Below, piece by piece: positions 1-33,995 of a stretch of 33,995 nucleotides of DNA. Origin of the DNA: Bacillota bacterium (GTDB taxonomy: Bacteria > Bacillota > Sulfobacillia > Sulfobacillales > JAIMBI01); NCBI GenBank assembly GCA_021846565.1, contig JAJZWS010000032.1, positions 1 to 33,995 on the forward strand, written 5' to 3'. The notes below the pieces were generated by a model. That model had not been told where the DNA came from. It saw nothing but the letters and a program-made list of their open reading frames with translations, and searched no databases. The position numbers were made by a program, and so were the translations under genes. The first letter of the stretch is position 1. Each line of letters starts with the position of its first letter.

Positions 1-64
1 CTAGCGCGCCGGATTCGTTACCGGCCGTCCAGCGGCCCCCACCTGAGGACACCCTGCGGATGTT

Positions 65-420
65 TTGGATGGGGGCGCCGCTGCGAAGTACATTGCCCGA
101 GAGGGTCGGTGGGCGGCCTTTTGGTTCCTCGAGAGTCGCCGGGCACAGCTGGTGCGAGCGTGGAGGCTGCTACAGCGCCCGGACCGGGCCGACTGGGGCT
201 GGGCCCGGGTGGCCGACGATGTGCCGCCCGCCGTGCGGGACCGGCTGGCCAGCACGGTGACGACCATGGACCGGCGGCGGTTTGCCGAGGCGCTGCGGAG
301 CTCATGCGCCTCATGGACGAGCACGGTCCCGTCCTCGCCGCCAGCGCGGCTACCGTGTACCCCGTGTCGGGTGCGGCGGGGGTTCGTTGGCTCGTGGAGG
401 CGGTCCTCGCTTCGCCGTAG
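65..420 (+). pseudogene. Small hypothetical protein, frameshifted
   Basis: I do not recognise this protein. From a TTG at 65 one frame reads as a helical, Trp/Arg-rich protein (start MDGGAAAKYIAREG) for about 78 codons, then degenerates into Arg/Ser-rich sequence. The next frame takes over with plausible coding sequence (ELMRLMDEHGPVLAASAA) and stops at 420. The two halves join if one base is missing near 296-300 (cggag). The product would be about 118 aa with no membrane segment or signal peptide. Sequencing error and true decay cannot be told apart here. The TTG start is a guess, because no strong Shine-Dalgarno sequence precedes it. Confidence 0.4.
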
Positions 421-457
421 GCGGCGGCGCGAGGCAAGGCCCGGCAGTTTTCTGCGT

Positions 458-1330
458 CTAGCGCACGCGGGAGGGCCGCGTGCGCCCACGGCCACGACGG
501 ATGCGCGCTCGTGGCCATTTCGAAGGGTCAGCGTGCTGTCGCATGATTAGATACAGAAGGGTCCACAGGCGGGGGGTGAGTGTCCCGGCGGGGGCGTCGC
601 GCGGTACCGCCAAGGCGCGAAGCGCCCGCATCATCTGTTCTGGAGTGAACACTCCTCGAAGCGCGTGGCGCATCGGTTGCGGAGGGTCTTGGAGTACGTG
701 GTCAAGAAAGGCCCGGTAGGACTCGACCGAGTGTGGACGGAGTTCCGGCAGCCGTCGCCGTTCTATGACGAGCGCGGCCGCATCCACCCCAGGGGGAGGA
801 ACAAATGAGGTTCGCGCGACATTCCGTTCCCACCGGATGTCGAACCACGTGTGCCAGGCGATAAGCTCGGGATTCGCGGAGGGGCACTCGGTGAACCGGC
901 GCGCCGCTCCACGCTCGACCAGCAGTACCGCGCGGACCATGAATGCCCGGGGGTCCACCAGTCGGCGAAACACCGGCGTGGTGATGGCAAACGGCAAATT
1001 GGCCACGACCAGGAAGTCTCGGATCGGAAGGCGTAGCGTCAGGAAATCCTGTTCCACCACGCTGACGTTGTCCAGCATCGCCACACGGGCGCGCAGGCGT
1101 TCCGCGAGGGTGCGGTCGCCCTCGACGGCCACCACCTGGCTCGCAACCTGCGCGAGAGGCACCGAGAGCGCGCCATCCCCCGCACCGATGTCCCATACCA
1201 AATCCGAGGCGCCGACGCGGCCACGCCGAACCATCCACGCTGTGACGGTCCGGTTGCGAAGAAAATGCTGTCCGGGCCAAGGGCGTGATTGGAGTCGTCC
1301 TGCGTTGGATCCCAGCGACCGTCGTTGCAT
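458..1330 (-). CDS. erm: Erm-family 23S rRNA (adenine-N6)-methyltransferase
   Basis: Predicted S-adenosylmethionine-dependent methyltransferase of the Erm/KsgA family, expected to methylate the 23S rRNA adenine equivalent to A2058 and so block macrolide, lincosamide and streptogramin B binding. Visible motifs, numbered from the chosen start: GQHFLRN at 20-26, the SAM-binding DIGAGDGAL at 47-55, catalytic motif IV as NLPFAITT at 111-118 (the NLPF form of actinobacterial Erm proteins, not the NLPYN of KsgA), and SFVPPPGVDAA at 175-185. An Arg-rich tail occupies about 274-290, as in several actinobacterial Erm proteins. The length of 290 aa suits the family. The ATG at 1330 was chosen because AAAGGA lies about 10 nt upstream. 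A GTG at 1384 would add 18 Cys-containing residues not typical of Erm. The substrate is inferred; an orphan KsgA-like enzyme is less likely. Confidence 0.8.
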   Translation of the reverse strand: MQRRSLGSNAGRLQSRPWPGQHFLRNRTVTAWMVRRGRVGASDLVWDIGAGDGALSVPLAQVASQVVAVEGDRTLAERLRARVAMLDNVSVVEQDFLTLRLPIRDFLVVANLPFAITTPVFRRLVDPRAFMVRAVLLVERGAARRFTECPSANPELIAWHTWFDIRWERNVARTSFVPPPGVDAAALVIERRRLPELRPHSVESYRAFLDHVLQDPPQPMRHALRGVFTPEQMMRALRALAVPRDAPAGTLTPRLWTLLYLIMRQHADPSKWPRARIRRGRGRTRPSRVR

Positions 1331-1458
1331 ACAGCAACACATCCTTTCTCGCGCATCCGCGGGAAAAGAGCGCAGCCGCCTCACGGCACGGGACCACGGC
1401 CGCCCGGCGAGGTTCCGCCAACAAGCCGTTGGGTTTACTCAGCGAGGGACCGGCGAGC

Positions 1459-1487
1459 ACAACAAAGGAGGGCGAGACACGCCCTCC
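1459..1487 (-). terminator. Terminator-like hairpin in the erm leader
   Basis: A perfect 8-bp stem (GGAGGGCG / CGCCCTCC, 1467-1474 with 1480-1487) encloses a 5-nt loop. Read on the minus strand it is followed at once by TTTGTTGT, as in an intrinsic terminator. It lies about 130 nt upstream of the erm start on the same strand. It could therefore be an attenuator of erm rather than the end of another gene. I see no convincing minus-strand gene just upstream. Confidence 0.5.
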
Positions 1488-1489
1488 AA

Positions 1490-1593
1490 GGTTCCTGTGC
1501 TACACCGAAGGAACCCCAAGAAGAGACCAATCCCCGACGCACTGCCGTGAGAGGCAGCGCCCGACCCTATGAAGTTAGGGGTGTGAGGTCGGG
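1490..1593 (-). promoter_or_regulatory. Structured leader upstream of erm
   Basis: Three further inverted repeats precede the terminator-like hairpin on the minus strand: CCCGACC/GGTCGGG (about 1559-1593) containing a nested CCCTA/TAGGG, CTGCC/GGCAG (1542-1557), and GGTTCC/GGAACC (1490-1515). Serial hairpins ending in a terminator before an erm gene match the layout of known erm attenuators, where ribosome stalling on a leader peptide changes the fold. A possible 35-codon GTG-initiated frame runs from 1542 to 1435 through the last hairpins. It has no clear ribosome-binding site and is only a candidate. I saw no T-box consensus. Confidence 0.35.
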
Positions 1594-2197
1594 TGGCGGC
1601 GAAGACGCCCGCACGAGACCATCGAGGACAGGTTCTTTATGCACATGCTCGCATGGTACCGTTGGGGCCCCGTGCCGTCAAGGGACGGCCGCCCTCGGGG
1701 GCGGGATCGGTGGGAGGACGGGAGCCAAGCGTGGCACGGAAGTCGCCGCCACCGGCCATCTTCGCGCGTGACGGGCCTGCCCAACGTCATTGGTCACGAC
1801 CCCGACCCGATCGGATCGACGCACGGTCGGCCGCGTTACGCCCTGGTGTCCGGCCGCTGTGGTCCCGGTCGTGCGAACCAACGCGTCGGTCTCGACGCAC
1901 GGCCAGCCGTTTGTCGACGAAATCGCGAACAGGGTGGTTGGCACTGGGCATGTGGTTGGCGGGCGACGGGTTCCACTTGATCGCCGTGCGCGACAAGGCC
2001 GTGCCGGCATTTATCCAAGTGGCCAGGGAGCAGCGGAGTGCTGCGGATCTGGCTGGGCGGGCCGAACGGCAGGCACGGCCCGCTCCCGGCGCGCCACCGC
2101 CTGGGCCCAGACACCCACTGTACTCCGTCGCGGGCAGGGCGCGGTCCATCGCGACCACACGCAACCGGCGACGAACCCCAGCGCCCTCGTCCAGCGT
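1594..2197. other. About 600 bp without a clear gene
   Basis: No intact gene is recognisable between the erm leader and the sigma-like operon. On the plus strand, short stretches in different frames look protein-like: NASVSTHGQPFVDEIANR around 1876-1931 in one frame, continuing as LALGMWLAGDGFHLIAVRD around 1944-2000 in another. This could be a decayed gene with frameshifts, but I cannot assign a family. Minus-strand frames here look like shadows. Confidence 0.3.
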
Positions 2198-2203
2198 TAT
2201 AAA
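2172..2203 (+). promoter_or_regulatory. Possible promoter of the sigma-like operon
   Basis: TATAAA at 2198-2203 is the only A/T-rich hexamer in the 100 bp before the start at 2262. The same stretch also contains CGAAC (2172-2176) and CGTT (2195-2198) separated by 18 bp. This loosely resembles an ECF-type promoter (GGAAC, 16-17 bp, CGT). Neither reading is strong. Confidence 0.22.
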
Positions 2204-2261
2204 GACAAGACCGGGGTGACGCGGTCGTGCGCGGTGATGCAAAGGTGGCGGACCATCGACA

Positions 2262-4322
2262 ATGGCGAAGAGGGACGGGGCAGAGCGGGAGCCGGCCTGG
2301 CTCCATGCCCTCATGTTGGATTGGGCGGATCCGGTGCTGCAGTTTGTGCACGATCACTTGGGTGACGCGCCTCTGGCGCAGCAGGTAACCCGCGAAATTT
2401 TCTTGCAACTGGTGCATCCCGCTCGCGACGAAGCGCCGCACGCGGGCGAACTGTTCGAACTGGCGGAGGTTCGCATGGCACGGCATCGCACCAACTCGCC
2501 CGTGGCCGAGGGGACCTGGCAGGCGGCCGTGATGCGCCTTGCTCCCGAAGACCGCCGATGGTGCTGGCTCGCGGCCTACGGCCACTGGTCCTTCGATGTG
2601 CTGGCCGCCAGCGCGTCGCTGCCACCCGACACGGTGGGCTTGGCGCTGGAACGGGTGTGGTGGGGGTTGGGTTCCACGGGCGCCCGGCCGCATTCTGAGG
2701 GCGAATGGCGCCAGTGGCTGGCCGAGGTGGGGCCGCCCCCGCCTCCCGTGGGACTCACGTTTGACTGGTCGGCTTGGAACCCCTGGGCCCGTCCGGCTCG
2801 ACCGCCCAGCCGGTTTCGGCCGCGCCACGCGCTGATGGCCGCCGCCGTGCTGGCGGTGGTGGTCGTAGGGGCCGTGGTGCTGCGGAATGACGCGCTGGCG
2901 GCGGTGCCCCCGCTGCCGTTTGCCGTCGCACCCCGCGCGACGGTCCTGAACCTGGTGGTGGATGGCGAGCCCGCCGTGGCGGCGGATCCGTTCGGGTCTT
3001 CCACCCTAGCCCACCTCGCGGCCAAGGCGCTGGCGCCGGGGCTTACTTCCTACCGCATCTTCACGGAGAGCGCGACCAAGCGGTCCACCGCGTATGGCAT
3101 CGGGAGGCTGCAGGCGGGGTGGGCGCGGGGTCCCCATGGCTTGGTGATGATTCTGCGGATCTCCCACGGCCCCGCGCCCGTGGTGTACAACCTCGCCAGC
3201 CACGGCCAGCGCGTCGCGGGCACCGTCGAGCCCCGCGGCTACGTGCTGTATCGGTTCACCGGCCAAGCCGGGGCCGTCCGGGTCAACGCGTCGGGCCACG
3301 CGACCATCTTTGCTTGGGCGGCCGCCTCCGGACCCCACCGGTGGATTCACGTGGACAGCGGGACGTGGAGCGTCGCGGCTGGTCAACCCGTACCTCGCGG
3401 GGCCGACGGCTCCTGGGTGTATCAGGCGCCGCCGAGCGCAGGCGGTCGGGTGCAAGGGGTGCTGCAAAGCGGACTTTTGTGGATGCATCTCAACCGGTGG
3501 TGGCTCCTGCCTACGCGCGGCCCGGCCATCCCGCTGGTTCACGTGCTGACGAACCAGAGCGGCTCCTTTGAGACCATGAACCCCGCCACCGCGTATCCGG
3601 GGTCCGCCAACGAGGTGCTGGCCAGCACCGTGGGTTCCGGGACCTCGACCGATCTCTGGTGGAATCTGTCCCAAGATCGGTGGGGACACACCACGGCGCT
3701 GGCGGCGCCACTGCCGTTGGTCCTGGCGCCGCGGGCCGGCTGGGTGTCGTTTGGCCCGTTTCCCCAACTTCTCACCTACGCGTCCCCGCCCTCGATGCTC
3801 ACGATGAAGCGCGGCATCAATACGCTCACGGCATGGCAGCACTGGGTGTTCGGCCCGATGGTGCAGGCCAACAGCAAGACGACGGCAGTGGGCACGTATG
3901 GCTGGCGGCACGGCACGTTCGTGCCAGCGCGGGTGGTCGAGACCGGCGAAGTGGCGGCCGTCGCATTTCCGGACTGGGGGCCCACCTATGTGGCCAATCT
4001 CACGGCCCCCAGCCACGGCAGCTTCAGCAACGAGGTTGGGGGGCCGGCCACCGTGAGCCTTACCGCGGCCAACGGCGGCTATCGCACGACGGTTCCGCTC
4101 AGCGCCACCGAGACGCTGACCGTGGAGCGGCGCTGGCTGGTGGTGCAGAGCCCAAGCCAGCATGATGCCCGCGTGGGCTGGCCAAACGGGGGCGGACAGC
4201 TCACATGGCACACCGTGGCGCCTGGCACGATGCCCCAAGTGGGCAACGGTTTTCTGTGGTGGGAACTGAAGGGCCACACCTACGTGTGGATGCCGCCGTT
4301 CATGTCCCTGGCGGGTCCGTGA
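2262..4322 (+). CDS. Membrane protein: sigma-like cytoplasmic domain plus large exported domain (copy 1)
   Basis: The protein has 686 aa. Residues about 17-51 (LMLDWADPVL, then QQVTREIFLQL) resemble ECF sigma region 2. Residues about 91-132 (MRLAPEDRRWCWLA, then TVGLALERV) resemble the region 4 helix-turn-helix. A Pro-rich linker leads to one membrane helix at about 189-207. The remaining ~480 residues should lie outside the membrane; they are rich in Trp, Gly and Thr, probably beta-structured, and I recognise no family. The end reads GHTYVWMPPF. The ATG at 2262 has AAAGGTGG about 13 nt upstream. The next gene is a full-length paralogue overlapping by GTGA, so the two are probably co-translated. 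Function is unknown; a membrane-tethered regulator sensing an external signal is an inference. The sigma-like domain is degenerate and may not bind DNA or RNA polymerase. Confidence 0.7.
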   Translation: MAKRDGAEREPAWLHALMLDWADPVLQFVHDHLGDAPLAQQVTREIFLQLVHPARDEAPHAGELFELAEVRMARHRTNSPVAEGTWQAAVMRLAPEDRRWCWLAAYGHWSFDVLAASASLPPDTVGLALERVWWGLGSTGARPHSEGEWRQWLAEVGPPPPPVGLTFDWSAWNPWARPARPPSRFRPRHALMAAAVLAVVVVGAVVLRNDALAAVPPLPFAVAPRATVLNLVVDGEPAVAADPFGSSTLAHLAAKALAPGLTSYRIFTESATKRSTAYGIGRLQAGWARGPHGLVMILRISHGPAPVVYNLASHGQRVAGTVEPRGYVLYRFTGQAGAVRVNASGHATIFAWAAASGPHRWIHVDSGTWSVAAGQPVPRGADGSWVYQAPPSAGGRVQGVLQSGLLWMHLNRWWLLPTRGPAIPLVHVLTNQSGSFETMNPATAYPGSANEVLASTVGSGTSTDLWWNLSQDRWGHTTALAAPLPLVLAPRAGWVSFGPFPQLLTYASPPSMLTMKRGINTLTAWQHWVFGPMVQANSKTTAVGTYGWRHGTFVPARVVETGEVAAVAFPDWGPTYVANLTAPSHGSFSNEVGGPATVSLTAANGGYRTTVPLSATETLTVERRWLVVQSPSQHDARVGWPNGGGQLTWHTVAPGTMPQVGNGFLWWELKGHTYVWMPPFMSLAGP

Positions 4323-6331
4323 CGCGGCGCATCGCAGACCCCGCCTGGGTCCAACCCCTTATGATGGAGTGGGCGGATCCCGTCCTGCACAGCATCTGGG
4401 CGCGGACAGGCGACGTGGACCGGGCGCAGTTCCTCACGCGCCAAGTGTTCTTGCGCGCCGTGCATCAGGCAGGGCCGGAGACCCCGGCCCTGGCCGACCT
4501 GTTTCAGCTCGCGGATCGGCTGACGCCCAACGGGCGGGTGCCGGCGGCCCCGTGGGAGTCGGGGATCCGAAGACTCTCCCTGCGCGACCGTCGTGCGTGT
4601 TGGCTTGCTCTGTACGGCCGCTGGTCGTTTCGGGACCTGGCGGCGGCCGAAAACCGGTCCACCCCCTCCCTGATGGCCACCCTCGCGCGCCTCGCGCACG
4701 TGATGGGGGAGGGCGTGCCGGCAGAGGACGAGGGGGCGTGGCGCGCTTGGCTGTCGGAGCATGGACCGCCACCGCTGCCGGTGGGGGTCCGTTTTCGCTG
4801 GGGCGACTGGGACCCGCACGCGCCGCTGGAGCGGACCCGGGTCATCCGGCCGCGGCACGTGCTGGTAGCCGCGGCCGTGGCGTTCATGCTGGGCGGCTGG
4901 ATATGGCACACCGAGGCCGCCCGGGCCGCCCAGCGGGCGGCCATCCCGCGCCTGCCGTTCGCGGAGCAGCCGTCGACTGCCATGTTGCACATCATCGTGG
5001 CGCATGGCGTGACGGTGGCGCGTCGCGCGTTTGGCAGCACCTCCGCGACGCCGGTGCCCGGCGAGCAGCTCACGGCCGCCTTCACCCGCTATGACATGGC
5101 CACCACCAGTCCCGGCCACCCCACGCGCGCCTACCAGGTGGGGTCGCTGCACGTAGCGTGGGCGCGCAACCAGGCCGGGGTGGGACTGATTGTCGCAGAC
5201 CCTACGGGAGCGCCGGTGACGGTGGTGAATCTGGCCAGCGGGGGTACCGCGGTGCACGGGGCGGCCGAACCGGGGTATCAAGTTTATGGGTTCACCGGCT
5301 TGGCCGGGGCGGTGCGCGTCACGGAGGCCGGCCACAACACGATCCTGGCGTGGGCGGCCGGGCTCAACACGGGCATCGAAAGCGGGGCGTGGAGTCCAGA
5401 CGCGGGCCAGTGGCAGCCGCGCGACCCCAATGGGAGCCGCGTGTATGCGCCCCCGCCAGGCCCTGGGACTGCACTGGGCGTGCTGGCCGACGGCGTGCTG
5501 TGGCAGACGCAAACGGGGTGGTGGCTGCTCCCCCCCAACGGCGCGCCGCTGCCGATGATCCTGCCGCCCGGCGGTTCTAGCGCTCCTCAGCAAATCGTGA
5601 CCCTGTGGCCCCCGTATCCCGGGGTCACGAACGAGGTGATGGCGTACGAAAATTGGCAGGCCAACGGGGGAGGCCCCGCCTCCGTGTGGTGGAACCTGGC
5701 CACCGAGCGCATGGGTGTCGTGCCGAACTCCCTTCCTGTGCTCACCGTCGATGCCGGATGGATCGAAGGGGGACAGACCAACGCGGTGCGGTCGTATGGG
5801 TCTCCTCCGGCGACATTGCCCCTGTCGCAAGCGTTCGTGACGGCGGGGGCCTGGGCGCAGTCGCTGTTTATCCAGTCGTATGCGACCCACTCGTCTGTGT
5901 ACGGCACATACGACTGGGCTCGGCGCACGTGGACGCCGGCCCCGGTTCAGCAGCAGGAGGTTTGGGGGGTCGTCCCGTTCCCGGAATGGGGTCCCACCTA
6001 TGTGCGACCGGGCGGGTGGGCGGGTACCAACACGGGTCTCGCGCTCGATGGTCCTATGACCATCCGGCTGACCCCTGCCAATGGCCGCGCCCCGACGTCG
6101 TTCGCGGTGTCCGTCCGGCAGACCTTCTTCGCCGGCGCGCGGTGGGTGGTTGTCGCGTCCCGCCTGCACCCCAACCTGGTGCGCGTCGGATGGCCCGACG
6201 CGGCGGGGCGCCTCCTCTGGCACGGGGTGCAAGCACCGGTGGGCACCGTGATTCATGCGACCACGGACTTCCTGTACTGGACCTCCGCGGGCCACACGTA
6301 CATCTGGGTGCCCCCCTTTCAACCGTACTGA
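4319..6331 (+). CDS. Membrane protein: sigma-like cytoplasmic domain plus large exported domain (copy 2)
   Basis: A full-length paralogue of the preceding gene, 670 aa. The GTG at 4319 overlaps the upstream TGA (GTGA), and this start aligns the N-terminus with copy 1 (DPAWVQPLMMEWADPVL here, EPAWLHALMLDWADPVL there). The region-2-like part is at about 14-48, the region-4-like part at about 85-126, and the single membrane helix at about 179-196. The exported part aligns along its length with copy 1: both share FTG.AGAVRV, WWLLP, FP[DE]WGPTYV and a C-terminal GHTY[VI]W[MV]PPF. The longer in-frame extension to 4205 lies entirely inside copy 1 and is rejected. Function is unknown. Tandem duplication and divergence suggest paired sensors or a heteromeric complex, which is inference. 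Confidence 0.7.
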   Translation: MTRRIADPAWVQPLMMEWADPVLHSIWARTGDVDRAQFLTRQVFLRAVHQAGPETPALADLFQLADRLTPNGRVPAAPWESGIRRLSLRDRRACWLALYGRWSFRDLAAAENRSTPSLMATLARLAHVMGEGVPAEDEGAWRAWLSEHGPPPLPVGVRFRWGDWDPHAPLERTRVIRPRHVLVAAAVAFMLGGWIWHTEAARAAQRAAIPRLPFAEQPSTAMLHIIVAHGVTVARRAFGSTSATPVPGEQLTAAFTRYDMATTSPGHPTRAYQVGSLHVAWARNQAGVGLIVADPTGAPVTVVNLASGGTAVHGAAEPGYQVYGFTGLAGAVRVTEAGHNTILAWAAGLNTGIESGAWSPDAGQWQPRDPNGSRVYAPPPGPGTALGVLADGVLWQTQTGWWLLPPNGAPLPMILPPGGSSAPQQIVTLWPPYPGVTNEVMAYENWQANGGGPASVWWNLATERMGVVPNSLPVLTVDAGWIEGGQTNAVRSYGSPPATLPLSQAFVTAGAWAQSLFIQSYATHSSVYGTYDWARRTWTPAPVQQQEVWGVVPFPEWGPTYVRPGGWAGTNTGLALDGPMTIRLTPANGRAPTSFAVSVRQTFFAGARWVVVASRLHPNLVRVGWPDAAGRLLWHGVQAPVGTVIHATTDFLYWTSAGHTYIWVPPFQPY

Positions 6332-6432
6332 CCGACTGACCCGTCGGGGGCGCGTGCGTGGGGGTGCGTTCCCTGTTTGTGGGAAATCAGCGGAGCCGGC
6401 AGGATCTTGGCTGCGGGCGCGGAAGAGACGAG

Positions 6433-6453
6433 GGACGTGGGGACACCACGTCC
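6433..6453 (+). promoter_or_regulatory. Inverted repeat in the 5' region of the prolyl oligopeptidase gene
   Basis: A perfect 8-bp inverted repeat (GGACGTGG / CCACGTCC) with a 5-nt spacer ends 17 nt before the AGGAGG of the downstream gene. No T-run follows, so it is not an intrinsic terminator. It may be an operator or a 5' UTR hairpin. Confidence 0.35.
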
Positions 6454-6480
6454 GCGAGGCGAACCGAAGCAGGAGGCAAC

Positions 6481-8559
6481 ATGGCAAACATAGCGTATCC
6501 GGCGACCCCCGTCGCACCCGTCACCGATGTGCTGCACGGAGTGAGCATCGTGGATCCCTACCGTTGGCTTGAGGACGGGACCTCGGCGGAGACCACCGCC
6601 TGGGTGGCGCACCAGAATGCGCTGACTCGCGAGGTGCTGGACGGACTGCCGGTGCGTGCGCAGATCAAGGCACGCTGGCTCAAACTGGCGCATGCCGGCA
6701 GCGTGGGCGCCCCCCGCATGGTGGGGGAGCACCTCTACTACCTGGAGCGGTCGCCGGAAGAACGGCAGCCGCGGCTCATGCGCCGGATTCACGGCACGGG
6801 CGCGCCCGAGTTGGTTTTAGATCCTAACGCCGACCACGAGGCGGGACTGGTGGCGCTGGACTGGTATCAGCCCAGTCGGGACGGTACGCGGGTGGCGTAC
6901 GGCTTGTCCGCCAATGGCGACGAGTGGAGCACGCTGTACGTGCGCGACCTGGTGCGGGGCGAGACGCTGCCCGTGGCCATCCCGCGGTGCCGCATGAGCT
7001 CGGTGGCCTGGCTGGCCGACGGGCAAAGCTTCTTCTACACCCGCTATCCGCTGGAGGGCACGGTGCCGGAGTCCGAGCTCCCGTACCACAAGCGCGTCTA
7101 CTGGCACAACCTCGGGGCCACGGATCAGGAGTATCGGCAGGACCCCGAGGTGTTTGGCGCGGGTCGCGACCGGCGCCACAGCCCGCACGTAGACATCACC
7201 GACGACGGGCGTTATCTGGTCATCACCATGATGATGGGCACCCAGCAAAACGAGATCTGGTGGGCCGATCTGGCTGCGAGCTTTCCGACGCCCGCGTTTC
7301 AGGCGCTGTTCGTGAATCTGGTGGCGCGGTTCCACGTCGGTATTACAGGGCACCAGCTGGACGTCTGGACCAACTGGGAGGCTCCCAACGGGCGGATGCT
7401 CCGGGCTGACTTGGACCAGGCGCCGCGAGGGGCGGAGGCGGCCGTGGAGGTGGTGGCCGAGCATCCGCGGCGTGCCTTGCAGCACGCAGTGCGGCTCGGC
7501 GACGGGTGGCTCCTCGACTACCTGGAAGACGCCAGCTCGCGGCTTGTGCTTATCGCAGAGCCCGGCGGAGCTCCCCAGGATGTGGCGCTGCCCGAGCTGG
7601 GCACCATCTCGGCGATGGCCGTGGACGGCGCTACCCGTCAGGCGTTCGTGGGCTACGAGTCTTTCGCCATTCGTCCCGGCATCTGGCAGGTGAGCCTCGC
7701 GGAGGGACGCATCATCCCGCACCTGACGGTGCCGGAAGAGGTCCCGGCACCGCCGATTCGTGTCACCCAGGAATGGACGCGGTCCGCGGATGGCACCCCG
7801 GTCCCCCTGTTTATTGTTCAGCGGGCCGACCAGGCAGGGGCGGGGCTGCGTCCCACGGTGCTGTCCGGCTACGGGGGGTTCAACCTCTCGCGGACGCCCA
7901 CCTACAGTCACGAACAGCGCCTGTGGGTGGAACTGGGGGGCGTGTTTGCCGTGGCCACACTGCGCGGGGGCGGAGAATACGGCGCCGCATGGCACCGCGC
8001 CGGGATGCTGGAACAGAAGCAGCACACGTTTGACGACTACCTGGCGGCGGCGGACCACTTGGTGTCACAGGGACACACCGACCGGCGGCACCTGGCGCTG
8101 TGGGGCCGAAGCAACGGTGGGCTTTTGGTGGGGGCCGCCCTGACGCAGCGGCCGGACGTGTGCCGCGCGGTCGTCTGTGGCGTGCCGCTGTTGGACATGG
8201 TGCGCTACCATCAGTTTCTCATTGCCGACCTGTGGACGGCCGAGTACGGATCAGCGGACGACCCCGCCCAATTTGCGTACATCTACGCGTACTCGCCGTA
8301 CCACCACGTGGAGCCGGGGACGGCCTATCCCGCCGTGCTGTTTTACGCGGCCCACGGCGACAGCCGCGTCGATCCCCTGCACGCGCGCAAGATGGCGGCC
8401 TTGATGCAGAACGCCACGACGTCGGATCGGCCCATTCTGCTGCGCATTGAGTTTCAGGCTGGGCACGGGGTGGGCAAGCCCATCCCGAAGCAGGCAGAGG
8501 AGTATGCCGACATTCTGAGTTTCCTAGCGGACCAGCTCGCGCTGGGCCGCGGCCACTGA
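6481..8559 (+). CDS. Prolyl oligopeptidase (S9A)
   Basis: Predicted cytoplasmic serine peptidase of family S9A (EC 3.4.21.26 type), cleaving short peptides after proline. It is 692 aa, the usual length. The N-terminal VDPYRWLED is characteristic. A beta-propeller follows (about 70-410), and the C-terminal alpha/beta-hydrolase domain carries Ser544 in GRSNGG, Asp627 in HGDSRVDPLHARK and His662 in AGHGVGKP. There is no signal peptide. The ATG at 6481 was chosen because a perfect AGGAGG sits 4 nt upstream; an in-frame GTG at 6358 would add an unconserved extension. It is transcribed separately from the sigma-like pair (150-bp gap) and ends at a strong terminator. Its likely role is peptide turnover. 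Confidence 0.92.
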   Translation: MANIAYPATPVAPVTDVLHGVSIVDPYRWLEDGTSAETTAWVAHQNALTREVLDGLPVRAQIKARWLKLAHAGSVGAPRMVGEHLYYLERSPEERQPRLMRRIHGTGAPELVLDPNADHEAGLVALDWYQPSRDGTRVAYGLSANGDEWSTLYVRDLVRGETLPVAIPRCRMSSVAWLADGQSFFYTRYPLEGTVPESELPYHKRVYWHNLGATDQEYRQDPEVFGAGRDRRHSPHVDITDDGRYLVITMMMGTQQNEIWWADLAASFPTPAFQALFVNLVARFHVGITGHQLDVWTNWEAPNGRMLRADLDQAPRGAEAAVEVVAEHPRRALQHAVRLGDGWLLDYLEDASSRLVLIAEPGGAPQDVALPELGTISAMAVDGATRQAFVGYESFAIRPGIWQVSLAEGRIIPHLTVPEEVPAPPIRVTQEWTRSADGTPVPLFIVQRADQAGAGLRPTVLSGYGGFNLSRTPTYSHEQRLWVELGGVFAVATLRGGGEYGAAWHRAGMLEQKQHTFDDYLAAADHLVSQGHTDRRHLALWGRSNGGLLVGAALTQRPDVCRAVVCGVPLLDMVRYHQFLIADLWTAEYGSADDPAQFAYIYAYSPYHHVEPGTAYPAVLFYAAHGDSRVDPLHARKMAALMQNATTSDRPILLRIEFQAGHGVGKPIPKQAEEYADILSFLADQLALGRGH

Positions 8560-8580
8560 CGCGCGACCTCAGGTACGGAA

Positions 8581-8618
8581 GCGCCGGTGCAGGAATGCAC
8601 CGGCGCCTGTGTGGTTCT
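8581..8618 (+). terminator. Bidirectional terminator between convergent genes
   Basis: A perfect 10-bp stem (GCGCCGGTGC / GCACCGGCGC, 8581-8590 with 8597-8606) has a 6-nt loop and is followed by a T-rich tract (CTGTGTGGTTCT). It lies between the ends of the prolyl oligopeptidase and the minus-strand E2 gene and may serve both. Confidence 0.7.
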
Positions 8619-8657
8619 CTCGGGGTCATGTGTGGCCGAGGCCCTCCCGTCCCGCTC

Positions 8658-9854
8658 TTATCCCTCCAGCAGGAGCATCTCGGGGTTTTCCACCAGGCTC
8701 TTGATGGTGGCCAGGAACCGCACGGCTTCGCTGCCGTCCACAATCCGATGATCGTACGACAGCGCCACGTACATCATGGGCCGAATCTGCACCTCGCCGG
8801 AGACCGCGATGGGCCGGTCCTGGATGGTGTGCATGCCCAAAATCGCCACCTGCGGCCCGTTTAAGATGGGCGTGGAGAACAGCGAACCGAACACGCCGCC
8901 GTTGGTAATGGTAAACGTGCCGTCCGCCAGGTCCTCCAAGCCCAAGGCGTTGTCGCGCGCACGTTTGGCCAGCCGGGCGATTTCGGCCTCGATCTGGTAG
9001 AACGACAAGCGGTCCGCGTCGCGCACCACCGGCACCACCAGACCGCCCTCAGCGGCCACAGCAATCCCGATATGATAAAACCGCTTCAGTAGCATGTCGT
9101 CCCCGACAATCTCGGCGTTGAGGCGGGGAAACTGCTTTAAGGCCGCTACCGCCGCCCGCGTGAAGAACGACATGAACCCGAGCCGCACCCCGTGCCGCTC
9201 CAGGAACCTCTCCTGGTGCCGGTGCCGAAGTTCCCGGGCGGCGGTCATGTCAATCTCATTGAACGTCGTGAGCATGGCGGCCGCGTGCTGGGTCTCCACC
9301 AGGCGGCGCGCGATGGTGAGGCGCCGTCGCGACAGGCGCACCTGCTCCACGGGCCCCGCGCTCTCGCGGGTCACGGGGGCGGCCGGGGCTCGCGGTGCGG
9401 GTGCCGGTGCCGGCGCTGGGGGAGCGTGCCTGGCCACGTCATCCCGCAGCACGCGGCCGCGCGCCCCACTGGGCTCCACGTCGCCCAGCTGCACCCCTTC
9501 GGACTCCGCCAGACGACGCACCGCGGGCGCCGCACGCACGGCGCTGGCCTCGCCGGCCGCCGGGGAGGGGCTTTCGGCGGCGACCGGGGCAGGTGCCGGC
9601 GGCGCCGAAGCCGCCCCGCCCGCCTCTAAGCTGCCCAGCTTGTCGCCTGGCTTCACGACCGCGCCCGCCTCCTGGTCGATGGACGCCAGCACGCCGCTGT
9701 CGTCCGCTGCCACCTCGAGATTCACCTTGTCGGTTTCCAACTCCAACACGGGCTCCCCCGCCTTCACGGGGTCACCCACTTTTTTGAGCCAGGATCCTAC
9801 CGTGGCTTCCACCAGGGACTCTCCCAGCGGCGGCACCACAATGTCAACGGCCAT
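8658..9854 (-). CDS. sucB: 2-oxoglutarate dehydrogenase E2, dihydrolipoyl succinyltransferase
   Basis: E2 core of the 2-oxoglutarate dehydrogenase complex (TCA cycle), transferring succinyl groups from lipoate to CoA (EC 2.3.1.61). It is 398 aa. An N-terminal lipoyl domain (about 1-77) has Lys43 in ETDKVNLEV. An Ala/Pro linker leads to a peripheral-subunit-binding domain (about 105-140, with RRLAESEGV and [11 protein letters not shown]), a second Ala/Pro linker, and the catalytic domain (about 165-398) with [12 protein letters not shown] containing the His/Asp active-site motif. The ATG at 9854 has GGGAGG about 5 nt upstream and overlaps the end of the E1 gene by 11 bp, so the two are co-translated. 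Pairing with a SucA-type E1 identifies it as the succinyl enzyme. No E3 gene is in the window. Confidence 0.93.
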
Positions 9855-12693
9855 GATGGCCTCCCTTCGCCCGAGACGCCGTTCGCGGTGCATCCTCTGC
9901 CAACCTGAGCGCTTCGCGGAGAATGCGCCGCTGTTCGGCTTGGTGCATGTCGGGGTCCCCCTCGGCCGGGCTGGAGCGCGGCGGCCGGCCGATGTATGAA
10001 ATCGATCGGGTTCCGAAAAGCTCCTGCAGCCGCGGCCGCGCGTACCACCACGCCCCCATGTTTTCCGGCTCCTCCTGGACCCAGGCCACCGGCACGGTGG
10101 CGGGCACGCGGCCCATCGCCTGACGCAACTGGTCGACCGGCCACGGATACAGGTCCTCCAATGCCAGCACCAGCACGTTCTCTGACTTGGCTTCACGGGC
10201 CGCGGCCACTAGATCGGTCGTGACCTTGCCCGTAGCCAGCACCACCGCGCGGGTCGTCTTCGGCGTGAGCTTGGCCAGCACCGGCTGGTAGCCCCCGGCG
10301 GTCAAATCCTCGAGGCTCGATCCCGCCAGGGGATTCCGCAAGAGGCTCTTGGGGGTCATGACCACCAGCGGGCGGGGGGCCGTCGCAGCACCGAGCGCCT
10401 GGCGCCGCAGCAGATGAAAGTACTGCGCGGCGGTGGTGGGATACGCCACCGTCCAGTTTTCCCCCGCGGACAGCTGCAGGAACCGCTCCAGCCGTGCGCT
10501 GGAATGCTCAGCCCCTTGACCCTCGTACGCGTGCGGCAGCAAAAGCGCCAAACTAGCGGTTTGCCGCCACTTGCTTTGACCTGCGGCCAAAAACTGATCG
10601 AGATGCACCTGGGCCGCGTTGACGAAGTCGCCAAATTGGGCTTCCCACAGTGTGAGCGCCTCGGGGCGGCGCACACTGTACCCGTACTCGAATCCCACGA
10701 CCGCCGCCTCTGAGAGAGGACTGTTGTACAGCGAAAACGCCGCGCGCGCCTCCGGCAGATGTTGCAGCGGCCGATAGACGGCACCGGTGTCCACGTCGTG
10801 CCAGGCGCCTTGGCGATGGCTGAAGGTGCCGCGCTCGGTGTCCTGGCCCGTGAGCCTTACTGGGACTCCGTCGGCCAGGAGACTGGCAAAGGCGAGCCAT
10901 TCGCCCAAAGCCCAGTCCACCGCCCCCGGCTTGTCCAGGGCCTCGCGCCAGCGGTCCACGGCCCGGTCCAGCTTGGGGTACACGTGAAAGCCATCCGGTA
11001 CGGTGAACAGATGCCCGTGAATGGCTCGCAGGCGGGTTTCGGGCACCGCCGTGTCCACCGGCCGGCGACCGGCGGCCATTACCACGGCGGGCTCCTCCTG
11101 GTCCGCCGCATCCGCGGGAGCGCCCGCGCGTGCGCGGTCATAGGCGGCGCGCACATCGGCCGTGGCCGCCTCCATGAGGGCGGTGGCCTCGGCCGTCGTC
11201 ACCACGCCGGTCTGGGCCAAGCGTTCCTGCCACACTTCCCGCACGCGCGGATGCTGATGGATGAGCTCGTAGAGCTTGGGCTGCGTGTACTCCGGGTCGT
11301 CGCCCTCGTTGTGGCCGTAGCGCCGGTATCCCACCAGGTCGATGAGAAAGTCGCGGTGGAACCGCTGCCGGTAGGCGTGCGCCACGCGAATCGCCGCAAT
11401 GCAGTCCCCGGGCTCATCGGCCGACACGTGCACCACGGGGATGTCGAAGCCTTTGGCTAAGTCGCTGGCGTAGCGGGTGGACCGGCCCTCGTGTGGGTCG
11501 GTGGTGAATCCCAAGGCGTTGTTGGCGATGAGATGCAGCGTGCCCCCGGTGCTGAAGCCGTCCAGGCGCGCCAAGTTCAGCGTCTCGGACGTGACACCCT
11601 CCCCGGGGAACGCCGCGTCGCCATGCACCAGGACCGGCACCGCGCGGTCAAGGTTCTGCACCGGTGCGCCGGGCGCATCCACCTGCTCTTGGGCGGAGCG
11701 GGTCAAGCCTTCCACGACCGGGTTCACAAACTCCAGGTGACTGGGATTGTTGGCCAGGGTCACCCGCACGGTGGCATGGGTGTCGCCGTTGGGAGGGAGC
11801 GTGTGCTGGCGGCCCAAATGGTACTTCACGTCGCCCACCCACCCGGTGGACAGCGTTTCCGAGCCTTCGGTGACCCCCACGGGCGCCGCGTGAAATTCCT
11901 CCAAGATCGTCCGGTACGGCTTGCCCAGCACGTGCGCCAGCACATTCAGGCGGCCGCGGTGGGCCATCCCTAGCACGACATCGTCGGCCCCCGCCGCAGC
12001 GGCGAGCCGCACCGCCTCGTCCAGCATGGGCACCAGCATATCGGTGCCTTCGATGGAGAAACGCTTCTGGCCGGGGAACGTCGTGTGCAAAAAGCGCTCA
12101 AACGCCTCTACTTGGATGAGGCGGTGCAGCAGGATGCGCTGCTCCGCCGGCGCCAGCGGCGCGGCGTAGCGGCCGGTTTCCACGGCCTCATGCAGCCAGC
12201 GGCGCTCGTCGGCATCGTCCACATGGCTGAACTCCCAGCCCACCCGATCCATGTAAATCGCATGCAGCACGGGCCACGCTTCTGCCATCGTGCCCGTCCC
12301 CGGCAGCGGGGCATCGAGGCCCCGGTTGACGTCGTCGACGCGCACGGCGGCTTCGTCCGGCGTGAGCGCCGACGGCCGCTCGGCCGGCGGGGTGAGTGGG
12401 TCGAATACCGCGCGGCGATGGCCGTTGCGCCGCACGTCCAGCACCGCGCTGATGGCGGCGCCGGTGGCCGGCGACTGATGGACCGTGGCGGTGCGCGGGC
12501 CAGCCATCTCGGCCGCCACGGCCGCCGCGTGTTGGTCAAACCACCGACGGTCCTCGTCCGTCAGGGCGTCCGGGTCCTCGCGATACTGCTGATAGCGCTC
12601 TACGAGCCAACCCCAGTTGGCTCCGAAGCGGTCCTGGAGAGATGCGGAGCCTATGTACGGTACGGCGCCTGCATCGTTGCGTGAAGAATCCAG
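9844..12693 (-). CDS. sucA: 2-oxoglutarate dehydrogenase E1, thiamine-diphosphate subunit
   Basis: Decarboxylating E1 component of the 2-oxoglutarate dehydrogenase complex (EC 1.2.4.2), 949 aa from the chosen start. Typical motifs are [53 protein letters not shown] and the transketolase-like C-terminal part ([37 protein letters not shown]). The coding frame continues upstream of the first canonical start (GTG at 12519) with the family's conserved N-terminal segment, including [15 protein letters not shown]. No ATG, GTG or TTG exists between the upstream in-frame stop and 12519. A CTG at 12693 lies 9 nt after a perfect AGGAGG (12703-12708) and just after a promoter-like pair, so it is the best start. 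It forms an operon with the overlapping E2 gene. Confidence 0.92.
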
Positions 12694-12717
12694 CGGGTCC
12701 CACCTCCTAGCTCCCCT

Positions 12718-12746
12718 ATTCTTGCGCTCTCGGGGCGTCAGATCAA
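12718..12746 (-). promoter_or_regulatory. Candidate promoter of the sucAB operon
   Basis: On the minus strand TTGATC (12741-12746) and AAGAAT (12718-12723) are spaced by 17 bp, each matching four of six consensus bases. Transcription would begin near 12711, just before the AGGAGG at 12703-12708. The transcript would have a short 5' UTR, which fits the CTG start at 12693. Confidence 0.45.
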
Positions 12747-12835
12747 CGTGGGGGGCAGGAGGGGGCAGGGAATGGCCGCCCGGTGTCGAATGACGGCGGT
12801 CATCGTTCCGTCATGGAGCCAAAGGGGACAAGCGG

Positions 12836-13189
12836 GTGTCACTGTTTGACGTGCTCCTGATGGGCCACCTGGTGGGGGACTTTCTGTTTCAGACCAACTG
12901 GATGGCGCGTTGGAAGGTCACTCGCTGGGATGCGCTTACGGTGCACGCCGCTGTCTACACCGTGTGTGTCGTGCTCGCAGCCCGTTTGGACGGCGTGACG
13001 CTGGGATTTTTCGCAGTCGTGTTGCTGCTGGTGTCCCACGCGGTGCTGGACCAGCGTCGGCTGGTGCGCTGGTGGGCCCGGACGGTCGGGGGCATCACCC
13101 GGGCGGAGGATCAGTGGCTCCTGATCGTGATTGACCAAGTGGGTCATCTGCTCATCCTGGTGGCGGTCGTCGGACTCGCCGGCCGGTGA
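12836..13189 (+). CDS. DUF3307 family membrane protein
   Basis: A 117-aa integral membrane protein resembling the DUF3307 family. The N-terminal LLMGHLVGDFLFQTNWMA carries the family's conserved H..[AG]DF..Q pattern. A central hydrophobic helix is followed by VSHAVLDQRR, then a C-terminal hydrophobic helix (HLLILVAVVGLAG). There are about three to four membrane segments. The GTG at 12836 follows AAAGGGG at about 8 nt. It is divergent from sucA. A loose palindrome (ATGAC-4-GTCAT, 12790-12803) lies between the two genes. The biochemical role of the family is not known to me. Confidence 0.75.
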   Translation: MSLFDVLLMGHLVGDFLFQTNWMARWKVTRWDALTVHAAVYTVCVVLAARLDGVTLGFFAVVLLLVSHAVLDQRRLVRWWARTVGGITRAEDQWLLIVIDQVGHLLILVAVVGLAGR

Positions 13190-13341
13190 TGCCGGAGAGG
13201 TTCACCAACTCGCGGACAATGCTTGACACAACGTGACGGAACCGCCTAGACGGAAACATGATCCACGAACAAACGATCTCTGCCTGGCAGGTTGCAAGAC
13301 GACTCGGCCCTCTATGGCAGAGTAGGTGTGGGCAGGACCCC

Positions 13342-13350
13342 TGCTACAAT
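13342..13350 (+). promoter_or_regulatory. Extended -10 promoter before the transposase remnant
   Basis: TGCTACAAT at 13342-13350 is a good extended -10 element (TG-N-TACAAT). No matching -35 element is present, which extended -10 promoters do not need. A TTGACA also occurs upstream at 13223-13228 but is too far away to pair with it. Confidence 0.45.
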
Positions 13351-13361
13351 TACGCGTGGAG

Positions 13362-14090
13362 ATGATGTCCGTGGCGATTCGAACGGAAGAACCCGAGATT
13401 GAGGTGCGCGCCTACCGGCGCCGGTTTTCGACGGCCTACAAGCTCCGCATCCTGGCCGAAGCGGATGCCTGCACCGAGCCGGGTGCCATTGGCGCCTTGT
13501 TGCGGCGGGAAGGGTTGTATTCGTCCCACCTGTCCACGTGGCGGGCTCAACGCGCCGCCGGCGTCTCTGCGGCCCTGGGGCAGGCGCGGGGGGGCGGTGC
13601 CAAGCGACCCCGGCGGCACACCGAACGGGCGCGGCTTACGCGCGAGGTGGCCCAACTACACGGGGATCTGGCTCGCGCGCGGGATACGATCGCCCGAAAC
13701 GGCTCCGAGCTGCATGCCTTGGCTCGCCGCGGTCGTCCCAATAATCCGCGCGAGGTCCAGGCGATCCTCGACGACGCGTGGGACCAGCTCCGCATACGCC
13801 TCTCCATCGCCGCCACCTGCCGTACGCTGGGGGTGCCGCGGTCCACCCTTTACAGCCACCGCAAACCGAGGGCGTCGAAACCGCGGCCGCCCCGGGCGAT
13901 TCCGCCCGCCACCGCTCGCCACCGTGACGTGGTGCTCGCGGCGCTCCAGAACCCACGGTTTGCCGGGGCGGGTCGCCGTGCCATTTTCGAAACGCTCTCG
14001 GCCGAGGGGGCGTATCAGGCGTCGCTGTCCACGTTTTATCGCACGATCCGCCGCGACCGGCAGAAGCAGCCGGACGCACTGCCCCACTGA
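13362..14090 (+). CDS. Truncated IS3-family transposase (OrfA and start of OrfB)
   Basis: A 242-aa product. Residues about 15-70 (RRRFSTAYKLRILAEAD, GAIGALLRREGLYSSHLSTW) form the helix-turn-helix of IS3-type OrfA proteins. A coiled-coil-like part (about 95-135) follows. The C-terminal part (IAATCRTLGVPRSTLY, PRAIPP, AALQNPRFAGAGRRAIFETL, FYRTIRRDR) matches the start of OrfB. It then stops, so the DDE integrase core is absent. The protein cannot be a functional transposase, though the DNA-binding part is intact. The start is uncertain (ATG 13362 or 13365, GTG 13371). I found no terminal inverted repeats. The stop lies 14 bp from the convergent MFS gene, suggesting deletion of the element's right side. 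Confidence 0.7.
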   Translation: MMSVAIRTEEPEIEVRAYRRRFSTAYKLRILAEADACTEPGAIGALLRREGLYSSHLSTWRAQRAAGVSAALGQARGGGAKRPRRHTERARLTREVAQLHGDLARARDTIARNGSELHALARRGRPNNPREVQAILDDAWDQLRIRLSIAATCRTLGVPRSTLYSHRKPRASKPRPPRAIPPATARHRDVVLAALQNPRFAGAGRRAIFETLSAEGAYQASLSTFYRTIRRDRQKQPDALPH

Positions 14091-14104
14091 TCGGGTGGCA
14101 AGGC

Positions 14105-15592
14105 TTACGATGCGGCCGGATGCTTCTGACCCCTTGGGGGAGCATGCGCACGCAAGAGCGGCAGCGCCAGCAGAAACGCCAGCAGGTAAAACCCAACAAA
14201 CGCCCAGAACGCGGTGTTGGTCGCGTGAATCAGGGCGCCCTTCAAGGCCGGGCGCAGCAGATTGGCGGTGCCCAGGTACACCTCGGACGCGATGCCGGGC
14301 GGCAGGCTCACTTCGGCCACCACCAGCGCCAGCGTCAGTGACAGCGCCATGCCGACATTTCTAAAGGTGTAAAACATGCCCGACGCCGTGCCGGTGCGTT
14401 CGGCGGGCGCCGACGACATCACCGCCTTGGTGAGAGCGGGCCACGCGAGCCCATTGGCGACGGACATCAGGAGCAGCGGGAACACCATCGCGAGCACGTC
14501 GAACCGCGGGCCGATGTGGCCCAGCCAAAAGCCCCCCGCCGCCAGCAGCAGGACTCCCAAAGCCACCAACCGTGCCGGGCCGTACCGGTCGGCCAGCACC
14601 CCGCCCAGAGGCCCCACCACGAGTTGGGGCGCGGACAGCGGCACGAGCATCAGGCCGGCATCCAGCGGCGACAGGTGAGCCGCCCCCTGGAGATAGATGG
14701 TGAGCAGAAACGTGGTGGCGAAGTAGCCGATGGAGTAGCTGACCGTCACGCCCAACCCCGATCGATAGTGGGGATGCGACAGCAAGCCGAGGTCAAACAT
14801 GGGAGCTGGCCGCCGCTGCTCGATGCGCACGAAGGCGGCGCCCAGCACGGCGGTCGTGGCAAACAACGCCAGCGTGTTCAGGCTGGACCATCCCCACGCC
14901 TCGCCCATGGAGAGCGCCACCAACAGGCTCGTGACGGCCAGACCAAAGGTGACGGCGCCGGGCCAGTCGGTGGCGGCGCCCCGCGACGGAATGGTGTCCC
15001 GCAGCACGCGCCACGCGCCCACCACCCCGACGGCCGCAAACGGAATCGTGACAAAAAAGATGGAGCGCCACCCCAGCGTGCTCACCAGCACGCCGCCGGC
15101 CACCGGGCCGACGATGGAACCCGCCACCCATGACGTCGAGTTGATGCCGAGCGCTCGGCCCAGCTGGTGGGACGGAAACGCCCGCACCAGGATTGGCGTG
15201 GCGGTGGCCAGCGCCAAGGCCGCCCCGGTGCCCTGGATGAACCGGTACACCAGAAGCCACAGGCCCGATGGCGCGATGCCGCAGAGCAAGGTCGCCACCG
15301 TGAAGATGGCGAGCCCGGCCATGAAGATGCGCTTCTGCCCAATGAGCTCCGACCAGCGGCCGGCCGGCAGCAGGAACACGGTGCTGGTAATGATATACGA
15401 CGTCAGCGCCCAAAGCCCCGTGGTGACGGTCGTGTGCAACCCGGCCACCATGCGCGGCAGCCCAATGATGACGATGGTGCCGTCCAGGTTGGTGACAAAC
15501 GCCACCAGCGTGACGACAGAGAGAATCCACCACTTGCGGGGATCGCCGTCGACGTGCGCATTCAAACCAGGCGTGGCCGATAGAGCCTTCAT
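14105..15592 (-). CDS. MFS drug exporter, DHA2 (EmrB/QacA) type
   Basis: A 495-aa inner-membrane major facilitator protein with about 14 predicted helices, the DHA2 form used for drug/proton antiport. Visible signatures are LDGTIVIIGLPRM in helix 1, the motif-A-like GRWSELIGQKRIF between helices 2 and 3, and the antiporter motif-C-like region WVAGSIVGPVAGGVLV in helix 5. A second motif-A-like loop is GPLGGVLADRYG. The ATG at 15592 has AAGAAGGGG about 8 nt upstream. It is a single gene with no regulator adjacent, although a 7-bp direct repeat lies just upstream. The substrate cannot be predicted. Confidence 0.88.
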   Translation of the reverse strand: MKALSATPGLNAHVDGDPRKWWILSVVTLVAFVTNLDGTIVIIGLPRMVAGLHTTVTTGLWALTSYIITSTVFLLPAGRWSELIGQKRIFMAGLAIFTVATLLCGIAPSGLWLLVYRFIQGTGAALALATATPILVRAFPSHQLGRALGINSTSWVAGSIVGPVAGGVLVSTLGWRSIFFVTIPFAAVGVVGAWRVLRDTIPSRGAATDWPGAVTFGLAVTSLLVALSMGEAWGWSSLNTLALFATTAVLGAAFVRIEQRRPAPMFDLGLLSHPHYRSGLGVTVSYSIGYFATTFLLTIYLQGAAHLSPLDAGLMLVPLSAPQLVVGPLGGVLADRYGPARLVALGVLLLAAGGFWLGHIGPRFDVLAMVFPLLLMSVANGLAWPALTKAVMSSAPAERTGTASGMFYTFRNVGMALSLTLALVVAEVSLPPGIASEVYLGTANLLRPALKGALIHATNTAFWAFVGFYLLAFLLALPLLRAHAPPRGQKHPAAS

Positions 15593-15610
15593 GGGAGGTT
15601 CCCCTTCTTC

Positions 15611-15624
15611 ATAAGGTATAAGGT
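15611..15624 (-). repeat. 7-bp direct repeat upstream of the MFS gene
   Basis: ATAAGGT occurs twice in tandem on the plus strand, reading ACCTTATACCTTAT towards the MFS gene. It sits about 19 nt before the start codon, next to the ribosome-binding site, and contains TATACC as a possible -10 element. It may be a regulator or promoter site. Confidence 0.3.
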
Positions 15625-15993
15625 CTGGCCGCAGGGAGCGTCTTGACGGGCGGCCACGCGCCTATTGTCTCTCGCCCATGCCACGGCATCAAGAAGTGTA
15701 TCTATACGACGGTTAGGGACTAACGGACCGCGAGCAATCCGCTCGGGCAAGGGCACGAACGTGGCCGGTCCTCATGGATCGATGACGGCCTGGGCGCCGA
15801 CCGCGGGCTCGTGACGGGTGGTTGCCCGACCCCGGCGACGCGGTGCGCGCCTCACGTCGCATCGCGACAGTCACCCTATGCGGACGTTGCTTCGGAGGGG
15901 GCGGGCCCGCCGTGCGAACAGGAGGGCCGCTAAGGCGTCGGGAAGCCATAATATGTTACGCGGTCGCCACACCGATACGGGACGGATACCGCC
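15625..15993. other. Intergenic region between the MFS and fic genes
   Basis: No gene is seen in about 370 bp. Small inverted repeats are GTTAG-3-CTAAC (15712-15724) and CGAGC-5-GCTCG (about 15731-15745). A CATAAT at about 15946-15951 could be a -10 element for the plus-strand fic gene, whose start follows about 45 bp later. Confidence 0.3.
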
Positions 15994-16759
15994 ATGGCCG
16001 ACCAGAGGGTGGACGCCCTCCTCGGGCCCCTCGTCGACAAGCAGGACCGGATTCGCCGGGCGCCCTCCCTGCCCGATGCCAGTCTGGAGTCGTTGTTCGG
16101 CGACTATACGCTGCGGCACGCGCACGCCACCACCGCCATTGAAGGCAACACGCTGACCGTCCACGAAGCGCAAGAGGTACTCGAAGCGGGGACGACCATC
16201 CCGGGAAAATCCCTGGGGAACACATCGAGGTTGTCAATGCGCACGCCGCATGGCTCTGGCTGCGCCAAACGATCGGCCAGGGCATCCCGTTCGTCGAACA
16301 CACCGGGTTGGAGGTCCACCGGCGGCTGATGCAGGGACTCCTCGGGGATGACGCCGGCTTTTATCGCCGATCCCGATCTATATTCGGGGGTCTCGTCACG
16401 TTCCGCCGACCGCGATCACCGTGATGGATCTCATAGCGGCGTGGGCCATCTCCTACACGCGGGGTGCCGGAGATCAGAACCCCGTGGCGTTTGCTGCCCA
16501 TGCCCAAATCGTCCTCGCGGGGATCCATCCCTTCGCCGATGGGAACGGTCGAACCTGTCACCTGGTGAACAACGCTCTGCTGCTGGAGAATCATTATCCG
16601 CCGGCGCTTTACTCCCTGACCGCCCGCAGCGCGTATCTGAGCGCTTTGCAACGGGCTCAAGGGCACCCCGATCCCGCCCCGTTCATCACCGTCACCGCCA
16701 CGGCGACGGAGGGGATGCTGGATCGCTGGCTTCACCACGCCGACGCCAACGCGCCATAG
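15994..16759 (+). pseudogene. Fic family protein, two frameshifts
   Basis: Fic proteins transfer AMP or a related group to target proteins, and some are toxin-antitoxin toxins. The first frame gives the Fic N-terminus (FGDYTLRHAHATTAIEGNTL, then TIPGKSL), including the IEGN typical of this group. Near the G-run at 16215-16218 the reading must shift, continuing as GEHIEVVNAHAAWLWLRQT and FYRRSRS. A second shift near 16374-16380 leads to YIRGSRHVPPTAITVMDL and the last frame. That frame carries the catalytic HPFADGNGR (16526-16552) and ends at 16759. All parts of a full-length gene are present, so decay is recent, unless both shifts are sequencing errors. No antitoxin partner is adjacent. Confidence 0.85.
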
Positions 16760-16813
16760 TCCCAGGCATAAGATCCCAAGACCCGCCTCCAAGCTTTTCA
16801 CGGACGTCCGGCG

Positions 16814-17650
16814 CTAAGCTTCTGTCAGACCCGGTGGAACCCACTGGTACAGCTCGAGCGGGCACACCACGTCAAATCCCAGGCGCTCGCAGATGGGGGC
16901 CGAGGTGGTGCGCACGGCCTGCACGACGGCTGTGGTATAGCCCCGGGCGTGGGCATCCCGGAGGCGCTGTGCCACCAGCGCCCTGTACAGCCCCCGGTGG
17001 CGGTGCGTCGGCAGGGTGGCCGAGCCCCCCAGCACCATGGTGTCACCGTCAGGGTGGTAGAAGGCAAAGGACCACGCCACCGGGTCCGGCGTGTCATCCA
17101 CCCAGGCGAGATAGATGGCGGCTTGGTCACCCAGCGCATCCAGCAGGAGCAAAAAGCAGTCGAAGGCGTCTTCCGTCGCGCCGAAGCCGTAGGCGGCCGC
17201 CAGCATGGCTTTGTGCGGGAGCGCCTCCGCCCTGGTGACGCGTCGGATGGTGGTGCCGGCCGACGTGGGCATCTCCGGATCGAGCGGGTGCTGCACCATG
17301 CCCCACATCGCTTCGTTGTCTTTGCGGGTCAAGCCGTGCGCTAAAAGACGCTGGCCCAAGTTGCCGGGTGTCGACGTGGGGCCCACTATCCAGCTGAACA
17401 TTTTGCCCTGTTCACGGTAGTAGTCCAGCACGCTCGCGATGCCGCGGTCCACCGTGGCTTCGGTCAGGGTGGACAGGCCCACCAGGTTGACCGCGGGATC
17501 CTGGACGACGGTGCACCGGGCCGTGACGCCGTCCAGCGATGCCCGCCAAAGCACCTCTTCGTGCCCGGAGATGGTCAGGCTGATGCCCCCGCAGGTTTCA
17601 TCAATCCGCTGCAAGAGGAGATCGTCGTTCGTGTTGCTCCGGCTGTTCAT
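16814..17650 (-). CDS. GNAT family N-acetyltransferase
   Basis: A 278-aa predicted cytoplasmic acetyltransferase. The C-terminal half holds the GNAT fold: VAWSFAFYHPDGDTMVLGGS, then the acetyl-CoA loop THRHRGLYRALVAQRL, then ICERLGFDVV near the end. The N-terminal half (about 1-130) is probably a second, degenerate GNAT-like lobe, as in two-lobed members; its YREQGKMFSWIVGPTSTP supports this. The ATG at 17650 is used although the nearest purine-rich site (AAAGGAG) is about 17 nt away, so the exact start is uncertain. It is convergent with the broken fic gene and stands alone. The substrate is unknown. Confidence 0.8.
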   Translation of the reverse strand: MNSRSNTNDDLLLQRIDETCGGISLTISGHEEVLWRASLDGVTARCTVVQDPAVNLVGLSTLTEATVDRGIASVLDYYREQGKMFSWIVGPTSTPGNLGQRLLAHGLTRKDNEAMWGMVQHPLDPEMPTSAGTTIRRVTRAEALPHKAMLAAAYGFGATEDAFDCFLLLLDALGDQAAIYLAWVDDTPDPVAWSFAFYHPDGDTMVLGGSATLPTHRHRGLYRALVAQRLRDAHARGYTTAVVQAVRTTSAPICERLGFDVVCPLELYQWVPPGLTEA

Positions 17651-17821
17651 GCTGGGTCGCAGGCCACTCCTTTCACGACTGTCGGGCCGGTTGCCAGTAT
17701 ACCAGTCCAGCCGAGGCCGCTGGACTCATTGGCCTCTCGCCAGACTCACGGCGGTGCCCGCCACGGGGTGTTGCATCTGCGGAGGTCGGCTCGCCGACAG
17801 AGCGGCCGAGGAGCGTCTCTC

Positions 17822-17950
17822 TGGCTATCACGGGGGCAATTGCTGTCGCTCGAGGCCGTACGGGACGATCTGCATGCCCAGGTGGGCGATCGAGTTCGGC
17901 TGACGGTGGTTGGACGAAAGACCGTGCTGCTCCGACTGCAGAAGCAGCCG
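17822..17950 (+). pseudogene. AbrB/MazE-like antitoxin remnant
   Basis: About 43 codons read as a swapped-hairpin DNA-binding domain: SRGQLLSLEAVRDDLHA, then QVGDRVRLTV and VLLRLQ. This matches the AbrB/SpoVT pattern (GQ, a helix, GDRV, beta strands). No start codon or ribosome-binding site is obvious. The frame runs on into unrelated Arg-rich sequence and then the PIN remnant. It is probably the decayed antitoxin half of a VapBC-type pair. Confidence 0.45.
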
Positions 17951-18151
17951 TCGGCGGCATTCCGGTACGGCGTGCGGGGGACCCCTCTGCCTGACGAGAG
18001 GTGCCACGTGTCCTGGGAGGACAGTGGCACACGGGCACATCAGGCGCGGTCCTGGAGGAACCGCGCGTCGGACCACCGTGAGTCGCCGGGCGGGCGCACT
18101 CGCCCGAGGTCGCGAGCGTGTTCGAGTGCGCGGCGGCGGGCAAGGGCACTG

Positions 18152-18439
18152 AAGCTCTCACTGGCGGTGGTCGTCAGGGAATGCCGCGAGACCCTGCCTC
18201 AGGTCACGAAGCGGGGTAAAGCGCCGATTGCCGAGGCACAGAGCGACGTGATGGCGCTTAAGGGGGTACGCACCGAGAAGCGAGACATCTTGGAACGCGC
18301 TCTGGCCGTGTATGCGCGGCGCGGCCGTGTGGACTTCGTGGACGTCTATCGGGCGCAAGCGGTCCTCGCGAAAGGGCCGCCGCACGTCGCCACGTTCAAC
18401 GTCCCGGGCTTGACGGCCCGCCGCCCCGAGGCCCGGTAG
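18152..18439 (+). pseudogene. PIN-domain (VapC-like) toxin remnant
   Basis: The last ~95 codons of an open frame resemble the middle and end of a VapC toxin: AVVVRECRETL, then IAEAQSDVMALKGV, EKRDILERALAVYARRG, VDFVDVYRAQAVL and VATFNVPGL. The N-terminal strand with the first catalytic Asp (DTN motif) is missing. The usual terminal TFD reads TFN, which would remove another acidic ligand. An RNase function is therefore unlikely. It lies about 200 bp after the antitoxin-like remnant in the same frame. Confidence 0.5.
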
Positions 18440-18495
18440 CGATCCGGGCAGGAATTGGGGAGGCGTTCGAGAAGTCGACGGGGGGAGGTGAGCGC

Positions 18496-20385
18496 GTGAG
18501 CTTCACGTTGAGCGATTTACACCGCGTGGTGACCCTGTCCCATCCGGTCGTGCATCCCGAGGGGCATGGCGGGGTGGCGGTCCACCAAACCGCCCTGCCC
18601 GATGGCAGCGGGTACTGTCGGCGGATTTTGTGGGTTGCGCCCGAAGAACGGCGGTTTCTGACCAGCGGGCCCGGCGACACCGCGCCGGCCTTTGGGGACG
18701 ACGGCACGGATCTGTGGTTCGTGCGCACCCAAGACGAGTTGGGCCAGGTGTACCGCCTGCCCTGGGCGGGCGGCGAGGCCGTGCCCGTGGGGCCGCGCTG
18801 GGAGGGGGCGTCCCGGGTGCTGCCGCTTCCCGATGGCCGGGTCGTGGTGGCGGCCAAACGGCCGGTGGAGGGTGCGCGACCGGAACCGGTCTGGCCGCGG
18901 CACTATCGGCGGTGGCAGTGGCACTACGACGGCGCGGGATTCTTTGAGGAGCCCACGCGGCTGTACCTCGTCACCGCGGGCACCACCGACGTCCTGGACG
19001 ACAGTCCCTACGACGTGTCCAACGCGGTGCTGTCGCCAGACGGGATCTCGGTCGTGTACACCCGCCTGGCAGACGAGGCCGCAGCCGCCACGGAGCGCGC
19101 GGACCTGTTTTGCGTGAATCTTACCGGGGTGCCCCACGTGGAGCGCCTGACCGAGGGCCCCGTGGCGGTAGGGTCCGCGGCCCCCATGGCCGACGGGACG
19201 ATTTGGTTTTACGGGGACGACCGCCGCTTTGGGCCGGCGACGGTGGGGCAGCTGTATCGCCGCACCCCCGACGGGCACGTGGTGCGGGAGCTGTTCGGCG
19301 AAGAGTGGGCCATTGGGAATGCGCTGTCGAGCGACACCCACGTGCCGGTCGGACCCGGGGGCCCGCGTGTGGCTGGTGGCTTCGTGTATGGCCTGGCTAC
19401 GTGGCACGGCACCACGAAAATTTGGTGTCGGCCGGCGGCGGGTGGGGGGACGCCGGAGGTGGTCGACGCCCCGGACCCAGTGGTTTATGAGCTGGGGGCG
19501 CACGAAGACGCCCTGCTGTACGTCTCCGCCAGCCTCGAGGGCTTGGACGCCATCCACTTTCGCAGCGGCGCCGGTCACGACATCCGGCTCACCGATGACA
19601 ACGATTGGGCCGGCGACACCCTGACCGCCACCGAGGAAATCGCGGTGACGGCTTCGGATGGGCTCACTATTCCCGCGTATGTGACCGGACGGGTGTCGGG
19701 CGCCCACCGGGCCGCCATCCTGTTTGTGCACGGGGGCCCGCATGGGGCCTACGGCTTGACCCCTCGGTTCGATGCGCAGGTCATGGCCCAGGATTACACG
19801 GTCATCCAGGTGAACCCGCGCGGGAGCATGGGATACGGTCAGGCGTTTCAAGACGCCGTGCGCGGCGACTGGGGCGGTGCCGACATGGCCGACTTGGTGG
19901 CGGTGGTGGACCAGCTGGTGGCGGCCGGGGACATCGACGGCGAGCGTCTGTACGTGACCGGAGGCTCGTACGGCGGCTTCATGACCTCGTGGATTGTGGG
20001 CCACACCAACCGCTTCAAGGCGGCGTCCGCCGTGGTGCCGGTCACCAACCTGGTGTCGTTCTACGGCACCAGCGACATCGGGTGGTGGTTTGCGCCGGGT
20101 GAGGTGGGGCCCGACTTGTGGGAGGACCCCCAGCGCCTGTGGAAGCAGTCCCCGCTGGCCTATGCGCCCAACATACGGACCCCCACCCAGGTCATGGCGG
20201 GGGAAGACGACCAGCGGTGTCCCATTGAGCAGGCCGAGCAGCTGTATGTGGCGTTGAAGCGCTTTGGTGTGGACACGGAGTTTCTGCGGTATCCCGGCTC
20301 GCACGGGTTTGGTGCGCTGTCCAAGCCTACGCTGCGGCAGGACCGCCTGCGGCGCCTATTGGAATGGTTCCGCACGCATCCCTGA
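18496..20385 (+). CDS. S9C-type acylaminoacyl/dipeptidyl peptidase
   Basis: A 629-aa predicted cytoplasmic serine peptidase of family S9 (acylaminoacyl-peptidase/YuxL type), removing N-terminal residues or dipeptides from short peptides. An N-terminal seven-bladed propeller (about 1-370) is followed by an alpha/beta-hydrolase domain with HGGPHGAYG (oxyanion region), NPRGSMGYGQAF, Ser491 in GGSYGG, Asp572 in GEDDQRCP and His603 in GSHGFG. There is no signal peptide. The GTG at 18496 follows GGGAGGTG at about 6 nt. The 16-nt initiation region is identical to that of the minus-strand gene starting at 21347. It is monocistronic, and no clear terminator was found after it. It is the second S9 peptidase in the window but not a close copy of the first. 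Confidence 0.9.
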   Translation: MSFTLSDLHRVVTLSHPVVHPEGHGGVAVHQTALPDGSGYCRRILWVAPEERRFLTSGPGDTAPAFGDDGTDLWFVRTQDELGQVYRLPWAGGEAVPVGPRWEGASRVLPLPDGRVVVAAKRPVEGARPEPVWPRHYRRWQWHYDGAGFFEEPTRLYLVTAGTTDVLDDSPYDVSNAVLSPDGISVVYTRLADEAAAATERADLFCVNLTGVPHVERLTEGPVAVGSAAPMADGTIWFYGDDRRFGPATVGQLYRRTPDGHVVRELFGEEWAIGNALSSDTHVPVGPGGPRVAGGFVYGLATWHGTTKIWCRPAAGGGTPEVVDAPDPVVYELGAHEDALLYVSASLEGLDAIHFRSGAGHDIRLTDDNDWAGDTLTATEEIAVTASDGLTIPAYVTGRVSGAHRAAILFVHGGPHGAYGLTPRFDAQVMAQDYTVIQVNPRGSMGYGQAFQDAVRGDWGGADMADLVAVVDQLVAAGDIDGERLYVTGGSYGGFMTSWIVGHTNRFKAASAVVPVTNLVSFYGTSDIGWWFAPGEVGPDLWEDPQRLWKQSPLAYAPNIRTPTQVMAGEDDQRCPIEQAEQLYVALKRFGVDTEFLRYPGSHGFGALSKPTLRQDRLRRLLEWFRTHP

Positions 20386-20582
20386 CGGGAAGGCTAGACT
20401 TCACGCGATACGCCCACGGGCCGGCCGCACGCCGGGCCGCGGGTGTTGGCGGGCTCGTCGCTCCCTGGGGCGATGCGCCGGCACGGCCCGATATGCCTCA
20501 GCCGGGCCTCGGCAACGGCCAGCAGGCCACCCAGAAGAAAAGTAGCCGACCCTGCGCCCTGATCGGTGCGCGGTGGGGTTGT

Positions 20583-21347
20583 CTACGTCGAAAGGTAGCG
20601 CGCAATGCGGTCGCGGTTTGACGCGAGGCTGGAGAACTGCTTGTCGCAGACGTCGCTGAGCCGCGCCAGGACCTTTCGGGTGATCGATTCCTGATCCTCG
20701 AAGATGGCGACGGCCTCGTGCGAGAGTTGCCATTTCTCGAACTGCAGCAGCGTGATGGTGGCATCGCGCACGCGATCGTCGTTCGACAGCGCGAAAACGG
20801 TTGTGGGCGTGCCTGCGGGGCGGTCGATGCGGGCATCGGCCACATATTTTCCCCCGGGGTCTCGGGGGTCGTGCCAGTCAAATGTTAACCGGTCGCTGGG
20901 GATCGACTCGCGCAGGAGGCTTCGGAGGTCCTCCAGGAACGTGGACCGCGCGTACTCGCGGGACAAGTACGACACATCGGAGATCCTCAACAGGCCCTGC
21001 ACGAAGTTGAACAGCGCATCCCCGTACTGTTCACCGGGGACCGACAGCAACAGTTCGCCCTCCCGGTCCTCCATGAAAAAGCCGGCCAGCGCGGCATCGA
21101 TGATCCGTCGGCGCGTGCCCCGATGGAGATCCGCGTCATCGATACTGTAGGTGAGGTGCATCAGGGTATGTCCCTCGTCGGACAACTGCCAGGAAGCGCC
21201 GTCCCGTCGGAGCACGACGACCAAGTGGTCCCCATCATCAAACTGAAATGGTGTAAGCACCCGGTACCGGCCCAAGCCCTCCGGCACGAGGTCCACCTGG
21301 GCGGAAACCTTGGCGCGCAGGCTTTGCAGCATCTCCACTGGTTCCAC
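20583..21347 (-). CDS. DUF1828/DUF1829 domain protein
   Basis: A 254-aa soluble protein of unknown function. The N-terminal part (about 25-110) matches the DUF1828 pattern: RYRVLTPFQFDDGDHLVVVL, then WQLSDEGHTLMHLTY and RRRIID. The C-terminal part (about 150-250) corresponds to DUF1829, with FDWHDPRDP and a final helical segment. No catalytic motif is evident to me. The GTG at 21347 has GGGAGG 7 nt upstream. The start is 12 nt after the stop of the partner gene, so the two form an operon. The setting among decayed toxin genes suggests an accessory module such as toxin-antitoxin or defence, which is an inference. Confidence 0.75.
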   Translation of the reverse strand: MEPVEMLQSLRAKVSAQVDLVPEGLGRYRVLTPFQFDDGDHLVVVLRRDGASWQLSDEGHTLMHLTYSIDDADLHRGTRRRIIDAALAGFFMEDREGELLLSVPGEQYGDALFNFVQGLLRISDVSYLSREYARSTFLEDLRSLLRESIPSDRLTFDWHDPRDPGGKYVADARIDRPAGTPTTVFALSNDDRVRDATITLLQFEKWQLSHEAVAIFEDQESITRKVLARLSDVCDKQFSSLASNRDRIARYLST

Positions 21348-21359
21348 GCGCTCACCTCC

Positions 21360-21803
21360 CTAGAACAGTCTAGTTTGAGCGCCCGGTGGGAGTTCGATGT
21401 GGGCATCCTGCTGCATGCACGTGAGCGCCCCTTCAAAGTCACCATAGCGATTGGTGGGCTCCGCGTACCCATCCTCGTTCAATCCCACCGCCTGATACCG
21501 CTCGGTCGCTTCATGGATGTGAAACCCAACAAATCGCTCGCCCTCTAGGCGATTGGTATGCCATCGCCCGCTCTCCGCTACCCGCACGGCCAGTATAACC
21601 GAGAAGTCCAGGACGAACCTCGCGTTCTGACGAAGGATCAGGCGATATGTGTTTCCAGCGTCGCCCAGCAACGTCGCTTCGCCCTCGGTGTGCCCGGCCT
21701 TGGGCTTCATCCTGAAGGCTCGGTCGCCGAGACCGAACGGAAGCACCTTGCGCTCCTGCAACAGCGTGGCAATTTCGCCGTCCGTATAAATTACCGGCAT
21801 CAA
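21360..21803 (-). CDS. DUF6978-like small protein, partner of the DUF1828 protein
   Basis: A 147-aa soluble protein resembling the family I know as DUF6978, recalled from pattern and not checked: YRLILRQNARFVLDFSVIL, then GFHIHEATERYQ, and GYAEPTNRYGDFEGAL near the C-terminus. The TTG at 21803 and ATG at 21800 are adjacent possible starts; GGAGGTGAGG lies about 10 nt before the TTG. It is the first gene of a two-gene operon. A promoter-like pair sits upstream at 21834-21863. No catalytic residues are obvious, although the HIH motif is notable. It could be the antitoxin or sensor partner, but function is unknown. Confidence 0.65.
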   Translation of the reverse strand: MMPVIYTDGEIATLLQERKVLPFGLGDRAFRMKPKAGHTEGEATLLGDAGNTYRLILRQNARFVLDFSVILAVRVAESGRWHTNRLEGERFVGFHIHEATERYQAVGLNEDGYAEPTNRYGDFEGALTCMQQDAHIELPPGAQTRLF

Positions 21804-21833
21804 CCTTGCCTCACCTCCATCGAATGTCTGAAT

Positions 21834-21863
21834 ATTATCAAACCTAAGGAAGTCCGCCTACAA
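21834..21863 (-). promoter_or_regulatory. Candidate promoter of the DUF6978/DUF1828 operon
   Basis: On the minus strand TTGTAG (21858-21863) and GATAAT (21834-21839, preceded by TTT) are separated by 18 bp. The -10 element matches five of six consensus bases. This is the most A/T-rich stretch near the gene, and transcription would begin about 5 to 10 nt before the GGAGG. Confidence 0.5.
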
Positions 21864-22066
21864 CCGGAGGCGGACCGTGGTGAACCAGGTAGGTGGCCGT
21901 CCACAGGGACCCGAACTCGTTGACGATTGACGATTCGGCTCGGCAGGAATCTCGCAGGCGGTCGCGAAGACCAGTCCATGACGACCATGATCTTTCCCCA
22001 CGGGACCCGTGGAACGCCTCGCGTCAGCGGCTGGGGCTCCGCATCCGGGACTCGGATGCTGCGAGG

Positions 22067-22981
22067 ATGGTAGTGACCGTGCTGGCGCAAGGCAGCGGCG
22101 AGCCGGTGGGCGTGCCGGCTCCGCTCGATGCCCTGGCGGCCGAAGGGTTTCCGGTGGTGCACGTCCGCCTGGGGTCCACGGTGCGGGTGGAGTGGCCGCT
22201 GGAACCGGTGCGTCACAGCCAGGACGCCCTGACGGCGTTTGCGCGCTTCGCGCAGGAGGCCGTCTGGCCATCCGTCCTCAGTTCCCTCATCGTCCCGGAC
22301 GGGCGTCTCTTCGCGGCGTATGTCCCGGCCGTCTGGATCGGATCCGACGGCGCCCAGGTGCAGTGGCCCATGCTGGGCCTTGGTCTGTTGCTGGCGGCGC
22401 TGGCGCCGCCACCCTGGTTGGTGCTGACCGAGCGGGCCGTGCCGGCCCCACTGGTGGCCGAGCCGCGGATCGTGGCACACCGGCTCCAGTGCCTCACCGA
22501 GCGCCTGGGTTGGACCGTAGAGGGTTCTCGGCCGCCAGTGTCGGCGGCGACGGTCCGGTGGGGCCGCGGTACGGTGGTGGTGGTGGGTCGCGCGCCCGCA
22601 CCCGAATTCGTGGACGAGCTGGCGCACCGGCTGGCCCCGACGCCCGTGGTGGCGTCCGAGGTGGTGCACCCCTCGGGGAGGGACCCCTTGCCGGTGAATC
22701 TGGCCGTGTGGCCCGAGGACGAACTGGAGAGGGCCTGGCCGGCTGCCTGGGGCGCGGTGGTTCCCCCCGGGGACCGGGCGCCGGCCTGGGTCACCTCCTT
22801 GGTGCCCCAAGTGGGCGGGGACCAGCCCGACGCCTGGCCGGCCGTGACGCCGAATGAGTATGAGCGGGGGATGGCGCTGGCCACCTATGCGCGCGCGCAC
22901 CAGACACCTTTGGACGACGCGCATCCCGTGAGCCAGGCCCTGGCCCAGCTGTTGGCCCAGCGCTGTGAGCGCCCGTCATGA
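22067..22981 (+). CDS. Hypothetical protein in the glycosyltransferase-glf cassette
   Basis: I do not recognise this protein, 304 aa from the ATG at 22067. A hydrophobic stretch near the middle (MLGLGLLLAALAPPPWLVL) could be a membrane or buried segment. The rest is rich in Ala, Pro, Val and Trp with no catalytic signature I can name. The frame stays open upstream to a GTG at 21893, so the start is uncertain; the extra residues look charged and poorly conserved. The stop overlaps the glycosyltransferase start (ATGA), so the two are translationally coupled. A helper in the same glycan pathway is inferred from position alone. Confidence 0.5.
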   Translation: MVVTVLAQGSGEPVGVPAPLDALAAEGFPVVHVRLGSTVRVEWPLEPVRHSQDALTAFARFAQEAVWPSVLSSLIVPDGRLFAAYVPAVWIGSDGAQVQWPMLGLGLLLAALAPPPWLVLTERAVPAPLVAEPRIVAHRLQCLTERLGWTVEGSRPPVSAATVRWGRGTVVVVGRAPAPEFVDELAHRLAPTPVVASEVVHPSGRDPLPVNLAVWPEDELERAWPAAWGAVVPPGDRAPAWVTSLVPQVGGDQPDAWPAVTPNEYERGMALATYARAHQTPLDDAHPVSQALAQLLAQRCERPS

Positions 22982-24078
22982 GGAGGCCGGTGGTGTGGCT
23001 GTCGGCCGGCATGTTCGCGTGGCAGGGACGGCGGTTGGCGGACAACGCCCTCTTGATGCTGCGTGAGTGGACCGCCGAGCCGTCGGAGCACATGTTCATT
23101 CACATGGATCCGGTGAGCGTGGCGGGCGGTGTGCAGGCGCTCACCTACCGGGCGGCGCACGCCGGTCCGTTCTGGCGCGTTCTACCCGGCCACGCCCCGG
23201 CGCATGCCGACACGTTGGGCCGGCGGGCCGTCCCGGTGGCCCCCGGAAATCTGCACCAGAGCCTGCGGGAGCAGCCGCTGGTGGTGCACACCACCTCGCT
23301 TCACCTGAGTACGATGGGCGCGTTCTGGCGCCCTCTGCATCCAGACGTGCTGGTGTATGAGGTGATGGAAAATGTGGCGGACATGGATCCACCGCTGGCG
23401 GCCCTGCATCGGACGGTGTCGGCCGAGGCGGACGTCGTGGTGTCGATCTCCGACGCGACCACCGCGACGCTGGCGACGCCGCCCGAACGGGTGCTGGAGT
23501 TCGGATCGGGTGTGGACATGAGCTTCTGGCGCCGGCCGCCAGCGGTCCCGCGCTGGACCTTCGGGTTTTTCGGCAATCTCATGAATTGGATTGACTTCGA
23601 CTTGCTGGGGGCGCTGGCGCGGGCCCTGCCCGACGACCGCATCGTGCTCATCGGGCCTGTCTCTCCGGACTCGACCGCGCGCGTGTCGGCCCTGTTGGCG
23701 AATCACCGCCAGGTGGTGTACCAGCCCGCCGTGCCGTACGCCGCTCTCCCGGACTTGGTTCGCCACATGGCGGTTGCTTTGTTGCCCCGCACCCATGCCC
23801 CCCGGTCGCTGGCGGCCGACCCGCTGAAGCTCTACGAGTACCTTGCCGCGGGCAAACCCGTGGTCACCAGCATCCCCGTGCCCGATGCGGTGGCGCCGCA
23901 CGTGTACTACGGCGCCACCCGAGGCGGGTTTGTGGAGGCCTGCCGTCAGGCCCGCGACGATTGGCGCACAGGGCGGCACCGACCCTGGTCGCCTGAGGTG
24001 CGGGCCCTTTTGGAGGAGCGCAGCTGGCGCCGCCGGGCTACGGCCCTCTGGGATCGGGCCCTGGCCCGGATGGCGTAG
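22978..24078 (+). CDS. Glycosyltransferase, GT-B fold (GT4-like)
   Basis: A 366-aa predicted cytoplasmic or membrane-associated glycosyltransferase. The C-terminal nucleotide-sugar-binding domain shows FGFFGNLMNWIDFDLL (start of the domain), then IVLIGPVSPD, and the motif ADPLKLYEYLAAGKPVVTS with the acidic/Glu pair typical of GT4. The overall layout is like the teichuronic acid protein TuaH. The ATG at 22978 overlaps the preceding stop by 4 bp, and the UDP-galactopyranose mutase gene follows after 2 bp. Transfer of galactofuranose or assembly of a galactofuranose-containing surface glycan is inferred from that neighbour. The donor sugar cannot be read from the sequence. Confidence 0.8.
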   Translation: MRRPVVWLSAGMFAWQGRRLADNALLMLREWTAEPSEHMFIHMDPVSVAGGVQALTYRAAHAGPFWRVLPGHAPAHADTLGRRAVPVAPGNLHQSLREQPLVVHTTSLHLSTMGAFWRPLHPDVLVYEVMENVADMDPPLAALHRTVSAEADVVVSISDATTATLATPPERVLEFGSGVDMSFWRRPPAVPRWTFGFFGNLMNWIDFDLLGALARALPDDRIVLIGPVSPDSTARVSALLANHRQVVYQPAVPYAALPDLVRHMAVALLPRTHAPRSLAADPLKLYEYLAAGKPVVTSIPVPDAVAPHVYYGATRGGFVEACRQARDDWRTGRHRPWSPEVRALLEERSWRRRATALWDRALARMA

Positions 24079-24080
24079 GC

Positions 24081-25178
24081 GTGGCGTTGGTGGTGGTGGT
24101 GGGCGCGGGCTTTTCCGGGGCGGTGGCGGCGCGAGAGCTGGCAGAAGCCGGCCATCGCGTCGTGCTGGCGGAACGACGGGACCACCTCGGGGGCAACGCC
24201 TACGACGAGCGCGATGCGGCCGGTGTCTTGGTGCATCGCTACGGGCCGCACATTTTCCACACCCAGGCCCCGCCGGTGTGGGACTACCTGTCTCGCTTCA
24301 CGGCTTGGCGGCCGTACGAACACCGTGTGCTGGCGTCCGTCGGCGGCCAGCTCCTCCCGTTGCCCATCAACCGGACCACCATCAATCGGCTGTACGGCTG
24401 GGATCTTTCGGAAGAGGATGTTCGGCGGTACCTGCAGCGCGTGCGCGTTGACCGTAAGCCGTTGCGTACCAGCGAGGACGTGGTGCTGAGCCGCGTCGGC
24501 CAGGACTTGGCGGACCGGTTCTTTCGCGGCTACACATTGAAGCAGTGGAACCGCGAGCTTAGTGACCTGGCTCCCGGTGTCGCCGGACGCATCCCGGTGC
24601 GGGTGACCGAGGATGACCGCTACTTCGAGGACCAGTACCAGGCCATGCCCCGGGACGGATATGCGGCGCTGTTCAGACGCCTCGTGGACCATCCGGCCAT
24701 TGCCGTCGGCCTCGGCGTGGAGGGTCTCGACCTTCCCGAACGCCGCCAGGCCGCGCTGGTGGTGTACACCGGTCCGCTCGACGCGTACTTTGGCCACGGG
24801 TTGGGGCGGCTGCCATACCGGTCGATTCGGTTCGAACACCAGCATCTGCCGGGCGTCCCGCTGGTGCAGCCGGTGGCGACCGTCAACTACCCAGGGCCTG
24901 AGCCATACACGCGCATCACGGAGTTCAAGCACCTCACCGGGCAGCGGCACTCGGGCACATCCATCGTGCGAGAGTACCCGACCGGCACGGGGGATCCGTA
25001 CTATCCCGTGCCGGGCCCGGAAAGCGACCTCTTGGCGCGCCGTTATCGAGCGCTGGCGGCCCGCGAGTCCGGGGTCGTGTTTTTGGGCCGGCTTGCGCAG
25101 TATCGCTACCTCAACATGGACCAGGCGGTGGCGGCGGCGCTGGTGGCGTCCAAGCGGATGGTGAGAAATCTGGGGTGA
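24081..25178 (+). CDS. glf: UDP-galactopyranose mutase
   Basis: FAD-dependent mutase converting UDP-galactopyranose to UDP-galactofuranose (EC 5.4.99.9), 365 aa, the family's usual length. The N-terminal dinucleotide-binding motif is VVGAGFSGAVAARELAEAG, with the ERRDHLGGNAYD that follows in Glf proteins. Further signatures are HRYGPHIFHT, LPLPINRTTINRLYG, FFRGYTLKQWNRE, RYFEDQYQAMPRDGY and the late NYPGPEPYTRITEFKH. The C-terminal FLGRLAQYRYLNMDQAV completes the FAD site. The GTG at 24081 starts 2 bp after the glycosyltransferase stop with no clear ribosome-binding site, so coupled translation is likely. It supplies the donor for galactofuranose glycans. Confidence 0.95.
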   Translation: MALVVVVGAGFSGAVAARELAEAGHRVVLAERRDHLGGNAYDERDAAGVLVHRYGPHIFHTQAPPVWDYLSRFTAWRPYEHRVLASVGGQLLPLPINRTTINRLYGWDLSEEDVRRYLQRVRVDRKPLRTSEDVVLSRVGQDLADRFFRGYTLKQWNRELSDLAPGVAGRIPVRVTEDDRYFEDQYQAMPRDGYAALFRRLVDHPAIAVGLGVEGLDLPERRQAALVVYTGPLDAYFGHGLGRLPYRSIRFEHQHLPGVPLVQPVATVNYPGPEPYTRITEFKHLTGQRHSGTSIVREYPTGTGDPYYPVPGPESDLLARRYRALAARESGVVFLGRLAQYRYLNMDQAVAAALVASKRMVRNLG

Positions 25179-25258
25179 TCCCCGGCCGCCGCCAGTTGGC
25201 GCACGGCCTCTCAGGGGGGTACCCTGGGACCAATCCTAGGCAGGAAGAGGTGGACCGC

Positions 25259-26284
25259 ATGCAGGATGCGCGGCCGCGCATCGGCGTGACCCTTGGGGAT
25301 CCAGCAGGCATCGGCCCGGAGATCGTCGTGCGCGCGCTCATGAACGAGGAGACCCTCGAGCACCTCGTGCCCGTGCTGTTTGGCAATCCCGCGGTCCTGG
25401 CCCGTGCCCAGCGCGTGGTGGGGGCCAACCTGCGGATGGTGGAGCGGGCTCGTCCCGAAGACGCCGTGGGTGAGGCCGGCACGTTGGATTTGGTGGTGAC
25501 GTCGTCCCGCGCCGCCCCGCCCCCGTTTGGGGTGGTATCAGCCGCCGGGGGCGAGGAGGCCGGCCGCGCCATTGTGGCCGCCGTCCGGGCGGCCCAGGCG
25601 GGTGTCATTGACGGTATCACGACGGCGCCCCTCAACAAAGTAGCGCTCAAGCTGGGTGGCTACGCCTATCCGGGCCACACGGAGATGCTGACTGAGTTGT
25701 TTGGCAGCGCCGGGGTTTACACCATGTTTGTCACCGGGGCGCTTTACATCTTCTTTCTCACCCGGCACCACCCGCTCCGGGCGGTGCCGGACCTCATCAC
25801 GGAGGATCGGGTGTATGACGGGTTGGCCCAGTGCGTGGCGTTCTTAAAGGATCTGGGCTTTGCCGAGCCGACATTGGCGTTGGCGGCCTTAAACCCCCAT
25901 GGCGGGGAAAATGGCCTCTTGGGGCAGGAGGAAAAGGACGTCCTCGGGCCCGCTGTCGCCCGCGCGCGGCGGGCCGGGCTCCCGGTGGAGGGCCCGGTGC
26001 CCGCCGACGCGGTGTTTTTCCAGGCGCGGGCCGGCCGCTATACCGGCGTCCTGTCGCTGTACCACGATCAGGGGCACATCGCCGCGAAAACGCTGGACTT
26101 CTATGGGACGGTGAGCGTCACCCTGGGGTTGCCGGTGATCCGCACGTCGGTGGACCACGGCACCGCTTTTGATATTGCGGGCCAGGGCGTGGCCGAGGCG
26201 CGCGGGCAGGTGGCGGCGCTGGAGACCGCGGCGCGCCTCACGCGCCCGCGGCCGACGCGCGCGGCGGGCGGAGGCCACCCATGA
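25259..26284 (+). CDS. pdxA2: PdxA2-type 4-phosphate dehydrogenase
   Basis: A 341-aa NAD-dependent enzyme of the 4-hydroxythreonine-4-phosphate dehydrogenase family. The start has GVTLGDPAGIGPEI. Metal-binding histidines lie in YPGHTEML, ALNPHGGENG and YHDQGHIAAK. The late RTSVDHGTAFDIAG is characteristic. The motifs YHDQGHIA and IFFLTRHHPLR are those of the PdxA2 branch, which acts on D-threonate or D-erythronate 4-phosphate, rather than the vitamin B6 enzyme, which usually has YHDQGLPVLK. The DUF1537 kinase that usually accompanies PdxA2 is not in the window. The ATG at 25259 follows AGGAAGAGG at about 8 nt. The stop overlaps the next gene (ATGA). A role in pyridoxal phosphate synthesis is the alternative. 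Confidence 0.85.
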   Translation: MQDARPRIGVTLGDPAGIGPEIVVRALMNEETLEHLVPVLFGNPAVLARAQRVVGANLRMVERARPEDAVGEAGTLDLVVTSSRAAPPPFGVVSAAGGEEAGRAIVAAVRAAQAGVIDGITTAPLNKVALKLGGYAYPGHTEMLTELFGSAGVYTMFVTGALYIFFLTRHHPLRAVPDLITEDRVYDGLAQCVAFLKDLGFAEPTLALAALNPHGGENGLLGQEEKDVLGPAVARARRAGLPVEGPVPADAVFFQARAGRYTGVLSLYHDQGHIAAKTLDFYGTVSVTLGLPVIRTSVDHGTAFDIAGQGVAEARGQVAALETAARLTRPRPTRAAGGGHP

Positions 26285-26712
26285 TCGGGGAGCCGCCGCG
26301 CTACCAGCTGGACGTGGCCGGGGGGTATCAGATCAGCACGGATCCGAGCCGGATGGAGCCGCTCGCTGTCTGGGCCTTCCTGCACCGCCAATCTGACTGG
26401 GCCCGCGGGATCCCCTACGACATGGTGGCGCGGACGCTTGCGGCCTCACTCAACTTTGGGCTGTTTTCGCCCGACGAGGAGCCGGTGGGATTTGCCCGGG
26501 TCGTCACCGACTTTGGGAAGTTTGCCTACTTGTGGGATGTTTACGTGCTGCCGGAGCACCTCGGGCGCAGGCTGGGCCGCGCCCTGGTGAGGGCGGCGTT
26601 GGCCCATCCGGTCCTCGCGTTCCCGCGCCGCATCGTGCTGGACAATCCCGCGCATCATCTGGAGCGGCGGCAATCGGCCGAGACCCTCTGGCCCCGAGGA
26701 CCCGCCGTGTGA
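26281..26712 (+). CDS. GNAT acetyltransferase with atypical C-terminus
   Basis: A 143-aa protein of the GNAT group. YQISTDPSRMEPLAVWAFL, then DWARGIPYDMVARTLAASL, GFARVVTDFGKFAYLWDVYV and LGRRLGRALV follow the family pattern closely. The usual end (TRDAHGLY..GF) is replaced by LDNPAHHLERRQSAETLWPR, so the last strand and helix are lost or altered. It may be inactive. The ATG at 26281 overlaps the PdxA2 stop (ATGA), so the two are co-translated. A 10-bp tandem repeat begins just 13 bp after the stop, consistent with a rearrangement at this end. Confidence 0.65.
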   Translation: MIGEPPRYQLDVAGGYQISTDPSRMEPLAVWAFLHRQSDWARGIPYDMVARTLAASLNFGLFSPDEEPVGFARVVTDFGKFAYLWDVYVLPEHLGRRLGRALVRAALAHPVLAFPRRIVLDNPAHHLERRQSAETLWPRGPAV

Positions 26713-26724
26713 CGTGCGGGTCAG

Positions 26725-26749
26725 TACCAACGAATACCAACGAATACCA
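26725..26749 (+). repeat. 10-bp tandem repeat, 2.5 units
   Basis: TACCAACGAA occurs twice in perfect tandem followed by TACCA, and a related CACCAA follows at 26755-26760. One unit equals one helical turn, so a protein could bind the copies on the same face. It lies between the altered GNAT gene and marR. Recombination junction, binding-site array and simple slippage are all possible. Confidence 0.6.
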
Positions 26750-26981
26750 GAGAGCACCAACTTTGACTCGTAGGCCACGACCGTCCGCGCGCGCAATCCT
26801 CGAATGATGACGGATTCGCCCCACCGCTGGGTCGCCCCACGTCGGGGCCGCGCTTTGCTCCAACCCTCCCCGATCCCGTGGGACAATCCGAGGTGCTCGC
26901 CGGAGCGGACAAGCGCTCCCGGGCGGCCCCGGGTGTCTCCTGCGTCGCCCACGCCACCGGGTGACCCGTTAAACATTCCGC

Positions 26982-27011
26982 TTGACATGGGGGACCCGTC
27001 CGGGATGTACT
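26982..27011 (+). promoter_or_regulatory. Candidate marR operon promoter
   Basis: A perfect TTGACA (26982-26987) lies 18 bp before TGTACT (27006-27011), which matches four of six -10 bases. The start of transcription would fall near 27018, inside the inverted repeat described next. The rest of the gap from 26750 holds only a CCCGGG-4-CCCGGG repeat (26918-26933). Confidence 0.55.
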
Positions 27012-27024
27012 TAAGTCATTAAGT
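27009..27024 (+). promoter_or_regulatory. Probable MarR operator
   Basis: A perfect inverted repeat ACTTAA-GTCA-TTAAGT of 16 bp, A/T-rich in a very GC-rich setting, overlaps the -10 element and start of transcription of the marR operon. Size and composition match typical MarR dimer sites, so autorepression is likely. Binding by the adjacent MarR protein is inferred. Confidence 0.6.
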
Positions 27025-27048
27025 TATTTAGAGTCTGAGGTGTTGAGC

Positions 27049-27501
27049 ATGAGCGCTGTTGAGGGCGACGCATCTCTTCTGGACACCTGGCTCCTGCTGA
27101 TGGACCAGGTGCGGCCCCGCTACCTGACGCCCCCTGTTTCCGCTCCCGGGCTCACGATTCTTCGATGGCTGGCGCGGCGCGGCGCCGTGACGGTCTCCCA
27201 TGTGGCCAAACTGGCCGGCGTGAGCCCGTCGGCCATCACGCAGGCCACTCGGAAGCTCGAACGGGCAGGGTACCTCGCACGGCGCCGCGATGAAGACGAC
27301 CAACGCGTGGTGTGGATTGACCTCACCCAACGCGGCCGGCAGATGGTTGACGAGGTGAGGCACCTGCAGCGCCGTCGCTTGCGCGAGATCCTGTCGGTGC
27401 TGTCCGGGGAGGAGCGGGCCGAATTGGCGCGGCTCCTGGAACGCGTCGCCGATGGCCTCCCGGCCGGTGGCAGTGGAGGGGGGGTGGCGCATGTCGAGTG
27501 A
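27049..27501 (+). CDS. MarR family transcriptional regulator
   Basis: A 150-aa winged helix-turn-helix repressor. LTILRWLARRGAVTVSHVAK and VSPSAITQATRKLERAGYL form the helix-turn-helix; the wing is RRRDEDDQRVVWIDLTQRG, the standard D.R pattern of MarR. Flanking helices make the dimer interface. The ATG at 27049 has GAGGTG about 7 nt upstream; a GTG at 27040 is in frame but falls in that site. The stop overlaps the membrane-fusion gene by 11 bp. It most likely represses its own operon through the 27009-27024 repeat and is released by a substrate of the pump. The ligand is unknown. Confidence 0.88.
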   Translation: MSAVEGDASLLDTWLLLMDQVRPRYLTPPVSAPGLTILRWLARRGAVTVSHVAKLAGVSPSAITQATRKLERAGYLARRRDEDDQRVVWIDLTQRGRQMVDEVRHLQRRRLREILSVLSGEERAELARLLERVADGLPAGGSGGGVAHVE

Positions 27502-29020
27502 GGAGACCCGTGGGTCGGCACCCGCCGCGTCGCCAGGGCGGTGGAAGTGGATAGGGGCCGGGGCGGCGGGTTTGGTGCTCACGGCCGTGGCCGTTCGCCA
27601 TTTCGCGCACCACCATCCCGGATTGGCGGCGTCCGCCGCCACACCGACGGTAGACGTGCAAACCGTCACCCAGGGCACCCTCGTTCCGACCATCACGGTC
27701 GCTGGGCGCGTCGAGCCCTCGGCCACCGTGGTGTTGACGGTTCCCGTGGCCGGCACCATCACGGTGGCGGTGTCTGCCGGACAGGCGGTGCAATCGGGCC
27801 AGGTGCTGGCGACGGTGTCGTCGCCTGCCCTGACCGCCGCCGTGATGTCGGCGACCGCCAACCTGTCCGCGCAAGAAGCCAAGCTTCAGCAAGCCACGAC
27901 CCCTCTCACGAGCTTGCAACAACGGGCCGCGGAGGCTGACGTCACACTGGCCGAGAGCCAGTTGGCCACAGCCCAAAGTGCGCTGGCGATGGCGGACAGC
28001 CCCTCCGGGCCCTACGCGAGCGCCGTCCAGGCTGCGCAGTCCGGGCTCACCTTCGTGGAGTCCGCCGCCAGTCCCCAGTCCGTGGCGATCGCCGCCGACT
28101 CCGCGGCGTGGGAGGCCGCCGAGGAAGCTTTCACCCAAGCCGAAGCCAGCGGTGCGTCCGCGTCGGCCTTGGCCGTGCTGTCTGGCGAGGTAGTCCGTGC
28201 GCACTTGGCGCTGGCGGGTGCGGAGTCATCCTACCGCCAAGCCGTGGCCGCCGACACACTGGCGGTCGCCAGCGCACGGGCGGCGGAGAGCTCGGCGCTG
28301 GACTCGCTTGCGAACAATGTCGCCGCGGCCCAGGCGAATCTCCTGAAAGCCCAGGCCCAAATGGCGACCGTCACCGCCACGGCCAGTGGGTCGGCGCTGG
28401 CGGCTTTACGGCAGGGGGTGGCCGCAGCGAGCGCGGGGCTCCAATCCGCGATGGCGCTGGCGGCCAGTGCCACGCTGCGGGCACCATTTCGAGGCACGGT
28501 GATGGCCGTCGACGTGCCCTCCGGATCCGAAATTGGGCCAACATCGGTGCTCATCAACTTTGACGCGGCCAGCGAACAGTTCGTCGGGCTCGTGGGCGCT
28601 ACACCGGCGCGGGCGGCCTACGTCGGTCGGGAGGCGCGGGTCGCGGATGGTGCGGCCGCCTGGAGCGGCACCGTCACAACCGTCCTCTCGTCGCCCAACA
28701 CACCCGGTTTAGACGAAGTGGTGGTGACGGTGCCCGCGCTGGCTTCCGGCAGCCCCAGCGAACCGGCGACAGCCCAGGTGTCGCTGCCGTCGGTGGCGGG
28801 CATTCTGGTGCCGGAATCGGCGCTGGGGCGCGACGGGACGGGTGTGTTCGTCGACCAAGTCGTGCGGGATCGGATTCGCCGCACTCCGGTGACGGTATCG
28901 GGTGCCGAGGGCGCCGAGGCCGTGGTGCATGGCATTGCTGACGGCTCAACCATCGTCAGCCAGGATGCCGCCCTGTGGCTGAACGGAGAGCGGCTGAGCC
29001 CGGCGCGGGGGCAGTCATGA
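27491..29020 (+). CDS. RND pump membrane-fusion (periplasmic adaptor-like) protein
   Basis: A 509-aa HlyD/AcrA-type adaptor. A short cytoplasmic N-terminus and one membrane anchor (about 18-36) are followed by the first barrel/lipoyl half (TVAGRVEPSATVVLTVPVAG, then SAGQAVQSGQVLATV), a long Ala/Gln-rich coiled coil (about 115-325), the second lipoyl half (LRAPFRGTVMAVDVPSGSE), and a beta-barrel with a C-terminal membrane-proximal part (VPESALGRDGTGVFV). The ATG at 27491 has a G-rich site at about 7 nt. It overlaps marR by 11 bp and the RND gene by 4 bp (ATGA). The coiled coil is long for a cell without an evident outer membrane, and no TolC gene is present. Confidence 0.88.
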   Translation: MSSEETRGSAPAASPGRWKWIGAGAAGLVLTAVAVRHFAHHHPGLAASAATPTVDVQTVTQGTLVPTITVAGRVEPSATVVLTVPVAGTITVAVSAGQAVQSGQVLATVSSPALTAAVMSATANLSAQEAKLQQATTPLTSLQQRAAEADVTLAESQLATAQSALAMADSPSGPYASAVQAAQSGLTFVESAASPQSVAIAADSAAWEAAEEAFTQAEASGASASALAVLSGEVVRAHLALAGAESSYRQAVAADTLAVASARAAESSALDSLANNVAAAQANLLKAQAQMATVTATASGSALAALRQGVAAASAGLQSAMALAASATLRAPFRGTVMAVDVPSGSEIGPTSVLINFDAASEQFVGLVGATPARAAYVGREARVADGAAAWSGTVTTVLSSPNTPGLDEVVVTVPALASGSPSEPATAQVSLPSVAGILVPESALGRDGTGVFVDQVVRDRIRRTPVTVSGAEGAEAVVHGIADGSTIVSQDAALWLNGERLSPARGQS

Positions 29021-32000
29021 ACCTGACGGCCCTGGCGCTGCGCCGGCCCGTGACGGTGGTGATGGCCATCCTGGGGCTGGCGCTCATCGGCATCGTTTCG
29101 TATCTGAACTTGCCTGTTCGCCAATATCCCAACGTCAGCTTTCCCGTCGTGCAGGTTCGTCTATTGTATCCCGGCGCTGACCCCACTGATGTGCTGAATC
29201 AGGTGGGGATTCCGGTCGAGAATGCTCTGGCGACCATTCCCGGCTTGTCGACCATGACCGCCACCGCGCTCACCGGTCAGGAGCGCATCACGCTGCAATT
29301 GGTGACGGGGACCAACGTATCGGCGGCGGCCGCGGATGCGACGGCCGCTGTCCAGCAGATCCAGAGCACACTGCCCGCTGGGGTGTCGATGCCGCAAATT
29401 ATCCAAGCCAACCCGCTTGCCCTCCCCATTATGGAGCTGGGGGTCACTGGGTCGTCGTCGAGAGCGGCGGCCCAGTGGACGGCGAACACGCTGGTGCCCC
29501 GTGTGGAGGAACTGCCGGGCGTGGGCTTCGTCGACGTCACCGGATCGCCGTCCCAGCAGGTGTCGGTCGGCGTGCACCCGGCCATGCTCCAATCCCTTGG
29601 GCTCACCCTGGCCCAGGTTGACCAGGCGATCGCCGCCAACAATGCCACCGGTCCCGCCGGCGCGCTCATCCAAGGGGGAACGTCCTACCAGGTTCGGTCC
29701 CTTGGCCGGTACGCTTCGCTGGCCGCGTTGGCCAATACCCCCGTCGCGCTCAAGGACCCTAGCGGAGGCGGCCAGGCCCCGCTGCCGGTTCCCCTGTCTG
29801 CGGTGGCCTCCATCACCAACGGGACCGCGCCGCCCACATCCATCACCGAGATCAACGGCACGCCGGCGGTGGGCGTGTCGGTGACCCAGCAGTCCAGTGC
29901 CAACAGCCTGGCCGTGGCCAACGAGATCACCCGGCTGCTGCATACGGTGAGCCCACCGCCGGGCGTGCACGTGGCGGTGGTGACCGACGCGACGCGCTAC
30001 ACGCGGGCCGCCCTGACGTCGGTGCAGGAAGATCTGCTGCTGGCCATTTTGTTTGCCGGATTGATCTTGCAGGCCTTTTTGCACCGGGTGAAGCACACGG
30101 CAATCATCATGCTGGCTATTCCGACGTCGCTGTTGGCCACCTTTGCCGTCATGGGGCTCCTCGGATTCAGCCTTGACCTCATTTCGTTAATGGCTCTGTC
30201 TCTGCTTATAGGCATCTTGGTTGATGATTCGATCGTCGTGCTGGAAAATATCCATCGACATCGGCTGATGGGCAAATCGTCGAATGACGCGGCGTATGCG
30301 GGGAGGATGGAGATTGGCGCGGCGGCCGTGGCCATCACGCTGACAGACGTGGTGGTTTACGGGCCGATGGCCATTGTACCGGGCAATGTCGGGCAAATTT
30401 TTCGAGAGTTTGGTCTCACGATTGTTGCGGCCACCTTGTTCTCGCTCCTCATCTCTTTTACCCTGACCCCCATGTTAGCCTCCCGGTGGATGACGGAGGG
30501 GGGAGAGGCCCCAACGCCGTTCAGCCAAAGTTGGAATCGGACGTTCGAGAGACTCCGCACCTTTTATGGAAGGGTCCTCGGATGGGCTCTGGCGAACCGG
30601 GGGTGGACGGTGGCCCTGGCGGGCGTGACGTTGGCGGGCGCCGTGGCGCTAATTCCCCTGGGCATTGTGGGAACGGCGTTCATCCCGGCTGAAGACACGG
30701 GACTTTTCACCATCAACGTCACGCTGCCCCCCGGCACGCCCGTGGCGCGCACCAGCCAGGTCCTCACGGGGCTTGCCCAACGTGTGCGCGACCTTGCCGG
30801 CGTCACGTCGACATTCCAGGTGGCCGGGCTGATCGGCCAGGCGAATGTGGGCCGCATCGATGTGTCCCTCGCCGGTCGATCCGGGCGCCCCTCGATTTTC
30901 GTCGTCGAGGCAGAGACACAAGCCATCGCATCCCGGATCCCCGACCTGGCGGTGTCGCTGGCCACCGCGAACCCCCTTCTACCCGGCGACCAGCCTCCAG
31001 TATCTGTGTCCATAGCTGGCCCTTCGGAGACGCGGGTCGATGCGCTGGCGACCACGTTGAGCCAGCGCTTGGCCCGACTGCCGCAACTGCAAAACGTGTC
31101 CAACGGGACGCCGGTGGGGTTGCCGCAGATTGGATTCACGGTCAACCGCGCCGAGGCGGCGGCCAGCAGTGTCACGACCGAGGCCATCGACGAGACGCTG
31201 GCGGGCAGTGTGGCGGGGACGACGGTCTCCCAGTACCGGCCGGTCGGCGCCGCCCAGCCGCTGCCGGTGGTGGTGGCGATGAGTGCCCCAGTGACGCTGG
31301 CGCGACTCGGAACCATGTCGGTGGCGGCCACCGGGGGCGCATCGGTGCCGCTGTCCGCGCTCGGTCAGTTCAGCTACGGAACGGCGCCCACGGTGATCCA
31401 GCAGACCAATCGGGAATACGCGGCCACGGTGACGGCGGATGTCGCCGGCACCACGGCGATTGGGCGCGCCGACCAGGCCACCCATCGCGTGCTGGCCGCC
31501 ATGCCGCTGCCGGCGGGCTACCAGATTATCAAGGGGGGGCAGTCTCAGCAGAAGGCCGAGGCGTTTGGTCCCCTGTTCGAAGCGCTGCTGTTGTCGGTGC
31601 TGCTGGTCTACATGTTGATGGCCGCCCTGTACGAATCCTTGCGCCTGCCCCTCTCGGTTATGACCGCGGTCCCCTTCGCCGGGGCGGGCGCCCTGATGGC
31701 ACTGGGCCTCACCGGCCAGACGCTGAACATCTTCTCGATCATTGGGCTCATCATGCTCATGGGGCTCGTAACCAAAAACGCCATCCTGATCGTCGACTAC
31801 ACGGAGACTTTGCGGAAGCGGGGCTTGTCACGGCGCGACGCCCTTATCGAAGCGGGGCAGACGCGGCTCCGCCCCATCCTGATGACCACCGCAACCATGG
31901 TCTTTGCCATGCTGCCTCTCGCCCTGGCACTGGGCGCCGGGAGCGCGGAGCGCTCGTCGATGGCGGTGGTGGTGATTGGTGGTCTTGTCGTCAGCACCGC

Positions 32001-32109
32001 GTTGACGCTGCTGGTGGTTCCGGTCCTGTACACCGTTTTCGATGGGGGCCGTCGCCACAGCCGTTCGACGGGGTTCACTCCTGCTGAGGGTCCGAGCGTC
32101 GGAACCTGA
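29017..32109 (+). CDS. RND multidrug efflux transporter, HAE1 (AcrB-like)
   Basis: A 1030-aa inner-membrane proton-driven exporter with the full AcrB-like repeat: helix 1 (VTVVMAILGLALIGIVSYL), the large loop with PGADPTDVLNQVGIPVENAL, six helices, a second large loop, and the second set of helices ending near VVPVLYTVF. The proton-relay pair is Asp403-Asp404 in GILVDDSIVVLENIH, equivalent to AcrB Asp407/Asp408. TM10-11 carry IIGLIMLMGLVTKNAILIVDY, whose Lys fits the AcrB relay position. The ATG at 29017 overlaps the upstream stop (ATGA). HAE1-type pumps also occur in monoderm bacteria, for example SwrC of Bacillus, where they act without TolC. Substrates are probably amphipathic compounds, which is inference. 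Confidence 0.93.
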   Translation: MNLTALALRRPVTVVMAILGLALIGIVSYLNLPVRQYPNVSFPVVQVRLLYPGADPTDVLNQVGIPVENALATIPGLSTMTATALTGQERITLQLVTGTNVSAAAADATAAVQQIQSTLPAGVSMPQIIQANPLALPIMELGVTGSSSRAAAQWTANTLVPRVEELPGVGFVDVTGSPSQQVSVGVHPAMLQSLGLTLAQVDQAIAANNATGPAGALIQGGTSYQVRSLGRYASLAALANTPVALKDPSGGGQAPLPVPLSAVASITNGTAPPTSITEINGTPAVGVSVTQQSSANSLAVANEITRLLHTVSPPPGVHVAVVTDATRYTRAALTSVQEDLLLAILFAGLILQAFLHRVKHTAIIMLAIPTSLLATFAVMGLLGFSLDLISLMALSLLIGILVDDSIVVLENIHRHRLMGKSSNDAAYAGRMEIGAAAVAITLTDVVVYGPMAIVPGNVGQIFREFGLTIVAATLFSLLISFTLTPMLASRWMTEGGEAPTPFSQSWNRTFERLRTFYGRVLGWALANRGWTVALAGVTLAGAVALIPLGIVGTAFIPAEDTGLFTINVTLPPGTPVARTSQVLTGLAQRVRDLAGVTSTFQVAGLIGQANVGRIDVSLAGRSGRPSIFVVEAETQAIASRIPDLAVSLATANPLLPGDQPPVSVSIAGPSETRVDALATTLSQRLARLPQLQNVSNGTPVGLPQIGFTVNRAEAAASSVTTEAIDETLAGSVAGTTVSQYRPVGAAQPLPVVVAMSAPVTLARLGTMSVAATGGASVPLSALGQFSYGTAPTVIQQTNREYAATVTADVAGTTAIGRADQATHRVLAAMPLPAGYQIIKGGQSQQKAEAFGPLFEALLLSVLLVYMLMAALYESLRLPLSVMTAVPFAGAGALMALGLTGQTLNIFSIIGLIMLMGLVTKNAILIVDYTETLRKRGLSRRDALIEAGQTRLRPILMTTATMVFAMLPLALALGAGSAERSSMAVVVIGGLVVSTALTLLVVPVLYTVFDGGRRHSRSTGFTPAEGPSVGT

Positions 32110-32112
32110 CGC

Positions 32113-32133
32113 CCACCGCCTATCACACGGTGG
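32113..32133 (+). terminator. Weak hairpin after the RND gene
   Basis: CCACCG/CGGTGG (32113-32118 with 32128-32133) with a 9-nt loop starts 4 bp after the RND stop codon. No T-run follows, so this is a weak terminator candidate. It might instead be a 3' stabilising hairpin. Confidence 0.25.
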
Positions 32134-32332
32134 AGCGCGGCCGAGGGATCGGGGCGGATTTCGCGGTCCAGGCGGGCCACTGGATGACGGGGCCGTGCGA
32201 AGGCGTTGCATGGCCAGCGGACCGCCGGCGATGAGCCGACGCGAGGGAAACCCCGCGTTCCGGACAGCGCCCGTTGCATTACACTTGGGGCATAAAATTC
32301 CGGGCGTGCGCTCGGGTGGAAGGCGGTTGGAC

Positions 32333-33316
32333 ATGGGACTCAGAGATCGGTGGCACCACGGGCTGGCGGCGGGCTTAGGCCTGCACCACGAAGACCCGGT
32401 GGTGCAGGAACTAGCAGGACTCCGCCGATTGGGCGAGATGGTATTCGAGTTGGACGACGAAATCAAGAACGCGCGCGCCAAGGCCCCGGAGCGCAGCTTT
32501 GTGCGCGCCGACGCCTACTATTTGGCGGCCGACGTCCTGGTCACGTTTGCGGACGCCTTTGTGCTGGATGCGTTCATGGATCCCAACCATCCGAATCATG
32601 TGCCGCACATCACGTTTCTGCAGGCGGCACAGTTTTATCAGGCCGTTCCGGCCCTGGTGACGGCGGTGCGGCGGGAGGTGGCCTACGAAGGCAGTGGGGA
32701 AGCTCCGCTGCCCGTATTGCCAGGACCGCGGCTAGAGGCGCCCGGCCGTTGCCCGGTGGAGCACTTGTTGGCCATGCGGCGCGCGGCCGAGAAGACGGAG
32801 GAGCTGTTGGGCACGCGCATCGAGCTGCTGCAGCGCGAGGGGGCGGACCCGGCGGCCATCAAAACCCCGGTCCTGATGATGACCGATGCGCGGACGGCCA
32901 AAGCGAGCGCCGACGCGGTGCTGGGCCTCCTGACGCACCACCAGCACGTGCCCGACGAACAGCACGAGGAAGCGGAGCGCATGTACTACGACGGAGTGTT
33001 GCGGTCGTATCTGTACGCGGCGCAGGAGTTGTTTCTGCCAGGCGTCACGAAGAAGGCGCCCCGCTCCGAGGACCCTCCCGAGGAGGAGCCGGCGGAGGCA
33101 CAGCGGCCCGTAACTCCTTTTCCCCACCACCACCAGGCAGGGGCCGGGATGGGCGGGATGCCCATGGGGTGGGGCGGCATGAACCCCATGGGTGGCTTTG
33201 GTGGCGGGGGCGGAGGACTCAGTTGGGGTTCGCTGCTGACCGCCGACCTGGCGGCCAACTTGGTGGGAGGCCTCATGGGTGGCATGTTTGGCGGGGGCAT
33301 GGGCAGGTTCCGGTAG
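32333..33316 (+). CDS. Hypothetical protein with a Gly/Met-rich C-terminus
   Basis: A 327-aa protein I do not recognise. Residues about 1-240 are mostly helical, with LGEMVFELDDEIKNARAKAP, a His-rich NHPNHVPHITFL, and a helical MRRAAEKTEELLGTRIELL. A Pro/Glu-rich linker (about 240-265) leads to a tail of Gly and Met repeats (GGMPMGWGG, MNPMGGFGGGGGG, LVGGLMGGMFGGGMG). There is no signal peptide. The ATG at 32333 follows GGTGGAAGGCGG at about 6 nt. TAAAAT at 32293-32298 may be a -10 element. It is a single gene. The tail resembles flexible or membrane-associating Gly-rich tails, but no function can be assigned. Confidence 0.6.
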   Translation: MGLRDRWHHGLAAGLGLHHEDPVVQELAGLRRLGEMVFELDDEIKNARAKAPERSFVRADAYYLAADVLVTFADAFVLDAFMDPNHPNHVPHITFLQAAQFYQAVPALVTAVRREVAYEGSGEAPLPVLPGPRLEAPGRCPVEHLLAMRRAAEKTEELLGTRIELLQREGADPAAIKTPVLMMTDARTAKASADAVLGLLTHHQHVPDEQHEEAERMYYDGVLRSYLYAAQELFLPGVTKKAPRSEDPPEEEPAEAQRPVTPFPHHHQAGAGMGGMPMGWGGMNPMGGFGGGGGGLSWGSLLTADLAANLVGGLMGGMFGGGMGRFR

Positions 33317-33401
33317 CCGCATCGGGTCGAGCGGCACGCTGAGAGGCGGGGTGGGGGCACCTCACTTCCGTGGGTGTGGTGGACCCTCTCGGCTTCGCAG
33401 A

Positions 33402-33588
33402 CCCACAGTGGTGTTGGTACACGGTGATGTGTCGTCCGGCGTGAGTCGGGTTCCGGTAACAGGAGTCCCTGGCAGCGGGCGGCATCTACGCGAGCCCGAC
33501 CTGCGCGGCTTCGGTAACACCGCGGCGGTCCCCATCGACGCCACGCGTGGCGTGGCCGAGTGGGCGCATGAGCTGGCCGCCTTTGAAG
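33402..33588 (+). pseudogene. Alpha/beta-hydrolase N-terminal fragment
   Basis: About 60 codons read RPTVVLVHGDVSSGV, then EPDLRGFGNTAAVPIDATRG and VAEWAHELAAFED. This is the first part of an alpha/beta hydrolase (HG oxyanion region, PDLRGFG turn). The segment between the two motifs is scrambled (SRVPVTGVPGSGRHLR), and everything after about residue 62 of the fold, including the nucleophile elbow, is absent. It joins directly to a dehydrogenase fragment, so it is a truncated remnant. Confidence 0.6.
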
Positions 33589-33847
33589 ATGGCGCAGGAC
33601 GGCATCCCCGTGAATTCGCGTGTCTGGGTTGGCTGGACACGCCGCGCGTCCGAAACCTGCTGCAGGAGCTGGCCCGCACACGGGGCGGCCCGTGCAGGCC
33701 GTTGTGGACGAAGGGATTTACCCGCTGGTGCCCCAGCGTCGCTTGCTGGATTCCCAAGAGGCGGTCAGCTACACGGTGTTTTTGGCGTCGGAGCAGGCGA
33801 GGAGCATCACCCCGATGGTCAACGATGGCGGCTACCTGGCTCAGTAG
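33589..33847 (+). pseudogene. Short-chain dehydrogenase C-terminal fragment, frameshifted
   Basis: The end of a short-chain dehydrogenase is spread over three frames: MAQDGIPVNSR (33589 on), then LGWLDTPRVRNLLQELARTRG, then VVDEGIYPLVPQRRLLDSQE, VSYTVFLASEQARSIT and the end NDGGYLAQ with stop at 33847. This is the family's usual C-terminus (FLASD..., DGGY.AQ; similar to 3-hydroxybutyrate dehydrogenases). The NAD-binding N-terminus and catalytic Tyr-Lys are missing. At least two frameshifts are needed. It is non-functional. Confidence 0.65.
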
Positions 33848-33995
33848 GGAAGGGTCCGGATGCGTGACCCGGCTGGTAACTTCGTCAAGATGTCGGAGAG
33901 GGCGCTACGGATGCCCAGGTACGTGAGAGCGTCGCCGAAACTCAAGAGCTTTCGAGAGACAAACGCCTGGCCATCACAGCAAAACACCTGCACGG
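33848..33995 (+). pseudogene. Possible VOC/glyoxalase-type C-terminal fragment at the edge
   Basis: Right after the dehydrogenase stop the same frame reads VRMRDPAGNFVKMSERAL. The DPAGNFVKMSE resembles the conserved end of vicinal-oxygen-chelate proteins (DP.GN..[EK]L). The frame stays open to the window edge without a recognisable continuation. This is a short match and could be chance. Confidence 0.28.

Follow-up and report, generated by a model that had tools for sequence, protein, structure and literature searches.

The closest described relative of the gene pair considered here is PDC-M24, a two-gene candidate already catalogued in PADLOC-DB 2.0.0. A full-text literature search for "PDC-M24" returned no paper, hence neither a mechanism nor a validation of this system was found. 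According to the available parts of the respective publications, PDC systems in general are unpublished or unvalidated candidates (PMC11811056, PMC12988326), and two other PDCs assayed in one study showed no activity (PMC12409345). In the accessible portions of the literature found, the families DUF1828, DUF6978 and DUF1829 receive passing mentions, apart from work on HipA. There, as far as the accessible text goes, the protein DS-6B carries DUF3037 together with DUF1829 and has a HipA kinase as its partner in a validated defence system (PMC13092281); in the HipA/DUF3037 pair (PDC-M66), deletion of HipA abolished defence, and deletion of the DUF3037 gene was toxic (PMC12548924). This module (HipAD, DS-6, PDC-M66) resembles the pair described below in having two genes and a second protein that shares DUF1829, and its DUF3037 protein is the antitoxin, again by the parts available (PMC12548924, PMC13092281). 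It differs in that our first protein, A, is no HipA kinase (the Pfam matches of A and of the 25 relatives aligned with it include no kinase family) and in that the second, B, carries DUF1828 instead of DUF3037.

The pair lies in a contig of a Bacillota bacterium, all 33,995 nucleotides of which were analysed and are called the window in the following. Its features are:

21810-21818, minus strand: GGAGG-type ribosome-binding site of gene A, read from the sequence.
21360-21803, minus strand: gene A, 147 amino acids, DUF6978 family, PDC-M24A-like (open reading frame; PHROG 27326, 4.5e-17; iterated profile).
21561-21562, minus strand: deletion junction, 36 bp (12 codons) being lost in frame from gene A (DNA alignment with the homologous locus L006; motif conservation).
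21351-21359, minus strand: GGAGG-type ribosome-binding site of gene B, within the 12-nt gap between A and B.
20583-21347, minus strand: gene B, 254 amino acids, DUF1828 N-domain and DUF1829-like C-domain, PDC-M24B (open reading frame; Pfam, PADLOC, PHROG).

Gene A, which starts with TTG (an ATG is the next codon), precedes gene B, which starts with GTG, and 12 nt separate the stop codon of A from the start of B. The two-gene operon of the preliminary description is thus borne out by open reading frames on the same strand, the short gap and a ribosome-binding site for each gene; the strand (minus), which had been left out there, is added here. A promoter of the pair's own, also claimed there, was not recovered, since a scan for sigma-70-type promoters gave 0 sites.

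B belongs to DUF1828 (Pfam, 7e-24) and matches the PADLOC model PDC-M24B (6.7e-17, with protein residues 26-147 aligned) and PHROG 5059 (5.4e-23). Of its earlier label, DUF1828/DUF1829, the first half is therefore secure; Pfam DUF1829 did not match B of the window, and a DUF1829 match is found at the equivalent position of the homologous B of plasmid pRSB223 (L005, 1.7e-33). Window A gave nothing above cut-off with Pfam and no match with the PADLOC models. However, a search of three profile rounds seeded with a plasmid-borne DUF6978 protein gathered 83 open reading frames that include window A, and 12 of the 25 aligned relatives of A match Pfam DUF6978 (best 5.2e-7). Because the iterated profile joins window A to DUF6978, A is placed in this family, and its description as DUF6978-like holds despite the missing Pfam match.

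By sequence comparison the pair is related to PDC-M24, if divergent, and hence not new: the families and the gene order are the same, window B matches PDC-M24B, and homologues of A match PDC-M24A. The link for A runs through a phage homologue (L002), whose A matches PDC-M24A with 1.2e-8 and is retrieved by window A in phmmer with 3.4e-13. Adjacency of A and B (12 nt in the window) is shared with PDC-M24, whereas window A itself goes unmatched by PADLOC, being too divergent for its models as judged from these searches. The subfamily of window A has a motif of the R-x-N-G-K-S-H type where Pfam-type members have R-x-D...N-P-D-G. The models for A may miss the window subfamily, which extends to archaea and several uncultured phyla; this was seen for window A only. 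The suspicion that the pair might be a new system is accordingly upheld as to recurrence across unrelated genomes and mobile elements, and falls as to novelty, PDC-M24 being listed by PADLOC.

A scan of a genome collection with window B turned up 35 loci with homologues, which are spread over Bacillota, Chloroflexi, Planctomycetota, Methanomicrobiales, Ignavibacteria and other groups. In 28 of these 35 loci of other genomes A lies directly upstream of B in the same order (phmmer), a pairing beyond chance; among the remaining seven, a contig end truncates the locus in L024 and L040, remnants of A persist in four (L023, L025, L029, L032) and one (L038) has no trace of it. Within the phylum of the window (398 genomes), DUF1828 occurs in 19 genomes and DUF6978 in 11, and of the 21 DUF1828 loci in this sample 18 have A upstream, 11 recognised by Pfam and seven by a profile of the window subfamily; one of the three loci without A lies near a contig end (L044). 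Where both genes were scored as intact they are on the same strand and -35 to +47 nt apart in 127 of 128 loci, a set in which duplicates were kept and the window locus is included. The pairing of A and B is close to obligate. Convergent arrangements were seen in L178 (1510-2750) and L188 (1254-2460), in which A, instead of preceding B, meets it tail to tail from the other strand.

Presence of the pair is patchy even among close relatives. One genome of the genus (G399) has it at the same site; in a second (G398) the pair is absent and both neighbours are kept, the matched stretches lying about 325 bp apart, and in a third (G400) the S9 peptidase gene runs directly into the pdxA-like gene. Two of four genomes of the genus thus lack the pair with the upstream flank retained, in agreement with the accessory location originally proposed. 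That A and B might be ordinary chromosomal genes of a housekeeping pathway could be suspected from the mostly metabolic surroundings in the window, but it is contradicted by this patchiness, which recurs in the 19 DUF1828-bearing genomes among 398 of the phylum, and by the copies in phages and plasmids; we give it next to no credence.

Comparison with L090 indicates that a whole segment of the window (20386-25175), comprising the pair and three further genes, varies within the genus. A DNA search of the window's own genome found one copy of the pair; domain searches revealed that the genome has another DUF1828/DUF6978 pair, divergent from the first, on contig C88 (L088 4237-5354, minus strand), with an open B of 232 amino acids and an A devoid of its N-terminal part.

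No defence island surrounds the pair in the window: in a PADLOC scan of its ten neighbours only a broken Fic gene was defence-like, and the other match was to a weak carotenoid-enzyme model. This SoFic-like gene is about 4 kb away from the pair. It lies at 15994-16756 (plus strand) and is apparently split into two open reading frames, the second of which matches the Pfam Fic, SoFic and PDC-S04 models, as for a decayed defence-like gene. Farther off, two adjacent large proteins (2262-4322 and 4205-6331, plus strand) appear to be paralogues in tandem, with N-termini that resemble each other and a single hydrophobic segment.

The pair is carried by phages, satellites, plasmids and chromosomes of unrelated bacteria and archaea. 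With B of pRSB223 as query, tblastn retrieved 18 phage and nine plasmid records, and window B matched three Pseudomonas phages; E. coli genomes gave no match to the DNA of the plasmid pair. Of 15 phage or phage-plasmid records examined, 11 have an integrase or recombinase gene downstream of B, at most three genes away, and in nine of these 11 a gene annotated as repressor-type lies upstream on the same strand. In Lactobacillus prophage Lj965 a regulator and a protease gene are followed by A and B, then by one further gene, an annotated superinfection exclusion gene and the integrase. The exceptions to the integrase placement are Pseudomonas phage 5399 (where cI lies two genes before A and no nearby gene is named as an integrase), Halorubrum virus Humcor1, Staphylococcus phage UPMK_1, in which A is broken, and Pseudomonas phage PACT201, in which both genes are. 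On plasmid pRSB223 (L005 1505-3034) the gene of a CHAT-domain protein (Pfam, 5.1e-8) is located just upstream of the pair. The position between repressor and integrase in several phages would suit a regulatory module of prophages and plasmids, for example one that controls lysogeny and has no toxicity; yet the pair also resides on plasmids and on chromosomes without phage genes nearby, the window included, and Pfam reveals no DNA-binding domain in it, which makes such a role improbable.

A shows a conserved polar cluster, R...H-x-N...H-x-H, which is near-universal in the aligned sequences and is described here for the first time. Among 49 distinct proteins, and numbered after the intact copy of L006, H107 and H109 are present in all 49, N96 in 48, R86 in 47 and H94 in 46. 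The predicted structure of A is beta-rich (pLDDT 90.3, pTM 0.85), and the placement of the polar cluster on it suggests an active site or metal site. No confident fold could be assigned: the best hit of the fold search had a Z of 5.9 (a DUF3836 protein), the PDB contained no structure match below an E of 0.3, and a single unnamed viral protein was found at 1.6e-3. A search of the sequences of solved structures returned chance-level hits only, for A (7b6e, E 0.63) as well as for B (8y75, E 0.028). The toxin TumE (PF20126) has a visually alike motif order, R-[FY]-N...H followed by H-x-H; homology to A is not supported, as the hhalign probability of 0.2 was below that of the best of 60 shuffled or reversed controls (3.9), with a TumE profile that is shallow (six proteins), and the likeness is retained as a lead only.

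The model of B (pLDDT 89.9, pTM 0.51) consists of two halves, for which Foldseek alone found nothing under an E of 0.001. For residues 1-128 the fold matches are type III secretion chaperones and YbjN-like proteins, among them Spa15 (Z 10.2, rmsd 2.6, 110 residues aligned). This predicted fold is thus shared with the type III secretion chaperone, CesT and YbjN proteins, whereas P33, D40 and D57, invariant among 57 B proteins, are a feature of the B family. Residues 131-254 match Can2 (Z 9.5, rmsd 3.2, 116 aligned), NucS (Z 8.9), Card1 (Z 8.2) and, with a Z of 9.8 but an rmsd of 7.1, PspGI, chains that we take to be PD-(D/E)XK proteins; many PD-(D/E)XK chains score between 7 and 9.8, receiver domains also reaching about 7. 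B is thus predicted to combine a type III-chaperone/YbjN-like domain with a PD-(D/E)XK-like domain that is without the usual ExK. The B alignments (57 proteins) contain no conserved ExK on the strand after D171, so that the catalytic D...(D/E)xK pattern is lacking. Inversely to the roles proposed below, B could be the effector, cutting nucleic acid with its C-terminal half, and A its sensor or inhibitor; this draws on the matches to PspGI, Can2 and NucS and on the retention of D171 in 55 of the 57 proteins. Nuclease activity of B is doubtful, however, because no ExK follows D171, and the pattern of gene damage speaks against such an assignment as well.

In comparison with L006, window A lacks 36 bp in frame, the DNA being otherwise about 95% identical. 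The deletion removes conserved positions including R86, N88 and G89 and retains H94 and N96; from the conservation of these residues, window A is probably inactivated and the locus an inactive remnant with an intact putative antidote, B. Similar lesions were found elsewhere. In Planctomycetota, where an intact relative (L017) is available, a damaged A accompanies a full-length B in L022 (frameshifts), in L023 (a large internal deletion) and in L025, where A is cut after about 40 codons and runs into B. Stops in A upstream of a full-length B occur in L029, L118, L120 and L144, and further loci with damaged A and intact B are L138, L160, L091, L094 and L088, the second copy in the genome of the window. 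The weakest cases are L094 and L091, where only the N-terminus is missing, and L144, with a late stop only. By hand reading, A is broken and B intact in about ten independent cases, a number to be read with the reservations that B-seeded searches favour intact B and that some lesions come from draft or metagenome assemblies, where they may be errors. The converse, an intact A with a broken B, was not found except in L037, which is cut by the contig end and was left out of the asymmetry together with L100, which has lesions in both genes. In L182 (2515-2934) the conserved motif of A is interrupted by a TAG stop, which may be a lesion or a case of readthrough; this A is otherwise intact, as is the B downstream.

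An automatic classification of the B regions, grouped at 90% DNA identity, gave 108 clusters whose classes are rough (the window was scored as both-intact, and five full-length A failed the strict motif pattern alone). Both genes are intact in 73 clusters, and a partial B beside an intact A occurs in a single cluster, the contig edge L037. In the other 34, B is intact with a partial A (13), no A open reading frame (7) or an A failing the motif pattern only (5), and nine have no A and a partial B, mostly DUF1828 half-proteins. Clusters seeded with A (n=24) comprise 19 with both genes intact, five with partial A and none with broken B. As B is 1.7 times longer than A, chance lesions would be expected in B more often; the seed bias is limited because the Planctomycetota lesion cases share related loci. 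As long as B persists, A can be damaged, and this speaks against A as the antidote of a toxic B: an intact B where A is destroyed would be unexpected if A restrained it, and with the missing ExK this leaves little room for B as the effector. The one-sided loss fits A as the costly part of the pair.

The reading preferred here, to which we assign a probability of roughly 0.5, is that the pair is a two-gene module of the toxin-antitoxin type that would protect its carrier from phage, with A as effector and B as antidote and probable sensor, the copy in the window being an inactive remnant. These roles are proposed because of the one-sided loss of A and the precedent of the HipA/DUF3037 antitoxin (DS-6B with DUF3037 and DUF1829), as given in the available parts of the sources (PMC13092281, PMC12548924). 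As in type II toxin-antitoxin systems, the operon is small, comprises two genes and resides on mobile or accessory DNA. A would be a harmful effector, an enzyme or a metal-binding, nuclease-like protein that depends for its action on the R...H-x-N...H-x-H cluster; B would restrain it by the chaperone-fold N-domain and/or the probably non-catalytic PD-(D/E)XK-like C-domain. Upon infection A would be released and growth would stop, and protection might take the form of superinfection immunity or abortive infection. We infer the toxicity of A, its binding to B, the trigger and the target. A defence or toxin-antitoxin role, as envisaged in the preliminary description, is the best reading; at the locus itself there is no defence island and A is probably crippled.

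The same anatomy, the copies on plasmids and phage-plasmids and the repeated loss of A with B kept would also be expected of a toxin-antitoxin pair of the addiction type, which would stabilise phages, plasmids and islands and have no direct anti-phage role. The frequent placement next to integrases, once by a superinfection-exclusion gene, and the listing by PADLOC as a defence candidate favour defence, but neither is decisive; addiction is rather unlikely in our view, if a serious contender. As PDC-M24 is part of a widely used defence catalogue, the analysis provides it with a directional model, in which A would be harmful and B protective, and with named residues; it also identifies, by name, temperate phages whose lysogeny module contains the pair, and proposes phage proteins as possible counter-measures to it.

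The latter are DUF1828-only proteins of viral contigs, which end near the domain boundary of B and are not accompanied by an A gene. They were found in viral contig scans at the following loci:

L183, 2943-3371: DUF1828-only protein.
L185, 2956-3390: DUF1828-only protein.
L186, 2992-3387: DUF1828-only protein.
L187, 2992-3369: DUF1828-only protein.
L189, L195, L197, L198 and L147/L148: further DUF1828-only loci.

These proteins may act as decoy antidotes, may be remnants or may put the domain to an unrelated use. It is conceivable, if speculative and on the whole unlikely, that PDC-M24 is a working anti-phage toxin-antitoxin system with a new type of H-x-H toxin and an antidote made of a chaperone-fold and a dead PD-(D/E)XK domain, the N-domain of which phages use alone as a stolen antidote against this defence. 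The proteins of L183 and L185-L187 are about 64% identical to the N-domain of B from pRSB223 (L186: 64% over the domain). In L183 and L186 some homology continues beyond the stop, a hint that the truncation is recent. Two of these loci have a methylase gene immediately upstream, of the D12-class adenine type in L187 and of the C5 cytosine type in L185.
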